A DNA stretch of 64,000 nucleotides, taken from Vulcanisaeta thermophila. Lineage in GTDB: Archaea; Thermoproteota; Thermoprotei; Thermoproteales; Thermocladiaceae. Location: positions 537,177-601,176 of the forward strand of contig NZ_BCLI01000001.1 in NCBI RefSeq assembly GCF_001748385.1, written 5' to 3'. The translations under genes and the position numbers were made by a program. Position 1 is the stretch's first letter; each line of letters starts with the position of its first letter. The notes under the pieces were generated by a model. The model was given only the letters and a program-made list of their open reading frames with translations. It was not told where the DNA came from and ran no database searches. Below, in pieces: positions 1 through 64,000 of this stretch.

Positions 1-2
1 AG

Positions 3-503
3 GTTTCCAAGCAAGTGGATTGGGAGGTGGAGCTTGGCGTGGTCATTGGTAAGCGGGGTAAGTACATAGGGGTTAATGAAGCCATGAACTACGTGTTCGG
101 TTACGTAGTAACAAATGACATATCCATGAGGGACTGGCAATTCCCAAGCATAAACCCATACGGGATGAATTGGATACACGGTAAGACCATGGACACGGCA
201 ATGCCCGTGGGCCCATACATAGTCACGAAGGACGAGATAGAAGACCCACACAACCTAAGAATAACACTGAGGGTTAACGGCAACACGGAGCAAGACGACA
301 ACACAAGGAACCTAATATTCAAGGTACCAGAACTCATCTACTGGGCATCCCAGGGAATAACACTGAGGCCGGGTGACCTAATAAGCACGGGCACACCATC
401 CGGCGTTGGATTCCCAAAGGGCAAATTCCTAAAGAACGGCGATGTAGTAGAGGCTGAGGTTGAGGGTATCGGCGTACTGAGGAATTACATCGTTGAGGAG
501 TAG
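3..503 (+). CDS. Fumarylacetoacetate hydrolase (FAH) family protein, 5' partial
   Basis: The reading frame is open at the left edge of the window, so the N-terminus is missing. The visible part is the FAH catalytic fold: an acidic metal-binding start ([11 protein letters not shown]), then [10 protein letters not shown], a [10 protein letters not shown] segment and the C-terminal [11 protein letters not shown] motif. FAH enzymes use a divalent metal to hydrolyse, decarboxylate or isomerise acylpyruvates and related 2-oxo acids in the breakdown of aromatic compounds or sugars. The GTG at base 15 is not the start, because homologous residues continue upstream of it. The exact substrate cannot be read from the sequence. 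The next gene, an acetoacetate decarboxylase-like protein, would fit a catabolic locus, but it has its own promoter region. Confidence 0.85.
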
Positions 504-747
504 GGAGGCCAAGGGTAAACACTCAAACCCACGCCCAGGGTTGGGTTAGCCACCGCGTGATTGATAATTACTAAAGGGTAATGACTTATCCCTCAACCTT
601 ACAATGATGTCGCGTACCTAAGCACATCTAAAGTTTCCACGTACCTTCGCTTGCTCATATGTACCATCACGTGAATCTAATGTTAAGAGCCCCTAAGGTT
701 ATGAAGTGGTAAAGTGTTAAAGAGTAAAGTGGTGATAGTGATATTGT

Positions 748-1500
748 ATGAGTACGAATAAAATAAGGGGTAAACTCACAGTTGAAAACCTATGGTCCAT
801 GCCCGGTAACACACCACTCTTCGCCAAATTACCCCAGTACTTTCCCGACGCTGAGGTTCTCCAGGTGTTCTTTGAGGCGGATCCGGACGGCGCCGCTGAG
901 ATTGTTCCCTCGGATCTAGAAATACCGGTACCCACTGAGGCAATTATTACATTCTTTAAATTCCCGTTTAGCACCTTAGGCCCATACAATGAATTCGCTG
1001 TGGACATTAAGGTACTGCTTGATGGTCAGGAGAAGTACTACACGGCATATAATTATGTTAATAGTGATGTGGGATTAGCGGCGGGCCGTGAGATCTGGGG
1101 CGTTCCGAAGAAATTCGCGGTATTGGACATAAGGAGGAGCTTTGACTTGGTTTATGGATTTCTCGAGAGACCCGAGGGGTTGAGGTTAGTCACAGCGGTT
1201 ATTAGGCCCGAGGAGCCAGCTAAAATTGAGCCGCTGCCAATAACGAGGCTTGCACTTAAAGTGATACCACCTGCGGGTGATGGTGCTGAACCACTCATAC
1301 AACTGGTAGATAGGTATAGGCATAGGTTAACACCAAAGAGTGTATGGACAGGCCCCTGCACGCTGACGTTTAATAACAGAAGCGATATAGACCCACTATA
1401 CAGGTTGGGACCAAGGAGAATTATCAGGTGTGTCTACGGTACATTTGATTACATACTTGATTTCGGAAAAGTCGTTAAGAACTACAGCAGGAGCAAATAA
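748..1500 (+). CDS. Acetoacetate decarboxylase family protein
   Basis: A 250-residue protein of the ADC fold. The GREIWGVPKK segment (residues about 113-122) matches the family signature that carries the Schiff-base lysine (K121 or K122). The preceding N-terminal half has the usual beta-barrel residues. Characterised members decarboxylate acetoacetate, but many relatives act on other 2-oxo or beta-keto acids as aldolase-dehydratases, so the reaction is uncertain. A TATA-like box (about 715-722) lies roughly 26 bases upstream of the ATG, giving a nearly leaderless mRNA. It follows an FAH-family gene on the same strand, which suggests but does not prove a shared catabolic pathway. Confidence 0.8.
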   Translation: MSTNKIRGKLTVENLWSMPGNTPLFAKLPQYFPDAEVLQVFFEADPDGAAEIVPSDLEIPVPTEAIITFFKFPFSTLGPYNEFAVDIKVLLDGQEKYYTAYNYVNSDVGLAAGREIWGVPKKFAVLDIRRSFDLVYGFLERPEGLRLVTAVIRPEEPAKIEPLPITRLALKVIPPAGDGAEPLIQLVDRYRHRLTPKSVWTGPCTLTFNNRSDIDPLYRLGPRRIIRCVYGTFDYILDFGKVVKNYSRSK

Positions 1501-1695
1501 TTGATTTAATATTTTTCAATTTAAAATCCATCATGCACGCTCATTAATTTCCCCCTTTATCATAAATAAACCATGCAATAGCTAAATCCTCTAGCACGCT
1601 TCCTTATAGGCATTAACAACGAGCTATCAAATCCCCTGGATTCTATTTATGATTCAAATTATTTTGAATGGCGTTACTTTTGAGTTGATTGGGAA

Positions 1696-2556
1696 TTATA
1701 CGCACGCGTTCTTTAGGGTTTCTTCGCATTTCTTGGTTACGTCCCTGGGTATTCTTGGTATTGCGTTGGCGAGTACCTTCCTTGCCAGGTCAAGCTTCTC
1801 CGTCATGACCTTCTCCACGAGTTCCGCCGTCACTGGTTGGTGTGGTACCCATATGTCGTAGTCGGTTATTAGGGCTAGTAGTGAGTAGCACATGCCCAGT
1901 TCCCTGGCCAGGTTTATCTCGGGTACCAACGTCATGCCTATTATGTCGCATCCATACACATCCCTCCAAACCCTGGACTCTGCCTTTGTGGAGAATCTGG
2001 GACCCTCAATGCATATGTAGCAGCCGCCCAGGTGTGTCCTGTTCACCTTACTGGCCTCCTCGTAAAGTACCTGGTTTATCTCCGAGCTGAATGGTTCCAG
2101 CCCAATCTGTATGTGGCATGTCCTTGGCCCGTCGAAGAATGTGTACTCCCTGTTCTTGGTGGCGTCGAAGAATTGGTCTGGGATCACGAAGTCCCCCGGT
2201 GCGAAGTCCTGCCTCAGGCTGCCCACGGCGCTCACGCTTATTATTGCCTTAACCCCTAGGGCCCATAGGGACCATATGTTAGCCCTATAGGGTATCCTGT
2301 GTGGTGGGTACTTATGGCCACGCCCATGCCTTGGTAGGAAGGCAACCCACTGTTTTCCCAACCTACCAATAACTATGTTATCACTGGGCATACCATATGG
2401 TGTGTGCATCTGGACCTCGAAGTACTCACTGAAGAGCCCTGCCTCGTAAAGCCCACTACCCCCTATAACCCCTATGAAGGGTAACTCCTCAATACCGAGG
2501 TCCGTGGGCTTGAGGGGGAACTCCACATTACCCAGCTTGACCAACCTAACGCCCAT
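1696..2556 (-). CDS. mtnP: S-methyl-5'-thioadenosine phosphorylase
   Basis: The 286-residue protein has the purine nucleoside phosphorylase/MTAP fold: GVIGGSGLY near residue 30 for phosphate binding, a PRHGRGH segment, and the substrate-binding [11 protein letters not shown] stretch followed by GMTLVPE. MTAP splits 5'-methylthioadenosine, the by-product of polyamine synthesis, into adenine and methylthioribose-1-phosphate. Length is normal for crenarchaeal enzymes. The ATG at 2556 sits about 29 bases below a TATA-like CTTTAAAG (2581-2588) on the minus strand, so the message should be almost leaderless. Archaeal members can be broad and also accept inosine or adenosine. Neighbouring genes are unrelated. 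Confidence 0.9.
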
Positions 2557-2915
2557 ACCAAGTTGCCATTAACATCTCCCTTTAAAGTATTATTCATGGT
2601 GGTGTGCGAGGCCGCCTAATTAAACGTTTAAACAGAATTAATAACAGTAATGAATGAGTGAGAGTGGTTAGTTAAGGCCATTAGGTATTTACTAGGTTGT
2701 TTTAATGATCGGTAATGCTCATTAATGCAATCATTAAGGTTGTTAATTATGTAGTCATAGGTGAGTGATTAACTTCAACCGCTGGTAACTAAGGATTGAA
2801 TGCGTAAATAATCAATTAGTAAGAATCGGGCATGGGCCTTATCACTAACTCCTTTGATTGAGTACTTGTTATGGGCGTTATATCACAGGTCGATACCTAC
2901 GTATTTTGGGTAGGG
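2557..2915. other. Intergenic stretch, no gene seen
   Basis: AT-rich spacer between the MTA phosphorylase start and the glucosidase stop. Apart from the phosphorylase promoter at 2581-2588, I see no supported gene or RNA here. Confidence 0.5.
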
Positions 2916-4868
2916 CTAGGTGGAACTAACGCATTTATTCTCTCCGTAAATTATAACCCTGTTATAGATCCTTGGTGTTATGCCGTGCCCGTCGGAGGTT
3001 ATTGTGGTTCCATCCCTCAGCCTTATGGACCCAGGCCCGTATACCCTGACCTCGGTGGTTGTGGGTATCACAGAGCCGTACCTTATGAATAGTGGAAACT
3101 CGGACTTGGTCTCTATCCACGTGGGTCCCTCGTACTCCTCGCAAGTCCACCAATCGCTCCACTTACCCCTTGGTAGGTATACCCTCCTGGCCTCCCCGTA
3201 GATCTGCGGTGCATAGAGTAGGTGCTTGCCCACGAGATACTCATCAATTATGTGGTACGCGTCCTCATCGTCCTGGAACTCATAGACCAGGGGCCTAACT
3301 ATGGGGTGCCCTGTTTCGTGGGCCTCCCTGGCCAGGGCCAGTAGGTATGGCATTAGGTTCCTCCTCAACTCCACAGCCCTCTTAATGGCGTTGGCGTAGT
3401 CACTCCTAAGCATATAGAATTCCCTGTCAGGGTTGTCGCTAGTGTGCACCCTGAGCAGTGGGAAGAATAGGGCTGCCCTGAAGTACCTAACCAAAAGCTC
3501 ACCCTGATCGTGGTAAATCCTGTACTCACCAAGGCTTGGCCTACCGGCAAAGCCACCGATGTCACACCCAACGAAGGGTACCCCGGAGAGTCCCAGGGAC
3601 TCTATTAACTGTAGTTGCAGTAGTATATCCTCCTGGGATGGCACGTTATCCCCAGTCCATAGAAAGGCATAGCTTTGAATACCCGCGTAACCAGACCTCG
3701 AGAGGATGAAGGGTTTGTCAACACCAGCCCTCCTCAAGCCCTCGTAAGTAGCCATGGCCTCGAAGTATGGGTAGGCATTCCTAACAAGCTCATGCCTCAC
3801 GGACCCACCATCATCAAGCCTATGCACAACACCCCCATCGAAGCACTTATCCGCCCTTCCCAAGTCTGTGGGCTCATTCATGTCAATCCAAATGCCGTCA
3901 ACCCCGTAATCCCTGACCCAACGCTCAATTAAGCCAGCCCACCAATCCCTGGCACGCACGTTGTAGAAGTCTGGGAAGACAACGGCGCCAGGCCACCCAC
4001 GACCAACGTACAACTCCCCATTGGGCGTCTCGCAATAATTGCCCAACCCGCTTAGGAATACTTCATAATTCTGGTCAAGCTTTACGTAAGGATCCACAAT
4101 GGTTACTAACTTAACACCCCTCCTGTGCAATTCATCAATTAACTCCCTGGGCCTTGGGAACTTCTCCCGATCCCACGTGAAGATCTTGTTGGAGTCCATG
4201 TGCTGAAGGTCGAGATAAACAACGCCTGGCTTAACACCGAAGCCCTCCATCTCATCGATAATCCTTAAGATGACGTCCTGGGGCTCATAACCGCAGCACC
4301 TGGAGAATTGAAGGTCAAGGGCCCAGTCAGGTGGGTCTAGGGGCTTCCCGGTTATGTCTGTGTAATTCTCAAGGACCCTCTCAATAGTTGGCCCCCTGAT
4401 TACGTAGATTTCAACGTCCCTGTGTGGTATGGATACCATAACCTCATGGTAGTGCCTAATCCCAATATCGAATGTGAGCTCCGCCGGTGAGTTTATGAAG
4501 AAGCCCACGGCCTCACCACCCCTAACGCTTATGAAGAAGGGTATGGAGACGTAGAGTGGGTCGTGATACCAGGTATAGGCGTAGGAGTCGGTATTCCACA
4601 TCCTGACCCTGACCCTCCTCCTATCAAGCTCAAAGGCCTTCTCACCAAGGCCCAGCACATGCTCCCTAAGCCCCAGATCCTTAATGAACAGTAAGCCGGC
4701 ACCATCCTCCTTAACACCAACCCTATGACCCATAACCTCCCTACTAAACCCATCAACCTCACCATCAAACAATACTCCTTCGGGCTTGAAACTAAACTTC
4801 ACCACAGGCCTCGGCTCATTTATGAGTATTCTAAGTCCCTGCTTACCCTCCTCAATCCTTACCTTCAT
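2916..4868 (-). CDS. Glycoside hydrolase family 31 (alpha-glucosidase/alpha-xylosidase)
   Basis: The 650-residue protein has the GH31 layout: N-terminal beta-sandwich, central TIM barrel and C-terminal beta domains. The nucleophile is D329 in GIWIDMNEPTD and the acid/base is D407 in LWTGDNVPSQ. The barrel also shows the FP-P stretch near residue 237 and a KLVTIVDP strand. Such enzymes release glucose from maltose and malto-oligosaccharides (MalA) or xylose from xyloglucan fragments (XylS); this one is nearer MalA in length, but specificity is not certain. No signal peptide is visible, so it is probably cytoplasmic. The ATG at 4868 lies about 27 bases below a CTTTAAAAG box (near 4896), giving a leaderless message. 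A divergent amino acid permease follows. Confidence 0.88.
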   Translation of the reverse strand: MKVRIEEGKQGLRILINEPRPVVKFSFKPEGVLFDGEVDGFSREVMGHRVGVKEDGAGLLFIKDLGLREHVLGLGEKAFELDRRRVRVRMWNTDSYAYTWYHDPLYVSIPFFISVRGGEAVGFFINSPAELTFDIGIRHYHEVMVSIPHRDVEIYVIRGPTIERVLENYTDITGKPLDPPDWALDLQFSRCCGYEPQDVILRIIDEMEGFGVKPGVVYLDLQHMDSNKIFTWDREKFPRPRELIDELHRRGVKLVTIVDPYVKLDQNYEVFLSGLGNYCETPNGELYVGRGWPGAVVFPDFYNVRARDWWAGLIERWVRDYGVDGIWIDMNEPTDLGRADKCFDGGVVHRLDDGGSVRHELVRNAYPYFEAMATYEGLRRAGVDKPFILSRSGYAGIQSYAFLWTGDNVPSQEDILLQLQLIESLGLSGVPFVGCDIGGFAGRPSLGEYRIYHDQGELLVRYFRAALFFPLLRVHTSDNPDREFYMLRSDYANAIKRAVELRRNLMPYLLALAREAHETGHPIVRPLVYEFQDDEDAYHIIDEYLVGKHLLYAPQIYGEARRVYLPRGKWSDWWTCEEYEGPTWIETKSEFPLFIRYGSVIPTTTEVRVYGPGSIRLRDGTTITSDGHGITPRIYNRVIIYGENKCVSST

Positions 4869-5019
4869 TGCGTTAAGCGATGGCTCGTGACTTTTAAAGT
4901 ATAATGCCCTTCCTTACCATATGTTTATAAATATATCACTGTAAATCACCATTAACATTTACCAAGTACTTCCCTTGTTTGGTAATGTTCATTTATCATA
5001 TTGTTTATGATGGTAATAC

Positions 5020-5028
5020 TTATAAAAA
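5020..5028 (+). promoter_or_regulatory. TATA box deciding the permease start
   Basis: TTATAAAAA centred near 5024 predicts transcription from about 5050. The ATG at 5032 lies upstream of that point, whereas the ATG at 5059 follows it by about 9 bases. The start of the permease is therefore placed at 5059. Confidence 0.55.
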
Positions 5029-5058
5029 CGAATGGTAGTTTCTAACGGTGCGTCTTGG

Positions 5059-6852
5059 ATGGGCCAGGTTAGACTGCGTAGGGCATTAACGGTGTTGGAT
5101 TACTTCATGCTCTCGCTCACAGGCATGGTGGGTTCTGGCTGGCTCTTTGCGGCATTGGGTGCGGCGGGTTATATGGGCCCCGCCGCAATTCTATCATGGG
5201 TAATCGCCGGCATCTTGTTCATATTCATGGTATTCTCATTCGCAGAGCTGGGTGGGCTTTTTCCATTTAGTGGGGCCCTGGCACGTTATAATCACTATAG
5301 CCACGGCGTACTGAGCAATTATATCCTGGCATGGGCATACGCACTAGGTGCGATAACCACGGTGTCCGTGGAGGCAATAGCCATTGTTGAGTACGCAAGT
5401 TACTACGCACCCGCGCTCTGGAATTCAAAACTTGGTGTCTTAACGCCACTGGGCGTTGCTGCGGCCGCTGCGTTAATAATGGCCTTCCTTCTGATTCAAG
5501 TCATTGGCGTTAATATTTATGGCTGGTTCAATCGTTTCATAACCGCTTGGAAATTAATAGTGCCCCTCACTACGGTAATACTACTAATGGCCCTTTACTT
5601 CCACCCAGACTACGTCGTTGGTCACCTACCCGGTGGCTTTGCCCCTTACGGCTACGCCGCGGTCTTCTCTGGAATGATAACCTCGGGGATTGTATGGGCA
5701 TACCAGGGCTTTAGGCAAGGCCTTGAGTATGCGGGTGAGGGAAAGAACCCCCAGAGGGATGTCCCCCTTGGTGTTATAACGGCGATACTAGTTACAGTGT
5801 TGCTTTACATACTCCTTCAGATTGCATTCATAGGGGCCGTTAATTGGCAGGCGGCTGGCGTTAAGCCAGGTGATTGGCAGGCATTAGCAAGTAGTGATTG
5901 GCAGGCCCACCCATTTGTTAGTGAGGCTGTTGCCACTGGAATACCGCTGTTGATTGCCTTCTCATACATACTCCTCAGCGATGCCGTCATATCACCAGCG
6001 GGCACATTGGCTGTTTACGTGGGTACCGCGGGGAGGAACCTCTACGGTATGGGTAGGATGAATTACATACCCAGCCTCTTCTCGAGAATACACACCAGAT
6101 TCCAGACACCCTGGATAGCCCTATTAATTGGTTCAATAATAGCACTGGCATTCCTAGTTCCACACCCTGAGTGGTACACCGTAATGTCGTACTCCACCGT
6201 GGCCACGCTGTATGGGTACCTAATGGCAGGAATAACAAACCATGCATTAAGGCGCCTAGCACCTGACTTAAGGAGGCCGTTTAACCCACCCGCCTGGCAG
6301 TTATTTTACCCACTAAGCTTCCTAGTTGCAGTGCTACTGATCTATTGGTCCGGTTGGTCCTATGTCAACGCGCTAATCATAACCGTCCTCATAGGCCTAC
6401 CACTACTGATACTGGGCCCGTATAGAGATGCCATGAAGATGACGCGCAGATCCTCAGTGGCGTTTGCAATCATTTACTGGGTACTCCTAACGCTGATAGT
6501 CCTCACCTGGTACCTGGGCTGGCTCTCGGGTTTGGGTCCCATTCTATCATTCATAGCCTACTGGATATCCTTATCATTGCTCCAGGTGGGGGTCATGGTT
6601 TATCTATGGTTTAAATCAGGTGGGCATCCAGATGTTAAGGCGGCTTCATGGATACCACCATTCAACATATTGATTGGCGCAATCTCATACATAGGCTCCC
6701 TAGGGCCCCTCAGCACCCCATTGATACCATACCCATGGGACTACCTAGTCATCACATTAATTACATTGGCGATTTACTACTACGCTGTCCGTGTGGCCTA
6801 CGAAACCCCTGACCTCAGGGAAATTAAGTTAAGGGGTCTCCCCATTGAGTGA
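5059..6852 (+). CDS. APC superfamily amino acid permease
   Basis: A long, very hydrophobic protein (597 residues from the chosen start) with about 14 predicted membrane segments. The first helix region carries the glycine-rich GMVGSGWLFA motif typical of amino acid-polyamine-organocation transporters, and a cytosolic loop has GLEYAGEGKNPQRDVP, the usual sequence between helices 6 and 7. It probably imports an amino acid or polyamine by proton or sodium symport; the substrate is not readable. The N-terminus was set at 5059 because the promoter excludes the ATG at 5032. Its stop codon abuts the stop of the convergent ferritin-like gene. A broken relative may exist at 41991-42392. Confidence 0.85.
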   Translation: MGQVRLRRALTVLDYFMLSLTGMVGSGWLFAALGAAGYMGPAAILSWVIAGILFIFMVFSFAELGGLFPFSGALARYNHYSHGVLSNYILAWAYALGAITTVSVEAIAIVEYASYYAPALWNSKLGVLTPLGVAAAAALIMAFLLIQVIGVNIYGWFNRFITAWKLIVPLTTVILLMALYFHPDYVVGHLPGGFAPYGYAAVFSGMITSGIVWAYQGFRQGLEYAGEGKNPQRDVPLGVITAILVTVLLYILLQIAFIGAVNWQAAGVKPGDWQALASSDWQAHPFVSEAVATGIPLLIAFSYILLSDAVISPAGTLAVYVGTAGRNLYGMGRMNYIPSLFSRIHTRFQTPWIALLIGSIIALAFLVPHPEWYTVMSYSTVATLYGYLMAGITNHALRRLAPDLRRPFNPPAWQLFYPLSFLVAVLLIYWSGWSYVNALIITVLIGLPLLILGPYRDAMKMTRRSSVAFAIIYWVLLTLIVLTWYLGWLSGLGPILSFIAYWISLSLLQVGVMVYLWFKSGGHPDVKAASWIPPFNILIGAISYIGSLGPLSTPLIPYPWDYLVITLITLAIYYYAVRVAYETPDLREIKLRGLPIE

Positions 6853-7404
6853 TTACTTCGTTGGTGTCATTGTTGATATGACCTCCAGATAACCCATGTG
6901 CTCCCTCTCATCATTAACAATGCTCCTCAAAATCCTAACAACGGCCTTCGCCATCCGCCTGCAGTATTGATCGCCCCTCACGCTCGAGAGAGGTAGGTAG
7001 CTCCTCAGGAGGAATGTGTAGAGGTTCATGGCGCTCTCCTCATAGTGCTCCAGCTCGCTTAACTTCGTGGTCACCACATCGGTTAGGCTGAGTGTACCAG
7101 CCCTGTAGGACTCCGTGATGAAGGTTAATAGCGCCTTCACACCCTCGGAAGCCCCGTAGACGTTGTTCCTAATGGTGTTTATGGATTCAAAATCCACTAT
7201 ACTCCTGGGCACGCAATTCCTAATTATGGGTATCATAAGCCTAATGGAGACGCTGTGGACTGCGGAGTCCATGCTTATCTTCCTAAATATAAACTCAACA
7301 TCGGGCTTGGCAACCCTCGATAGTACCGCGTATAATGCGGCTATGTTCCTCTCCAAATTACTCATCTCCTCCATTATCGTGATTAAATCCTCAACGTGCG
7401 CCAT
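6853..7404 (-). CDS. Ferritin-like (rubrerythrin-type) four-helix protein
   Basis: A 183-residue, mainly helical protein. Pairs of acidic and histidine residues recur at spacings typical of di-iron four-helix bundles: EEMSNLERN near the N-terminus, LSELEHYEE in the middle and NDEREHMGY near the C-terminus. Such proteins store iron or reduce peroxide. The assignment rests only on these motifs and the helix pattern, so it is moderate. The ATG at 7404 was preferred over a TTG at 7419 because a TTTATATAG box (centre about 7439) predicts transcription from about 7413. Divergent from the flavoprotein gene downstream, which would also suit oxygen or peroxide defence. Confidence 0.5.
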   Translation of the reverse strand: MAHVEDLITIMEEMSNLERNIAALYAVLSRVAKPDVEFIFRKISMDSAVHSVSIRLMIPIIRNCVPRSIVDFESINTIRNNVYGASEGVKALLTFITESYRAGTLSLTDVVTTKLSELEHYEESAMNLYTFLLRSYLPLSSVRGDQYCRRMAKAVVRILRSIVNDEREHMGYLEVISTMTPTK

Positions 7405-7537
7405 TCTAAGGGGTAACAAATTAACTTGGCAGTGCTATATAAACATAAACACTTAGTCAAACTATGCAAATACTTAACAAAATATACAAAAATATTTAAA
7501 TACATTCATATGAAAAACGGAAGAAAGACCCCATGCA

Positions 7538-8890
7538 ATGCTTATAATGATGAAACAACGTGATATCACGATGGACGTGGTAATCATAGGGGGTGGGGCG
7601 GCGGGCATGAGTGCTGCGTCCAGGATTAGGAGGCTAAGGCAGGATGCCAGGGTCGTAGTCCTCGAGGAGACAAATATGGTTTCACACGCACCCTGTGGGA
7701 TACCATACTACGTGGAGGGCTTATTCGACAACCACGAATTGCTCATGCACTACACACCGGATTACTTCAGAAGTGTTAGAAGGATTGACGTAAGGACTAG
7801 GGTGAGGGCTGTGGAGGTTGGTGATGGATTCGTAAAGACAAGCAAGGGCGAAACCCTCAATTGGGATTACCTGGTACTGGCCACGGGGGCTATCCCCAAC
7901 ATACCCAACATACCCATTGAGGGCGGTAGGGTATTCACAGTACACCACCCACAGGGCGCCATGGAGCTTAGGGCGTTACTTGAGGGTGTGGGTACAGTGG
8001 GCATTGTGGGCACTGGCTACGTGGCCCTGGAGATGGCTGAGGCCCTTAGGTTTAGGGGTAAGAGGGTGATTATGATTGGTAGGTCTGGTAGGGTTCTTCG
8101 TAAGTACCTGGATGAGGACATGGGTAGGCTTGTCCTGGAGGAATTGATTAAGCACGGCGTTGATGCTAGGCTGGGCGAGAAATTAATTGAGATTGATCGT
8201 GATGGTAACGGACAGGTCATAGTGACTGACGGTGGTAGGTACGTGGTGGATGCCGTGATCCTAGCCACCGGGATTAAGCCAAGGACTGAGATTGCCAGGG
8301 GGCTTGGGCTTAGGATTGGAGAGACGGGCGCAGTGTGGGTTAATGAGTACATGCAAACCAGCAACCCCCACGTCTACGCCGCGGGTGATGTGGCTGAGAC
8401 CAGGAACCTAGTAACCGGAAAACCCCACTGGCACCCCTTCGGGACCACGGCCAATAAGATGGGCTACGTGGCCGGGAGTAACATAGCGGGCTTTAGAATA
8501 GCGTTCCCAGGTGTTGTGGGGACATCAATGACTAGGTTCATGAACACCTACATAGCATCCACAGGGCTCACCACGGAGGAGGCATTGAGGAACGGGTTCA
8601 GGGCTAGATCCGCCGTGATTAGGGCCAGGGTTAGGGCCAGGTACTACCCAGGTGGTGGTTATGTAACGGTGAAATTAATAGTTAACGATGAAGATCTGAG
8701 GTTAATCGGGGCCCAGGTAATCGGTGATGATGGATCCTACGTACTGGGCAGCATAAACACACTGGCGGCTCTAATGGCTAGGAAGTCCACGGTGTACGAC
8801 CTATTCAACACAGACCTCGCGTACTTACCAGCAGTGACCCAGGTATGGGATCCCCTGATAATCGCAGCGAGGCAATTCCTTAGGGCTTAA
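7538..8890 (+). CDS. CoA-disulfide reductase / NADH oxidase-like flavoprotein
   Basis: A 450-residue pyridine nucleotide-disulfide oxidoreductase. It has an FAD-binding VVIIGGGAAGMSA at residues 14-26, a single active cysteine (C53 in HAPCGIPYYVEG), an NAD(P)H-binding VGIVGTGYVALEMAE and the second FAD motif VYAAGDVAE. The single-cysteine CGIPYYV arrangement is that of CoA-disulfide reductase, NADH oxidase and polysulfide reductase enzymes, not the CxxxxC of lipoamide dehydrogenase. It could keep CoA reduced or reduce oxygen or polysulfide. ATG codons occur at 7538, 7547, 7550 and 7571; the first is used, but the start is uncertain. A TATTTAAATA box (centre about 7495) points to transcription near 7520. 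Confidence 0.82.
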   Translation: MLIMMKQRDITMDVVIIGGGAAGMSAASRIRRLRQDARVVVLEETNMVSHAPCGIPYYVEGLFDNHELLMHYTPDYFRSVRRIDVRTRVRAVEVGDGFVKTSKGETLNWDYLVLATGAIPNIPNIPIEGGRVFTVHHPQGAMELRALLEGVGTVGIVGTGYVALEMAEALRFRGKRVIMIGRSGRVLRKYLDEDMGRLVLEELIKHGVDARLGEKLIEIDRDGNGQVIVTDGGRYVVDAVILATGIKPRTEIARGLGLRIGETGAVWVNEYMQTSNPHVYAAGDVAETRNLVTGKPHWHPFGTTANKMGYVAGSNIAGFRIAFPGVVGTSMTRFMNTYIASTGLTTEEALRNGFRARSAVIRARVRARYYPGGGYVTVKLIVNDEDLRLIGAQVIGDDGSYVLGSINTLAALMARKSTVYDLFNTDLAYLPAVTQVWDPLIIAARQFLRA

Positions 8891-9030
8891 TTTAAATAAA
8901 TTCAATTAAATTTAAATAAATTATTCTATAATTAAACAATAGTGTTATTTAAAGTGAACAGCAATACGCAATCTTTTCCCAACGTGGCATCCGCACACGA
9001 CTTATAAAATATAAAGATTATGCCTAAGTG

Positions 9031-10428
9031 ATGTCTGACCAACCCATACTCGGAGCACCAACGGACATAAGGGTAGTAACTGCGGTGGGCGTTTTGGCTC
9101 ATGTGGCACTAGCCTCCGCATTCCTAGGAACCATATTAATGGCTGCGGTTGCTGAGTACTTATACATGAGGAGCCACAACCAATTCTGGCTTAACACCGC
9201 AAGGATATTCTCCGTAATAGCCGCCATATTCTTCGGCGTGGGCGCGGCCTTCGGCACGTTGGTGGAGTTCGGCCTTGTGACCCTATGGAGCAATTTCATC
9301 TCAGTGATTGGCGAGGCCATTGTGCTACCCTTCTACCTCGAGCTCTTCGCATTCCTAACGGAGGTGATAATACTACCGCTTTACGTATTTACATGGGGCA
9401 AAATGAAGAACCAGGCCCTACACTGGGTAATAGGCATAGCAGCAGCCTTCGGCGGCTACTGGAGCGCCTACAACATACTGGCCGTAATGGCATCACTGAG
9501 CATGGCACCACCAGGTCTTGAGGTGGTCAACTTATACCAGGCCACGGGCCAGAACGTGGTTGGGCTTACGGACTACGTGGTCAAGTGGGCAAGCCCCGCT
9601 GATGCTTGGAACATGTTCTGGTGGGGTGCCAATGTGTTCATCTTCCACGGTATACTGGCTGCCGTAATATTCTCGTGGTCAGTAATAGGCGGTATATACC
9701 TATACCTCTACGTACGTGATAGGAAGCCCGAGAGATTCGCGATGCTTAGGGTCATAGTACCCACCGTGGCAGTACTAACGGCAATACAGGGCTTCGTACT
9801 GGGTCACGTCCAGGGCGAGCTGGTCCTTAGTGAGGACCCACTTAAGCTCGCGGCTCTGGAGGGCATGTTCTGGAGTGGGTTGAGGGTTGATCCGCTAACG
9901 AGCTTCCTGGCCTATGGAACCCTTAACCACGCCTTCTGGGGTTACTACAGTTGGCCCGCGTATATGAGGCCGCCGGACTTCGTATTCGTCTTCTACTGGG
10001 TGTTCATGGTGATATTCGGGATACTCCTCGGCATTTGGAGTGGTGCCCTGTCCCTATGGTACCTATTCCCAGGGTACTTCAGCCGCTTTGGATGGGCGAG
10101 GTCTCTGGCCAGTTTCTTCGAGAGGAGTGGCTGGGTTTTGATACCATTCTTCGCAGCCTTCGCCTCAATTGGTGGTGCGGTGAGCGCTGAGAGTGGTAGG
10201 TACCCATTCATACTGGTTAGTTCCCAGCCCAATCCAAATGGTGGACCGCCAATAATAACGGGGGTCCCAGTGGGCCTTGGCGGGTTAATGAACCCGACGA
10301 TATACTTCCCAGTTTGGTTAGCTGCCTTGGTGATTATTGTGGAGATTGCAATGCCCGCGCTCGCCGTTTACATGTCATACCTATACCTAACCAGGAAGCC
10401 CAAAGTAGTTGTGGCTGAGCAGTACTGA
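9031..10428 (+). CDS. cydA: Cytochrome bd-type oxygen reductase subunit I (CydA of CydAA')
   Basis: A 465-residue polytopic membrane protein of the CydA family. A histidine in the first helix (LAHVALAS), a second one in IFHGILAAV and the quinol-loop motif LKLAALEGMFW, which matches the conserved K and E of the E. coli Q-loop (K252/E257), support a quinol-oxidising, haem-binding subunit. It reduces oxygen to water at the cell membrane. The partner gene 11 bases downstream is a second CydA-like protein and no CydB is present, as in the CydAA' enzymes of Caldivirga, Vulcanisaeta and Thermoplasmata. The ATG at 9031 matches a leaderless start under the TATA box at 9002-9008; a GTG at 9028 is less likely. 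Confidence 0.88.
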   Translation: MSDQPILGAPTDIRVVTAVGVLAHVALASAFLGTILMAAVAEYLYMRSHNQFWLNTARIFSVIAAIFFGVGAAFGTLVEFGLVTLWSNFISVIGEAIVLPFYLELFAFLTEVIILPLYVFTWGKMKNQALHWVIGIAAAFGGYWSAYNILAVMASLSMAPPGLEVVNLYQATGQNVVGLTDYVVKWASPADAWNMFWWGANVFIFHGILAAVIFSWSVIGGIYLYLYVRDRKPERFAMLRVIVPTVAVLTAIQGFVLGHVQGELVLSEDPLKLAALEGMFWSGLRVDPLTSFLAYGTLNHAFWGYYSWPAYMRPPDFVFVFYWVFMVIFGILLGIWSGALSLWYLFPGYFSRFGWARSLASFFERSGWVLIPFFAAFASIGGAVSAESGRYPFILVSSQPNPNGGPPIITGVPVGLGGLMNPTIYFPVWLAALVIIVEIAMPALAVYMSYLYLTRKPKVVVAEQY

Positions 10429-10438
10429 GGTGGTGAGC

Positions 10439-11719
10439 ATGGTCTCCGCAACATTCGTAACTGTTGGATTAATAGCATGGGCATTCTCAGTACACCTACC
10501 GCTGGTTTACACGGTACTCGGCCTTGGCTGGTTACTCCCAACCCTGGAGTTAATTGGTTATAAGCGTAATAAGCAGGTCTACGTGGACCTGGCCAGGAAC
10601 CTATCCAGCTACTTAATAGCTGTTTACGCCATAGGTGGGCTCTTTGGCACGATAATAACGGTGTTCCTGGCAGGGTTACTGCCCATATTCACCAACATAG
10701 CCGGGGCCTTGCTATGGCCCGTTTGGGGCGTGGCCATAGTCTTCGGCGTGGCCATTGCCCTACCATTCATTGGATTCTACTACAGGGGCTTTGGTAGGAT
10801 TGACCCCATGAAGCACGTGGCCGTGGGCTACAGCATGGCCATAGCGCTTACCGTGATACCCGCCATGTTTAGGTTGGTTTTCGCATTCATAAACTACCCA
10901 GCTGGTGTCGAGGTGTTTAAGAACCCAACCTCAATTGTGGGGTTCACACTGGGCATTAACTGGGGCCAGGTCTTCCTAAACCCAACCTACGCACCCCTAT
11001 TCCTAGCCACCTTGTTCGGCGCCATTGCCATAACGGGCATATTAGTATCATCCATATTCGGCTGGAGGTACTCCAGGGACCCCAGTGAGTATAGGCTGGT
11101 GGGTTACAGGGTTGGTAATTGGGTGGGGCTTGTATTCGGTGTTCTCTACTCCATATTCGCTGGGTTGTACCTATACGAGGTTTATCAATACTCACCCACG
11201 GTTGCCTGGTCAATATTTGGCAAACCACCTGCATACCTACCCTCAAGCCTATACCCAGTCTACCAACCAACGCTAATACTCAGTGGTGTGTTGTACATGG
11301 ACGTGGCCCTCGGACTAATACTACTAATACTACTGGCCCTGTCCTTTAAGTTCGTGGGTAACAAGGCCATATCCGCACTGAAGCTGGTGCTCGTTCTAGC
11401 CCTTATGGTCAGTGCCGAGGTAATGAATGGATTGGCCCACCTACCCTACGCCATAGTGCCACCGCTGGCTGCCGTGCCAGTCCTCGTCAAGGCCTATGGG
11501 CTCCAGTTCACGCTCCAGGTGGCCGATACCCTTAAGGTGTCCACATTACTCACTCCCCAATTAAATGCCCTGCTTCAGTTGGTTTCTGAGGAGCCTGGGC
11601 TGCTATATGGTAGTCTAGTGGTTTTCGCATTCTTCAACGCACTTCTCCTTTACGTAATATACGCCGCACTCTCCTGGAGGTGGGCCCCAATCACCAAGGC
11701 CTCGGCCCAGTCCTCATAA
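10439..11719 (+). CDS. CydA-like second subunit of bd-type oxidase (CydA')
   Basis: A 426-residue membrane protein with about nine or ten helices, placed 10 bases after cydA and read in the same direction. Its N-terminal half resembles CydA (short FSVHLPLVYTVLG helix with a histidine, then LELIGYKRN), but the Q-loop motif with K and E is not seen. In the archaeal CydAA' family the second subunit is such a CydA paralogue and replaces CydB. Start: the ATG at 10439 is preceded by a strong GAGGTGGTGA Shine-Dalgarno-like stretch, as expected for a gene inside an operon. Which haem ligands remain would need an alignment. Confidence 0.75.
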   Translation: MVSATFVTVGLIAWAFSVHLPLVYTVLGLGWLLPTLELIGYKRNKQVYVDLARNLSSYLIAVYAIGGLFGTIITVFLAGLLPIFTNIAGALLWPVWGVAIVFGVAIALPFIGFYYRGFGRIDPMKHVAVGYSMAIALTVIPAMFRLVFAFINYPAGVEVFKNPTSIVGFTLGINWGQVFLNPTYAPLFLATLFGAIAITGILVSSIFGWRYSRDPSEYRLVGYRVGNWVGLVFGVLYSIFAGLYLYEVYQYSPTVAWSIFGKPPAYLPSSLYPVYQPTLILSGVLYMDVALGLILLILLALSFKFVGNKAISALKLVLVLALMVSAEVMNGLAHLPYAIVPPLAAVPVLVKAYGLQFTLQVADTLKVSTLLTPQLNALLQLVSEEPGLLYGSLVVFAFFNALLLYVIYAALSWRWAPITKASAQSS

Positions 11720-11749
11720 CTGTAAGGGGCTGGTTCGTGGGCTTTAAAA

Positions 11750-13252
11750 TCACCTTGTTATTAATCCTTCAATAACCCTCCTAAGTACGTACTTTATTAA
11801 CCCCCTATTGTTCCTGGACACCGCCAGAGCGGCTATGTAAACCACCGCCGACATCAACGAAACCTCCACCACCTGTACCAGGGATACCCATATGCTTGGG
11901 ATTAGGTGGATACTCAATAGCCTACTTACCGACAGGAGGACCGCCAATGCAATGCCCGTGGGCGCCACGTAATCAATTACCAAATCCCTACCCTTAAACA
12001 ATGACCTTGAACTGCCGAGCCTATTGAGCCTGAAGGCTATGGCCGCCGTGTTGGCCATTAGTGAGGATATTAGGGCCCCGTTGATTGCGTAGTAGGGTAT
12101 TGAGAGGCCGCGTAGTACTAGTATTAGTGGTACCATGGTTGTTAAGTAAACCACTGTGAACACTAACTCCGCAAGGTGTGCATAAAGCACCAAACTCCCC
12201 AGGTAGGACCTAGCCCTAATGCTCTCCTCCAGGATATCCCTCTTATCAATGCCCTGCATCACGTTGCTGAGGAATTGATTGGCATTACCCATGACATTGC
12301 TAACCATGGCCAGGGCGACGGGCGTTATTAATAAATTGAATGAGCCCTCCATACTGGGCCTCACCAGGTTTAGGAACACAGGTGCGAAGACTGTCAGTGT
12401 AATGGCCGTGTACGTTGACGTTACAAGGACAAGGAGCAGGTCCCTATAAACAATGCCCCACCTATCCCTCTCCAACAACTCCCCATAGGTCACGCTGACC
12501 AATGTGGAGCTGAAGCTAAAGGGCTTACTGAGTATGAAGAGCACGTACCAAATACCCAACTGCCCATAACCCAACAAACCAATGAACATGGCATCCAGGG
12601 ACCTGAAGGAGTTAATGGCATAACCCATCAAGGGAACCCATGAGGCATTTACCAAATCCCTCAGATACGCAACAGCACCCCTAAGCCTGGCGTGGAAGCC
12701 CAGGGACCTCACCAGGGCGTACACAGTGGGTACTACGGTTATGAACACCGAGGACCAGAGCACCGCGGGTATTGACCAGCCCAGGAACATTATTACGGGT
12801 ATCACAAGGAGCTTTGTTATGGACTGAGTAATGGACGCGGTTATGAAGGCGCCCCTATTCTTAACCATGAGTATTGAGTTGGTTATGGACTGCACGTAAT
12901 ACACGACCTCGGAGGCCAGGGCAACCGAGAGCACAAGCCACGCGTAGGTGCCCATCTTACCCCAAACACTGGCTAAGTAAGCCACGGTTAGGACTGCTGT
13001 GGCCAGGTAAAGCATGAGGGATACGGCAATGGCCGCCGTTATGTTCAGGGCACCATCCCTCGCGGTCACCCTGGGGAATACGAAGCCCGTTAGGGCAGTG
13101 GGCAGTAGGGAGAAGGCGAGGGCCGCATTTAATAGGGAGAGTAGCCCAAGCCCCGCTGTGGGTATTTTCCTGGTTATGGCTATGTTATAAACAAGCCCAC
13201 TCACTAGGCTCAGTAGTGACGCCGTTATCGCCATCAACCTGGTGCTCCTCAT
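11750..13252 (-). CDS. Wzx-like polysaccharide/lipid-linked oligosaccharide flippase
   Basis: A 500-residue membrane protein with about 14 hydrophobic segments and the overall pattern of the MOP/PST family: an early LVYNIAITRKIPTAGLGLLSLLN motif, long alternating helices, and a SITNSILMVKNRG loop. Such proteins move lipid-linked sugars across the membrane for glycan or S-layer glycoprotein assembly. No glycosyltransferases are nearby, so the substrate cannot be guessed. It is convergent with the cydA' gene, with a gap of 30 bases. The ATG at 13252 is the first in frame. The family call rests on topology and local similarity and is moderately secure. Confidence 0.65.
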   Translation of the reverse strand: MRSTRLMAITASLLSLVSGLVYNIAITRKIPTAGLGLLSLLNAALAFSLLPTALTGFVFPRVTARDGALNITAAIAVSLMLYLATAVLTVAYLASVWGKMGTYAWLVLSVALASEVVYYVQSITNSILMVKNRGAFITASITQSITKLLVIPVIMFLGWSIPAVLWSSVFITVVPTVYALVRSLGFHARLRGAVAYLRDLVNASWVPLMGYAINSFRSLDAMFIGLLGYGQLGIWYVLFILSKPFSFSSTLVSVTYGELLERDRWGIVYRDLLLVLVTSTYTAITLTVFAPVFLNLVRPSMEGSFNLLITPVALAMVSNVMGNANQFLSNVMQGIDKRDILEESIRARSYLGSLVLYAHLAELVFTVVYLTTMVPLILVLRGLSIPYYAINGALISSLMANTAAIAFRLNRLGSSRSLFKGRDLVIDYVAPTGIALAVLLSVSRLLSIHLIPSIWVSLVQVVEVSLMSAVVYIAALAVSRNNRGLIKYVLRRVIEGLITR

Positions 13253-13340
13253 GAACCAAGCCCCAGTGACCCGCCGAAAATATAAAGTATTCCCACTTTA
13301 AACAATAATGATTTTAATGGAGACGTCAGGTTAGAAATAA

Positions 13341-14270
13341 ATGCTCATACTAATACATGGGTCCAGGGGCCTTGATTACATAATCAGCGAGTTAAATGTG
13401 AGGAGGGACATTAATTACTCGGTAATGTGCACCGAGGGCATGGCCAGGGCAGGCATAGACCTGGAACTAAATGGGGACGCATCGATAAGGATAGCGAATG
13501 TGTGGGGCAGGGTACTCAGGCTCAGGGATAATGAGCACAGGGCACTCATTGATGCCCTAACCACAGCAAAGACCCTGAGGGAAGCCATTAACCAATTAAT
13601 TAATACGCACGAGGATTACGGTGCGGATAGGCTCTACGCCATAGCCACGGAACTATCAATGCTCGACATATGGAGGGCTCCTGGGGAGGGCTGCGTACCC
13701 ACGCCATTCCTAGAGCCCATAAAGACCCTGGTATCCACGGCGATGCTCACGCACGTGGTAATTAAGGGAGGCCCGGCGAGTGTGGTGGTGTCCAGTGAGT
13801 ACGTGGATGAAATAGCGGACCTACTAACAGAGACCAGGGGGCTTGGGAATGTCTATGTGCACACAAACACAATGCCCAGGGAATTAGGCGTCTTCGATGA
13901 TGTGCTCATAACAACAATGGAGCTGCCCAGGGAATTATTTGGAAGGCTAATTAGAGTTAGGGGTGGGGAGAAGTCGGAGCTATTGGGTGCGGGGGCCCCA
14001 GCCAAGCCCATGGCCAGGGGCGCCGCAGTGGCCAGGGGCGTTGATGGTGATGTGCTCGAGATCATAAAGACGGCTAGCGAGTTGGGATTCGTAACCCTAA
14101 ACTCACTCCTGGACATGATGCAGGCATCGGGGCTTAGCAGGGATGGAGTCTTACAGGCCTTAATTAGGGCTGTGAGCATGAACCTGGTCAAGGTTAGGTA
14201 CCTGAGCGATGGTAGGGTTGTGGTGACCCCAACCCTGAGGGGCATTGGGTTGTTAATAAATAGCTCCTGA
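13341..14270 (+). CDS. Conserved hypothetical protein with C-terminal winged-helix-like region
   Basis: A 309-residue soluble protein that I do not recognise. The first 210 residues contain alternating beta strands and helices (MLILIHGSRG, HVVIKGGPASVVVSS, GNVYVHTNTM, DDVLITTMEL) that could be a Rossmann- or P-loop-type fold without a clear Walker motif. After a Gly/Ala/Pro-rich linker near residue 220, the last 75 residues (LEIIKTASELGFVTLNSLLD to VVVTPTLRGIG) look like a winged helix. This could make it a DNA-associated protein. The ATG lies 28 bases below a TTTTAA box at about 13313. No operon partner. Confidence 0.6.
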   Translation: MLILIHGSRGLDYIISELNVRRDINYSVMCTEGMARAGIDLELNGDASIRIANVWGRVLRLRDNEHRALIDALTTAKTLREAINQLINTHEDYGADRLYAIATELSMLDIWRAPGEGCVPTPFLEPIKTLVSTAMLTHVVIKGGPASVVVSSEYVDEIADLLTETRGLGNVYVHTNTMPRELGVFDDVLITTMELPRELFGRLIRVRGGEKSELLGAGAPAKPMARGAAVARGVDGDVLEIIKTASELGFVTLNSLLDMMQASGLSRDGVLQALIRAVSMNLVKVRYLSDGRVVVTPTLRGIGLLINSS

Positions 14271-14366
14271 GCCATATTATATTCACTTATTTAGCCTATT
14301 TATGATTCCATTAATGAATAATCCCTATAAAGAAGAATTTATAAATCCCGATGGTAATGAAAACCC

Positions 14367-15752
14367 ATGCCTCCCAAATGGTACTGGCCCATAGACATGA
14401 ATGAGGTCCCCAAGATCGTTGTGGAGCCCCCAGGGCCCAGGGCCATGGAGATTGTGAAGGCGGACTCAACACTGATAATGCAGTCCTTTGGGCGGTGGTA
14501 CCCACTGGTTATTCGGCGGGGTTACGGGCCCGTTATTGAGGACGTGGATGGTAACCTGTACATAGACTTCAACGCCGGCATAGCGGTCATGAACGTGGGG
14601 CATAGCCACCCGAGGATTGTGGAGGCCATTAAGAGGCAGGCGGAGTTATTCACCCACTACAGCATGACGGACTTCTACTACGAGTTAATAGTTAAGCATG
14701 CAAGCATGCTCAGAGATATAGTACCCATAAGCGGTGACAAGAGGGTCTTCTACACGAACTCAGGCACGGAATCCATAGAGGGAGCCCTCAAGATATCCAG
14801 GGGGCACTTCAGGAACCAGAGGCCATACGTAATAGCATTCCTGGGCGCCTTCCACGGGAGGACTTACGGATCCATGGCACTCACGGCAAGCAAACCCATA
14901 CAGAGGTTTGGGTTCAACCCCATGCTACCCAACGTAATACACGTACCATACCCATACCCATACAGGTGCCCATTCGGTAGGGACCTAACGGAGGAGGAGT
15001 GCGGGGAGGCGGTGCTGGGGTATATGGAGGATTGGATATTCGGCAAGTTGGTGGATCCCTCAGAGGTCTCCGCAATATTCTTCGAACCAGTACAGGGCGA
15101 GGGAGGTTACGTAGTACCCCCAAGGAACTTCATACAGGGACTCAGGAAGATGACCGATAAGTACGGAATCCTCCTTGTGGATGACGAGGTCCAGTCGGGC
15201 TTTGGCAGGACCGGTAGGTGGTTCGCCATTGAGCACTTTGGCGTGGAGCCCGACATAATAACCATGGCCAAGGCAATAGCGGCGGGCCTACCACTGGGTG
15301 CCATAGTGGGTAGGGCAGGCGTAATGGACCTACCCAGGGGATCCCACGCAAACACCTTCGGCGGGAACCCAGTGGCCCTGGCCGCGGGTATTGAGGTTAT
15401 AAACATCATAAACGAGGAGGACCTACTAACCAATGCCCAGAGGGTTGGTGAGTATATTAAGCGCAGGTTCATGGAGGAGATGGACAGGACGGAGTTGATA
15501 GGTGATGTTAGGGGCTTGGGGCTAATGATTGGTGTGGAGCTCGTGAGGAATAGGAAGACCAGGGAGTACGCGAGTAAGGAGCTGGAGCAGGTGCTACTCG
15601 AGTCCTTCAAGCGCGGTGTGGCGGTTATCGGCGCTGGTAAGTCAGTCATAAGGATAGCGCCGCCCTTGAACATACCCATGGAGTTAGCCGAGAGAGCTGT
15701 TGATATACTGATTGATGTTATAAGGAAGGTGGATAGGGAGAGGGTTAAGTGA
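14367..15752 (+). CDS. Class III PLP-dependent aminotransferase
   Basis: A 461-residue fold-type I enzyme like 4-aminobutyrate, ornithine and acetylornithine aminotransferases. Visible motifs are the GTESIEGALKISR cofactor-phosphate segment, AFHGRTYGSMA, LLVDDEVQSGFGRTG with the PLP-nitrogen aspartate, and TMAKAIAAGLPLGA with the Schiff-base lysine. The N-terminal 40 residues are longer than in acetylornithine aminotransferase and resemble GABA-type enzymes. It moves an omega-amino group from a diamine or omega-amino acid to a 2-oxo acid; the exact donor is not known. The ATG is leaderless under a TTTATAAAT box at 14338-14346. No arginine or lysine biosynthesis genes are close. Confidence 0.88.
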   Translation: MPPKWYWPIDMNEVPKIVVEPPGPRAMEIVKADSTLIMQSFGRWYPLVIRRGYGPVIEDVDGNLYIDFNAGIAVMNVGHSHPRIVEAIKRQAELFTHYSMTDFYYELIVKHASMLRDIVPISGDKRVFYTNSGTESIEGALKISRGHFRNQRPYVIAFLGAFHGRTYGSMALTASKPIQRFGFNPMLPNVIHVPYPYPYRCPFGRDLTEEECGEAVLGYMEDWIFGKLVDPSEVSAIFFEPVQGEGGYVVPPRNFIQGLRKMTDKYGILLVDDEVQSGFGRTGRWFAIEHFGVEPDIITMAKAIAAGLPLGAIVGRAGVMDLPRGSHANTFGGNPVALAAGIEVINIINEEDLLTNAQRVGEYIKRRFMEEMDRTELIGDVRGLGLMIGVELVRNRKTREYASKELEQVLLESFKRGVAVIGAGKSVIRIAPPLNIPMELAERAVDILIDVIRKVDRERVK

Positions 15753-15755
15753 TTT

Positions 15756-16007
15756 TTAATTCAGCCTAACCTTATTAATCAAACCCTGGGATCCCCTATA
15801 GTACTCACTCTCCTCCTCAAGGTACCACTCAAGCACGTAATCACGCTCATCAGCATAATCCCTAGCAAACTCGAAGGCTTTCCTCCAATCCTTATCCTGA
15901 TAAACAACCCTCCAACCAAACTCCACCAGTGACAGGTCCTCGGGCTTACCACTAACGAGGACCCTACCAAGCCTCCCATTGACCAAAACCCTGTAACTGG
16001 TCATCAT
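15756..16007 (-). CDS. Small hypothetical protein (83 aa)
   Basis: A charged 83-residue protein with a beta-rich first half (SYRVLVNGRLGRVLVSGK) and an acidic helical second half rich in Tyr, Asp and Glu. I do not recognise the family. Two adjacent ATG codons (16007 and 16004) lie about 26 bases below a TTAAAAAG-type box near 16032, which supports a real leaderless gene. It is convergent with the aminotransferase with a gap of three bases. Confidence 0.55.
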   Translation of the reverse strand: MMTSYRVLVNGRLGRVLVSGKPEDLSLVEFGWRVVYQDKDWRKAFEFARDYADERDYVLEWYLEEESEYYRGSQGLINKVRLN

Positions 16008-16120
16008 ACCTGTATACGTATACTGGGTTAAAAAGGGCTTCCAGGTTTTTATTCAAACAGTACACTGAAACTTTTAGTCTACCCAAACGCAACAGGGAAC
16101 CAACAACCTAACACTGAAGA

Positions 16121-17041
16121 TTAACCACCGCCATCCAGGTACTTGCCTATTATGTCGATGTACTTATAAATATCGTCTGGGAAGACCAGGAGGTAAGTAT
16201 CATCGCCAAACCTCTCCCTAACCCTCAGAAAGGCACTAAACACAGCGCCACTACTAAGCCCCACAAGCAAGCCCTCACTCCTGGCAATCGTAATCACACC
16301 ATTAATGGCCTCCTCAAGCGTCACATCAACCACCTCATCAACCACATCCCTAAACCACCTGGTCCCAAGCTCCACCCTCTTAATACCAGGAATAACACTA
16401 CCCCTCGCAGGTTGAACACCAACCACGTAGACATCACCAAAGCGCTCCTTAAGCCTCCTACCAATACCACTGATGTGACCACCAGTACCAAGCCCCGCAA
16501 TGAAAACCCTGGGCCTCCTACCAACCGACTCCAACTGCCCAATAATCTCGGCCGCAGTAGCCTCATAATGGCCATTGGGGTTGGCCGGATTCTCAAACTG
16601 ATTCAGGTTAACAGCGCCCGTCCTCCTAGCATGCTCATTAACAGCCCTCCAAAACTCCTCATCAATACCATCCCTATCCACCTTAACCACCTCAGCACCC
16701 AAAACCCTGAGAAGGACCTCCGTAGCCCTGGGGAGGTGCTTGGTGGTGTACGCCCTAAACCTAAAACCATATATATTAGCCAGGGCGGCCAGGGCAATGG
16801 CAACATTACCCGAGGAAGCCTCCTCAACAACCACAGACCCACCCCAAGCACCAACCCCATTGAGCAGGTAAAGCACAGTCCTATCCTTAATACTCCTACT
16901 AAGGGCATTGAAAAACTCAAGCTTAGCCCAAACATCACCAAAACGCTCAAGCCTAACAAGGGGCGTGGGCCAAACACCAGTGATTAAATCACGCACACTA
17001 AGAAAGACACTGGACCTACCACCTCCCGCAAATACCAACAC
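16121..17041 (-). CDS. Cysteine synthase family protein (O-acetyl/phosphoserine sulfhydrylase)
   Basis: A 306-residue fold-type II PLP enzyme. The lysine K52 in SRSIKDRTV binds PLP, EEASSGNVAIALA binds the substrate carboxylate, and GLGTGGHISG binds the cofactor phosphate. Such enzymes make cysteine from sulfide and O-acetylserine or O-phosphoserine. The first 22 residues are not conserved in the family. The GTG at 17041 has only a weak upstream ribosome signal. In the same frame, upstream, the DNA encodes a short Cys-rich peptide that starts at the predicted transcription start and stops two codons before this GTG (see the leader entry). The CDS may therefore be expressed by reinitiation. 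Confidence 0.82.
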   Translation of the reverse strand: MLVFAGGGRSSVFLSVRDLITGVWPTPLVRLERFGDVWAKLEFFNALSRSIKDRTVLYLLNGVGAWGGSVVVEEASSGNVAIALAALANIYGFRFRAYTTKHLPRATEVLLRVLGAEVVKVDRDGIDEEFWRAVNEHARRTGAVNLNQFENPANPNGHYEATAAEIIGQLESVGRRPRVFIAGLGTGGHISGIGRRLKERFGDVYVVGVQPARGSVIPGIKRVELGTRWFRDVVDEVVDVTLEEAINGVITIARSEGLLVGLSSGAVFSAFLRVRERFGDDTYLLVFPDDIYKYIDIIGKYLDGGG

Positions 17042-17044
17042 CCA

Positions 17045-17083
17045 TCATAACAGGAAACAGCAGAAACACCAATTAATAAACAT
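17045..17083 (-). CDS. Possible 12-residue Cys-rich leader peptide
   Basis: The ATG at 17083 lies about 27 bases below the TATA-like CTTTATTTAAGG centred near 17110, where a leaderless message would begin. It encodes MFINWCFCCFLL and stops with TGA, followed by one TGG codon and then the GTG of cysteine synthase in the same frame. Three of its twelve residues are cysteine. A Cys-rich leader in front of a cysteine biosynthetic gene suggests translation-coupled control, but this is inference. Alternatives are chance, or a nonsense mutation in an N-terminal extension of the enzyme. Confidence 0.3.
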   Translation of the reverse strand: MFINWCFCCFLL

Positions 17084-17103
17084 TACCACACATACCCACA
17101 AAA

Positions 17104-17116
17104 ACCTTAAATAAAG
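17104..17116. promoter_or_regulatory. Near-palindromic TATA region serving both strands
   Basis: ACCTTAAATAAAG reads as a TATA-like box on both strands. At 26-27 bases it predicts starts near 17083 (minus, cysteine synthase leader) and near 17136 (plus, small RNA candidate). Confidence 0.4.
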
Positions 17117-17134
17117 GAACAAAAACACAAAACA

Positions 17135-17207
17135 CGCGACAGTCCCAGAGGGGAGCGAGGCGCTCCCCAATGAAAGGGACAGACGAACCGCGGGGAATCG
17201 CACATCC
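17135..17207 (+). ncRNA. Small structured RNA candidate, H/ACA-like
   Basis: The segment begins where the TATA-like box at 17104-17116 would start transcription. A closing stem GCGA/TCGC (17136-17139 with 17198-17201) is followed at once by ACA (17202-17204). Inside, GTCCC pairs with GGGAC, and GGGGAGCG pairs with CGCTCCCC around a three-base loop, leaving unpaired pockets on both sides (AGA and AATGAAA). This resembles an archaeal H/ACA pseudouridylation guide, but no kink-turn or target was confirmed. It could instead be a transposon-derived RNA or a leader. Confidence 0.4.
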
Positions 17208-17217
17208 CTCCTAATTA

Positions 17218-17736
17218 TCAGCATGAACCCATAACCTTACTAATACTCTTCATGCATTTGTTATTTAAGTTCTTGGCCTTGGCATTGAGTAATGTATTAT
17301 AATCATCCTCGATGATGGATATTATTGAGAATTGAACATGATCCTGCCAACCACCCCTTCCACCTTTACCCTTATTAGTTATGAAGTATAGGTTCTTAAT
17401 CACCTTCTCCACTTTAACAGCAATAATCTGATTGGAAGCTCTCTCGAATGGTATAATGATCGTGTACTTGTCAGGGGGGTTCCACTTCTTAACAGCAGGG
17501 TGTGTGGGCTTTTCTTCAGGTTTGCCATTGACTTTAAAGGGCCCAACGAAGCTTCTACCACATGCGCTCAGCTCATTACCTTTTGAAGTTCTTACGTAAA
17601 AGAAAAATAAATCACCAGCTCTAATTAAGTCAAGAGCGGTGATACCATATTTATCCTTATCAACACCAAAAACACACTCTTCTAGGCAAATTTTCAAGTT
17701 GCCTGGTTTAGTTACAAAAATCCAGTAATGAACCAT
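17218..17736 (-). CDS. EVE-domain (PUA-like) protein
   Basis: The 172-residue protein starts VHYWIFVTKPGN and continues with GITALDLIRAGDLFFFYV, SACGRSFVGPFKV and EEKPTHPAVKKW, the pattern of the EVE domain. EVE and related PUA-like domains bind modified nucleotides in DNA or RNA and are often linked to restriction or toxin systems. The ATG at 17736 was chosen because a TTTATAAGG box centred at 17762 lies 26 bases upstream; in-frame codons farther upstream precede the promoter. It lies about 100 bases downstream of a PIN/Panacea-like gene pair on the same strand but has its own promoter. The C-terminal 30 residues are lysine-rich. Confidence 0.6.
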   Translation of the reverse strand: MVHYWIFVTKPGNLKICLEECVFGVDKDKYGITALDLIRAGDLFFFYVRTSKGNELSACGRSFVGPFKVNGKPEEKPTHPAVKKWNPPDKYTIIIPFERASNQIIAVKVEKVIKNLYFITNKGKGGRGGWQDHVQFSIISIIEDDYNTLLNAKAKNLNNKCMKSISKVMGSC

Positions 17737-17839
17737 TAAATCTAAAACACACCATACCTTATAAATATGAAATAATAGATCAACCGTACAATACCCCAAC
17801 CTATTCTAAACATCAAATAATTAATAAAGCAATTACAAT

Positions 17840-18268
17840 TCACAACTCTAAAAACTCTAATTTTGGATTATGCCTTTTAAACAATTCCTTAACCTTATTA
17901 GACTGAATTATATTCCTATCCAGGGTAACAAAATACTTAGCATTCGCATCAGCAAGCGCCGTGGCAACAATAAGCACATCATAAAGACCCAGCCAATTTA
18001 CTTCACTCATTAATTCATTTAAATACTCCATAAATAATTTCCACGAATCACCATTAAACATAAAGACCTCAATTTCATTACTTATTAATAAACCATGAAC
18101 CCTATTAACTACATCCTCATTATCCCGAACCTTAGCATAAACCTCAGCCAAAGCAAAAGGCGAAACCACAACCTTAAACTGGCCACTCCTAACAATTCTA
18201 TTATTCAACAAATTTCTAAGGCTCCCATAATCAAATAACACACTGGAATCACAATGAATAGTTTGCAT
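17840..18268 (-). CDS. PIN-domain ribonuclease (toxin candidate)
   Basis: A 142-residue PIN fold. Acidic residues fall at the expected places: D7 in HCDSSVLF, E42 in FALAEVYA, D97 in LYDVLIVATAL and D117 in VTLDRN. PIN proteins are metal-dependent RNases and the commonest archaeal toxins. The ATG at 18268 lies inside the end of the upstream Panacea-like gene, overlapping it by 20 bases, so the two are probably co-translated. The usual partner of an archaeal PIN toxin is VapB; here it is a different protein family. An ATG at 18280 is less likely because it extends the N-terminus beyond the first PIN strand. Confidence 0.75.
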   Translation of the reverse strand: MQTIHCDSSVLFDYGSLRNLLNNRIVRSGQFKVVVSPFALAEVYAKVRDNEDVVNRVHGLLISNEIEVFMFNGDSWKLFMEYLNELMSEVNWLGLYDVLIVATALADANAKYFVTLDRNIIQSNKVKELFKRHNPKLEFLEL

Positions 18269-18743
18269 CGATAAGCCCAAGATTTTTCAGCAAATTTAAT
18301 GCTTTCCCAATGTACTCACTGGCCCATGGCTTCAGGAATAGTAGGTGGTCCAGGACATCACTTAAGGTGGTGCCTGGGTACCTCTCTCTGTACGCCGTCA
18401 TTAGCATGTGCAGTGTAGCCGCAACCTCAAGCACGGCATCACTGGCCCCAGACAGCATATCCAGTGCACTGCTTAATTCACCATCGTCTTTGTAATACCC
18501 CGCGAGTGCCCTGATCTCGTTATCACCAAGCCTGGCCAGGGCCATGTAATCATCGGCTAAGGCCCTTGAGTATGGTCCACGCAGGTAAAGGTCAAAGTCA
18601 TAACGCGGGCCCAACCCAAGGGCATTCAATAGGTAAATTACCTTTTGAACCCTAAGCCTGGCATCAAAACTACCCAGTAAGTCACTGGCTTCAATACCAA
18701 GCCTAGCCAGTACGAAGGACAGGAATACAAGCCTACTATTCAT
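18249..18743 (-). CDS. YwgA/Panacea (DUF4065)-like protein, antitoxin candidate
   Basis: A 164-residue helical protein. The segment FDARLRVQKVIYLLNALGLG followed by YDFDLYLRGPYSRALADDY matches the core of the YwgA/DUF4065 (Panacea, SocA) family: a K in the QK-YLL helix, then a GPYS motif. Panacea domains are antitoxins that pair with many unrelated toxins in bacteria. This gene comes first and overlaps a PIN nuclease gene, the order expected for an antitoxin-toxin operon. The family call comes from motif memory only. A weak TATA-like ACTTTTTAC (about 18762-18770) precedes it. Confidence 0.55.
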   Translation of the reverse strand: MNSRLVFLSFVLARLGIEASDLLGSFDARLRVQKVIYLLNALGLGPRYDFDLYLRGPYSRALADDYMALARLGDNEIRALAGYYKDDGELSSALDMLSGASDAVLEVAATLHMLMTAYRERYPGTTLSDVLDHLLFLKPWASEYIGKALNLLKNLGLIDANYSL

Positions 18744-19236
18744 ATATCCCCAGAATAAGCAGTAAAAAGTGCATTTATAAGTCTATTATCAACTCAGCCC
18801 AAACCACCACGCACCTCACCTAAACCCTCCTCCTAACAACAAACCTACACTCAACCCCCCTCACACCTATAATAACCCACATAAACCACACACAATATAC
18901 CTATTAAGAAACCCCAAAACCCAATCAACCTCGTTAGCCGAAAAAGACATGAGCTCATGACACCCCCTACACGCTTATCCTTCGCCCTAACCACCAAGTA
19001 CCCAAGGCTTTACATAATCCATTTAACATAACAGGTAACCAAACCTGGAATTAGGGGTTGATTTGGGTTGTGGTTGTTTTCTCATTCTCTGTGTTCGTTT
19101 GTTCAATGATTTGTCTTAGGTTATATTATTATTGCCTTATTCGTGATTTTCCTGCTTAAGTTTTGCCGTGGAATTTGCCGTGAAATATTAATCATAGCAT
19201 AAAATTTAAAAGGAGATAAGTAGTATATATCAATGT
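18744..19236. other. Intergenic stretch without clear gene
   Basis: C- and A-rich spacer between the Panacea-like gene and the first DUF996 gene. It holds the promoter of the DUF996 gene (TTTAAAA near 19207) and a small palindrome CATGAGCTCATG (18949-18960). I see no supported gene. Confidence 0.5.
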
Positions 19237-19845
19237 ATGGCGTCGGGTTTAAACGTTGAGGACATAAGAAGCGCAGGTCTGCTGGGCCTCATAGGCATAA
19301 TCCTCATGCTCCTTTCTATAGCAGCTGCTGTGGCATACGCAGGCGCAGGTTTGGGTTTGGTGGGCCTTATAATGGTCCTAATGGCCCTTAATAAGTTGTC
19401 CAAGGCCTTCAACAGGCCCAGTATATTCAGGAATGCATTGTACGCCGTGATCACGGGCATCGTGGGCATCGTACTGATCATCGTGGTAGTGGTTTTAGCC
19501 TATTTAGCCGTCAACATCTCAGCAGCAGTCTCAGCAGCACCATTTACTACCTCCACCCTATCCAGGTCCTACGGATCCTTGGCCTCGTCAATTGCCATAG
19601 TCATAATATTCATAACATTGGCTGCGGCTGTCTACATAATAATTGTGTTTTCATACCGATTCTTTAGAAACGCATACATAGAGCTAGCCGAGGCTAGTGG
19701 CATAGGCGACTTCCGCAGCACAGCCAAGTGGTACTGGTACGGGGCTTTGACGGCTATAGTCCTAGTGGGCGTGGTGTTAATACTCATAGGACACATATAC
19801 GCAGCACTGGGCTACAATAAACTAAGAGAATACAAAGCGCAGTGA
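19237..19845 (+). CDS. DUF996 family membrane protein (copy 1)
   Basis: A 202-residue protein with four or five membrane helices. It begins ASGLNVEDIRSAGLLGLIG and ends with DFRSTAKWYWYGALTAIVLVG and a short YNKLREYK tail, the pattern of the archaeal DUF996 family. The function is unknown. Two further copies lie in this window (43491-44075 and 45453-46022) with the same N- and C-terminal signatures. The ATG is leaderless under a TTTAAAA box near 19207. Copies 1 and 3 are especially close at the C-terminus (LTAIVLVGVVL). Confidence 0.75.
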   Translation: MASGLNVEDIRSAGLLGLIGIILMLLSIAAAVAYAGAGLGLVGLIMVLMALNKLSKAFNRPSIFRNALYAVITGIVGIVLIIVVVVLAYLAVNISAAVSAAPFTTSTLSRSYGSLASSIAIVIIFITLAAAVYIIIVFSYRFFRNAYIELAEASGIGDFRSTAKWYWYGALTAIVLVGVVLILIGHIYAALGYNKLREYKAQ

Positions 19846-20685
19846 CAGTTGCTTAAATTACCATTTACATAAAAATAAGATACTGCATCCGAGAGAACTC
19901 AAATGAATATATATATAACTTTGATAGAACACAAAGATGGAGCTACTAATACTAAAGATGTTGCAATGGTCGTGGATGGCGGTGTGACAACCGTGGTTAA
20001 AACTCACCAAAAACCATTAATCCATATGGCTGCATTATTCTATTTATTAATTGTTCCACCACCAGTATTGCTACGTTCACGGGCTTATCCGTAGAATTCC
20101 CTACGTATAGCCAGCAAGCCCCTGCCCCTTACTTATCAAAACCCCTCACAGGTAACTACCCATGAAAGAAAGGGGCTCCTCGCGATGGAGGCACGCCACA
20201 GTAACAAAAACCAAGGTAAAAGCAATCCCAACCTATAACCCTCCTATGAAATCCTCAATCATGAATAAATCCCAGCACGAACTCGCAATCTTTCAATCTT
20301 CCTGTGGAATCTTACGTTTTACGGTTTTCCTGGGTTTTACAAGCCCCTCTACTCTCATGCCCACCCACTTAATTTTAGCGTGCCTCAACCTTTCTCCCTC
20401 ATTATCACATGCAGATTCACATGATTTCCTACCAGCCCATTCAAATGAAACGAAGTTAAAGGCTCGGTGTATACCCCTTACGATTGGTTTAAAGGGTTTT
20501 TAAGGGGCTGGCGCCGTGTGTATAGTGTGCTTGGGGTTGGATTATTAGCCCAGGGCCACCCAAAGCCCCAGGCTGGGTTAATCGCATTAATTAAAACACC
20601 CAATAAGTCCTACACCCACAAAACCCCCACGTGGGGCAAACCCAACCACACAAGAACAAACAACTAAGAAACCACGAAGAATTCT
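19846..20685. other. Long gene-poor stretch before tRNA-Arg
   Basis: No supported gene. A minus-strand frame from about 20490 to 20146 reads as protein except for a TGA and a TAG, each placed where Trp could have stood, but it has no recognised family and no start codon. At 20551-20637 there is a repeat shared with 55155-55250; both copies end in CCCCACGTGGGG and lie just downstream of a minus-strand tRNA gene. Confidence 0.45.
20551..20637. repeat. tRNA-trailing repeat, copy 1
   Basis: Shares with 55155-55250 the ordered blocks CAGGGCC, AAGCCCC(A/G)GGCTGGGTT, ATTAA, CCCACAAA and the palindrome CCCCACGTGGGG (20625-20636 here). It lies about 50 bases beyond the 3' end of tRNA-Arg. It may be a terminator or processing element, or an RNA gene on the minus strand. 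Confidence 0.45.
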
Positions 20686-20763
20686 TGGCGGCCCCGGTGG
20701 GATTTGAACCCACGACCTACGGCTTAGGAGGCCGCCGCTCTATCCATGCTGAGCTACGGGGCC
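20686..20763 (-). tRNA. tRNA-Arg (CCT)
   Basis: Complete cloverleaf on the minus strand: acceptor GGCCCCG/CGGGGCC, D-stem GCTC/GAGC, anticodon stem GCGGC/GCCGT with loop CTCCTAA (anticodon CCT), T-arm GTGGG TTCAAAT CCCAC, discriminator G and an encoded CCA (20686-20688). No intron. A TTTTTAAG box at 20788-20795 lies 26 bases before the 5' end. A partial, mutated copy of its 5' half lies at 34155-34188. Confidence 0.95.
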
Positions 20764-20809
20764 TTGGTTTCTGTGTTTTCTTTGTGTTTTTAAGTTCTTT
20801 GGTTCGTGG

Positions 20810-21013
20810 TTAGTATTCCTTTATTTCCTTGTTTTTTGATTTGTACTCGTTTATTAATTGGTTTGCGATGTCTGGTGGGACTTTTATCGTGTATAGGTAG
20901 TGGTTTAGTCTTGCTTTTAATTTTACATAGTCGTTATACCTCTTGACCCTAATCTCCTCCGCCTTGTCCGCGTACCTCCGCCAGAGCTCCACTAGGAATA
21001 CTTCCCTGGGCAT
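20810..21013 (-). CDS. rpl38e: Ribosomal protein eL38
   Basis: The 67-residue basic protein begins PREVFLVELWRRY and carries EEIRVKRYNDYVKLKARLNHYLYTIKVPP, which matches the archaeal/eukaryotic eL38 core (KL-KAR---YLYT--V). eL38 sits in the large ribosomal subunit and occurs only in some archaea, mainly crenarchaea. The ATG at 21013 is leaderless below a CCTTAAAAA box centred at 21039; an upstream alternative at 21022 precedes the transcription start. It is divergent from the geranylgeranyl reductase, so the two promoters overlap within about 80 bases. Confidence 0.75.
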   Translation of the reverse strand: MPREVFLVELWRRYADKAEEIRVKRYNDYVKLKARLNHYLYTIKVPPDIANQLINEYKSKNKEIKEY

Positions 21014-21089
21014 TGGCCACAAGTGGGTTTCTGTATTTTTAAGGTTTGCTGGGTGCGTTTTAATAACCCCTGGGCTGGGTCTTTCCCCC

Positions 21090-22289
21090 GTGGATGTGGA
21101 TGTCTTGATTGTTGGTGGTGGGCCCGCTGGCTCCTACCTAGCCCGTTACCTGGTGAGTAGTGGGTTTGATGGTGATGTCCTGGTGATTGATAAGAGGGGC
21201 GTGGTCTACGCGCCCGTTATTTGCGGCGAGTTATTGCCCAGTGAGGGTTTACTCAGTGATTGGATTCCCAGGGAGCTCCATAACGTGCTCCTGGAGACCA
21301 TGAGGTCCACATTGAGGAGGGAATTCATTGTTAATGAGTTGAGGAGCCTCAGGCTCATTGTGGCTGGTAGGGACGTGGGCACCTTCCCCTTCAGGACATA
21401 CCTAGTGGACAAGGGCGCCATGATTAAGGGCGCCATTGAGGATGCCATGTCCAGGGGCGCCAGGGTTAGGTTTGGGGTTAATGCCGTTAGGTGCGGGGTT
21501 AAGGGTGGTTTGTATGAGTGCCTTGTTCATGATAGGTCCGGTGGTGAGTATGTCATCAGGTCCAGGGTCCTCGTGGGCGCCGATGCGTACCCATCAGTCG
21601 TGGATAGGAGCCTGGGCATAACAGGTGGTTTTAGGCCTGAGGACTTGATAATAGCCACCAGCGCCAGGGCGAGGGGTAGGTATGAGGAGGATGAGGCCGT
21701 CATAGTCATGGACCCGGGGCTGGCGCCGGGCGGTTTTGCGTGGATCTTCCCGAGGGGTGATGGTTTGCATAACATTGGTGTTGGTGTTAGGAATAACCTG
21801 GCGTGGAGGGGCGCGGACCCCCTTGACCACCACATGAAGTTCGTGAGGGAGTTCGGTTTGGAGCAGGTTCAGAGGGCCGTGTTGATGAAGACCCTACCAG
21901 TGGGTGGGTTGCTCAATAGGTACTCCCTGGGTGGTGCGTACCTGATTGGTGATGCCGTGGGCTCGGTGATACCCACCAACGGTGCGGGTATTAACCCAGC
22001 CATGATAACGGCCCACCTCCTGGGCAGGGCATTAACGGGGGGCGGTGATTACGTGAGGCTTATGAACACAGTGTTCAAGCCCCTGATGGATAGGATGGTA
22101 CTCTTTAGAAGGATTGGTGACCCACTGCTCCTTAGTAGGGACGCCATGGTCAGGGCCCTGGGCATCTCCAAGTCATACCTATCAAGCGCGATTTACGAAG
22201 CCACATTATCATCAATGAGGATTTCAACGCTTATTAAGTTTGCCCTGGGTTACCCATTGATAAGGCTCGTGTCCAGTCCCTGGCCGTAA
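21090..22289 (+). CDS. Geranylgeranyl reductase family FAD protein
   Basis: A 399-residue flavoprotein. It starts DVDVLIVGGGPAGSYLARYL (FAD/Rossmann), has an RTYLVDKGAM segment and the second FAD motif AYLIGDAVGSVIPTNGAGINPAM. These enzymes saturate the geranylgeranyl chains of archaeal ether lipids, from digeranylgeranylglycerophospholipid. Start: the GTG at 21090 is used because homology begins here and a TTTTAATAA box near 21063 predicts transcription from about 21089; the frame is open farther upstream only because of chance overlap with the eL38 gene. It is followed 61 bases later by a polyprenyl diphosphate synthase, so the pair probably supplies membrane lipid. Confidence 0.85.
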   Translation: MDVDVLIVGGGPAGSYLARYLVSSGFDGDVLVIDKRGVVYAPVICGELLPSEGLLSDWIPRELHNVLLETMRSTLRREFIVNELRSLRLIVAGRDVGTFPFRTYLVDKGAMIKGAIEDAMSRGARVRFGVNAVRCGVKGGLYECLVHDRSGGEYVIRSRVLVGADAYPSVVDRSLGITGGFRPEDLIIATSARARGRYEEDEAVIVMDPGLAPGGFAWIFPRGDGLHNIGVGVRNNLAWRGADPLDHHMKFVREFGLEQVQRAVLMKTLPVGGLLNRYSLGGAYLIGDAVGSVIPTNGAGINPAMITAHLLGRALTGGGDYVRLMNTVFKPLMDRMVLFRRIGDPLLLSRDAMVRALGISKSYLSSAIYEATLSSMRISTLIKFALGYPLIRLVSSPWP

Positions 22290-22350
22290 TTTTGCATAAA
22301 ATGTATAGTAGCATTTATAAGAGCATTTGGTTACATTGGTGCTGGGTTTA

Positions 22351-23238
22351 ATGGCCGTAATAAGCCCAGCGAAGTACCTAGACCTACTGCCGGGCGAGGT
22401 TAGGGAGGCCCTGAACGGCGTCATTGAGTTGCTGAATAGGGCATTTGATGGTCATTGGCTCCCCAATGACCTGGGGGATGCGGCGTATTACTACATTAGG
22501 AATAGGGGTAAGATGATAAGGCCCACGCTCGTGCTACTCACTGCATACTCACTGAGGGGTAATGTGGGCAATGCCATACTGCCCGCAGCCTCTGTGGAAT
22601 TAATACACATAGCATCATTACTGCAGGATGACATAATGGATAGGCAGATGGTGAGGAGGGGTGTTAAGACACCGTACAGTATTTATGGGCCCAACATGGC
22701 CATGCTAGCCAGTGACCTGGCCATAGCCAAGGCCGTGGAGTACGCCATTCGGAGTGGTGATAATGACATAGTCTTTGAATTATTGAACGCATCCATTAAG
22801 TTGGCTGCTGGTCAGGGGTTTGAGATGGAGCTCTCGGGTAAGGACTCAATAACAATTGATGATTACATGAGGCTCGTTTATAACAAGACCGCAGCCCTCA
22901 TAGAATCCTCAATGGTAGTGGGCGCCTACTCAGTGGGCGTTAAGGACCCCAGCACCATTAATGTGCTGAGGGATGTGGGGCGTAATGTGGGGCTCGCCTT
23001 CCAGGTGAGAGATGACGTAATTGACTACCAAAACCTGGACCCGGGCAACCCCATGGTTTTTGATGATGAGGTGAACATAGTGAAGATACTGATTAAGGAG
23101 GGGCTCGACATGGCCTCCTCAATAGCCAGGGCCAGGTCCATGGTGAACGAACTGCTAGACAATGCCGTAAGGGGGCTTAGTGGGTTGATTGATGGGTCCA
23201 ACGTCCTTATTAAGTACATAAACCTGCTTAGGATTTAA
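22351..23238 (+). CDS. Polyprenyl (geranylgeranyl-type) diphosphate synthase
   Basis: A 295-residue all-helical prenyltransferase. Both aspartate-rich motifs are present: DDIMD at 93-97 and DDVID at 221-225, with RGKMIRP near 52-58 for isopentenyl diphosphate binding. It condenses isopentenyl diphosphate into C20 or longer chains, most likely geranylgeranyl diphosphate for lipids. The ATG at 22351 follows a TTTATAAG box (22312-22319) at the proper distance; a TTG at 22327 would lie before the transcription start. The neighbour upstream is geranylgeranyl reductase. Confidence 0.88.
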   Translation: MAVISPAKYLDLLPGEVREALNGVIELLNRAFDGHWLPNDLGDAAYYYIRNRGKMIRPTLVLLTAYSLRGNVGNAILPAASVELIHIASLLQDDIMDRQMVRRGVKTPYSIYGPNMAMLASDLAIAKAVEYAIRSGDNDIVFELLNASIKLAAGQGFEMELSGKDSITIDDYMRLVYNKTAALIESSMVVGAYSVGVKDPSTINVLRDVGRNVGLAFQVRDDVIDYQNLDPGNPMVFDDEVNIVKILIKEGLDMASSIARARSMVNELLDNAVRGLSGLIDGSNVLIKYINLLRI

Positions 23239-23331
23239 AAGATTAATACTTGCGCGGGCGCCATAGCCCATGGGGTATTACTACGTAAAATAAATCAACC
23301 CAAAATTTAAACCCAGGTAAAAGAACCCCTG

Positions 23332-23856
23332 ATGAGCGAGGTAATAGTCATAGATGACATGGCAATAAGGTATGAGGACCTCTTCAGGGCCCCGGAGAAG
23401 GATGGGGCCGTGGTCTCGGTGAGGGTCCATAAATCCGTTAAGGAGCTCCTGGTGAGGCTGGCCCAGAGGGAGGGGCTTGATGGGGTTTCCGAGCTACTAA
23501 GGTACCTGGTGGCTGGTTACATAATGGGTAAGTACAAACTGGTCCATCCAGAACCCAGGGTATTGGCACAACCCATATTCCTAAACGTGAACGTAAACAA
23601 AACCCAGGGCAAGGACTCCATAGAGCCCGAGCAGGTAATGGTTAAGGTTGAGATTGACGAATTAATAAAGGAGTCCATACAAGCCATTGAGAAGGTCAAG
23701 GCAGGGATCATAAACCCAAGGGGCAATGAGTACCTGAGGAAACTAAGGAATAAGGTGGTTAGGTACATGGTAAAAGCGCTGAAGTACAGGATGGAGGATG
23801 AATACGAAAAACTAAAAACAATACAAACCACACTAACCACAATACTCGAGGAATAA
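23332..23856 (+). CDS. Putative ribbon-helix-helix DNA-binding protein
   Basis: A 174-residue charged protein. Residues about 26-60 (VVSVRVHKSVKELLVRLAQ to SELLRYLVAGYI) fit a beta strand followed by two helices, as in RHH/CopG regulators. The rest is a strand region followed by a long helical, lysine-rich tail with no recognised domain. The ATG is leaderless under AAATTTAAAC at about 23304-23313. No partner gene suggests a target. It could also be a nucleoid or plasmid-partition-type protein. Confidence 0.5.
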   Translation: MSEVIVIDDMAIRYEDLFRAPEKDGAVVSVRVHKSVKELLVRLAQREGLDGVSELLRYLVAGYIMGKYKLVHPEPRVLAQPIFLNVNVNKTQGKDSIEPEQVMVKVEIDELIKESIQAIEKVKAGIINPRGNEYLRKLRNKVVRYMVKALKYRMEDEYEKLKTIQTTLTTILEE

Positions 23857-23912
23857 ACAAAGAAAGAACTTAAAAGCAGCAACGAAAACTATACGCACAG
23901 GGCTATGTCATA

Positions 23913-24001
23913 GCCGGGGTGGCCGAGCCAGGCCCAAGGCGCGGGACTTGAGATCCCGTCCCCGCAAGGGGGCCCGGGTTCAAATCCCGGCCCCGGCACC
24001 A
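23913..24001 (+). tRNA. tRNA-Ser (TGA)
   Basis: Type II tRNA with a long variable arm (CCCC GCAA GGGG). The acceptor is GCCGGGG/CCCCGGC, the anticodon stem CGGGA/TCCCG closes the loop CTTGAGA (anticodon TGA), and the T-arm is CCGGG TTCAAAT CCCGG. CCA is encoded (23999-24001). The discriminator reads as A, whereas I expect G in archaeal serine tRNAs; a leucine reading (GAG) would need a mispaired anticodon stem, so serine is preferred. No intron. Confidence 0.85.
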
Positions 24002-24163
24002 AATCATTAATTATTCCTTACGTGCGATTTGTGGTGCTTAATGTTGATGTATATGTGGTTTTGTTTAATATTATATGAAAGATTGCAGGTAGAATTCTGT
24101 GAATATTTTAATGAGACCATAAATCTTATTAATTCTTATTTCTCGAATATTAGGGGTTATTTT

Positions 24164-25558
24164 TTATTTAGTTATGATTTCTATTTGTGTTCCCTGGGCT
24201 AGGGTGTCGTGTACTGGGCATCTCTCTTCAGCTTCCTTTATTATGCTGTTTATTACGTCCTTCGGCGCTGTTGTTGATATGCTGAGTTCTATTCTTATGC
24301 GTGTTAGGCCGGCTCTTCCAGTTTTTACTATTCCTCCGAATCTAGCGGGGTTTAATGAACCGGTTATTGTTAGTTGCATTGTGTCTATTTTGATGCCCCT
24401 TTCCTTGGCTATTTTCCTAATTGTTACGTTCATGCACCCGGCTAAGGCGAGTAGTAGGTATTCTATTGGGTTTGGTGCTGTATTTGTACCTCCGGCCTCC
24501 TCTGGTTCATCTACTATTACCTTGAAGTTTCTGATGGAGGCCTCTATCTTGGTGTCGGATATTGATACTGCGGTTACGCTGAAAGAGACTTCAGGTGGCG
24601 GTGGTAATCCAGGTAATACTTCATGTGGTTTTTCAATTAGTTCCTTGAGTTTACCTAAGAATTGGGCGCCTACGTAGCCGTCAATTACCCTGTGATCGAG
24701 GGTTAAGCTGAGTGGTAGTAGTTTTTTACCGTTAATGTCCCTGATTTTTCCAATACCGAGTATTGCGACCTCTGGGGGATTTATTATTGGTGTGAAGTAA
24801 GTGACTTCGGTCATTCCTAAGTTACTTATTGTGAATGTGGACCCAGTTAATTCCTCTGGTGTGGCTTTGCCCTGTCTAACGTCGTCAACGACCTTCCTAA
24901 TGTTCTTAGTGAGTGTGTCGAGGTCCATTGTGTCGGCATTCTTGACTACACCAACGAAGAGTCCTTGGTCTGTTTGTATTCCGATGCCAAGGTGTACGTG
25001 GTTGAATACTCTGATTTCGTCGTTAACAACATGGGCATTAAGGTTTGGGAATTCCTTGAGAGCCTTGATTACGATGTATGAGAGTAGTTCTGTGTATGAG
25101 TAATCCCTGAACCTCAACTCCCTGAGCCTTACTAACTCTGTGGCGTCAACATCTGTGTGCAATGTATACTGTGCCGCTGTTCTCAAGCTTTCAGTCATTC
25201 TATCGGCAATTACCTTCCTGACACCTCCAATCTTAATTACCGAGTATTCCTCAACCTTTGGTGCAATGACTTGTGGTGCGGGTTGCGGTATAGGTGCTGG
25301 TGTTGGGGTTGGTGGTGCAGCTACCTCTTCAATCTCTGCCAGTGGGTCGCCTGGCTTGACCCTAGTGCCCTTCTGGGCTATTATTCTTGTTAATTTACCG
25401 TCAACTGGGCTTTCTACTATGTATGTGGCTTTAATCACCATTATTTGGCATAAGGGTTCTTTCTTTTTAACGAGGTCTCCTTCCTTTTTATACCACTCTG
25501 TTATAACCCCTGGCCCGTACCTATCGTAATTCCAGAGATTGGGCACTGTAACAAGCAT
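24164..25558 (-). CDS. 2-oxoacid dehydrogenase E2 acyltransferase fused to an OsmC peroxidase domain
   Basis: A 464-residue fusion. Residues 1-78 are a lipoyl domain with the lipoyl-lysine candidate K43 in QIMVIKATYIVES; 79-102 are a Pro/Ala linker; about 105-320 are the E2 catalytic domain ending SLTLDHRVIDG (His289). No peripheral-subunit-binding domain is visible between them. Residues about 325-464 form an OsmC-type domain with both expected cysteines, C375 in ALAGCMNV and C447 in EERCPVHD. E2 transfers acyl groups to CoA; OsmC/Ohr proteins reduce organic hydroperoxides with electrons from lipoyl groups. The ATG at 25558 begins at the lipoyl domain, and upstream frame is not conserved. 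Divergent from lipoate ligase genes and near E1 genes. Confidence 0.85.
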   Translation of the reverse strand: MLVTVPNLWNYDRYGPGVITEWYKKEGDLVKKKEPLCQIMVIKATYIVESPVDGKLTRIIAQKGTRVKPGDPLAEIEEVAAPPTPTPAPIPQPAPQVIAPKVEEYSVIKIGGVRKVIADRMTESLRTAAQYTLHTDVDATELVRLRELRFRDYSYTELLSYIVIKALKEFPNLNAHVVNDEIRVFNHVHLGIGIQTDQGLFVGVVKNADTMDLDTLTKNIRKVVDDVRQGKATPEELTGSTFTISNLGMTEVTYFTPIINPPEVAILGIGKIRDINGKKLLPLSLTLDHRVIDGYVGAQFLGKLKELIEKPHEVLPGLPPPPEVSFSVTAVSISDTKIEASIRNFKVIVDEPEEAGGTNTAPNPIEYLLLALAGCMNVTIRKIAKERGIKIDTMQLTITGSLNPARFGGIVKTGRAGLTRIRIELSISTTAPKDVINSIIKEAEERCPVHDTLAQGTQIEIITK

Positions 25559-25586
25559 AGTTATTGCATTTGCATCAAAGTAGGAA

Positions 25587-25601
25587 TTTTTAAATATTAG
25601 C
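25587..25601. promoter_or_regulatory. Shared bidirectional TATA region
   Basis: TTTTTAAATATT reads as a TATA-like box on either strand. At about 26 bases it predicts starts near 25565 (E2-OsmC, ATG at 25558) and near 25618 (LplB, ATG at 25620), so the lipoylated enzyme and the ligase may compete for one promoter. Confidence 0.45.
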
Positions 25602-25619
25602 TCTAGAGCTTTAGTATTG

Positions 25620-25901
25620 ATGCCGTTAATTAATGAGTATAAGGCTAAGAAGGGCTTGATAAGGGTTAGATTAAGACTTAGTGATGATGGTAGGATATCT
25701 TGGATTAGAATAACGGGTGATTTCTTCATGTATCCTGAGGAGGCCTTACTCATGCTTGAGAGGTCATTGGTTGGGGTCAAGTTTAGTAGGGATGAGGTTA
25801 GTAGGGTTATTCATGGATTTTTCAGTAGTGGTGTTAAGGTTCCCTTTGTGACTGAGGAGGACTTTGTAGAGGCAATAATGGGTGTTCACGATGAGGGTTA
25901 G
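25620..25901 (+). CDS. lplB: Lipoate-protein ligase accessory subunit
   Basis: A 93-residue protein matching the C-terminal domain of lipoate-protein ligases, which is a separate gene in archaea: YKAKKGLIRVRLRLSDDGRISWIRITGDFFMYPEEAL. In Thermoplasma this subunit is needed with LplA to activate lipoate as lipoyl-AMP. The ATG at 25620 is leaderless. The gene overlaps lplA by 11 bases, so the two are translated together. It is divergent from the E2-OsmC gene, whose lipoyl domain is the obvious substrate. Confidence 0.85.
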   Translation: MPLINEYKAKKGLIRVRLRLSDDGRISWIRITGDFFMYPEEALLMLERSLVGVKFSRDEVSRVIHGFFSSGVKVPFVTEEDFVEAIMGVHDEG

Positions 25902-26682
25902 GCTCGTCGAGCATGAGTTTCTGGATAATCCAAGGATGAGCCTGGCGGTTGAGGAGGCTATTTTTAGGCTTATGATTCTTGGTAAATCACCACCAACCTT
26001 CTGGTTTTGGAGGCATAGGAATGCTGTGATTATAGGTAAGTTTCAGATCGCGGAGGAGGAGGTTAACATGGATGTTGCTCAACAGTACGGTGTGCAAATA
26101 GCCAAGAGGGATACTGGTGGTGGTGCTGTGTATCAGGATCTCGGGAACTTGATATATTCAGTGATAATACCTGATGTCTACGGGGTCAGTAATGATGTTG
26201 TTAAAATGTATGAGATAATGATAAACCCGGTACTATTAGCATTTAAGAAGCTTGGTGTTAAGGCTGAGAGTCCTGGGCTTAATGATGTTGAGATTAATAA
26301 TAGGAAAGTCCTTGGTTCAGCCGCGAGTTTAAGGGAGGGTTTTGTGCTCTTTCACGCAACTATGCTCATAAGGAGTAACCTGGATATGCTTGCCAAGGTC
26401 CTTAAGGTTCCGCGTACGAAACTTCAAGATAAGGGTGTTACTCAAGTTAGTCATAGGGTTGGTAATATTTATGATCTAACAGGTAAGGATATGGATGAGG
26501 TTAAGGAGGCATTGTTAAAGGGTTACTCGGAGTACCTGGGCTTTGAGTTTTACAAGGATGAGTTAACAGAACGTGAGCTCAAGCTTGGTGAGTACTTGTA
26601 CCATAATAAGTATAATAGGCCTGAGTGGGTTTTTAGTAGGGAGTTTATTAATGTCGAGATCCCCAGAGAATTAATTGAATGA
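25891..26682 (+). CDS. lplA: Lipoate-protein ligase catalytic subunit
   Basis: A 263-residue protein of the biotin/lipoate ligase fold: WFWRHRNAVIIGKFQ near residue 40, the RDTGGGAVYQDLGNL motif, and GSAASLREGFVLFHATML with the lysine-bearing NNRKVLGSAA segment. It joins lipoate to a lysine of lipoyl domains through lipoyl-AMP. The ATG at 25891 lies 11 bases before the end of lplB; upstream codons would extend the protein beyond the conserved start. It converges on the AcoX-like gene, overlapping its stop by 12 bases. Confidence 0.9.
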   Translation: MRVRLVEHEFLDNPRMSLAVEEAIFRLMILGKSPPTFWFWRHRNAVIIGKFQIAEEEVNMDVAQQYGVQIAKRDTGGGAVYQDLGNLIYSVIIPDVYGVSNDVVKMYEIMINPVLLAFKKLGVKAESPGLNDVEINNRKVLGSAASLREGFVLFHATMLIRSNLDMLAKVLKVPRTKLQDKGVTQVSHRVGNIYDLTGKDMDEVKEALLKGYSEYLGFEFYKDELTERELKLGEYLYHNKYNRPEWVFSREFINVEIPRELIE

Positions 26683-27681
26683 TTCAAAGAATCCCCTTTC
26701 CCTCGCTATACTAAGGGTTTTCTTGTAATCAATAATAAATGGGCCACTCCTAATAGCCTCGACTGTTAAATCACTCCCTGGATCGACCAGGAACTCCCTC
26801 TCACCATCTAGGGCTATTAATGTTGAGCCAGGGCTCAAATGAATTCTCTCTCCAAGTCTCACCTCCCTAACCTCTGCAATACTAATTTTGCTCATTTTAC
26901 CTGGTGTTATTGCAGCCCTGAATGACTTACCGGCTCCATTCCTTGATAATCTAACGTACACAGCCTCATCATTCTCATGCCCAACCTCCTTAAATAAGCC
27001 GGCTATTGATGATAAGCCAATGTTATACGGAGCACAGAGTACAGCAAATACCTCCCTTATGTACTCGGGTTCCCAAATTGCCCTGGCACCTACGTATTGG
27101 TACGATGTAGATACTACATCGACTATCGCCACATCCCTGTATTCACCGTCCTCATAAACCCTAATAACCTTACTCTTATATGTGCCCTCTTCAATTTTAA
27201 CGTAACCAAGCACTATGGCTGCGACAGCCTCTGCTGCGACGGTGGCCTCTATCATGTATGGGAATACATTATTCGTACCAGTCGATATGGGCATGACGGG
27301 TACCTCAATACCTGTCTTAGCAATTATCCTATTAGTCCCATCACCACCAAGGACTATTAACGCGTCAATCTTACCAATCATATACCTAACGGCATCGTAC
27401 GTATCCACCCAGGTACCACTAACCCTTATTGGTGCGTACTCGTATTCAATATCCTCAATAGCATTATTTGGTAATGAGTGAAGTGCCGTGGTTACGATGC
27501 CATCGGGTTCGGGCATTATTATGTACCTGTTAATACCGAGGTCAAGAAAGGTCATTATTAATTTACGCACAATGTTCATCTTCTCAGAATTATCAAAAAC
27601 ACTGGCATAGGCAACCAATCTTCTAATATCCCTACCAGCCTGTGGGTTAACTACGAGGCCCACCACGGGGCTTCTAGGCAT
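26671..27681 (-). CDS. AcoX/NAD kinase-like protein, copy 1
   Basis: A 336-residue protein with the NAD/diacylglycerol kinase fold: VGLVVNPQAGRDIRRL at the start, LIVLGGDGTNRIIA (the GGDG nucleotide motif) near residue 112, and PVMPISTGTNNVFPY. Proteins of this kind (AcoX) accompany acetoin dehydrogenase genes, but their reaction is not established. Another copy lies at 29819-30793; together they flank the E1 alpha-beta pair. The ATG is leaderless below a TAAATAAATAA region near 27706. The context supports a role in the dehydrogenase island, possibly in cofactor supply. Confidence 0.75.
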   Translation of the reverse strand: MPRSPVVGLVVNPQAGRDIRRLVAYASVFDNSEKMNIVRKLIMTFLDLGINRYIIMPEPDGIVTTALHSLPNNAIEDIEYEYAPIRVSGTWVDTYDAVRYMIGKIDALIVLGGDGTNRIIAKTGIEVPVMPISTGTNNVFPYMIEATVAAEAVAAIVLGYVKIEEGTYKSKVIRVYEDGEYRDVAIVDVVSTSYQYVGARAIWEPEYIREVFAVLCAPYNIGLSSIAGLFKEVGHENDEAVYVRLSRNGAGKSFRAAITPGKMSKISIAEVREVRLGERIHLSPGSTLIALDGEREFLVDPGSDLTVEAIRSGPFIIDYKKTLSIARERGFFESFN

Positions 27682-27796
27682 TAATGAGCATGTATCTATT
27701 ATTATTTATTTACTTTATGTTACAAATTACATTCATGATCCGTAGACATTACGAATAAGATAAAACTTAAAAAGAAGTGAAATTAGAAATATTACT

Positions 27797-28807
27797 ATGG
27801 CACAGAGAGAGGAGTTAAGTAAGGATAAGCTTATGTGGATGTATGAGACTATGGTCAAGATAAGGCTCCATGAAAATAAGGCCGCTGAGCTCTTCGCTCA
27901 GGGTAAGATTAAGGGTTTTGTACATTTGTATGTTGGTGAGGAGGCTGTGGCAACTGGTGTTATGGCTGCATTAAAGCCTGGTGATGTGATTACAGGGACT
28001 CATAGGAGTCATGGTCACTATATTGCCAAGGGTGGCGATCTAAAGGCATCCTTTGCGGAATTATTTGGTAAAAGGACAGGTAGTAATAAGGGTAAGGGTG
28101 GTTCAATGCATATTGCTGATCCAGGTATCGGTATGCTTGGTGCCAATGGAATGGTTGGTGGCGGTATACCACATGCGGTTGGTGCTGCGTTGGCCTTTAA
28201 GTTATTGGGTAAGGATAATGTGGCCGTTGCCTTCTTTGGAGAGGGTGGTTCAAACCAACAGAACTTCCATGAGGCAATTAACCTAGCCGCAATTTGGAAG
28301 CTTCCTGTGGTATTTGTCTGTGAAAATAATTTATACCAAATATCGCTTCATTACTCAAAGCAGCAATTAATAACTAGCGTTGCCGAGAGAGGTAAGGCCT
28401 ATGGAATACCTGGTGTCAGTGTTGATGGTCAGGACGTACTGGCAGTTTATGAGGCTGCTAGGGAGGCTGTTGAGAGGGCTAGGAGGGGTGAAGGACCAAC
28501 ACTAATTGAGGCTAAGACGTATAGGTTCAGGGGCCACTTTGAGGGTGATCCCGAGGTTTATAGGTCTAAGGAGGAGGTTGAGTGGTGGATTAATAATAAG
28601 GACCCAATAAAGTTATTCGAGAAGTACCTGTTAGAGAGAAATATAGCTACTAGGGATGAACTTGACGCGGTATGGAAGCGCGTGGCTAAGGAGATTGAGG
28701 ATGCTGTGAAGTTCGCTGAAGAGAGCCCATACCCAAGTCCTGAGGAGCTCTATGAGGATGTGTTTGCAAAGCCGACAAATGGGGTATTAGTTTGGAGGTG
28801 GGATTGA
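27797..28807 (+). CDS. 2-oxoacid/acetoin dehydrogenase E1 alpha subunit
   Basis: A 336-residue ThDP-dependent subunit. The cofactor motif reads FFGEGGSNQQNFHEAINLA to ENN (residues 147-178); the usual GDG is GEG here. The THRSHGHYIAKGGD and GKGGSMHIAD segments are typical of pyruvate or acetoin dehydrogenase E1 alpha. With E1 beta it decarboxylates a 2-oxo acid or cleaves acetoin and passes the acyl group to lipoyl-E2. The ATG is leaderless under ACTTAAAAAG at 27764-27773. It is followed 10 bases later by E1 beta. AcoX-like neighbours favour acetoin, but pyruvate or branched-chain acids remain possible. Confidence 0.85.
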   Translation: MAQREELSKDKLMWMYETMVKIRLHENKAAELFAQGKIKGFVHLYVGEEAVATGVMAALKPGDVITGTHRSHGHYIAKGGDLKASFAELFGKRTGSNKGKGGSMHIADPGIGMLGANGMVGGGIPHAVGAALAFKLLGKDNVAVAFFGEGGSNQQNFHEAINLAAIWKLPVVFVCENNLYQISLHYSKQQLITSVAERGKAYGIPGVSVDGQDVLAVYEAAREAVERARRGEGPTLIEAKTYRFRGHFEGDPEVYRSKEEVEWWINNKDPIKLFEKYLLERNIATRDELDAVWKRVAKEIEDAVKFAEESPYPSPEELYEDVFAKPTNGVLVWRWD

Positions 28808-28817
28808 GGTGGTGAAG

Positions 28818-29816
28818 ATGGCAAGTACAAGGGAGATAACGTTTGTACAAGCCCTGAACGAGGCGCTGGATTATGCAATGTCCGTGGATAAGAGGGTAAT
28901 AATAATGGGTGAGGATGTGGGTATTTATGGTGGTGTTTTTGGAGTTACAATGGGGCTATACGATAAATACGGCCCAGAGAGGGTTAGGGATACCCCAATA
29001 GCTGAGTCTGGTTTCATAGGGGCTGCGGTAGGCGCGGCAATGATGGGGTTAAAGCCAGTTGTTGAACTCATGTTCATAGACTTCTTGGGCGTGGCATTTG
29101 ATCAAATATATAACCAGGCAGCGAAGCTTAGATACATGACTGGTGGTAAGGTTAAGGTGCCCATGGTCCTCAGAACAGTGTGCGGTGCAGGTATTCAAGC
29201 GGCTGCTCAGCATTCTCAGTCATTACATGCATTATTTATTCACGTACCTGGGCTTAAGGTTGTGATTCCATCAACACCGTATGATGCCAAGGGTCTTTTA
29301 TTAACGGCGATACTTGATGAGGAGGACCCGGTGGTATTTATTGAGCATAAGATGCTCTACGGCATTAGGGGCCCGGTGCCTGAGGAGCCGTATAAAATAC
29401 CGTTTGGTGTAGCTGATGTTAAGAGGGAGGGTAAGGATGTCACTGTTATTGCAACGGCATGGATGGTGCACAGGGCCCTTGAGGCTGCTGATAAGTTGGC
29501 TGGTGAGGGTATTAGTGTCGAGGTTATTGATCCAAGGACCTTGGTGCCACTTGATGTTGATACGATACTGAACTCAATAAAGAAAACAGGTAGGCTTGTA
29601 GTTGTTGATGAGGGTTATCCAAGGGCGTCCTTTGCAACCGATATAGCGGCTCTTGCAGTGTCAAAGGCCTTTGAATACCTTAAGGCGCCAGTCAAGCTGG
29701 TCACGCCACCAGCAACACCGGTGCCGTTTAGTGAGGTTTTAGAGCGTGAGTGGATACCAAGTACTGAGAAGATAATGAAGGCAATAAGGGATGTTTATTA
29801 CTATAAGAGGCCATAA
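28818..29816 (+). CDS. 2-oxoacid/acetoin dehydrogenase E1 beta subunit
   Basis: A 332-residue transketolase-type subunit: IIMGEDVGIYGGVFGVT, RVRDTPIAESGFIGAAVGAA, AQHSQSLHALF, and a C-terminal domain with VIDPRTLVPLD and GRLVVVDEGY. It completes the E1 active site with the alpha subunit. Start: the ATG at 28818 is preceded by GAGGTGGTGAA, a strong ribosome site; a GTG at 28809 would overlap that site. The two E1 genes form an operon. Its stop is two bases from the stop of the convergent AcoX-like copy 2. Confidence 0.87.
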   Translation: MASTREITFVQALNEALDYAMSVDKRVIIMGEDVGIYGGVFGVTMGLYDKYGPERVRDTPIAESGFIGAAVGAAMMGLKPVVELMFIDFLGVAFDQIYNQAAKLRYMTGGKVKVPMVLRTVCGAGIQAAAQHSQSLHALFIHVPGLKVVIPSTPYDAKGLLLTAILDEEDPVVFIEHKMLYGIRGPVPEEPYKIPFGVADVKREGKDVTVIATAWMVHRALEAADKLAGEGISVEVIDPRTLVPLDVDTILNSIKKTGRLVVVDEGYPRASFATDIAALAVSKAFEYLKAPVKLVTPPATPVPFSEVLEREWIPSTEKIMKAIRDVYYYKRP

Positions 29817-29818
29817 TC

Positions 29819-30793
29819 TTATGAACAGTTAAAACATTGCCTTAAAAATAATTCCTGAATTGCCTTATTAACGTCTATTATAACAGGGCCTCCCTCATCA
29901 GCCATTACCTCAACATAGTCGCCATCGAATACCTCCACCTCTCGCTCGCCATCAAGCTCGATTGTATACGCCTTACTTATTGGTACTTTGACGCCTAACT
30001 TTATCTCCTCGACCTTATCAATACCTACGTTAGTTACATAACCAGGCATTAATATCGCCTTAATGTTGAATCTCGATCCGATTACCACATGAAGAATCCT
30101 ATCATTAGGTAAGCCATTAGGTTTCAGGGCAGCGCCTATTGATGCCAAACCAATACTAAGCGGTTTCACCAGTGATATGAAGACCTCAGTTACCATGTTA
30201 GGATTAGTCACAGCCCTTGCACCCTTAAATGGATAAAGGGTTGCTCCTAAATCGACCAATGCCTGGTCGATAACCTCACCATTTATTATTAATAATACCC
30301 TCTTTAACCTGTACATGGCATTAATAACTAAGCCATTAGCCACCGCAGCTGCAATGATGCCTGCCAGTGTACCATCGATGAAGTATGGTATTACGTTATT
30401 AGTACCAGTAGATATTGGGAGTAATGGAGTATTACCAGAGACCTTAGATGCGACTCTTACGGTACCATCACCACCGAGGATCACTATACTACCTACGTTT
30501 TCCTTAACCATCTCCCTAACGGCATTGACAGTGTCTGTATAATCGCCTTTGGGTTTCATATCTATAAAGCTCCACTTGAGGTTTAATTGCGGTAAATCCC
30601 AAAGTGCGTGAGCCGCAATTCCATAGAAATCCGGCATTATTAGGACTTCACCAACGCCCACGGCTTCAATACCCTTTAATAAACTCTTAACAATACGCGC
30701 CTTTTGCATAATATCGACAAAGCCTGCCGTTGACGTGGCCCTCCTAATATCTGTTCCAGATACTGGATTAACTATTAGACCAACCTTATGCAA
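29819..30793 (-). CDS. AcoX/NAD kinase-like protein, copy 2
   Basis: A 324-residue paralogue of the protein at 26671-27681: KVGLIVNPVSGTDIRRA, IVILGGDGTVRVASKV and LLPISTGTNNVIPYF. The start is a TTG at 30793 with GGTGAT four bases upstream; no ATG is in a suitable place. The gene sits between the E1 operon and the fused E1 gene on the minus strand. Role unknown; the GGDG and STGTNN motifs suggest nucleotide binding. Confidence 0.72.
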   Translation of the reverse strand: MHKVGLIVNPVSGTDIRRATSTAGFVDIMQKARIVKSLLKGIEAVGVGEVLIMPDFYGIAAHALWDLPQLNLKWSFIDMKPKGDYTDTVNAVREMVKENVGSIVILGGDGTVRVASKVSGNTPLLPISTGTNNVIPYFIDGTLAGIIAAAVANGLVINAMYRLKRVLLIINGEVIDQALVDLGATLYPFKGARAVTNPNMVTEVFISLVKPLSIGLASIGAALKPNGLPNDRILHVVIGSRFNIKAILMPGYVTNVGIDKVEEIKLGVKVPISKAYTIELDGEREVEVFDGDYVEVMADEGGPVIIDVNKAIQELFLRQCFNCS

Positions 30794-30840
30794 TGATAAT
30801 CACCATTTATTTTTAAAGCGAGGTATTAATTAACCTATTC

Positions 30841-32883
30841 TCATCTATACTTCATTAATTCCTTAACAGTATCCACTATCCTATCTACCGATGGTATTAT
30901 AAACTGCTCAAGGGGTCTGCTGTAGGGTATTGGCACATCAGGCACGGCCAATCTCTTAAAGGGCGCCTTTAGGTAACCATAAGCCTCCTCGAGTACTATA
31001 GCCGCTACTTCACCGGTTAAGCCAAAGCTTAGGTAGTCCTCGTCTACGACTAGTACCCTACCTGTCTTCTTAACGCTGTTTATGATCGTCTCCTTATCAA
31101 GGGGCTTTATTGTCCTTAAATCAATAACCTCGACACTAATACCCTCACCAGCCAACTTATCAGCAGCCTCCAATGCGTAGTGTACCATGAGACCTGCTGT
31201 GATAATGGTAATGTCCTTACCCTCCCTGGCAATTCTAGCCCTGCCAATTGGTACAGTATACTCTTCCTCGGGCACGTGAGTCAATGCGGTCTTCGGGTAC
31301 GACATCCACGGCAAACCTAGGATTTTCTTATGGAACATGTATACCACGGGGTCGTCATCCCTAATGGCACTTATCATTAATCCCTTGGCATCATACGAAT
31401 TAGAGGGCACTACTACTTTGAGCCCAGGTACATGGGCAAATAGGGCATAGAGCACTTGGGAGTGCTGAGCCGCGTCATTATATCCACCACCGATTGCGGT
31501 TGTTAGAACAATGGGCATCTTAACCTGCCCACCAGACATGTAGTGGTTCTTGGCCATGTGATTGAATATTTGATCAAATGCCACGCCCAAGAAGTCCACA
31601 AACATAAGTTCCACTATTGGTCTCATACCAACCGCAGCAGCGCCCACGGCGGCCCCAATAAAGCCAGCCTCAGAAATAGGAGTATCCCTAACCCTCTCAG
31701 GCCCAAACTTGGCACATAGGCCTTGGGTTATACCAAATATGCCGTTATAGGCACAAACATCCTCGCCCATGTAGAATACCCTTGGATCACGCTCCATTTC
31801 CTGCGCTATTGCCTCTGAAATCGCCATATACGCAGGCAATACCCTACCACTCATGGACGGCCAACCAACATCAGCTTTACCAACCGGCTCCGGCGATGAA
31901 AATACATCTCTAAGGGCCTCCTCAGGCTCTGGATATGGACTATCTAAGGCGAATTTGATTGCTTCATCAACCTCAGCCCTGGCCCTAGCCTGTATCTGGG
32001 AATCCTCCTTTTCGTCAAGCCAACCTCTCCTCATTAATTCATCCCTAACCCTAATTATTGGATCCTTCTTCCTAAGCTCCTCAACCTCCTCCTTAGGTCT
32101 ATAAACCTCGGGATCGCCCTCAAAATGTCCATAAAATCTATAAGTCTCTATTTCAATTAGTGTTGGTCCTTCACCCCTCCTAGCCCTCTCAACAGCCTCC
32201 CTAGCGGCTTCGAATAAGGCGAATAAGTCATTATCGGGTACGAAGACCCCAGGTATTCCGTAAGCCGTAGCCCTGTCGCTATTCCTAGTTATTGCTGTTG
32301 ACTTTGATTTAGGCGTTGATATCGCCCATTTATTATCCTCAATTATGAATATCGCTGGTAACTTCCAAATTGCGGCTAAATTCAAAGCTTCATGGAAAGT
32401 ACCCTGGTTAGCCGCGCCGTCACCACCATAGGCAACTGCTACATTATTCTTCCCCTGAAGCTTAAAAGCCAACGCAGCACCAATAGCTTGCGGGAATGCT
32501 GCACCAACGATTCCACTGCATGCAAAATTAACCGTTGAATCAAACAAATGCATATGCCCACCTTTACCCTTACCAAGCCCTGTCTTTTTCCCAAAAATCT
32601 CAGCTGCCAGCTTCTTTAAATCAACGCCCTTAGCAATAGCCACATGATGAGCTCTGTGGGTTGCAAATACTGCATCCTGCGGAGTTAGATGAATCATAAC
32701 CCCCACCGCAGCCGGTTCCTGACCAGCTGCTAAGTGCATCTCACCTGGTATTGGACCAGCACCTATGTCAAAAATAGGGGTCTTACCCTCCCAATACCAC
32801 TTCCTTATCGTATCCTCAAAATAACGTATCTTAACCATTAACTCGTACATCTTTAAGGCAGTATCTCTTGTTAGCTCAACCAT
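30841..32883 (-). CDS. Fused E1 alpha-beta 2-oxoacid dehydrogenase
   Basis: A 680-residue protein that contains both E1 subunits in one chain. The alpha part (about 1-330) has THRAHHVAIAKGVD, GKGGHMHLFD and AYGGDGAANQGTFHEALNLA with EDN in place of ENN; the beta part (about 350-680) has MGEDVCAYNGIFGITQ, RVRDTPISEAGFIGAAVGAA and AQHSQVLYALF. It is a different enzyme from the separate E1 pair nearby, although the sequence is clearly related. Start: the ATG at 32883, rather than a TTG at 32886; a box near 32912 fits. It is 47 bases upstream of AcoX-like copy 2 and probably shares its mRNA. Confidence 0.88.
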   Translation of the reverse strand: MVELTRDTALKMYELMVKIRYFEDTIRKWYWEGKTPIFDIGAGPIPGEMHLAAGQEPAAVGVMIHLTPQDAVFATHRAHHVAIAKGVDLKKLAAEIFGKKTGLGKGKGGHMHLFDSTVNFACSGIVGAAFPQAIGAALAFKLQGKNNVAVAYGGDGAANQGTFHEALNLAAIWKLPAIFIIEDNKWAISTPKSKSTAITRNSDRATAYGIPGVFVPDNDLFALFEAAREAVERARRGEGPTLIEIETYRFYGHFEGDPEVYRPKEEVEELRKKDPIIRVRDELMRRGWLDEKEDSQIQARARAEVDEAIKFALDSPYPEPEEALRDVFSSPEPVGKADVGWPSMSGRVLPAYMAISEAIAQEMERDPRVFYMGEDVCAYNGIFGITQGLCAKFGPERVRDTPISEAGFIGAAVGAAAVGMRPIVELMFVDFLGVAFDQIFNHMAKNHYMSGGQVKMPIVLTTAIGGGYNDAAQHSQVLYALFAHVPGLKVVVPSNSYDAKGLMISAIRDDDPVVYMFHKKILGLPWMSYPKTALTHVPEEEYTVPIGRARIAREGKDITIITAGLMVHYALEAADKLAGEGISVEVIDLRTIKPLDKETIINSVKKTGRVLVVDEDYLSFGLTGEVAAIVLEEAYGYLKAPFKRLAVPDVPIPYSRPLEQFIIPSVDRIVDTVKELMKYR

Positions 32884-33315
32884 CAAATTAAATAAAGTTA
32901 ATCAATATTAAAGCTTTACTTACAGTGTAATTAATGATTTAATATAATTATGATACAATGTTTTGTAAATAATTTCATATATACAGATTAAAATAAATAT
33001 TATCTTAATGCTATATATAGTCTATACATAGTAATGTTTTATTCATTATATACCTATGATGAATAAAAATTAGAATTTCTAACTAAGATTATAAGGTGAA
33101 ATTTAAGACGGTAAAACATGATTTATTACTAATGACTTTTCTATTTATGAATATAGCAAACTAGACATTGTTTTCGTTAAGTACTCCCTAGTTGTTAAGT
33201 TTAGTTTTAGCATGACAAACAAGGTTAATTATTAGACGAGGAAGCTTAATCTTAAGTAAGAGTGTTCCTTTGCTGACTGGTAGGACTTTATATGAGAGTG
33301 ATAGGTATGAGGTTA
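32884..33315. other. AT-rich spacer, no gene
   Basis: Very AT-rich; it holds the promoter of the fused E1 gene but no supported coding frame or RNA. Confidence 0.5.
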
Positions 33316-33420
33316 TTAAGCAGTCCCCTGAAAGAGGTTATTCAGATCAATGTTTATTACAATGTACATATTATCCTTAATAACATCCAACGCCTCATCA
33401 ACATCCACAACCTTATTCAT
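33316..33420 (-). pseudogene. Fragment resembling a CoA-transferase alpha N-terminus
   Basis: A 34-codon frame reads NKVVDVDEALDVIKDNMYIV and then stops. The first 20 residues resemble the N-terminus of 3-oxoacid CoA-transferase alpha subunits (KVV-----A---IKDG). A palindromic CTTTATAAAG (33452-33461) lies about 37 bases upstream of the ATG at 33420, so the promoter may still be present. Too short for certainty; it could be a real small gene. Confidence 0.35.
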
Positions 33421-33559
33421 TATTAATCAGTTATGAAACTCGAAATTTATATCTTTATAAAGATGCATTTTGCCTCTCTTCTTAATTATTACACTTGACA
33501 AGAATACGTAAAAATAAATAAATACAGCCATAAGAGACGCAGCAAATAATAATGAGAAT

Positions 33560-34034
33560 TCAGAATAAAAAGCTAAAAACAGTGAAAGCTAAAATTATTG
33601 TAGCCCCAGCATTGATTAATGTAAGTATAGTCTTTGGGCCATTAAGGGTTATGCCTCTACTTTGAGCGAAACTCCAAATAACACTTGTCGGCTCAACATC
33701 TATGGTTATCGAGGGCCCATTAATCCTAAGTGCGTCTGCTGGCAGCACATTAGGTACTGTTGCGTAATTAATCCTAGCTATGGGTATTCACGACACCTGA
33801 ACAGAATCAAGACCAAGCACATGTGTCGATGAGATATACTCTATTTCCTCAGTAACCCTCTGAATTATGAACATACCATTGATACCAAACCTCTCAAGGG
33901 CATACTTATAGGCTTCCTCGAAGCTGTCAAAAACACCCTGCACCTCACTGTCTTTAATAACCACGTACTTATCTCTATTACTTACCCAGTAACTCAGGTA
34001 GCTTAGCCTTAAAAGCCTCATATTCTCTAAGCAT
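33560..34034 (-). pseudogene. Broken retropepsin-like locus
   Basis: From the ATG at 34034 the frame reads MLREYEAFKAKLPELL, then continues in a shifted frame as NRDKYVVIKDSEVQGVFDSFEEAYKYALERFG. The spacing fits one extra base near CTGGGTAAG. It ends with TGA at 33788 but stays open in the same frame: ATVPNVLPADALRINGPSI and, later, LTLINAGATIIL. The last part resembles the catalytic LIDTGA of clan AA aspartic proteases, with D changed to N. After that, similarity ends. A small protein of this type often precedes such proteases. The whole locus looks decayed. Confidence 0.5.
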
Positions 34035-34154
34035 CCAATCAGGTGGGGTAACGAAGAAAGTCGTAACTATTCTATTTGATTTAAATATAATTTCATGACC
34101 ATGATAATAATGTGTCCACGAATTATGCTAGGTCAAAACCAACTATGGTTACCT

Positions 34155-34188
34155 ATTAGGAGACCGCCACCCTATCCATGCTAAGCTA
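34155..34188 (-). other. Mutated copy of the 5' half of tRNA-Arg
   Basis: TTAGGAGACCGCC... at 34156-34188 matches the tRNA-Arg(CCT) gene at 20724-20756 in 29 of 33 bases, covering position 8 to the anticodon loop (nothing of the 3' half remains). All four differences are transitions, and three fall in the D-stem or anticodon stem where they would still allow G-U pairing. The acceptor sequence differs (GGGTCTA). It may be a relic of element insertion at a tRNA, or a split-tRNA half. Confidence 0.5.
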
Positions 34189-34473
34189 TAGACCCGGTTC
34201 CATGTATATGACTTTCCTCATCATTCTTAAGCTTTTTATGTCGTTGGGATTTAGTTGCTTTGTTAAGGGTTCCTGGGCTTGTCTTCAGGTTATTCGTTAA
34301 TTGCCCTGAGTACCAAGATATCTAAGCGCCTCAGATGCTGGGAGCGGACCCATGCAATGCTGACCATCATAATCATGGTGTGAGTGTTTTAAGTGCCATG
34401 TAATTGTAATTACTATGGGTGAGCAATGCGTTTATCGAGGGTGTGGGACCCCATTGTTAAAGTTATTTACTGG

Positions 34474-35283
34474 TCACAGCACAATCGTTAAGCCGACACC
34501 GCCCACCCTGGCTGCGTTAGGCATGGCTTTCTGGAGCTCTGCCATACCGATTACCCCGGTGCAGTGGGTCCCGACAACAACGCTCGGTGATTTACTAGTT
34601 AGGTAATTAACGGCTTGCCTAATCCTATCGCCACTGAGGCCGAGGAAGTGAAGGCCGCCAATTACTGCGTAGACTTCCTTAAGCCCTGTTACCTGTAGCC
34701 CGTACTCCACGATATTCTCAACACCTGAGTGCCCGCAGCCCGTTATTACCACCAATCCCTTTGGGTGCTTTATGTATAGTGCCATGTCGTCAGGCACCTC
34801 ATCGGTTACACCACCCACGTGCGATGGGCCCCACCTCCTCGGTATTTGCCCCGAAACCACTACGTCACTGCCTATCCAATAGGGTTCCTTGATTAGGATC
34901 AGCCTCACGCCCTTGCTCTCCAGGTAATCCCTTGTGAAGTCCACGCTTATGTCTGTCAACCTGCCCTCCTCATCCTTAGCGTAGGCCCTTGTGAACAGGT
35001 TCTCGTGGGCGATCATAGTTATTGGCCTAGACCTGGCCTCGAGGAACCTCCTCACGCCGCCCGTGTGGTCTATATGCCTATGGCTAATCACGAGGTAATC
35101 GGGCTCATCAACATCTATGCCCAGGGCCCTCATGTTATTGAGTAGTGCCGTTCCCGTTAGCCCAGTGTCATAGAGTATCCTGTAATCATGCACATAAGCC
35201 GCAAACCCCCACTCACTAATTAATCGCTTGCTCAATGATGTGAGTTGTGTGGCGTAGTTATCCACAAGTATTGTTACCCTCAC
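34474..35283 (-). CDS. Metallo-beta-lactamase fold hydrolase
   Basis: A 269-residue MBL protein with HxHxDH at H68-H73 (VISHRHIDHTGG), a later GCGHSGVENI histidine and VIGGLHFLG. The arrangement is that of the group annotated as 7,8-dihydropterin-6-methyl-4-(beta-D-ribofuranosyl)aminobenzene-5'-phosphate synthase-like, but the true substrate is unknown. The GTG at 35283 is leaderless below an AAATTTAAG box near 35309. Cytoplasmic. Confidence 0.8.
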   Translation of the reverse strand: MRVTILVDNYATQLTSLSKRLISEWGFAAYVHDYRILYDTGLTGTALLNNMRALGIDVDEPDYLVISHRHIDHTGGVRRFLEARSRPITMIAHENLFTRAYAKDEEGRLTDISVDFTRDYLESKGVRLILIKEPYWIGSDVVVSGQIPRRWGPSHVGGVTDEVPDDMALYIKHPKGLVVITGCGHSGVENIVEYGLQVTGLKEVYAVIGGLHFLGLSGDRIRQAVNYLTSKSPSVVVGTHCTGVIGMAELQKAMPNAARVGGVGLTIVL

Positions 35284-35393
35284 GCAGTAAATACTGCAGA
35301 CATAAATTTAAGCATTACTTAACACGAATACAAATTAATAATTAACAATCACATGAGATGGGTATAAATTAATGTGATGAGGTAATTGACATA

Positions 35394-35580
35394 AGGGTAA
35401 GGTTAGGGCTGAGGGTAAGTAGGGGGGATCTACGCCATAGCCCTAGTAAACCCAGGCCTTGAGAGGCAAGGCCCAGCAACACCATTGAACCAGTGGAGGA
35501 GCTTGGCGTTGGCCATCAAAGTCGTGGGAATTCAACTAAGGCTCAGGGAATAATGCCGTGAGGTAAATTAAGGAGGTTAG
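35394..35580 (+). ncRNA. Possible structured RNA downstream of a TATA box
   Basis: A clear GGTATAAATT box (35361-35370) predicts a start near 35394, but no start codon follows closely. The sequence folds locally: AGGGCT with AGCCCT enclosing GTAG/CTAC, and GGCCTTG/CAAGGCC around AGAGG. The frame also reads GIYAIALVNPGLERQG for about 45 codons without a start, so a gene fragment is a rival explanation. Confidence 0.25.
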
Positions 35581-35605
35581 GTGTTAAATTGTAGGTGAGG
35601 GTTTT

Positions 35606-35684
35606 TGGTGCGGCGGCCGGGATTCGAACCCGGGTTCTGCGGCTCGGCAGGCCGCCATCCTGGACCAGGCTAGACTACCGCCGC
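35606..35684 (-). tRNA. tRNA-Gly (GCC)
   Basis: Complete on the minus strand: acceptor GCGGCGG/CCGCCGC, anticodon stem GCGGC/GCCGC with loop CTGCCGA (anticodon GCC), T-arm ending CCCGG TTCGAAT-type loop, discriminator A and encoded CCA (35606-35608). No intron and not split, unlike the tri-split glycine tRNAs reported for Caldivirga maquilingensis. Confidence 0.93.
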
Positions 35685-35741
35685 TGTGGAGCGTTGCTAT
35701 ATGTGGGTTGCGTGGTTTTGTGGTTTTTAAGGTTTTTGTTG

Positions 35742-36770
35742 TTATTGTAGGTTTGCCCTTATTACTCTCTCGGCGTTTTTATGGGCTATCTTCTCTATGT
35801 CATTGTCCCCAACCCCCTTCTCAGCCAACCTGCTCAGTAGTTCCTGGACCTTGTCTATTGCCTCAAAGCCCACCACCCTCTCTGTTCCCAGGAGGCCCAT
35901 GAAGTCCGTGCCAATGGCCAGTATGTCGGGTCCGTAGGTTTCGTAAACATAGAGGAAGTGCTGTGCCAGGTCGTCTATGGTGGGTGGTTTCTTCCTGGTT
36001 ATTATTGATGGTATTGCTGATATGCCAATAACCCCACCATTTTTCCTCAGGGCCTCCAGTACCTCATCATCCACATTCCTGGGTGTGTCCATGAGCCTCC
36101 TAATGTTTGCGTGGCTTATGTATACCGGCTTTTTTGCGATGGCTAACACGTCGAGGGCAGTCCTCTTACTTGTGTGTGCCAGGTCTATCATTATGCCCAG
36201 CCTCTCCGCCATCCTCACCAGCTCCTCACCCTCGGGCGTTAATCCATAGTCCTTCCTACTCATGCACCCCGAGGCGTACTTATTATTGTAGTTCCAGGTG
36301 AGGCCCAGGCTCCTTAGTCCCAGTTTCTTCAGGGCCACCAGGTCGTATGGGTCCTCAATGGCGTCGGCACCCTCCATGTGCAGTAGAAACCCCACCTTAT
36401 CACTACCCATTACCTGGTCCAGGTCACCCTGGCCCTCCACTATCCTAATCTGTGGGTTGTACTCTGCCAGTCTGTAGTATATTTCGAAGGATTCCAGAAC
36501 CATGGGGAGTAGGGATGCCCTAATCCTAATCCCTGGGTGCCAGGTTCCGTAGAGTCCCTGCAACCTCCTTGAGTTTTCCGGGTCGTAGGTCTCTATAATG
36601 GGTGCGCCCACCGTAGTTATTACGAGCTTCACGCCACCCCTAAGGTACTTGGGTATGTCTGCATCACGCCCAGGCAGGTCCGTGTTGAAGTCCCCGAGGG
36701 GCATCCCCTCACCGTGTAGTAGGAAGTACGTGGCCACATCCTCGTGCAGGTCAAAAATGGGCGTAACCAT
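35742..36770 (-). CDS. Membrane dipeptidase (M19 family)
   Basis: A 342-residue protein of the renal dipeptidase fold: PIFDLHEDVATYF with the metal-binding His-x-Asp-type start, HMEGADAIEDP, IDLAHTSKRTALDV, and YISHANIRRLMDTPRNVDDEV, followed by IGTDFMGL. It cleaves dipeptides with two zinc ions. The ATG at 36770 (or 36773) was chosen because a CTTTTTAAG box at 36792-36800 puts transcription there; the frame is open farther upstream but not conserved. It is divergent from the MFS transporter. Confidence 0.88.
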   Translation of the reverse strand: MVTPIFDLHEDVATYFLLHGEGMPLGDFNTDLPGRDADIPKYLRGGVKLVITTVGAPIIETYDPENSRRLQGLYGTWHPGIRIRASLLPMVLESFEIYYRLAEYNPQIRIVEGQGDLDQVMGSDKVGFLLHMEGADAIEDPYDLVALKKLGLRSLGLTWNYNNKYASGCMSRKDYGLTPEGEELVRMAERLGIMIDLAHTSKRTALDVLAIAKKPVYISHANIRRLMDTPRNVDDEVLEALRKNGGVIGISAIPSIITRKKPPTIDDLAQHFLYVYETYGPDILAIGTDFMGLLGTERVVGFEAIDKVQELLSRLAEKGVGDNDIEKIAHKNAERVIRANLQ

Positions 36771-36967
36771 CATACAAACACCTAATGCCTTCTTAAAAAG
36801 GTTATGTTGGGGAAAGGGCAACTTCTTCAATTTCAAGGACCACATGCACATGAAGCCCCTTCCCTGGGATTCCGGGCTTCAATGATTCTATACCTATTTA
36901 ATTGAGTATATTTATATGTAATTTACAAATACAATATTTAATAAGGGCTCCTCTCCCGCGTTTCACG

Positions 36968-38374
36968 ATGAGTGAGAACTTCGACGATATGCCCCTTAGG
37001 AGGTTAGGTAGGTATTTTTGGCTTGCCTGGTTCACGGCGTCCATGGGCCAGTTCATTGATGCCTATGACGTATTGATTATGGGTGCTGCCCTAATATACC
37101 TAAAACCCCTATGGCACTTAACAGCCGTTGAAACAGGCCTCCTAGCCGCCTCAACACTCCTTGGTGTTGCCCTGGGCGCAGTGATCTTCGGGCCCATTGC
37201 CGATAAGATGGGTAGGCGACTGCTTTATATCTATGACTTGGTGTTCTTCGTGGTCTTTGGGGCCTTGTCCGCCTTCGTGGTTAATTTCTGGCAGTTATTC
37301 GTGGTTAGGCTCCTCCTTGGCATCGGCATTGGTGGTGATTACTCCCTCTCCCCAACCATGGTTGCTGAGTACGCGCCAGCAAGGCGTAGGGGCTTTGCGC
37401 TGGCTTCCATGAATAGCTTCTGGGGTGTGGGCTCCGTGGTGGGCTTCCTCACGGCGTATGGAATAGCCGTGGCCTGGGGTGATACAAACCCCGACTTTGC
37501 CTGGAGGTTCATGCTTGGTAGTGAGGCCATTTGGGGATTGTTGGTTATCCTCCTCAGGATGGGCATACTGGAGTCGCCCAGGTGGGCCGCATTGCAGGAG
37601 CAGTTGAGGGGTAAGGTTAAGGAGAGGGCCAGTGAAATAGTCATGAGGATGACAGGCGGGAGGAAAATGAGTATTGACCCAGGTATTATCAAGAAGCCAT
37701 CAATAAAGGACCTATTTGCTGGTAGGATGTGGCTAACAACGATATTTATATGGATTTGGTGGCCCATGGCAGCCATAGCCTTCTACGGCTCCAACATGTA
37801 CACACCATACATAACCAAGGGGCTTGGCTTAACCACACCGCAACTCTCATTCCTGGCCTCAGCCCTGTACTGGGCCATAGCCATCCTTGGCTATTACACA
37901 ACGGCTCTAACCTACGACAAACTGGGGAGGAGATTCGTCACCATACTGGGCTCGACGATCATGGGCATCGACATGTTTGTGGGACTAGCCCTATACAGGA
38001 TGGGGCTCTTCACAACATCACTGGCGCTCCCACTGGTCATGACTCTATTCACAATTTACTACTACTTCATGAACTTTGGGCCTGGGCCCTGGACCATGAC
38101 CATGGCTGAGCTATGGCCCACTAGGATTAGAGCCACAGCGCAGGGGTTGGCAGCCATGTTCTCGAGGTTTGGGGCGGCCTTTGCTTCTTTCTATATGCCC
38201 GTACTAATTCAACAAATAGGTTATGAGGGGGCGTTCATATTCCTTGGTGGTGCCATACTCTTCGTCGCCCTGTGGTCATACTTACTAATGCCAGAAACCA
38301 AGGGACTAACACCTAGCGAGATCGAGAGGATGGTAATGGAGGGCAGGATAGGAATATTCGCAAGGAGAAGCTGA
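36968..38374 (+). CDS. MFS transporter (sugar/organic acid porter)
   Basis: A 468-residue, 12-helix transporter. It has the two-half MFS pattern with loop motif GPIADKMGRRLLY between helices 2 and 3, GIGIGGDYSLSPTM in helix 4, and ETKGLTPSEIERMV at the C-terminus, which is characteristic of sugar porter-like and aromatic-acid relatives. The substrate is unknown. The ATG at 36968 lies 28 bases below CAATATTTAATAAG (about 36931-36944). The HAD gene starts on the last base of its stop codon. Confidence 0.85.
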   Translation: MSENFDDMPLRRLGRYFWLAWFTASMGQFIDAYDVLIMGAALIYLKPLWHLTAVETGLLAASTLLGVALGAVIFGPIADKMGRRLLYIYDLVFFVVFGALSAFVVNFWQLFVVRLLLGIGIGGDYSLSPTMVAEYAPARRRGFALASMNSFWGVGSVVGFLTAYGIAVAWGDTNPDFAWRFMLGSEAIWGLLVILLRMGILESPRWAALQEQLRGKVKERASEIVMRMTGGRKMSIDPGIIKKPSIKDLFAGRMWLTTIFIWIWWPMAAIAFYGSNMYTPYITKGLGLTTPQLSFLASALYWAIAILGYYTTALTYDKLGRRFVTILGSTIMGIDMFVGLALYRMGLFTTSLALPLVMTLFTIYYYFMNFGPGPWTMTMAELWPTRIRATAQGLAAMFSRFGAAFASFYMPVLIQQIGYEGAFIFLGGAILFVALWSYLLMPETKGLTPSEIERMVMEGRIGIFARRS

Positions 38375-39093
38375 TGGGCAGGCATATGCCAATAAGGTGC
38401 ATACTCTTTGACTTCGATGACACGCTGGTGGACTCCGAGCCCGCGAGGCAAGCCGCCAGGTGGGCCGTGGCACTAACCCTATCAAGGACGTACGGCATTG
38501 ACGTGAATCACGTGTTGAGGGTAATAACCGATGTGGAGAGGTCCATGGAGGCTAGGGGCGTGTATGATAGGAGTGAGTGGTGGAGGGCCGTGGCAAGGAT
38601 CCTTGGGATTGAGTTAAGGGGTATTGAGGGGCAATTAACAACCATGTACTGGAGGCAATGGATAATGAACACAAGGCCCTTCCCAGACACGGAAGAGGCA
38701 CTAACAACACTGAGCAGGCACGGATTAACACTGGGCGTGATAGCCAATGATGACGGAATACCAGGGCACAAGAGGGACAGGATAGTAAACAGTGGAATAC
38801 CCACAAACACGCTCAAACTAATACTGGTGGCTGGGGACGACACAGAGAGAAGGAAGCCAGACCCACAACCCTTCAGGAAAGCCTTGGAAACCCTGGGAAT
38901 GGAACCGTGGGAATGCGCCTACGTGGGGGATAAACCACACGATGATGTGCCAGGGGCTAGGGCGATTGGGATGTGGACGGTAATAATCGCAAGGAGACAG
39001 GTACCAGTGTTTGGGGTGAACATGGAGAAGCCACACATGGTAATAGGCACATTAAAGCAACTAATCAACACAATACGCCACACCAACACTTAA
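38374..39093 (+). CDS. HAD-superfamily hydrolase
   Basis: A 239-residue phosphatase-like protein. It has the nucleophile motif LFDFDDTLVDSE, a GVIANDD segment (motif II), a KPDPQPF lysine motif and YVGDKPHDDVPGA (motif IV). Substrates of this group are small phosphorylated metabolites. The ATG at 38374 overlaps the MFS stop (TGATG), so translation is coupled; an ATG at 38386 is an alternative. Transporter plus phosphatase suggests handling of a phosphorylated or imported metabolite. Confidence 0.82.
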   Translation: MGRHMPIRCILFDFDDTLVDSEPARQAARWAVALTLSRTYGIDVNHVLRVITDVERSMEARGVYDRSEWWRAVARILGIELRGIEGQLTTMYWRQWIMNTRPFPDTEEALTTLSRHGLTLGVIANDDGIPGHKRDRIVNSGIPTNTLKLILVAGDDTERRKPDPQPFRKALETLGMEPWECAYVGDKPHDDVPGARAIGMWTVIIARRQVPVFGVNMEKPHMVIGTLKQLINTIRHTNT

Positions 39094-39118
39094 AAGGGGG
39101 GAGTAATCATTAAGGGGC

Positions 39119-39556
39119 GTGTTTCAATGCCTCATGTGCCAACAATGTTGCTACTTCGAAAACGAGGAAAGGGGACCACTACTCTTCGAGGATGAGGTCA
39201 CCAGGATAAAGACCCTAGCAGGGCAAAGGGGCGTTGAGGTGAGGTTCAGGGAGGTGGTGGTTAATGGCGTTAGGATGTACAGGTGGTTAATAAGGGGTTA
39301 CTGCCCATTCTACGACAGGAACACAGGACTATGCACAATACACCCCATGAAACCCCTGGCATGCAAAATGTACCCACTACTATACAACCCCAACACAGGG
39401 GAAGTACTAATATCCACCGAGTGCCAATGGGTAAAGCAACAAATGGAGAAGGGACACACACCAACACTGGATGAGTTCCCACAGGAAACCAGGGCACTGG
39501 AGGAGGCATTAAGCAAACTATTGAGGATAAACATTAAAATAGAAATAGAAAAGTAA
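39119..39556 (+). CDS. YkgJ family Cys-cluster protein
   Basis: A 145-residue protein with the cysteine pattern CLMCQQCCYF near the N-terminus, then YCPFYDRNTGLCTIHPMKPLACKMYP. This is the Zn- or Fe-chelating domain of the YkgJ/CxxCxxCC family, whose role is not established. The GTG at 39119 is leaderless under CTTAAAAG near 39092. It follows the HAD gene after 25 bases. Confidence 0.8.
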   Translation: MFQCLMCQQCCYFENEERGPLLFEDEVTRIKTLAGQRGVEVRFREVVVNGVRMYRWLIRGYCPFYDRNTGLCTIHPMKPLACKMYPLLYNPNTGEVLISTECQWVKQQMEKGHTPTLDEFPQETRALEEALSKLLRINIKIEIEK

Positions 39557-39562
39557 TGAGAA

Positions 39563-40702
39563 TCAACCACCAAAAACACCCTTAACAAAACCCATCAACT
39601 CACTTACCCCCGCACCACCGGGCGTCACATTATCTATAACCTTTATCCCACGCCTCGCCAACCCATCCTTAACACTAAATGGCACGCTGTACCTCGTAAT
39701 CAATGCCATAGCCCTAGGCCTGAAATTAACAAGGTACTGCATTACCTGCTCATCAACATCAGAAGCCCACTCATTGTAAGGCAACGCCTTACACTCCACT
39801 AACAAATCAATAACACCATTAGCCTGTATCAGAGAGCCCACCCTATCAAATACGCCCTTAACCAATACCACATCCGGCCTAACAGCCCTCCTCCCCGGCC
39901 TCCTAATGAACCTTAACCTACCATTCACCTTAATTATTTCAGCGTCAAGAAACACGTGAATAGCAGGGTCCCACTGAAACTCAACCCACATGGTAATGGG
40001 GCCATACATGGTATCCAAAATGGCAAAACTAGCATCACCACCCTGCTCAAACCACACAGTGACAGGGCTGGACGTATCCGTCTCCCAACCCCTCCTAATG
40101 AGGCCCCTTGTACCCAATGCCTCGGCAATCCTCACGGCAACCCAATTCTCATAAACCAGGGACATGAGTGCCTTAACACTCCTAACCCTGCCATTGTCAT
40201 TGGGTATGCTCATCCCCGTGAAATAGTAAATCCTCGGGTCGCTAAGGAACTCACTAAACCGGGCAGCGTGGCCCATAACCCCGAACTCACCGCCCACGGA
40301 CCTCCAGTAACTCCTCACCTCATTCACCATGACCACGAAGACCGAGTACAACTCATTAAGTAGCCTGTTCAACTCCGGATTCCTAATCCTGAACCTAACA
40401 CCCCTAAGCCAGGTATTAAGTACATCCTTAATATCCCCACCCTCACACTTAGTACGGTCAAGCACCGATGTAATATCCTCATAATCACCGGGCAGGCACC
40501 TCCTAACATAACCATAGCCACTCCTACTAAACGAGAAGAAGTAAACATAATCAGCATTAACTAAAACCTCATACACACATGAATCATACTCGCACCTAAC
40601 CTTCCTACCTACCTCCGAAACATGAACCAACTCATTACCCAACAAAACATAGGCATACTCAGACCCCCTGGTACCACCACGATTAACCTCACAAATAAGC
40701 AT
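39563..40702 (-). CDS. Putative PD-(D/E)XK nuclease-like protein
   Basis: A 379-residue soluble protein with an unrecognised beta-rich N-terminal region and a C-terminal part that looks like a PD-(D/E)XK core: RRAVRPDVVLVKG, then LLVECKALPYNEW (E-x-K) followed by a helix DVDEQVMQYLVNF. It could act in DNA restriction or repair. The ATG is leaderless below a GGTATAAAG box on the minus strand near 40729. It lies between a Cys-cluster gene and an FAD oxidoreductase, which say little about its role. Confidence 0.5.
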   Translation of the reverse strand: MLICEVNRGGTRGSEYAYVLLGNELVHVSEVGRKVRCEYDSCVYEVLVNADYVYFFSFSRSGYGYVRRCLPGDYEDITSVLDRTKCEGGDIKDVLNTWLRGVRFRIRNPELNRLLNELYSVFVVMVNEVRSYWRSVGGEFGVMGHAARFSEFLSDPRIYYFTGMSIPNDNGRVRSVKALMSLVYENWVAVRIAEALGTRGLIRRGWETDTSSPVTVWFEQGGDASFAILDTMYGPITMWVEFQWDPAIHVFLDAEIIKVNGRLRFIRRPGRRAVRPDVVLVKGVFDRVGSLIQANGVIDLLVECKALPYNEWASDVDEQVMQYLVNFRPRAMALITRYSVPFSVKDGLARRGIKVIDNVTPGGAGVSELMGFVKGVFGG

Positions 40703-40802
40703 TACAATAATTACACAGTAACATCTTTATACCTATTTCCACCATACAAAGCAAGGACACAACACCGCGAAAGAGGCACAAAAACCATGGGGTCAGGCGT
40801 AA

Positions 40803-41945
40803 ATGCCCCCTATTGACACTGGGAGCGTGGACGTTGTGGTGGTGGGGAGCGGAGTGTACGGATTATTCACCGCGTACCACCTAGTAAACGAGGGCGTCAA
40901 CGTAACAATAATAGACTTCGAAGAACCAGGTCACTGGTCCAGGGCCGCGGCTGGACTAATTGAGTACAGGACGTTCAACATAAACCTCATAAATAGACGA
41001 GGGTACCTAAGGAAATACATAGAAATGATAAGGGAGAACGAAGCAACAGTAAAGCATGTAGACACAAACTACCTAATCAAGTACCTAAGAAACTACGGCA
41101 GGGAACCACCCCAGGAATTCATAGAGGGAATAAAGGCAATTAATGAGGAGAGCAGGAGAATATACAGGGCACTCAGCGAGGAGAGGAACGACTTCGAGTA
41201 CTCGGAGGAGCCGTATTACGAAATAACGAGCAACATTGAGGAGGCAATAAACGAGGCCAGGAACGACCCATTAAACCCAAGCTTCGAGGTGGTGGAGATC
41301 ATGGGCAGGGAAGCAATAGCCCACAGGGACACCGCGAAACTATCCACGGACCTACTCATAGAGAGGCTAACCAGGGAGTTGAGCCGCAGGGCCAGGTTCA
41401 TAAGGGCAATGGCATGGAACATAGAAGGAAACAAGGTACTACTCAATAACGGGAAGGCAATCACAGCGGACGCAGTCGTAGTAACGGCTGGGTACTGGGC
41501 ATCAACACTGGACATACCCATAGCACCCTTCAAGGGCTACGGATTTAGAATAAAGGCCAGCGAAACCAGGATAAACGCCGTCGTGTCGTTTGAAGACCTG
41601 GGAATATTCATAGTACCCTTCAGCAACTGGTATAAGGTAACCTCAAGATTCGATCTAGACTCAACAATAAACACACAACCAGCAATAGAGGTATACAAAA
41701 GAATAAAACAGGCACTGGGTACAAACGTGGAAATCATAGACCTAACCATGGGCTACAGACCATGCACACCAGACGGATTCCCAATAATAGACAAACTAAA
41801 CGAAAACACGTACATAGCCACAGGAGGATGCAGGCTAGGCTGGACCCAGGCACCCGGGGCCACAAAACTACTCACAAACCTAATCCTAAACAGAACAAAA
41901 ACCACACCATTCAAAGCAGACAGATTCCACAAACCCACCCCGTAA
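40803..41945 (+). CDS. DAO-family FAD-dependent oxidoreductase
   Basis: A 380-residue flavoprotein of the D-amino acid oxidase/glycine oxidase type: VDVVVVGSGVYGLFTAYHL at the N-terminus, AITADAVVVTAGYWAS in the middle, and MGYRPCTPDGFPIIDKL with YIATGGCRLGWTQAPG near the C-terminus. It probably oxidises an amino acid or amine. The first ATG at 40803 is used. A TTTATA box at 40730 would give a leader of about 45 bases, unlike most genes here. It is divergent from the nuclease-like gene and may share that box. Confidence 0.8.
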   Translation: MPPIDTGSVDVVVVGSGVYGLFTAYHLVNEGVNVTIIDFEEPGHWSRAAAGLIEYRTFNINLINRRGYLRKYIEMIRENEATVKHVDTNYLIKYLRNYGREPPQEFIEGIKAINEESRRIYRALSEERNDFEYSEEPYYEITSNIEEAINEARNDPLNPSFEVVEIMGREAIAHRDTAKLSTDLLIERLTRELSRRARFIRAMAWNIEGNKVLLNNGKAITADAVVVTAGYWASTLDIPIAPFKGYGFRIKASETRINAVVSFEDLGIFIVPFSNWYKVTSRFDLDSTINTQPAIEVYKRIKQALGTNVEIIDLTMGYRPCTPDGFPIIDKLNENTYIATGGCRLGWTQAPGATKLLTNLILNRTKTTPFKADRFHKPTP

Positions 41946-41990
41946 AACCCCTAATCCCCCCTCATAATTTACGTCCACGGACATTGTGAA

Positions 41991-42392
41991 TTAGCCATAC
42001 ATAATGCTTAAAAGAATTCCATTGTTAACCCTGAAATAATAAATGGCAAGCATGGAGACTATAAGCAGTACCTGGGCAATTATTTAGGTTGAGACGCCCA
42101 GAAACCACGACATAAAACCCAAACCCATAGCCACTAAGAGTGATCCAACAAGCCTCTGCCTGGATATTGATATCCAAACCCACGGCAATCAGAAGGGCGC
42201 CACATCGACAACGAGGGCAAAAATGATGAAAGCGTAAACCCATTAACCACCCCACGGAGCCCCACCACTTAGGTACAGGGGCCTGAAACGTAGGATTCCC
42301 TCCAATAAATAAGGGACAACGCCACCGAAACCATACCACACCACCCCAGCAACATTAGCAATAGGGACAGGACCCACAGGTCCCTTAGCCAC
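41991..42392 (-). pseudogene. Amino acid permease C-terminal fossil with in-frame stops
   Basis: A single frame of 134 codons on the minus strand reads as a membrane transporter, with three internal stops (TAA, TGA, TAA). Segments include VGPVPIANVAGVVWYGFGG, WVYAFIIFALVVDVAPF, RQRLVGSLLVAMGLGF with MSWFLGVST, and IIAQVLLIVSMLAIYYFRVN, ending LLSIMYG and TAA. The frame is never lost. The helix pattern and the end of the protein resemble APC permeases of crenarchaea, but the family is not certain. The 5' part is missing. Confidence 0.5.
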
Positions 42393-42500
42393 AGAGCCTC
42401 ACTAGGGAATGGGCCCTGAGGGATACTTGGTTACTACCCCAACGGGTTTTAGGTGAGGTTGTGAGGAGGGCAGGCTTTACAGTCATGCCCTGGCTTTAAA

Positions 42501-42853
42501 TCAGGATTTACACGTTAGTTTATCCCTTATGTTCAACCCATCATACAATACCCTACAATCCCTAAGCATATCCCTAACCAACGGATCATCCAAATCCTCC
42601 ACACTAAGCACCACTAGATCCAGGAACAACCCCTCAGGCCTCAGGACCTCAACCACAGCATCACGCCCCTCTCATTAACCACGTCCCTCATTATCACGGC
42701 CACGTCATAATCACCACTGGGTAGGTAATCACCACGTGCCCTGGACCCAAAGAGCACCACCGTGCTTTCCAGAACCTCCCTGGACAGCCTATTTACGTAA
42801 TCCCTCAGCGCCTCATCACCCCTCTCAACGTACCTAGCCAGGATACTTAGCAA
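42501..42853 (-). pseudogene. MNT-type minimal nucleotidyltransferase, frameshifted
   Basis: The first part has the nucleotidyltransferase motif FGSRARGDYLPSGDYDVAVI (GSx10DxD, D48 and D50). The frame then fails near 42666-42669, in a run of four C on the plus strand. If one base is added there, the protein continues as GRDAVVEVLRPEGLFLDLVV and ends at 42501. Such MNT proteins are antitoxins of HEPN toxins; a HEPN gene lies 5 bases upstream. Start is a TTG at 42853. True mutation or sequencing error cannot be separated here. Confidence 0.55.
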
Positions 42854-42858
42854 TTGAT

Positions 42859-43160
42859 TTAATTGAATTCGACGAGCCTCCTTGCATAATTAACGCATCT
42901 CTCAGCTGTGTCCTCATTATAAACCCTTGGCTTCCTACCTGGACACCTAGACAGCGTGTATTCCCCCGTCAACGCATCCGCATATGCAAATAACTCCATG
43001 GGCACGTCTCAGCCCTAGCCAAAATAAAGCCCTTCAGGTACAACTCAACCGCCTGCTGCACCTCAAAGCATGAAAGCCAGTACAGACCGTCCTTAACGTG
43101 GGCCTCAGCATCCCTGAGAAACGCCTCAGCCCTCTCAACCCATTCACTAGGTATCTCCAT
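42859..43160 (-). pseudogene. HEPN-domain protein, frameshifted
   Basis: It begins MEIPSEWVERAEAFLRDAEA and has the HEPN helix GLYWLSCFEVQQAVELYLKG. The frame breaks near 43000-43002 (GGG on the plus strand); with one added base it continues PMELFAYADALTGEYTLSR, then YNEDTAERCVNYARR, and ends at 42859. The catalytic RxxxxH region is not visible, so about 25 residues may also be lost. HEPN ribonucleases pair with MNT antitoxins; the MNT gene is directly downstream and is also broken. Confidence 0.5.
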
Positions 43161-43177
43161 TATTCACACCCCGTACC

Positions 43178-43441
43178 TTAAGCCACCTCGTAAAGCTCCC
43201 TAGCCCTCCCCTCATCATCCACGCACGTGGGTGTCGCGAAACCCATTACATTGTTAAACCTGACTATGCAGTACTTAAAGGCCTCCTTACCGCCAGCCCT
43301 GTACATGGCCACGAGAACCTTAACACCATCAACAACCTCATCATACCGAACAACCCTTATGTAAACGGGCTCCCTGGACAAACCAAGGTACTCAACCAGG
43401 AACTCCATGACCCTCCTATAGAATGAGTCATCAACCACCAC
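43178..43441 (-). CDS. Small hypothetical protein
   Basis: An 87-residue protein (VDDSFYRRVMEFLVEYLGL to ELYEVA) of mixed alpha-beta character, not recognised. The GTG at 43441 (or 43438) fits a TTTTTAAG box centred near 43466. It ends 17 bases before the broken HEPN gene and may have formed an operon with the HEPN/MNT pair. Confidence 0.45.
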   Translation of the reverse strand: MVVDDSFYRRVMEFLVEYLGLSREPVYIRVVRYDEVVDGVKVLVAMYRAGGKEAFKYCIVRFNNVMGFATPTCVDDEGRARELYEVA

Positions 43442-43490
43442 ACCCACAACCCAACCTAGCACTTAAAAACTGAGTGGCCTCGTAAACACC

Positions 43491-44075
43491 TCACAACCTC
43501 CTCAGTTTATTATAACCCACCAACGCGTATAAATCCCCCAGCAATACCAATATCTCACCCACCGCCACAACGTACGTCAATGCCCCGTACCAGTACCACT
43601 TGGCCGCACTGCGGAAGTTGTTTATGTTGCTTGTGTTGGTTAGTTCCGTGTATGCGTTCCTGAGGTGTGCGTAGGCTATTACGGTGAATATGTAGAATAC
43701 AACCCACAGGGTTATTGCTAGCCCAAGGGTCCCTGTTGGGTTTATCATGATGGGTAGGCCAATGAGGTGGGCTGTTGGGGATATGCCCACTACTGCGAGT
43801 GCTGATATTGACGTGACCAAGGCCCAGCCCACTATTATCGTTACCGCACCATACAGTGCATGCCTAAAGATATCTGGGCTGTTGTATGCCCTGGAGAGTT
43901 TGTGTAGGGCCGTTAGTACTGCCAGGAGCCCCATTATGCCTAGGGCAGTGTCCACGTAGTATGTGGTTTCGTGTGATACGGTAATCACTATTGATGAGAT
44001 TATCTCCAGGGCCACGCCCACCAGTCCCAGTAGCCCTGCGGATCTTATGCTCTCTATGTTGAGGCTTGAGGCCAT
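43491..44075 (-). CDS. DUF996 family membrane protein (copy 2)
   Basis: A 194-residue protein with four or five hydrophobic helices. It starts ASSLNIESIRSAGLLGLVG and ends DINFRS-type (NNFRSAAKWYWYGALT), like copies 1 and 3. It is the most diverged of the three. The ATG is leaderless under a AATTTAAAAG box near 44100. Function unknown. Confidence 0.72.
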   Translation of the reverse strand: MASSLNIESIRSAGLLGLVGVALEIISSIVITVSHETTYYVDTALGIMGLLAVLTALHKLSRAYNSPDIFRHALYGAVTIIVGWALVTSISALAVVGISPTAHLIGLPIMINPTGTLGLAITLWVVFYIFTVIAYAHLRNAYTELTNTSNINNFRSAAKWYWYGALTYVVAVGEILVLLGDLYALVGYNKLRRL

Positions 44076-44285
44076 GCGCTAATGCGTGATCATCCCCTTT
44101 TAAATTTGCTGTCACTACGGTGATTCTCGGGGTTGTGGTTGAGTGGGCATGATGGGGGAGAGCTTTGTGGTGTTGCTAGGTATGTGTGTTCCCCCGGTCT
44201 CCCTGTTGATGGGCTGTGCAATGACGGTAGAATTTAAAGGGTAAGGAATAATTGTACTTGTGGACAATAGCTCCATAAAATTAGG

Positions 44286-44516
44286 TTACCCATACTCCTC
44301 ATTAACCAGCTCGTAACCCTTAAATCCCCTCGCCCGTACAAGCCTTGCAGCTTCACCCTCGAACACGTAAACCCTCAATCCATTTCTCAAGTCCTTCATA
44401 ACCAAGGGTAGACTATGCATCTCGATAACCACGGGTAAACTAAACCATGTAAGCTTATCCATATGCATCCGCATATAATCAACATGTAGCCCAGTCTCGA
44501 AATCCTTAATAAACAC
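44286..44516 (-). CDS. Hypothetical fragment, possibly nucleotidyltransferase C-terminus
   Basis: A 76-codon frame (VFIKDFETGLHVDYMRMHMD to KGYELVNEEYG). No usual start codon is near the promoter, only GTG at 44516 after a TGA. The last part (LRNGLRVYVFEGEAARLVRA) faintly resembles the C-terminal helix region of MNT-like proteins. It may be a remnant. Confidence 0.3.
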   Translation of the reverse strand: MFIKDFETGLHVDYMRMHMDKLTWFSLPVVIEMHSLPLVMKDLRNGLRVYVFEGEAARLVRARGFKGYELVNEEYG

Positions 44517-44811
44517 CGCACCATTTCAACTCTAACTCACTAAACATGCCAAGGCCGGGGTTGCGGCGATAGCGGTGCATTCTTAACATCTCTAGAAGCC
44601 CAGGTACTGTTGCAGATAATACCCCTTTGATACTACGCACGTGATCCCCAAACTCCCCATCTCTCTATCCCGTTACCTTAAATGTCTCATTTAGGTAATT
44701 AGTGCACCTATCGTAAATATCCACAGATTCTTCCCTGGGTATCCTCTCACCAGGTATTAACTATTAACACTGTATTTCTCGCAGTATCACTTCTAGCGGA
44801 TCCCTTTTAAA
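44517..44811. other. Gene-poor stretch with a possible HEPN-like remnant
   Basis: On the minus strand, near 44745-44665, ERIPREESVDIYDRCTNYLN is open until a TAG. It resembles the last helix of HEPN proteins (compare the HEPN at 42859). Nothing complete is present. Confidence 0.25.
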
Positions 44812-45240
44812 TCAGGAGGAGATCCTGGTGAAATTCTCATAAGTCCTCAACAAATCACTATTAACCCAAAAGAATACATAATCAGGGCACCCCCACTGGA
44901 ATTAATACTGGCACCATCAACATCAACCTTCACAGGTAATTCCTTACCATTAATGAGGAACCTAGGGTCCCGATCATACTCATCCCTCTTAATCATCAAT
45001 TTATATTTATCACTACTAACCCTCATAACCACCGAAGCTTCGCCCTCCTATACTTAATTAACTGTGGGTGAAGATCAACGGTATCATCACGCATAAAATG
45101 AAAGCATCATCCTTAAAATAAGCATAACCGTAGCCCTACCCGAGTTATTAGTTCCGTAAAACACCGTAGACCCGCCCAAAACCACACCAACCTTATCCAG
45201 AGGTCCCACATTACTTACCCAACTTCAATTATCTATAGAA
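44812..45240 (-). pseudogene. Fragmented unknown gene in several frames
   Basis: Protein-like pieces follow one another on the minus strand in different frames: VGPLDKVGVVLGGSTVFYGT, DDTVDLHPQLIKY, GEASVVMRVSSDKYKLMIKR, DPRFLINGKELPVKVDVDGA and, after a run of five G near 44895, CPDYVFFWVNSDLLRTYENF. Adding one G to that run would join the last two. The family is not recognised. It may be a decayed gene or one hurt by sequence errors. Confidence 0.35.
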
Positions 45241-45452
45241 TACCATACCAAAATAAATATTTAAAATTTTAACACTCCATAACCCCACCAAAGCAAGCCC
45301 AGGGCTTCATTAACCACCACGACACCCCAAGCCCATTCATATTTATTCAACGACTCAGACCTAAATTACTTATCATTGCCCGCTCAACTATAATCCTAAG
45401 AATTACCGTATATGAAGGTAAAATTTAAAAAGAAATAATCGCGCATTGACAC

Positions 45453-46022
45453 GTGACATCGAGTTTTAATGTTGAGGATATAAGAAGTGCGGGCTTGCTG
45501 GGCCTTATTAGCATAATCTTCATATTCCTTTCTATAGCAGTCACGGTAGCATCATCGTACGGCGGCGCAGTCCTAAACCTAATAGGCTACATAATGATCC
45601 TGATAGCCCTCAATAAGCTCTCTAAGGCTTTTAATACCCCAGGCATTTTCAGGAATGCCATTTACGGCGTTATAACGGACATAGTGGGCAGTATTGTACT
45701 TATAATCGCCCTGGTACTCGCCTTCCCAAGCTTATTATCCTCAGACTCAGTCTATGGTGAGTCCTCAATGACCACGTTGATAGGCTTACTTGTGGCTCTG
45801 TGGGTGGTGTTCTACGTATTCGTAGTAATTGCCTACAGATTCCTCAGGAACGCCTATAATCAATTGGCTGACGTAAGTGGAGTGGGTGACTTCCGTAGTG
45901 CGGCCAAGTGGTACTGGTACGGGGCATTGACGGCTATAGTCCTAGTGGGCGTGGTGTTAGTAATCGTGGGGCACGTACACGCAGCACTAGGCTACAACAA
46001 ACTAAGAAGGTACGGGCAGTGA
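45453..46022 (+). CDS. DUF996 family membrane protein (copy 3)
   Basis: A 189-residue protein: TSSFNVEDIRSAGLLGLIS at the N-terminus, four or five hydrophobic helices, and GDFRSAAKWYWYGALTAIVL with the tail ALGYNKLRRYGQ. It is closest to copy 1. The GTG at 45453 is leaderless under a AATTTAAAAAG box near 45426. Function unknown. Confidence 0.75.
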   Translation: MTSSFNVEDIRSAGLLGLISIIFIFLSIAVTVASSYGGAVLNLIGYIMILIALNKLSKAFNTPGIFRNAIYGVITDIVGSIVLIIALVLAFPSLLSSDSVYGESSMTTLIGLLVALWVVFYVFVVIAYRFLRNAYNQLADVSGVGDFRSAAKWYWYGALTAIVLVGVVLVIVGHVHAALGYNKLRRYGQ

Positions 46023-46215
46023 AGACAAGGGGCTGACCATCACCGGGCAAGGTATTAACCACCCACTCCCACAACAACCGTATAACTGGCCTCCTCACCC
46101 TGAAAGGGACGAGGCTTTCAATTGCGACCCAGTTCCCCACCCAAGCCTGAGTAATAGGAATTGAAAGAAACAAACAAAAGGTTTATTTAAAAAGATAACC
46201 CATTTCAAACGAAGC

Positions 46216-47064
46216 ATGACTACAGACCTAAAGCATGAAATCCTTCGCCTACTCAGGGAGGATGAGGAGTTTAGGCTCGCAGTAGCTGGACTACTGGGCT
46301 TGGACACCATACTCAACGAACTCAGGAAACTGAGGGAGGATTTCAACAGGTTCGTTGAAGCCGAAAGCAAGAGGTGGGAGACTTGGTACGAAACATGGAA
46401 GAGATTCCTTGAGGATTACGAGAGAAGATGGATAGAAAATGAAAAAAGGTGGAAGGAAAACCAAAGGCAATGGAAAGAAAACCAGAGACATTGGGAGGAA
46501 AACGAGAAGAGGTGGAGGGAGGAAGAGGAAAGGTGGAAAATGAACTGGAAAATGTGGGAGGAAAACTGGAAATTATGGCAGGAAAACATGAAAAGATGGG
46601 AAGAAAACCAAAAGAAGTGGGAGGAAAACCAGAGAATGATTAGGTGGATTATCAACACACTCAACGACATAAGAGATGCCCTAGGCGGCGGTTTCGAATA
46701 CTACACAGCCAGGGTAATTAAATTACTACTCAAGGAGAGGGGCATCGACTGTGACGTCAGGGCCAACGTTACCCTACCCATCGATGGATTCAAGGAAATC
46801 GACATCTTCTGCCCAGAACCACTCATCATCGGCGAGGTCACTGTTAGACTTAGGAGTAGGGAGGAGGCTGACAACGAAATCGAGAAGCTCAGGGCGTCCG
46901 TAGACGCAGCAGAGAGATTCACCGGCAGGAAAACCCACCTCAAGGTCATCGCCGTGGAGTTCGTGCCAAGCGACGTAGCCCAATACCTAATGTCCAGGGC
47001 AAAGGATGAAGGCATCTACTTAATAATTGGTAGGGAATACGAGACCCAGGGACTCACGGCATAG
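46216..47064 (+). CDS. Trp-heptad coiled coil with C-terminal PD-(D/E)XK-like domain (DUF3782-like)
   Basis: A 282-residue protein. Residues about 54-140 form a charged coiled coil with Trp at 72, 79, 86, 93, 100, 107, 114, 121, 128 and 135, exactly every seven residues, in repeats such as KENQRQW and EENEKRW; further Trp are at 54, 57, 61, 111 and 118. The last 130 residues look like a nuclease core: FEYYTARVIKLLL (E161), then GFKEIDIF (D196) and IIGEVTVRL (E207), with Thr where Lys is usual. DUF3782-like proteins of crenarchaea have this layout, of unknown role. The ATG is leaderless under TATTTAAAAAG at about 46184-46194. It lies near decayed genes. Confidence 0.65.
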   Translation: MTTDLKHEILRLLREDEEFRLAVAGLLGLDTILNELRKLREDFNRFVEAESKRWETWYETWKRFLEDYERRWIENEKRWKENQRQWKENQRHWEENEKRWREEEERWKMNWKMWEENWKLWQENMKRWEENQKKWEENQRMIRWIINTLNDIRDALGGGFEYYTARVIKLLLKERGIDCDVRANVTLPIDGFKEIDIFCPEPLIIGEVTVRLRSREEADNEIEKLRASVDAAERFTGRKTHLKVIAVEFVPSDVAQYLMSRAKDEGIYLIIGREYETQGLTA

Positions 47065-47219
47065 CAACCCCTCACCCACCCAGCCTTTTAGCATAAACCC
47101 ACCAACACCCGCGGTGCCCCTAAGCAAATCATCATTCTTATTCCCTAGCTCGGGGCTGTCTATCCTGAGTTGGTGTATGTGATAAAACTTATAAATTATA
47201 TAATTAATAGGATTGGGTA

Positions 47220-47396
47220 ATGAAATATCAAGATTTAGTTGGACAATTTTCATGGAATGAGGCTTATCAATTCCTAGGCCTTGTTAATGATAAGGAACTG
47301 AACATATACAACATAGTAAGTAGAAAGGTTAAAGACACCGCAGAACAGGCAGTACTTAGGGTTGATTCCAACTGGAGTAGATACTCAATGCCCTAG
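47220..47396 (+). pseudogene. N-terminal fragment of an acetyl-CoA synthetase-like gene
   Basis: A 58-codon frame (MKYQDLVGQFSWNEAYQFL then NDKELNIYNIVSRKVKDTAEQ) stops at TAG. The sequence resembles the first 60 residues of archaeal acyl/acetyl-CoA synthetases. The promoter is intact: ACTTATAAATT near 47194 is 26 bases before the ATG. The rest of the gene is missing, and the shikimate kinase remnant follows. Confidence 0.45.
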
Positions 47397-47643
47397 GCGA
47401 ATTATTTCCAAGGCTTCCAGACCAGTTAACCATTATATTTTCATATTTTCTTATTATTTATTTATTTTCTCGAAGACCTCTTAGAGTTTATGTTTAGGGA
47501 AATCTAGGCTTCGCTATTGTGCTTTGTTTCTTAATCTTTTGATCCCTAATGCTGGGTATTCATATGGTATTTTTGCCCTTTGTCGCGGGCCTTAATTAAA
47601 TTGGGGTAAAATTTATATACCCTGCATTACATGAACATAAAGT

Positions 47644-48505
47644 ATGGAATATCAAGTGGAGTAAAAGGGAAAAATTATCTGAAAGTAGGACTTATGGAGG
47701 TATATCGATTATTAACGGTATACCTAGTTTTTGGGGAGTACCATGGCAATAAACCTCGAGGTTACTGTTGAGCTATACCACGTAATATCTAAAGAGGGTG
47801 TATGTAGTGACAATGACTTCGTCAACTTCATACCGAATTTCACACTGAGCGAGTTAAATATTCATGGGTTGTTTAATCACGGTAATGTCTACGTAAGTGT
47901 AACTAGCAGGATACCTATCTCCAGTGGACTTAAGAGGAATAGTGCCATCGCGACTGGCATAGTTGATGCTGTAGTGAAGTATGCTGGGTTATCCTATATG
48001 TCTAAGTTAGATATAGCTAAAATCGCAGCTAAAGCCACGAAGGCTCACGGCTCATCAATAACAGGCGCGTTTGACGATGCCTTAGCATCTATACTACGGG
48101 GCATAGTTTTTACGGACAACAGGAACATGAGACTAATTAAACATATAAGTCCACTCAGGGATGACCTCAGTGTAGTTATAACAAACTTCAAGAAGACGAA
48201 GCGGCTAGATAGGATAGATAGGTTGAGATCGCTCGCCCCAATCTATGAGGAATTATTCCATAGGGCACTACATGGGGATCTATGGGAAGCAGCCACAATC
48301 AACGGGATCCTCGTCGCATTATCGCTAGGTTATCATGATGAGTTAAGAACTATAAATGAGGCAATAAGGCTTGGAGTTCTCTCGGAAGATTTCTGGTAAT
48401 GGGCCATCATTATTCGCAGTGTTTAGGGATGGTGAGGAAGGGCCCTTCCTTGACTTCGTAGATAGGACATACGGTTATTATATACATACTAGTGCGAATG
48501 TATAA
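47644..48505 (+). pseudogene. Archaeal (GHMP-type) shikimate kinase, frameshifted
   Basis: The pieces give an archaeal GHMP shikimate kinase. Frame one has SESRTYGGISIINGIPSFWG; then, after a GGGG run at 47729-47735, a second frame has TMAINLEVTVELYHV, SRIPISSGLKRNSAIATGIV (GHMP ATP loop) and GSSITGAFDDALASILRG; then, after 48386, a third has [16 protein letters not shown] and ends at 48505. One extra G in the run would join the first two. A TTTATATA box near 47615 precedes an ATG at 47644 at the expected distance. This enzyme phosphorylates shikimate in aromatic amino acid synthesis; another copy may exist elsewhere. Confidence 0.6.
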
Positions 48506-48511
48506 AGACTA

Positions 48512-49192
48512 TTATAAAACCATCTTGTCAAAAATATTTCTACTAGCCTTCCTAAGGTAATAGGAAATCATGGGTTTTGAAACACCCAATTCTCTAGCTA
48601 TTTCATCTATTTTTACACGCTTAGGCCAATCGAAATAACCCATATTGATAGCTATCTTCAGCACCTTACGCTCATAATCATCAAGATCGTAGAGGTATAT
48701 TTCATTGAAGTTTTTAGTGATTATCCTCATTATCTCACTTCCATTACTTATCCTTTTATAGTCAAAATATTCCAATTTATTTTTATTTTTATGGCTTATT
48801 TCATCGATGATTTCGTCTATGGTACTCTTATCGTGATGTAAGAAGATAAAGGACTCGGCATTAGGCAATGCGATGATTGGCAGTAACGGTGTTGCACCAT
48901 GCTTAATTAATGGATGAAGCACACCATGACCACTTTTTACACCGGAAATAATATAATACTTATTATTATCATCCTTATATAGCGGTAAGATGGATAGTTT
49001 TAGGAAATCCTTCTTTAGTGATTTAATAGCCATACTATCATTCTCTTTTTTGTCCACCTTAAAAAGTGCGAGTACTATGTTCATTTTATTATTAATTGGA
49101 TAAGCATTTATTGATATAATGCGAGATTGCACGACCCTTGCAGTCGTAGCTAGTCCGCACTCGCTGTGAATCCTTAAAGTAACTAGATACAT
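48512..49192 (-). CDS. Bat-type (HTH_10) transcription regulator
   Basis: A 226-residue protein. The last 55 residues (DDYERKVLKIAINMGYFDWP to GVSKPMISYYLRKA) are the HTH_10 domain of bacterio-opsin activator-like regulators, with GYFDWP and the recognition helix. The first 160 residues are a diverged sensor-like region. It may control the divergent or neighbouring CoA-transferase genes on the same strand. The ATG at 49192 is used; the promoter is not clear. Confidence 0.72.
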   Translation of the reverse strand: MYLVTLRIHSECGLATTARVVQSRIISINAYPINNKMNIVLALFKVDKKENDSMAIKSLKKDFLKLSILPLYKDDNNKYYIISGVKSGHGVLHPLIKHGATPLLPIIALPNAESFIFLHHDKSTIDEIIDEISHKNKNKLEYFDYKRISNGSEIMRIITKNFNEIYLYDLDDYERKVLKIAINMGYFDWPKRVKIDEIARELGVSKPMISYYLRKASRNIFDKMVL

Positions 49193-49246
49193 AGAGATAC
49201 GTTACTCTTAGATCGAGAAAAATAAAAATATTACTACTTTTCCTAT

Positions 49247-50404
49247 TTAAATGACACCTTTAATTATTAATCTATCTATATCTTCCTTACTATAACCAAG
49301 CTCTTTAAGTATTATCTCCGTGCTATCTCCAAGCTCAGGTGGATCCGCATCATTGTATCGTATCGTATCACTCTCTAATGGCGTTACTGGTACCTTAATC
49401 TGTTTTTGATTATAATTGATACTAATTAATTTTTTGGATGCATGAGGGTCATTCAATAAATCCCATGGTGTGTTCAGTACAGCGTAACTGATACCGTTTT
49501 GCCTTAGCATACGAATTAATTCATCGCTACGAAGCCTTCTTATGGTTTCTGCTATCATGGGTATAAGCTCACTTCTACGTTGATATCTTGCCTCATTTGT
49601 TGAGTACTCGGGTGATTCACATATGGGTAGTTTAAAGAGTTCACAGAATTTATGCCACTGAGCATCTGTGGTTATTGCTATGAATATTCTTTTACCATCA
49701 GCTGTCTCAAAGAAATCATAGATTGCCCACGCAAATCCCTCCTCATTCATAGGCTTCAGGGGTACAAATCCCCTGGCCTGGTAAGCAGCTATGTGTTGAC
49801 CCATGAGGAACATGGCTGTCTCAAACAATCCAACCTTAATGAATGTGCCTTTACCGGTCCTCTCCCTCTCTAATAATGCATGAAGTACTCCGATTACCCC
49901 AAACATGGCCGCTGCAATATCTATGATAGAGGCCCCTAGCCTCATTGGCTTATTGCTTAAGCCATTCATGTAAGCAACCCCAGACTCAACCTCAATTGGG
50001 TAATCTAATGCATTCCTGTCCTCGTATGGCCCACTCCCGTAGCCCTTTATGGATAAGTAAATAATCCTTGGGTTAATCTTACTCAATACGGAATAACCAA
50101 CACCTAATCTCTCCATGGTGCCATAGCCCATATTCTCAATTATAATATCCGACCTCTCAACTAATTTAAGAAATATCTCTCTACCCTCCTCTGTCTTCAG
50201 ATTAAGTGTCATACTCCTCTTACCTCTGTTAAAGAATGCAAAGTTCCCCTCACTAGGCCCAGTAAAGTATCTCGCTATGTCCCCACGACCTGGTTGCTCT
50301 ATCTTGATGACGTTGAAGCCTAGATCAGCGAGTATTAATCCAGCCGTGGGTCCTGCGACGATTTGCCCAAGCTCGAGCACTATGGGCTTTATCTCAAGAA
50401 CCAT
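49247..50404 (-). CDS. CaiB/BaiF family (class III) CoA-transferase
   Basis: A 385-residue protein: VLELGQIVAGPTAGLILADLG, IKIEQPGRGDIARYF, FFNRGKRSMTLNLKTEEGRE, and RLGASIIDIAAAMFG with the catalytic aspartate. Class III transferases move CoA between organic acids through an aspartyl thioester. The ATG at 50404 lies 11 bases before the stop of the upstream DRE-TIM gene, so the two are coupled. Together they suggest breakdown or synthesis of a branched dicarboxylate such as a citramalate, itaconate or hydroxymethylglutarate derivative. This is inference. Confidence 0.85.
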   Translation of the reverse strand: MVLEIKPIVLELGQIVAGPTAGLILADLGFNVIKIEQPGRGDIARYFTGPSEGNFAFFNRGKRSMTLNLKTEEGREIFLKLVERSDIIIENMGYGTMERLGVGYSVLSKINPRIIYLSIKGYGSGPYEDRNALDYPIEVESGVAYMNGLSNKPMRLGASIIDIAAAMFGVIGVLHALLERERTGKGTFIKVGLFETAMFLMGQHIAAYQARGFVPLKPMNEEGFAWAIYDFFETADGKRIFIAITTDAQWHKFCELFKLPICESPEYSTNEARYQRRSELIPMIAETIRRLRSDELIRMLRQNGISYAVLNTPWDLLNDPHASKKLISINYNQKQIKVPVTPLESDTIRYNDADPPELGDSTEIILKELGYSKEDIDRLIIKGVI

Positions 50405-51461
50405 GTAACTCACCCTTAATCTCATCTATGAGCCGCAGTAATTGGTCATAAGTTACAGCTCTACCTGTCCTTACGGCTGTATCCTTAACCTTCTTCATAA
50501 GCATTAATAATTCCTGATCGTTAAGGGATATACCGAACTCAGACAGCACTTTACGTAATGTGGACCTACCCACGTAAACATTCAGTGAATACCTCGCCTC
50601 CTTAAATACCCCAGGATAGGTTGCGTGTGTGCCGGCAGTTTGTACAGACACATTATCACCAAATACTGGGAAATTGTTTCTAAAGAATTCAATACCAATC
50701 TTATCGATTATTAATTTAGCTAAGTAGTTATATGCATCTCTAAGTTTTTCGAAATCAATGTTTATCCTGTAACCATCGTTTTTCAGTATCATGGCTATTG
50801 TGGCTAAATCGGCTATACCATTCCTCTCACCTATACCGTAGATCGTCGCATCCACATAATCAGCACCAGCGTATACTGAACTTATTGAGTTAGCCACCGC
50901 AGCACCCATATCATTATGACAGTGCACGCTGACCGGAATCTTTACAGTATGCTTCACATTATTTACAATATTGTACATGAATTTTGGCGTGGCCTTACCT
51001 AGGGAATCCGCAAGTTGAATTCTATCAACACCCAACTCCTCCAGAGTCTTAGCTAACTTAACGATACTACTTGGCTCATAAGCGGTTATATTCGTAATAC
51101 CCACTTCAATTATCAATTTACCCTTACCGTAGGTATTAACGGCGTACTTAATAACATCGAGGGATTTATTAACCAATTGAGGCTCAAATGGTACATAAGT
51201 GCTGATATTGGCGCCGGTACTCGCTATCAAATCAATATCCTCCTTCAATGCCCTACCGAGGCCAAACACGTACTTAAAATAGTTCCTTTCCACAATCGTC
51301 CTCGTAACCTCAACCTCAGACTCATGTGCAGATGGGTGGGAAACAATGGCCTCATCTACACCAGCATTACTGATTAATCTAGCTAACTCGATCTTCTCCT
51401 CAACAGTGAATGAGATACCAGGCGCCTGCAAACCCTCCCTTAAGGTGTCATCAATAATCAT
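50394..51461 (-). CDS. DRE-TIM metallolyase (homocitrate/isopropylmalate synthase or HMG-CoA lyase type)
   Basis: A 355-residue TIM-barrel enzyme with DDTLREGLQAPGISF at the N-terminus, SVHCHNDMGAAVANS (metal-binding HxH) and GIGERNGIADLA. The C-terminal half is longer than in HMG-CoA lyase. It makes or breaks a carbon-carbon bond with acetyl-CoA. Start: the ATG at 51461 gives a leader-free mRNA from a TTTATTAAGG box near 51490; longer forms are not conserved. The next gene is a CoA-transferase. A citramalate or related role fits, but is not proven. Confidence 0.8.
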   Translation of the reverse strand: MIIDDTLREGLQAPGISFTVEEKIELARLISNAGVDEAIVSHPSAHESEVEVTRTIVERNYFKYVFGLGRALKEDIDLIASTGANISTYVPFEPQLVNKSLDVIKYAVNTYGKGKLIIEVGITNITAYEPSSIVKLAKTLEELGVDRIQLADSLGKATPKFMYNIVNNVKHTVKIPVSVHCHNDMGAAVANSISSVYAGADYVDATIYGIGERNGIADLATIAMILKNDGYRINIDFEKLRDAYNYLAKLIIDKIGIEFFRNNFPVFGDNVSVQTAGTHATYPGVFKEARYSLNVYVGRSTLRKVLSEFGISLNDQELLMLMKKVKDTAVRTGRAVTYDQLLRLIDEIKGELHGS

Positions 51462-51884
51462 ACAATATGTTATCCTTAAATCATACCTTAATAAACGCTT
51501 TTTTAACATATTTAATTTCAATAATCTTTCGATGACTATCATGACTCAATGACCAAGAAATGAAACATAGTGAAAACATAAAAATATAAAACAAAATATA
51601 GCCAAGCAGGATTAGCCCAAATCCCGTGAATAAATGCATGGTAAAGGGTCCACTATGATTAATGAGGGTATGATTAATGTCATAACGAAGCATAGAGTTA
51701 AGCACTTATTTATTAATACTTGATGCCAATAGGAGGGCTGTGGTTATCTTGATAAGGTGATTTAATAAGACTTATGATCCCGTGGTACATGCCGCAATAT
51801 ATATATATAACAATTCAATTATTGAGGAAAATTTAAAAGGTTAAAGACAAGCTTAAAAACCTAACAATTTCATATAATTTTAGT
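51462..51884. other. AT-rich spacer, no gene seen
   Basis: Contains the promoters of the DRE-TIM gene and of the MFS gene at 51885 (CTTAAAAA at 51852-51859). No other supported gene. Confidence 0.5.
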
Positions 51885-53246
51885 ATGAGCAATAGGGTAC
51901 CAGCCCCAAGTAGACTTGAAAGGCTCCCCTGGACCCCTGAACATACAAAGCTACTAATACTACTAACGTTGGGCGAGTTCTTCGAGTTATATGATTGGTT
52001 CGTTGGCGGTTTTGTGGCTGTTCCATTGACTTCGTATTACCATGTTAATCTAACCACATCCATCTACTACACAGTGGCAATATTCTTCCTGGGAGCCTTC
52101 GTGGGTTGCATACTGTTCACATACATAGGGGATTCCATGGGTAGGAAAACAGCGCTAATTGTAAACATGGCCATAGCCGGCCTGGGCTTCCTACTAACAC
52201 CATTCATGCCCAATATATACCTATACGGATTAATGAGATTCATAACAGGACTTGGCGTAGGCCCCGAATCAATACTGGTGGTTGACGTAATGACAACAGA
52301 GTTCTTCCCAGCAAAGATAAGGGGAAGGGCCCTGGCGAGAGCCTACACAGCCGCCTGGACTGCGCCAATAGTAGTGGCCGTGTTATCCTACTACTTACTA
52401 CCCCATAAGTACGTACTTTACGGCTGGCAGTGGCTTTATATAATAGCTGGGCTTGGAATCGTACTAATAGTGCCCTGGAGATTCCTCATACCAGAATCAC
52501 CAAGATGGTTAGAGAACAGGGGTAGGTATGAAGAGGCTGATAAGATAGTGGCTAGGTTCGAAGAATCCGCTATAAAGAAGTACGGACCAAACCTACCACC
52601 ACCAGTACCCGTCGAAATAACCACAGTGAGTAGAGTACCCATTAGGGACCTATTCAGGGGTGAGTATGCCAAACGAACAATAATGCTCTGGATCTTCGAA
52701 TTCCTACAAACCGGCGTCTACTACGGCTTCGCATCACTGGCGCCCTCAGTGCTTTATATGAAGGGGATAACGTTTGTGAAGACCCTGCAATACTCAATAC
52801 TCATATACACAGGGTACTTCATTTCATCAATAATCTCCATGTTCATAATAGACAGTGTAAAGTTCGATAGAAAATGGCAAACGGCGGGCATAATGCTGGC
52901 CATGGGCGTGGTGGGCCTGACCTTCGGCTTCTCAAGCACCATAGCCGAAGCAGTCAGTACGGGCTTCCTCTTCGCACTACTCGCCAATATATTCTCCAAT
53001 GCATATCACCAATACGCAGCTGAACTCTACCCAACGAGAATAAGAGCATTCGCAGATGGAGTACAATACTCACTAAGCAGACTTGGCAACTATGTATGGT
53101 TAACTGTACTACCCATAGTCCTAACCACGTATGGGCCCGTAGCCATGTATGCAATAGTATTCATACTGGCAATCATAGTATTCCTAGACATAGGACTACT
53201 GGGACCAAGAGCATCACAAATAGTACTAGAAAAACTATCCAAATAG
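51885..53246 (+). CDS. MFS transporter
   Basis: A 453-residue, 12-helix transporter: GEFFELYDWFVGGFVAVPL in helix 1, a GDSMGRKTALIVN loop, GLGVGPESILVVDV in helix 4, and a C-terminal SRLGNYVWLT. It resembles carboxylate or sugar porters. It is divergent from the CoA-transferase genes and could bring in their substrate; that is inference. The ATG is leaderless. Confidence 0.85.
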   Translation: MSNRVPAPSRLERLPWTPEHTKLLILLTLGEFFELYDWFVGGFVAVPLTSYYHVNLTTSIYYTVAIFFLGAFVGCILFTYIGDSMGRKTALIVNMAIAGLGFLLTPFMPNIYLYGLMRFITGLGVGPESILVVDVMTTEFFPAKIRGRALARAYTAAWTAPIVVAVLSYYLLPHKYVLYGWQWLYIIAGLGIVLIVPWRFLIPESPRWLENRGRYEEADKIVARFEESAIKKYGPNLPPPVPVEITTVSRVPIRDLFRGEYAKRTIMLWIFEFLQTGVYYGFASLAPSVLYMKGITFVKTLQYSILIYTGYFISSIISMFIIDSVKFDRKWQTAGIMLAMGVVGLTFGFSSTIAEAVSTGFLFALLANIFSNAYHQYAAELYPTRIRAFADGVQYSLSRLGNYVWLTVLPIVLTTYGPVAMYAIVFILAIIVFLDIGLLGPRASQIVLEKLSK

Positions 53247-53545
53247 TACAATCCAAATAATTCAATAAAAATCAAATTCTCTTTCATTCACCCTTACATA
53301 TATTTCACAGCCTTACCCTGTACATAAACCCTAAACACTTCTCAAACCCCTCCTAACTAAAGATAAAATATGCATTACTAAGCTAATACTAAGAAACTAA
53401 AAAACACAATAAACAACCCAATGCAAACCACAGAGCAAACAATAACATCAAACCCATGAACACCCACTAATACCACCTAACATATACACCAAGCCCTTAG
53501 CATCAAAACTAATTAATACCACAACACACAACAAACACAAAAGGC
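53247..53545. other. Spacer, no gene seen
   Basis: A- and C-rich; nothing supported. Confidence 0.45.
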
Positions 53546-54039
53546 ATGAAAGAACAAAACGAAAACCACCAAACGGAAGACCAACCCTACTATGCAGAAA
53601 CCCCGACAACCTAAAACTACTATACGAAAGACTAACCCAGGACTGGAGACACTACGACGTCCTACTATGGCAAATACCCGCAGCAACAGCTACAGCCACG
53701 GGCGTGGTACTAACACTCATATTCCACTACATACCACAAAACCAACCATTACAAAGAGCATTAGCCCTCATTCCATTGATATACTTCGTATTCACAATGA
53801 TGATGCTATCATTAAAAATCCGCTTCTTCCAAATTGAGAGAGTCGAATTCATAAAGAAAATAGAACAAGAATGCTTTAAATACTACGTACCTTACGAAAC
53901 AAGCGATACCTGCAACATAATCAAGAAAACAAAGATAATGAGCCATTCACCTTGGGAAGTACAGCTTGCATGCCAAGCAACTTACTTGAGAGCTTACTTC
54001 TTTCAATTCGCAATGTACATCGCATTAATTACCACATAA
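53546..54039 (+). pseudogene. Small membrane protein with probable frameshift
   Basis: From the ATG at 53546 a hydrophilic N-terminus reads KEQNENHQTEDQPYYAETP and stops. In the next frame NLKLLYERLTQDWRHYDVLL, two membrane helices (ATATGVVLTLIFHYI and ALALIPLIYFVFTMMML) and a C-terminal helix follow to 54037. One added C in the run at 53601-53604 would join both. The family is not known. It may be a real gene with an error. Confidence 0.45.
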
Positions 54040-54357
54040 TATGGATAGCAATCAAGTCATTATAGTTATGAAAAACAAGCCACCCCAGCCCACTAATACC
54101 AAAACAGCAAACACTACCACACGCAATACCAAACCCACGAATACAAGGACGCCCAAGACCACAGAACAACCCTAAAAACCACGACACATAAAGAAACACC
54201 AAGCATTCATAAGTAAGTTACCAAGGCCCCTCCACAGCCACGTTAATGACCACGGACCCCTCGCAACCACCATAGTTACCACAGCAACCACAACCCCCTC
54301 AGAAACCAAACCCACAATTAACGATTAATCACAATTAACCACCAAGAACCAACAAAA

Positions 54358-54370
54358 AACTTTAAAAACA
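54358..54370 (+). promoter_or_regulatory. TATA-like box before RNA-like region
   Basis: AACTTTAAAAAC centred near 54365 predicts transcription from about 54391, where no start codon with a long frame follows but stable helices begin at 54401. Confidence 0.4.
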
Positions 54371-54395
54371 ATAACCAATTAATCAATAAACATAT

Positions 54396-54540
54396 AATGA
54401 GTCCCCGAGGTTCAGCCACCCCTGGTTTAGCCGGGGAGGCAAGACTCGGGGATGATCCAACCCCACGTGGGGTTGTGGAAAGCGTGGGTTATGCATGAAG
54501 GCTTAGCCGTTAATCTGCCACGCCCCAGATGCCCCGTTCA
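54396..54540 (+). ncRNA. Candidate structured RNA, part A
   Basis: Starts about 26-30 bases below a TATA box. Strong local pairing: GTCCCCGAG (54401) with CTCGGGGAT (54445), enclosing GCC-CCCC/GGGG-GGC; the palindrome AACCCCACGTGGGGTT (54459-54474); and GCGTGG (54482-54487) with CCACGC (54518-54523), enclosing GGCTTAGCC. No long frame. I compared it with the RNase P and SRP RNA signatures that I know and did not find them. Confidence 0.4.
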
Positions 54541-54555
54541 AAATCCCTCCCCTCT

Positions 54556-54763
54556 CTCCCTCCCACTCCCTCTTTCGTTTGTTTTAAGTCCCTCACGGGG
54601 ATCGCCCGTGAAATGATAGGGTCCCTCGTGAGGGGGACCTGGGCCCGTGGTGGTGCCAGTGATGAGGTAGGAGAGGAGCTGGTCAACCCCACGGGCTGGT
54701 CCGTGGACTCACGGATGAGGTAGGGGAGGACGCGAGCCCACGGACCAAGGGAGAGGGAGGGAA
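54556..54763 (+). ncRNA. Candidate structured RNA, part B, with tandem hairpins
   Basis: A pyrimidine run (54558-54574) can pair with a purine run (54747-54761) and close a domain that holds three hairpins: CCCTCACG/CGTGAGGG (54590, 54627), GCCCGTGG/CCACGGGC (54643, 54689) and GGTCCGTGG/CCACGGACC (54698, 54738). Hairpins two and three carry the almost identical 17-base purine-rich element GATGAGGTAGGRGAGGA (54661-54677, 54714-54730). This repeated, structured element is not explained by any family that I know. Parts A and B may form one transcript. Confidence 0.45.
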
Positions 54764-55008
54764 AGGGCACCCGAGGCCTAAAGGCACCACTACATAACCA
54801 GTTAACCAGTCATCACACAGCCAGGCAGCACGCATAGAGAAACAAAAGGCACAGAAACCATACCCACCACCTAAGGGCGTGGATACCGTAACCAACAAGT
54901 TTAATGAATACCCCACGAACACAACCTATAAAGCACGAAACAAACCCAACACCCACAACACATCAACAATTAAGACCAGAAAAGAACCCAACACCAAGAA
55001 ACACACCA

Positions 55009-55042
55009 CCCAGCCCGGGGCCTCTCCCTACCCCGGGCTGGG
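55009..55042. repeat. Perfect inverted repeat, 12-bp arms
   Basis: CCCAGCCCGGGG (55009-55020) and CCCCGGGCTGGG (55031-55042) form a hairpin with a 10-base loop. The CCCCGGGCTGGG arm appears again at 55170-55181 in the tRNA-trailing repeat. Confidence 0.7.
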
Positions 55043-55088
55043 AAAAGAATGATGAAAAAGGGAGAACAATGCGCCAGATGATTGGCGG

Positions 55089-55118
55089 TCCGTTATGCGG
55101 CAGGTGCCGCATAACGGA
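55089..55118. repeat. Perfect inverted repeat, 14-bp arms
   Basis: TCCGTTATGCGGCA (55089-55102) and its reverse complement (55105-55118) are separated by GG. A near-perfect palindrome of 30 bases; it could be a hairpin in RNA or a protein-binding site. Confidence 0.7.
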
Positions 55119-55154
55119 ACCCCGCGGCTACCTAAACCCCTTTACTGAACTGCC

Positions 55155-55250
55155 CAGGGCCTCCCTGAAGCCCCGGGCTGGGTTGATTGTGATTAACGTC
55201 TTTTTAAAGTTAACGCCCGCAAACCCACGCCCACAAACCCCACGTGGGGT
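55155..55250. repeat. tRNA-trailing repeat, copy 2
   Basis: Matches 20551-20637 in order: CAGGGCC, AAGCCCC(G/A)GGCTGGGTT, ATTAA, CCCACAAA, CCCCACGTGGGG (55238-55249 here). It lies 26 bases beyond the 3' end of tRNA-Met. Confidence 0.45.
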
Positions 55251-55275
55251 TTCATGAAGAATGAAAGGGTTGTTT

Positions 55276-55352
55276 TGGTAGCGGGGCCCGGATTTGAACC
55301 GGGGACCTCGGGGTTATGAGCCCCGCAGGCTACCTGGCTACCCTACCCCGCT
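55276..55352 (-). tRNA. Initiator tRNA-Met (CAT)
   Basis: On the minus strand: acceptor AGCGGGG/CCCCGCT with the A1-U72 pair, anticodon stem CGGGG/CCCCG with the G-C pairs of initiator tRNAs, loop CTCATAA (anticodon CAT), T-arm CCCGG TTCAAAT CCGGG, discriminator A and encoded CCA. A TTTTTAAG box (55375-55382) is 26 bases upstream. No intron. Confidence 0.9.
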
Positions 55353-55933
55353 GTGTTGTGGGTTTGGTTTGCGTTTTTAAGTCTTTTGTTGTGCCGTGAG
55401 TTTAGTATTGCGTGTATAGTGAGGGTGTTTGCCCTGTTTTGATATTAATGGGTTAGGTGGTATTCTCATTCCTCAGCCCAGAATCACACACCCGAGTCGG
55501 GTGTTGTATTACGTACTTTCTAAGTACTAAGTGTGCTAGAAACGTTACATAATCCATAGTGTTTATTGGTAGTAGGACTATGGTTTTATTGACCTTCTCA
55601 AACTTGGTGGTTTAACCCCCGCCATGTATTATTTAGCAGTAGAGTGTAGGCTTAGCCGCCGCAGGAGTTTATAGTTCCAACGGTTCCTACTTCTATGACC
55701 ATTGTTGAAAGTAACTTCACCTGATCTTTAACATAGTCAATGGTAATGCAGCAGAGAAGGACACTTTTCAAGCTCCTCCTAATTAAAGATAAATGCTGTA
55801 CTTAATGTTAGAATAAATTATACAAACTATACCTTTCAATAATAGGCATTTCTTCAAGAGAGTAATCATTGAATATGAATTCTTGCTGTAATAACACCAT
55901 AATTAACCATATTTTTAAGATCTTTTATCATTT
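55353..55933. other. Gene-poor stretch
   Basis: Between initiator tRNA-Met and the M29-like gene. Beyond the tRNA promoter at 55375-55382, I see no supported gene. Confidence 0.45.
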
Positions 55934-56962
55934 TCATATAGTTCTAAGTTTGTCGTTGAGATCTTTCAATTCCTCATGGACAAACTCTCCATTCTTAACA
56001 ATTACCTGGTCATCACCATATATCGTAGCATTTAACATTACAGCATCAACATGAGAACTAGCCATGCCTAATTTACCCCTGAATGTCGATGATTGACTTC
56101 CAAAACCCCAAACAACTGCACCCCAGACCCTCTCATCCTCAACGATATTTCCACCCAACCTGGCATTGGGGTGGCAGCCGTAGGTTACATGGGCCACCAT
56201 GTACATCTTTTCATCGTTAAAACTCCTTAGGTACTTCTCGAGAACCTTAGCTTCACTACCACCGCTTATTTCAACTATTCTTCCATCCTTAATCCTAAGC
56301 TTAACCGGTGAATGTAGTACCCCTATTGGAGGCCATATGGTCCCGTCAACAACCACAACACCATTAATGCTCTCCTCGATTGGTGCCCAATCAACCTGCC
56401 CAAAAAGCATATACTCCCCAGGACCGTAAACCTCACCCTCAACTAGGACTGGTCTATTTAGATCGTTCTCAAACTCTACGTCAGTACCCAACTCAGTTGT
56501 AATCCTCATTCTCTTAATCCTACTGGTAATCTTAGCTAATTTTCTCTGAAATTCATAAAGTAATTGAATATTAACTCTACCAATTAACCTAATCATCATA
56601 TCCACATTAAAACCCGACAACTCGATGTATCGAACATTACCTGAACTCATGGCCCTTTCATAAGGTGTTGAGTAAATTAAATACGATTTGTCAAGCGCTA
56701 TCCACACATTAGCACTAGATAAAGCTGCAGATAATGTATTAACAGGTAGATACTTATCCATAGCCTTACCAACAATTGGCGCCTCATTACGAAGTAATAT
56801 TAATGGCTTTGCATTTATCAGTGTTACTGCATGTGCAATGGACAGTGCCACATTAAAATCACTACCGGTGTCCGTGGTAATAACGACCTCCTCATTCTCA
56901 CGAACCTTCAAAACCTCATTAACAAGCTTATACGAGGCTTTTAATAATTCGAAGTTATCCAT
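55934..56962 (-). CDS. M29 aminopeptidase/NicX-like metalloprotein
   Basis: A 342-residue protein. It starts MDNFELLKASYKLVNEVLKV and VVITTDTGSDFNVALSIAHA; the C-terminal domain has GCHPNARLGGNIVEDERVWG and ASSHVDAVMLNATIYGDD, with Glu, His and Asp that could bind metals as in thermophilic M29 aminopeptidases or NicX-type dioxygenases. The reaction is unknown. The ATG at 56962 overlaps the DUF917 gene end by 8 bases; a ribosome-like GTGGTTGAG is upstream. The pair faces an ABC transporter. Confidence 0.65.
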   Translation of the reverse strand: MDNFELLKASYKLVNEVLKVRENEEVVITTDTGSDFNVALSIAHAVTLINAKPLILLRNEAPIVGKAMDKYLPVNTLSAALSSANVWIALDKSYLIYSTPYERAMSSGNVRYIELSGFNVDMMIRLIGRVNIQLLYEFQRKLAKITSRIKRMRITTELGTDVEFENDLNRPVLVEGEVYGPGEYMLFGQVDWAPIEESINGVVVVDGTIWPPIGVLHSPVKLRIKDGRIVEISGGSEAKVLEKYLRSFNDEKMYMVAHVTYGCHPNARLGGNIVEDERVWGAVVWGFGSQSSTFRGKLGMASSHVDAVMLNATIYGDDQVIVKNGEFVHEELKDLNDKLRTI

Positions 56963-58067
56963 GCTCAACCACCCCATAAGACCTTACTAACTCTTCAACA
57001 GGTTTGTAATCATAATTAAAACCGAAATGCCTTGGTCCAAAAAGCTCAAGCCCCCTTTCACTACGCCATATACTAGGTGCGGGGGCCGCCACCACAGCTA
57101 CCTCATCCCCAACCCTGAGTTTATCATTAGTTACTGGACCATAGTTATTCATGACTATTATTAAGTCAGGTGGCATAACGATGGGTTTTTCATTAATAAA
57201 TGCCATTATATGCTCATTCTTAATCCATGACCTGAAGGTTAACCCACTCCATTTATTGACGCCTCTGATAATTAAATTACCAATTAAAAATCCACCCTCA
57301 TTCTTCCAATCATAATTATCAATAACCCCTCTAAAAACTACCCATCCCCTTAGTACCTTAGCGGTTATTAAAGCCACATCACCACCGACCTTCCTTGCCT
57401 CACGAATAGACCTGCCTAGCTTCAAAGCAAGTGATAAAGTACCCCTAACTATAGCCTGCTCAGCCTGTTGCTTAGTCATTGGTGTATCAATAACAATGGC
57501 GTGCTTGCCAGCAAGTACTGAGATGTATCTAGCAATGGATTCATAATCATCTAAGTCGCTGTATTGCTTAATAATAACTATATTACCTGTTTCCGTGACA
57601 ACCACGGATGGGCATAGTGGTATACCTAATATATTAGCCGTGCTTTGATGAAGCTCGGGTGCGGCTCTTCCAATCATATCACCGTCAATAACAGGTTTTC
57701 CTAACATTGATGCGATGTAAATAGCAACCGGCGTATTTCCACCGCCCATTTCCGTAGCCACAAATGCCATTATATCCCCATTAAGCACCTTGGTATACTC
57801 ATTATAAGCTGTTAATATGGGATCTCCAATCTTAACGGGCTTCCTGAGCGTACTCACGGGAGCCACAGTACCAACATAGTAAGGTACTGCGAACAAGTCC
57901 GTTGATGAGGTCTCTGTTATGTCAACAATCCTGATTTGCCTACGAGCATTAAGCACTTTTTTTATTATTTCTAACCCATCGTCGGGATTACCACCACCCC
58001 CCGTTCCCAGTACTGTGGCACCAATCACGAGATCCTCCGCTTCCTCGATACTCTCTATGACACGCAT
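56955..58067 (-). CDS. DUF917 family protein
   Basis: A 370-residue protein with VLGTGGGGNPDDGLEIIK near the N-terminus, ATEMGGGNTPVAIYIA and GKPVIDGDMIGRAAPELHQ, the usual marks of DUF917. DUF917 proteins are often next to hydantoinase, amino acid or peptide genes and may bind or activate a small molecule. It is first in a two-gene operon with the M29-like gene and is divergent from an ABC transporter. The ATG at 58067 is the first. Confidence 0.8.
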   Translation of the reverse strand: MRVIESIEEAEDLVIGATVLGTGGGGNPDDGLEIIKKVLNARRQIRIVDITETSSTDLFAVPYYVGTVAPVSTLRKPVKIGDPILTAYNEYTKVLNGDIMAFVATEMGGGNTPVAIYIASMLGKPVIDGDMIGRAAPELHQSTANILGIPLCPSVVVTETGNIVIIKQYSDLDDYESIARYISVLAGKHAIVIDTPMTKQQAEQAIVRGTLSLALKLGRSIREARKVGGDVALITAKVLRGWVVFRGVIDNYDWKNEGGFLIGNLIIRGVNKWSGLTFRSWIKNEHIMAFINEKPIVMPPDLIIVMNNYGPVTNDKLRVGDEVAVVAAPAPSIWRSERGLELFGPRHFGFNYDYKPVEELVRSYGVVEHG

Positions 58068-58162
58068 ATTTTAGGTAGTAGTACATAATAAATATTTAAG
58101 TTTTCGGTTACATGAATAAATGAGGTAATATTTTTAAATCGCAAATATTACTATATATTACG

Positions 58163-60130
58163 ATGTCCTACTCGTTGGAGAAGAGCGGAATAAGTAGGAC
58201 ATATTTGATCGCTATAATAGTTATAATAGTAGTAGTTGCAGTGGTAATTGCAGCATACTATACAGTGATGATTAAACCAAGTAAGCCAAGCGTAACAATT
58301 TCTTGTCCACTACCATCAAACACCAGTGTTTTAATATCAATAGAAAACGAACCACCAAATTCAGTAGATCCAGCAACTGGCTTCTACGCGGGTGAGGATG
58401 AAATAATGACAAACGTATACCAGGGCCTCATAGCATTTGATATTACAAGCACGAATGTAACAACATTCGTACCCATAATAGCCGAGTCCTGGTATGTCGC
58501 ACCGAATTATACAACTTATATATTTTACATAAGGCACGGTGTCTATTTCGCAAATGGTGATCCCGTTAATGCAACAACATTCTGGTTCAGTATATATAGG
58601 GTAATAATCATGAACCAGGTCGACGCAAGCTTCTTCACAAACATACTCTACAACGGTACTGAAGCCTCAATAACTGGTTACGCAATACCCTGGGGTGTAT
58701 GCCACGCGATTACCTATGCAACAGGCAATAACGCATTTATTACCAATAAGACACTCTGTGCATATGCATTAGCAAATATACTTAGTAACTTTGATGTTCA
58801 TAACACAACCATTCAAAAAATAATGGAGTACCCAAACCAGGCTATTGTTGTTATTGATCCCTATACAATTGAATTTAAATTATTACAACCGTATATGTTC
58901 CTTTTGCAAATCCTTGCTGAATATCCAGCATCCGCGGTTGACCCAGTATTTGTTGATCAGCATGGCGGTGTCGTACCAAACCAACAAAATACGTACATGA
59001 ATACTCACACAATGGGCACGGGACCTTATCAAGTAACCCAATGGGTGCCGGGAGAGATGGTAGTATTACAGGCCAATCCAAACTACTGGGCGGCAAAATT
59101 ACCTTCGAGTGAGTCAAATATCATGTTAACACCACCTAAGATAAAAACAATAATTATAGAGTACACAAGTTCCGCTAATCAAATAATATCGATGCTTGAT
59201 AGTGGAAAGGCTCAGCTAATGGGGCCACTTGCAATACCAGCATTATCACCGATGTACCTATCAAGCCTAGAACAAAATCCATGTTTGAAGGTTGTCGTTG
59301 AACCTCCAAGTGCCCCTACATGGCTATTTCTAATGATAACGTTAGATACGCAGAAGTATCCATTAAATATAACCGCAGTTAGAGTGGCATTGGCCCATGC
59401 CATTAATTATACCGAAATAATAGATACCGTTGCTCCTGGGGTTGGCATACCATATGTGGGCCCGATTAGCCCTGGAATGCCCTTCTACAATCCCGACAAT
59501 TTACCACCATATAATTATGATCCTAATTTATCAATAGAAATTTTAAGGGAACTAGGCTTTAAGTTAACTTTGCCTAATGGTACCATAATAAATCCAAATG
59601 GCCAACCCCTTACTCTAACATTAACCTATGTATCAGATGATCCAGCGCAAGTTAAAATAGCACAAGAGGTACAGATTATGCTATCGCAAATAGGTGTACA
59701 ATTAACACTAAACCCAGTAACAACACAACAGGAGGAAAACCTAATATCACAACCCTGTACCGCACCAACATACCCCCAGATGCTCATTTGGTATTGGTTT
59801 CCAAGCTGGCCTGACCCAATATACCAGGATTTAGTGGTTCAGACGAATGTTAAATATAGTGGTATTGCCGGTAATGTTGCGTGCTTTAATAATACAGAGG
59901 TTAATGAAATCACAAACGTACTGCCATTCATGACAAATACCACGTTAGTAACAAAGTACGTAAGTACTGTCTATAATATTACATACCAACAAGTACCAGA
60001 TATATGGCTTTACGCAATCAGGCAGTACTGGGTTCAGAGCTGCTATGTTAGTGGTGTTTATTGGAACCCAGGCGTACTTGGGTACTACTTCCCGTTAATG
60101 TACTATAACTTCACTGCGTGCAAACCTTAG
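58163..60130 (+). CDS. Family 5 extracellular solute-binding protein
   Basis: A 655-residue protein. Residues about 14-36 (YLIAIIVIIVVVAVVIAAYY) form a membrane anchor. The rest is the SBP_bac_5 domain: NEPPNSVDPATGFYAGEDEI, FYIRHGVYFANGDPVNATTF and GTGPYQVTQWVPGEMVVL. It binds peptides, sugars or other solutes outside the cell and delivers them to the permeases below. The ATG is leaderless under TTTTTAAAT near 58136. The C-terminal half is rich in Tyr, Pro and Trp, as in archaeal homologues. Confidence 0.88.
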   Translation: MSYSLEKSGISRTYLIAIIVIIVVVAVVIAAYYTVMIKPSKPSVTISCPLPSNTSVLISIENEPPNSVDPATGFYAGEDEIMTNVYQGLIAFDITSTNVTTFVPIIAESWYVAPNYTTYIFYIRHGVYFANGDPVNATTFWFSIYRVIIMNQVDASFFTNILYNGTEASITGYAIPWGVCHAITYATGNNAFITNKTLCAYALANILSNFDVHNTTIQKIMEYPNQAIVVIDPYTIEFKLLQPYMFLLQILAEYPASAVDPVFVDQHGGVVPNQQNTYMNTHTMGTGPYQVTQWVPGEMVVLQANPNYWAAKLPSSESNIMLTPPKIKTIIIEYTSSANQIISMLDSGKAQLMGPLAIPALSPMYLSSLEQNPCLKVVVEPPSAPTWLFLMITLDTQKYPLNITAVRVALAHAINYTEIIDTVAPGVGIPYVGPISPGMPFYNPDNLPPYNYDPNLSIEILRELGFKLTLPNGTIINPNGQPLTLTLTYVSDDPAQVKIAQEVQIMLSQIGVQLTLNPVTTQQEENLISQPCTAPTYPQMLIWYWFPSWPDPIYQDLVVQTNVKYSGIAGNVACFNNTEVNEITNVLPFMTNTTLVTKYVSTVYNITYQQVPDIWLYAIRQYWVQSCYVSGVYWNPGVLGYYFPLMYYNFTACKP

Positions 60131-60184
60131 CATTAACAAGGGAGGGGGGAAAGTTTTTAAATAAATAATATATCATTTATCGAC

Positions 60185-61198
60185 ATGTCCATATGGACAT
60201 ACATCCTCAATAGAGCGATAAGGGCAGTATCCTTAATAATAGGCATAATAGTCCTAACATTCTTACTATCACACATACTAGCACCTAACCCCGCATATGT
60301 ATGGGCAGGCCCCCATGCTGCACCCTCAGTTATTAAAGCAATAATTAAGGAATATCACTTAGATCAGCCAGTTTATTTACAATTATATTATTACTTAGTA
60401 TCATCACTAACATTTAATTTTGGGATATCCCCATATTTCAAGCAACCTGTGAGTGAATTAATAGCTATTTACCTGCCAAGAACATTACAGTTAATATTCG
60501 TTGCCATGATACTCACAGGGTTGATAGGAGTATTCTCAGGGGCATTTGCAGCAGCTCACAAGGATGAATTTGGGGATTACATTGTTAAGGTGTTGTATTT
60601 AATAAGTTGGTGCATACCACCATTTCTTGCCGCCCTTCTTCTTCAGTTATTTCTAGCTTATGAATGGGGAGTCTTACCACCCAATTTAATAGCCGATCCC
60701 ACACTACCAGCACCAAAACCCATAACTGGATTCCCAATAATAGACGCATTAATAGAGGGTAACTGGCCTTATTTCATATCAAGCCTAAGGCATTTAATTC
60801 TACCCGCATTCTCGCTAGCATTAATCTCATTCGGCATAATAACAAGAATCACAAGGGCATCCATGCTCATGTCACTACAGGCCGATTATATAAGAGCCGC
60901 AATTATGAGGGGGGTCGAAAGAAGAAGGATTATTTACACACATGCACTTAAAAACTCAATGATCCCAGTAATAACATTATTAGCATTGGTTTTCAGTTGG
61001 ATGATATCAGGCTCCGTAATAATAGAGACAATATTTAGCTATGAAGGCCTCGGTTGGTTACTCACCACAGCATTATACAATTATGACTACCCAACAGTAA
61101 TTGGATGCAGCATAGTCATAGGAATAGCTGTCGTACTAGCAAACTTCATAGCAGACGTTCTATACGCACTAATAGACCCTAGGATCAAGTTAGGGTGA
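60185..61198 (+). CDS. ABC transporter permease (DppB-type)
   Basis: A 337-residue membrane protein with six helices; ARRTLQ-type PRTLQLIFVAMILTGLIGVF, and the inner loop ADYIRAAIMRGVERRRIIYTHALKNS, the EAA-type motif that contacts the ATPase. It has its own promoter (TTTTTAAAT near 60156). With the next permease it forms the pore for the solute bound by the protein upstream. Confidence 0.9.
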   Translation: MSIWTYILNRAIRAVSLIIGIIVLTFLLSHILAPNPAYVWAGPHAAPSVIKAIIKEYHLDQPVYLQLYYYLVSSLTFNFGISPYFKQPVSELIAIYLPRTLQLIFVAMILTGLIGVFSGAFAAAHKDEFGDYIVKVLYLISWCIPPFLAALLLQLFLAYEWGVLPPNLIADPTLPAPKPITGFPIIDALIEGNWPYFISSLRHLILPAFSLALISFGIITRITRASMLMSLQADYIRAAIMRGVERRRIIYTHALKNSMIPVITLLALVFSWMISGSVIIETIFSYEGLGWLLTTALYNYDYPTVIGCSIVIGIAVVLANFIADVLYALIDPRIKLG

Positions 61199-61204
61199 GA
61201 ACAC

Positions 61205-62122
61205 ATGGAAGCCATAACAACCCGCATTAAGTACAGTAAAACCCTAAGAATATTAACCATGCTCCTGAAGAAACCAGATACAGCATTTGGGCTCATCATC
61301 CTTACATTATTCTATGCATGGTCAATCATTGAAGGACTATTACAAATAATCGGACTACTTACAAATAATTCAGCACTAGGCTGGGCATTACTACCCTACA
61401 ACCCATTCCAGCCTCACTTATCACAATCACTTCAACCACCGTCACCAATCCACATAATGGGTACCGACGATTTGGGCAGGGATATATTCAGCAGAATACT
61501 CTATGCAGCCCCATCAGACGCATTAATATCCATAGTCGTTGTTGGCGGCGGTATCCTAATAGGCAGCTTCCTGGGATTGCTCGCTGGCTTTTACGGTGGT
61601 AAAGTCGAGGAATTCAATATGTGGCTAACAGACCTATTCTTAGCCTTCCCAGCGCTAATACTAGCCATGGTTATAGAGGCCACATTTGGGCATGGCTATG
61701 TCTACGCTATGATCGCCATGATAGTAGTTTGGTGGCCATCATATGCCAGGCTATTTAGATCAGAAGCAATTAAAATTAAAAACATGAAATACATAGACGC
61801 CGCAATGCTCTCAGGGCTTTCTAAACTGGAAATAATTAGGAAGCACATGATTAAACCAGCATTAAATATAATAATACCATACGCAACATTAGATGTAGGC
61901 AACGTAATATTATTTTACTCAATGCTTAGCTTCCTAGGACTAGGACAGCAACCACCATATCCTGAGTGGGGATCCATGGTAGCCCTAGGACTTGAGTATT
62001 TCCCCAGGTGGTGGTGGTATTCAGTAATGCCAGGGCTTGTCATATTAATCATAGCAGTAGCATCAGCCCTAGTAGGCGATGGGTTAAGAGATATATTAGG
62101 GGGTGAGGAGAGGTGGATTTAG
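61205..62122 (+). CDS. ABC transporter permease (DppC-type)
   Basis: A 305-residue partner permease with IHIMGTDDLGRDIFSRILY and the EAA-type loop KYIDAAMLSGLSKLEIIRKH. It starts 6 bases after the DppB-type gene. The last bases overlap the ATPase gene by 10. Confidence 0.9.
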   Translation: MEAITTRIKYSKTLRILTMLLKKPDTAFGLIILTLFYAWSIIEGLLQIIGLLTNNSALGWALLPYNPFQPHLSQSLQPPSPIHIMGTDDLGRDIFSRILYAAPSDALISIVVVGGGILIGSFLGLLAGFYGGKVEEFNMWLTDLFLAFPALILAMVIEATFGHGYVYAMIAMIVVWWPSYARLFRSEAIKIKNMKYIDAAMLSGLSKLEIIRKHMIKPALNIIIPYATLDVGNVILFYSMLSFLGLGQQPPYPEWGSMVALGLEYFPRWWWYSVMPGLVILIIAVASALVGDGLRDILGGEERWI

Positions 62123-63093
62123 TACTTAATATTGAAAACTTACACGTAGCATACACCACACAGGATGGTAATATAGAGGCCATTAGAGATGTATCACTTT
62201 CATTAAGAAAGGGAGAAGTTCTGGGAATTGTCGGTGAATCTGGTAGTGGTAAATCAACATTGGCATTATTCATCACAGGATTATTACCTAAAAACGCCCA
62301 GGTTAAGTTTAAGGAAGTAACAATCATGGGAAATACCGCCAATAATTATGCCCAATTACGTAGTATACTGAATAATTTACGTGGGACAGGGATTTTCATG
62401 ATACCACAAGACCCATTCTCAAGCCTAAATCCATTAATGAAAATAAAAGAACAAATGGCCGAAGCATACATAACTAAACTAAAGAGAACAAAAGGCATTA
62501 AGTTAAATATAAATGAAATTGAAGATAAAGAACTCACCGAATACCTAAAGAGAGTCAATATACCGGATCCCCAAATAACACTCTACAAATATCCACACCA
62601 GCTATCAGGAGGGCAGATTCAAAGGATTATGATAGCAATGGCCTTAATACTGGAACCCAGGATATTAATAGCCGACGAACCCACAACCGCCCTCGACGTA
62701 ATAACACAAATACAAATCCTTAATGAATTAAGAAAATTAATCAATGAACTTGAGACATCAATCATATTTATAACACACGACATAGCACTAGCAAGTATAA
62801 TCAGCGATAGAGTAGCGGTTATGTACGGTGGTTTCTTCATGGAAACAGGTAATACACTGGAAATCCTAAAAGAACCATTACACCCATATACCAAAGGATT
62901 AATAGCAAGCATACCCAATAAAAGGAAACATGAGGGACCCCTAAGTGAAATACAAGGAATTTACATACCCAGCAAATACGAGGGATGCCCATTCTGGCCC
63001 AGATGCCCACATACAACGGACACTTGTAAAGCGCAGACACCTATCCTCAGGAAAATCAACAATAGATTAGTGAGGTGCTTTCTCTATGAGTGA
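62113..63093 (+). CDS. ABC transporter ATPase (DppD/OppD-type)
   Basis: A 326-residue ATPase: Walker A GESGSGKST, Q-loop MIPQDPFSSL, signature LSGGQIQRIMIA, Walker B ILIADEPTTALD and a H-loop IFITHDIA. The C-terminal part has the Cys-rich oligopeptide-binding (Fe-S-like) motif GCPFWPRCPHTTDTC typical of peptide-transporter ATPases. The GTG at 62113 gives a 10-base overlap with the permease. Confidence 0.9.
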   Translation: MDLVLNIENLHVAYTTQDGNIEAIRDVSLSLRKGEVLGIVGESGSGKSTLALFITGLLPKNAQVKFKEVTIMGNTANNYAQLRSILNNLRGTGIFMIPQDPFSSLNPLMKIKEQMAEAYITKLKRTKGIKLNINEIEDKELTEYLKRVNIPDPQITLYKYPHQLSGGQIQRIMIAMALILEPRILIADEPTTALDVITQIQILNELRKLINELETSIIFITHDIALASIISDRVAVMYGGFFMETGNTLEILKEPLHPYTKGLIASIPNKRKHEGPLSEIQGIYIPSKYEGCPFWPRCPHTTDTCKAQTPILRKINNRLVRCFLYE

Positions 63094-64000
63094 GTTCCTA
63101 ATAGTAGAACACGTAATCAAGACATACCTTGCTCGTAGAAGAACAATAGTCGACGTTTTACTAAGAAGAAAAATACCACTAATATACGCCGTAAACGACG
63201 TATCCCTAACGCTAGACCGCGGAAAAACCCTAGTCCTGCTCGGCGAAAGTGGCTCAGGAAAAACAACCCTAGGGAGATTAATAGTCGGATTAGAAAAACC
63301 GGATTCAGGAAAAATAATAATCGACGGTGAGGAAGTAATATACGTAGGTAGTAAGGAATACCAAAAAAGCAAACTTAGGGGAAAACTCCAAATGGTATTT
63401 CAAGACCCATCATCATCACTAGACCCATTCATGACAATAAAGGACATAATAACGGAACCATTAGCAAAACTAGGTGTATCTAAGCACGAAGCATTAAGAA
63501 ATGCCATAGAAACGCTCGAACGTGTAGGACTGGACAAATCATACTTAAATAAAAAACCAAGTGAACTATCAGGTGGACAAAAACAAAGAATCGCAATCGC
63601 AAGAGCCATAATAACAAACCCAGAACTCGTGGTCCTCGACGAACCCACATCATCACTAGACGCCTCAATACAAGCACAAATACTAAACCTCCTCGTCAAA
63701 CTACAAAAAGAACTAAACCTAACATATGTGTTAATAACCCATGATGCCAGAGTGGCAAAATTCATGGCCGACTACATAGCCATCATGTACCTAGGCAAGA
63801 TAGTAGAGACCGGAACCGCAGACGACATACTCAACGAACCACTACACCCATACACCCAAGCCCTCCTCTCAGCAATCCCCACAATAGGCATGCAGGAAAC
63901 ACCAAAAGTAATAAGTGGAGAACCACCAAGTGCCACAAACCCACCCAAAGGATGCCCATTCTGGCCCAGATGCCCATATGCAACCAATACGTGCAAAACC
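63086..64000 (+). CDS. ABC transporter ATPase (DppF/OppF-type), 3' partial
   Basis: A frame of 305 codons that is open to the right edge. Walker A GESGSGKTT, signature SGGQKQRIAIA, Walker B VVLDEPTSSLD, and a C-terminal GCPFWPRCPYATNTC as in the first ATPase. It completes a five-gene dipeptide-type importer. The ATG at 63086 overlaps the previous gene by 8 bases. The stop codon lies outside the window. Confidence 0.9.
   Translation, partial: MSEFLIVEHVIKTYLARRRTIVDVLLRRKIPLIYAVNDVSLTLDRGKTLVLLGESGSGKTTLGRLIVGLEKPDSGKIIIDGEEVIYVGSKEYQKSKLRGKLQMVFQDPSSSLDPFMTIKDIITEPLAKLGVSKHEALRNAIETLERVGLDKSYLNKKPSELSGGQKQRIAIARAIITNPELVVLDEPTSSLDASIQAQILNLLVKLQKELNLTYVLITHDARVAKFMADYIAIMYLGKIVETGTADDILNEPLHPYTQALLSAIPTIGMQETPKVISGEPPSATNPPKGCPFWPRCPYATNTCKT

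Follow-up and report, generated by a model that had tools for sequence, protein, structure and literature searches.

It is established that the Ohr and OsmC peroxidases receive electrons from lipoylated E2 and Lpd proteins (PMC4486171; PMC8945050), and the statement of the first-pass annotation that these enzymes can draw electrons from lipoyl groups of E2-type proteins repeats a published fact (PMC4486171). In the lipoyl-dependent peroxidases exemplified by Ohr of Xylella, Mycobacterium, and Corynebacterium, an OsmC fold with two cysteines acts with a lipoylated partner at hand, donor and peroxidase being separate proteins; an Ohr structure with dihydrolipoamide exists (6ebg, among the structure matches of this analysis). 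An OsmC of Trichomonas acting with the H-protein belongs to the same group, as a work cited in PMC10332631 indicates. In OsmC enzymes the active site lies where the two subunits of the dimer meet, and the catalytic Glu of Ohr/OsmC precedes the peroxidatic Cys by 10 residues (Glu51 and Cys61 in XfOhr) (PMC5962072). A further type, the YhfA proteins, retains the cysteines while both Arg and Glu are absent, and its activity is unknown (PMC8945050; PMC4069020).

The window, a 64,000-nucleotide stretch of the genome of the hot-spring archaeon Vulcanisaeta thermophila, contains a gene in which a lipoyl domain, an E2 acyltransferase domain and an OsmC domain are joined in one reading frame. It shares the OsmC fold, the two matching cysteines and the availability of a lipoylated partner with the Ohr/OsmC peroxidases, from which it differs in combining donor and acceptor in one chain and in missing the catalytic Glu and the Arg loop. 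The YhfA-like proteins without the canonical Arg and Glu (E. coli YhfA, GSU2788 of structure 2opl, and 1lql) resemble it in having no Glu 10 residues before the Cys (position C-10), but they are stand-alone proteins. OsmC is part of a longer chain, as in the fusion, also in the OsmC-YcaO proteins (TIGR03549) and in a 400-aa OsmC protein (9wo1), for which neither a lipoyl nor an E2 domain is known. No description of the lipoyl-E2-OsmC fusion was known to the first-pass annotation, and none was found in the literature searched; a study of archaeal gene fusions does not mention OsmC (PMC11237513).

A conserved fusion gene under selection

The single-chain architecture proposed by the first-pass annotation is borne out by Pfam, which finds all three domains in one 464-aa ORF (Table 1), and the positions given for K43, DHRVIDG (288–294), C375, and C447 agree with the translation and the alignments. 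The protein has the features of a 2-oxo acid dehydrogenase E2, namely a lipoyl domain with a modifiable lysine (K43, in a region identical in the orthologue described below) and a PF00198 domain with the DHRxxDG motif. The peripheral-subunit-binding domain (PSBD), a feature of most, not all, E2 proteins, is missing from the linker as annotated: the PF02817 profile, which detects PSBD in 10 of 14 control genomes, gave no match in the fusion protein or in the whole V. thermophila genome.

Table 1. Features of the fusion gene and its neighbours (positions in the window)
Feature	Position	Strand	Remarks
lipoyl-E2-OsmC fusion gene	24164..25558	-	Vulcanisaeta thermophila; 464 aa plus stop; no internal stop in translation
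lipoyl domain, residues 5–76	25331..25546	-	Biotin_lipoyl PF00364, E 2.4e-14
K43 codon, predicted lipoylation site	25430..25432	-	IMVIKATY motif
Ala/Pro-rich linker, ~25 residues (81–105), without PSBD	25244..25318	-	no PF02817 match
E2 acyltransferase catalytic domain, residues 104–315	24614..25249	-	2-oxoacid_dh PF00198, E 2e-67
E2 active-site motif DHRVIDG, residues 288–294	24677..24697	-	D288, H289, R290, D293, G294 invariant in E2 alignment
OsmC domain, about residues 325–464	24167..24586	-	PF02566 at 357–461, E 4.4e-23, 82 bits
C375 codon, peroxidatic-Cys position	24434..24436	-	aligns with first Cys of E. coli OsmC and YhfA
C447 codon, resolving-Cys position	24218..24220	-	Cys in 39/48 alignment rows, Ser in 7/48
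lplB, lipoate-protein ligase small subunit, divergent neighbour	25617..25901	+	NF053749, 81.5 bits (cut-off 65); PF10437
lplA, lipoate-protein ligase catalytic subunit	25882..26682	+	PF21948; sole LplA-B_cat match in genome
AcoX-like protein (NAD_kinase family)	26671..27681	-	PF01513; 32% identity over 97% to annotated acetoin catabolism protein X
E1 alpha, Aco-type	27797..28807	+	PF00676; highest scores against E1 of AcoX-bearing and acoABC clusters
E1 beta, Aco-type	28809..29816	+	PF02779/PF02780; tree
second AcoX-like protein	29819..30793	-	phmmer match to bacterial and haloarchaeal AcoX genes
second E1, a single chain of fused alpha and beta	30841..32886	-	E1-beta part groups with fused E1 of the Thermoproteota genome G277

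A full-length orthologue, 87% identical over residues 1–463, is present in the complete genome of a congener (G117), where the surrounding genes follow each other as in V. thermophila (fused E1, AcoX-like, E1 beta, E1 alpha, AcoX-like, LplA, fusion gene), with the small LplB gene not called separately. The dN/dS values between the two genes are ca. 0.02 for the lipoyl, 0.05 for the E2, and 0.12 for the OsmC part (dS near 0.7–1.3), and such low values indicate that all three parts are maintained by purifying selection. No ATG, GTG, or TTG codon occurs at residues 296–360 of the V. thermophila gene, so the junction offers no start for a separate OsmC protein. A third Vulcanisaeta genome (G123) retains only residues 226–461, as a rearranged 3' remnant in which E2 and OsmC sequences are contiguous. 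The sequence error by which two genes might have been joined, named by the annotation as a possible refutation, is ruled out by the syntenic orthologue and the purifying selection; at the DNA level, misassembly is thereby refuted, and the fusion stands as a gene that is conserved and under selection. Apart from the patchy distribution within Vulcanisaeta, nothing was found in favour of an artefact, whether misassembly or two proteins made from one ORF, and this explanation is hardly credible.

The G123 remnant (L034 1456–2205) comprises a part of E2 and the whole OsmC and lies next to the same formamidase gene, with the relative orientation of the two reversed. A dN/dS of about 0.09 against G117 suggests that the sequence is still under constraint.

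No fusion was found in the remaining nine Vulcanisaeta genomes. E1 (PF00676 over the cut-off), LplA, and the fusion co-occur in exactly two of the 12 congener genomes, and E1 and LplA vanish together with the fusion, which indicates that the whole complex is kept or lost as one. The absence from close relatives that the annotation had considered damaging is therefore real for most congeners, where the fusion is gone with its entire complex, while one congener has it intact and another as a remnant. The search for the same architecture in relatives, which the annotation had proposed, yielded the G117 orthologue as the one full-length case; no other E2-OsmC fusion or close pair is present among the matches listed for 398 Thermoproteota genomes (202 with OsmC, 77 with E2), and the 80 of 279 OsmC relatives listed in a scan of named genomes include none fused to E2. 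No record of the plasmid collection covers 80% of the fusion query, and in the viral collections neither the OsmC domain nor E2 has relatives. Fusions may occur in lineages outside this sample. A second-fusion candidate suggested by tblastn, on the Haladaptatus halobius plasmid NZ_CP085337.1 (L199 7239–9059), was rejected, as it consists of an E2 followed by stop codons and then an N-terminally truncated OsmC; the locus looks degraded and the E2 itself is ordinary.

Gene neighbourhood and lipoate supply

As in the Aco clusters with AcoX, AcoX-like proteins are encoded on both sides of the Aco-type E1 genes in the window. The first of them shows 32–34% identity over 97% to Paracoccus proteins encoded directly upstream of acoA–acoB–acoC, and the same position of acoX upstream of acoABC is found in Chelatococcus. 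In the E1-beta tree, both V. thermophila E1 proteins fall into a moderately supported clade (93/84) with the E1 of AcoX-bearing or acoABC clusters of Alphaproteobacteria, haloarchaea, and G277, to which the common type of archaeal 2-oxo-acid dehydrogenase E1 does not belong. The cluster thus has Aco-type E1 alpha and beta subunits and two AcoX-like genes, but the E2 departs from the Aco pattern: bacterial AcoC is of the lipoyl-alpha/beta-hydrolase type and matches NF011457, whereas in V. thermophila a genuine acyltransferase (PF00198) is joined to OsmC. On the strength of the AcoX-like kinases and the E1 phylogeny the complex is read as Aco-type, with a true acyltransferase as E2, and by this kinship it would presumably act on an Aco substrate. 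The first-pass annotation overlooked this membership, although the AcoX-like and E1 neighbours mark a complex of the acetoin dehydrogenase type.

The cluster comprises two different E1 enzymes, one of separate subunits (27797–29816) and one of a fused chain (30841–32886), with a single E2. The fused E1 is closest in the tree to that of G277, which at L197 2553–7093 has an Aco-like cluster with an AcoX-like gene, a stand-alone 93-aa lipoyl protein, a fused E1, and a separate E2 core, possibly representing the arrangement before the fusion. Thermoproteota complexes such as that of G277 (locus L197) have the lipoyl protein, the E2 core, and E1 in common with V. thermophila, and G277 in addition the fused E1 and the AcoX-like gene; they differ in that lipoyl domain and E2 are separate proteins and that no OsmC is encoded in the 14 kb read. 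In Paracoccus (L200 10973–11302 and L207 10968–11297) a gene for a carboxymuconolactone decarboxylase of the AhpD-like superfamily lies beside acoXABC. The AhpD proteins, too, form an antioxidant family linked to lipoyl groups, and this proximity is possibly a parallel to the OsmC fusion.

The fusion protein is the only E2 and the only OsmC of the V. thermophila genome. Neither GcvH nor LipA was found there, and with a sole E2 and a sole lipoate ligase the recognisable lipoate machinery appears to serve the fusion protein alone. The source of lipoate must then lie outside the cell or in another pathway; probably it is scavenged for use by a single protein. No E3 gene is present in the cluster. 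An E3-like protein encoded on contig C6 scores 606 bits to NF004943, well above the cut-off, and keeps the redox-active motif GGNCLYEGCVPSK. Its gene is equally present in congeners without E1, E2, and LplA, which argues against its being dedicated to the complex; a partial replacement of E3 by OsmC is accordingly possible. An ORF judged by eye to be superoxide-dismutase-like (L069 12666–13310, contig C6) lies a few kb away from it.

Fold and active site of the OsmC domain

The C-terminal domain certainly has the OsmC fold: its AlphaFold2 model has a mean pLDDT of 95.5, and Foldseek gave 63 PDB matches at E <= 0.001, of which 2opl (the best solved match, E 5.7e-12) and 1lql are the closest. 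Both cysteines, C375 and C447, align with those of E. coli OsmC and YhfA. The catalytic Glu of the Ohr/OsmC peroxidases is replaced by Ile365 at C-10, a position that is never Glu in the 48-row OsmC alignment (most commonly Val, Thr, Tyr, Ile, or Leu). A Glu is present at C-9, as in YhfA; the invariance of this residue (E366) and of C375 in the 48 rows is in part a product of the search pattern and carries no weight here. The comparison with E. coli OsmC further shows that the loop bearing its Arg has no counterpart in the fusion. R343, an Arg in 36 of 44 alignment rows, could be a candidate substitute for the OsmC-type Arg. With Ile365 at C-10 and without the OsmC Arg loop, the active site resembles that of YhfA.

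The Mycoplasma genitalium OsmC MG427 reduces hydroperoxides (PMC9262362). As in the fusion, the aligned stretch of the M. pneumoniae protein 1lql has no Glu at C-10. The two proteins are presumably orthologues, so the lack of the catalytic Glu does not exclude activity. Of the OsmC-type models, NF041052 (OsmC-related (seleno)protein) scores best, just missing its cut-off (91.5 against 95 bits). In a tree of OsmC proteins, the fusion domain groups with stand-alone OsmC proteins of Thermotogota, haloarchaea, and Sulfolobales (support 82/84), and most of its relatives are stand-alone. A peroxidase function is plausible from the sequence, though weakened by the active-site changes. The self-contained lipoyl peroxidase envisaged by the first-pass annotation is accordingly upheld in its parts, i.e., the fusion, the lipoyl lysine, and the two cysteines, and put in doubt by Ile365 and the absent Arg loop.

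Roles of the attached OsmC domain

The reading preferred here, tentatively and with a probability of about 0.45, is that the fusion protein is the E2 of an acetoin-dehydrogenase-type complex carrying a permanently attached two-Cys OsmC oxidoreductase, fed by the lipoyl arm and acting on peroxides or sulfur oxidants. The products of the adjacent lplA and lplB would attach lipoate at K43, where E1 would load an acyl group onto the arm. Its transfer to CoA by the E2 core would leave a dihydrolipoyl arm, and this arm, or one from an adjacent subunit, might then reach C375 and C447 and reduce their disulfide. The OsmC cysteines would pass the electrons on to a hydroperoxide or a sulfur-based oxidant, while the arm would be kept cycling by E3 or E1. 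Both the lipoylation of K43 and the transfer from the arm to OsmC are inferred steps. E2 cores are trimers with the C-termini near two-fold contacts, and on such general grounds an OsmC dimer could be seated at the two-folds of the core. The substitution of Ile365 for the catalytic Glu and the loss of the Arg loop count against the model. A model of the full-length protein is poor (pLDDT 57, pTM 0.40), because its alignment contained no E2 sequences, and offers no basis for the distance from K43 to the cysteines.

The final oxidant is most likely a peroxide, hydroperoxides having the most precedent, with persulfide or polysulfide as the next candidates. Sulfur species are suggested by the YhfA-like site, by the growth medium of V. 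thermophila, which contains sulfide and thiosulfate (PMC5069417), and by the linkage of osmC to metY and metX in Kiloniellaceae. In the six Kiloniellaceae MAG loci (L090, L091, L092, L094, L095, and L098) an osmC of the same branch lies directly upstream of metY–metX without exception, and aco genes are within its reach in four, at varying distance. Constant met neighbours suggest a role in sulfur metabolism and not one as a lipoyl peroxidase, and the acoABC–osmC proximity was therefore counted as weak, not as independent support.

The OsmC domain might instead have no lipoyl-linked redox role and be a dimerising or substrate-binding addition, or act on a separate substrate, the fusion serving to tie expression or assembly; this is possible, if rather doubtful. 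The YhfA-like active site, the faster evolution of the OsmC part than of the lipoyl and E2 parts, and the intact OsmC reading frame of the G123 remnant, which has no lipoyl domain, would all suit it. OsmC proteins are dimers and E2 cores trimers, as is generally known, so that the added domain could alter assembly. However, the fusion orthologue and most relatives retain both cysteines, OsmC is a textbook acceptor of lipoyl electrons, and the genome's only lipoyl-E2 and only OsmC are joined in one chain.

It is also conceivable, though improbable, that OsmC largely stands in for E3, re-oxidising the dihydrolipoyl arm and delivering the electrons to a peroxide, a disulfide, or a sulfur compound, so that no bound E3 is needed. 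No PSBD is found in the protein or the genome, and the cluster has no E3 gene, the E3-like gene lying on another contig and occurring also in congeners devoid of E1, E2, and LplA. Nevertheless, this E3-like protein is well above its family cut-off with its motif preserved, and several Thermoproteota complexes with separate lipoyl and E2-core proteins are likewise without a linked E3 in the loci read, and without OsmC. The corresponding coupling in cis, i.e., carbon oxidation driving the reduction of peroxide or a sulfur oxidant through re-oxidation of the lipoyl arm by OsmC without a bound E3, is quite improbable.

The electron link between Ohr or OsmC and lipoyl E2 proteins is known only between separate proteins, and on the preferred reading of a lipoyl-fed OsmC a natural fusion would mean that in evolution it has become built into a single protein. 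The V. thermophila protein would also provide a single heat-stable polypeptide for testing the transfer from arm to OsmC, and a way to approach the function, as yet unassigned, of the YhfA-like OsmC branch. An Aco-type complex thus seems to be present in an anaerobic, sulfur-exposed hyperthermophile, where it is apparently the sole user of lipoate, and the pairing of its lipoyl-E2 with OsmC hints that the reduction of peroxide or a sulfur oxidant may be wired into a metabolic enzyme.
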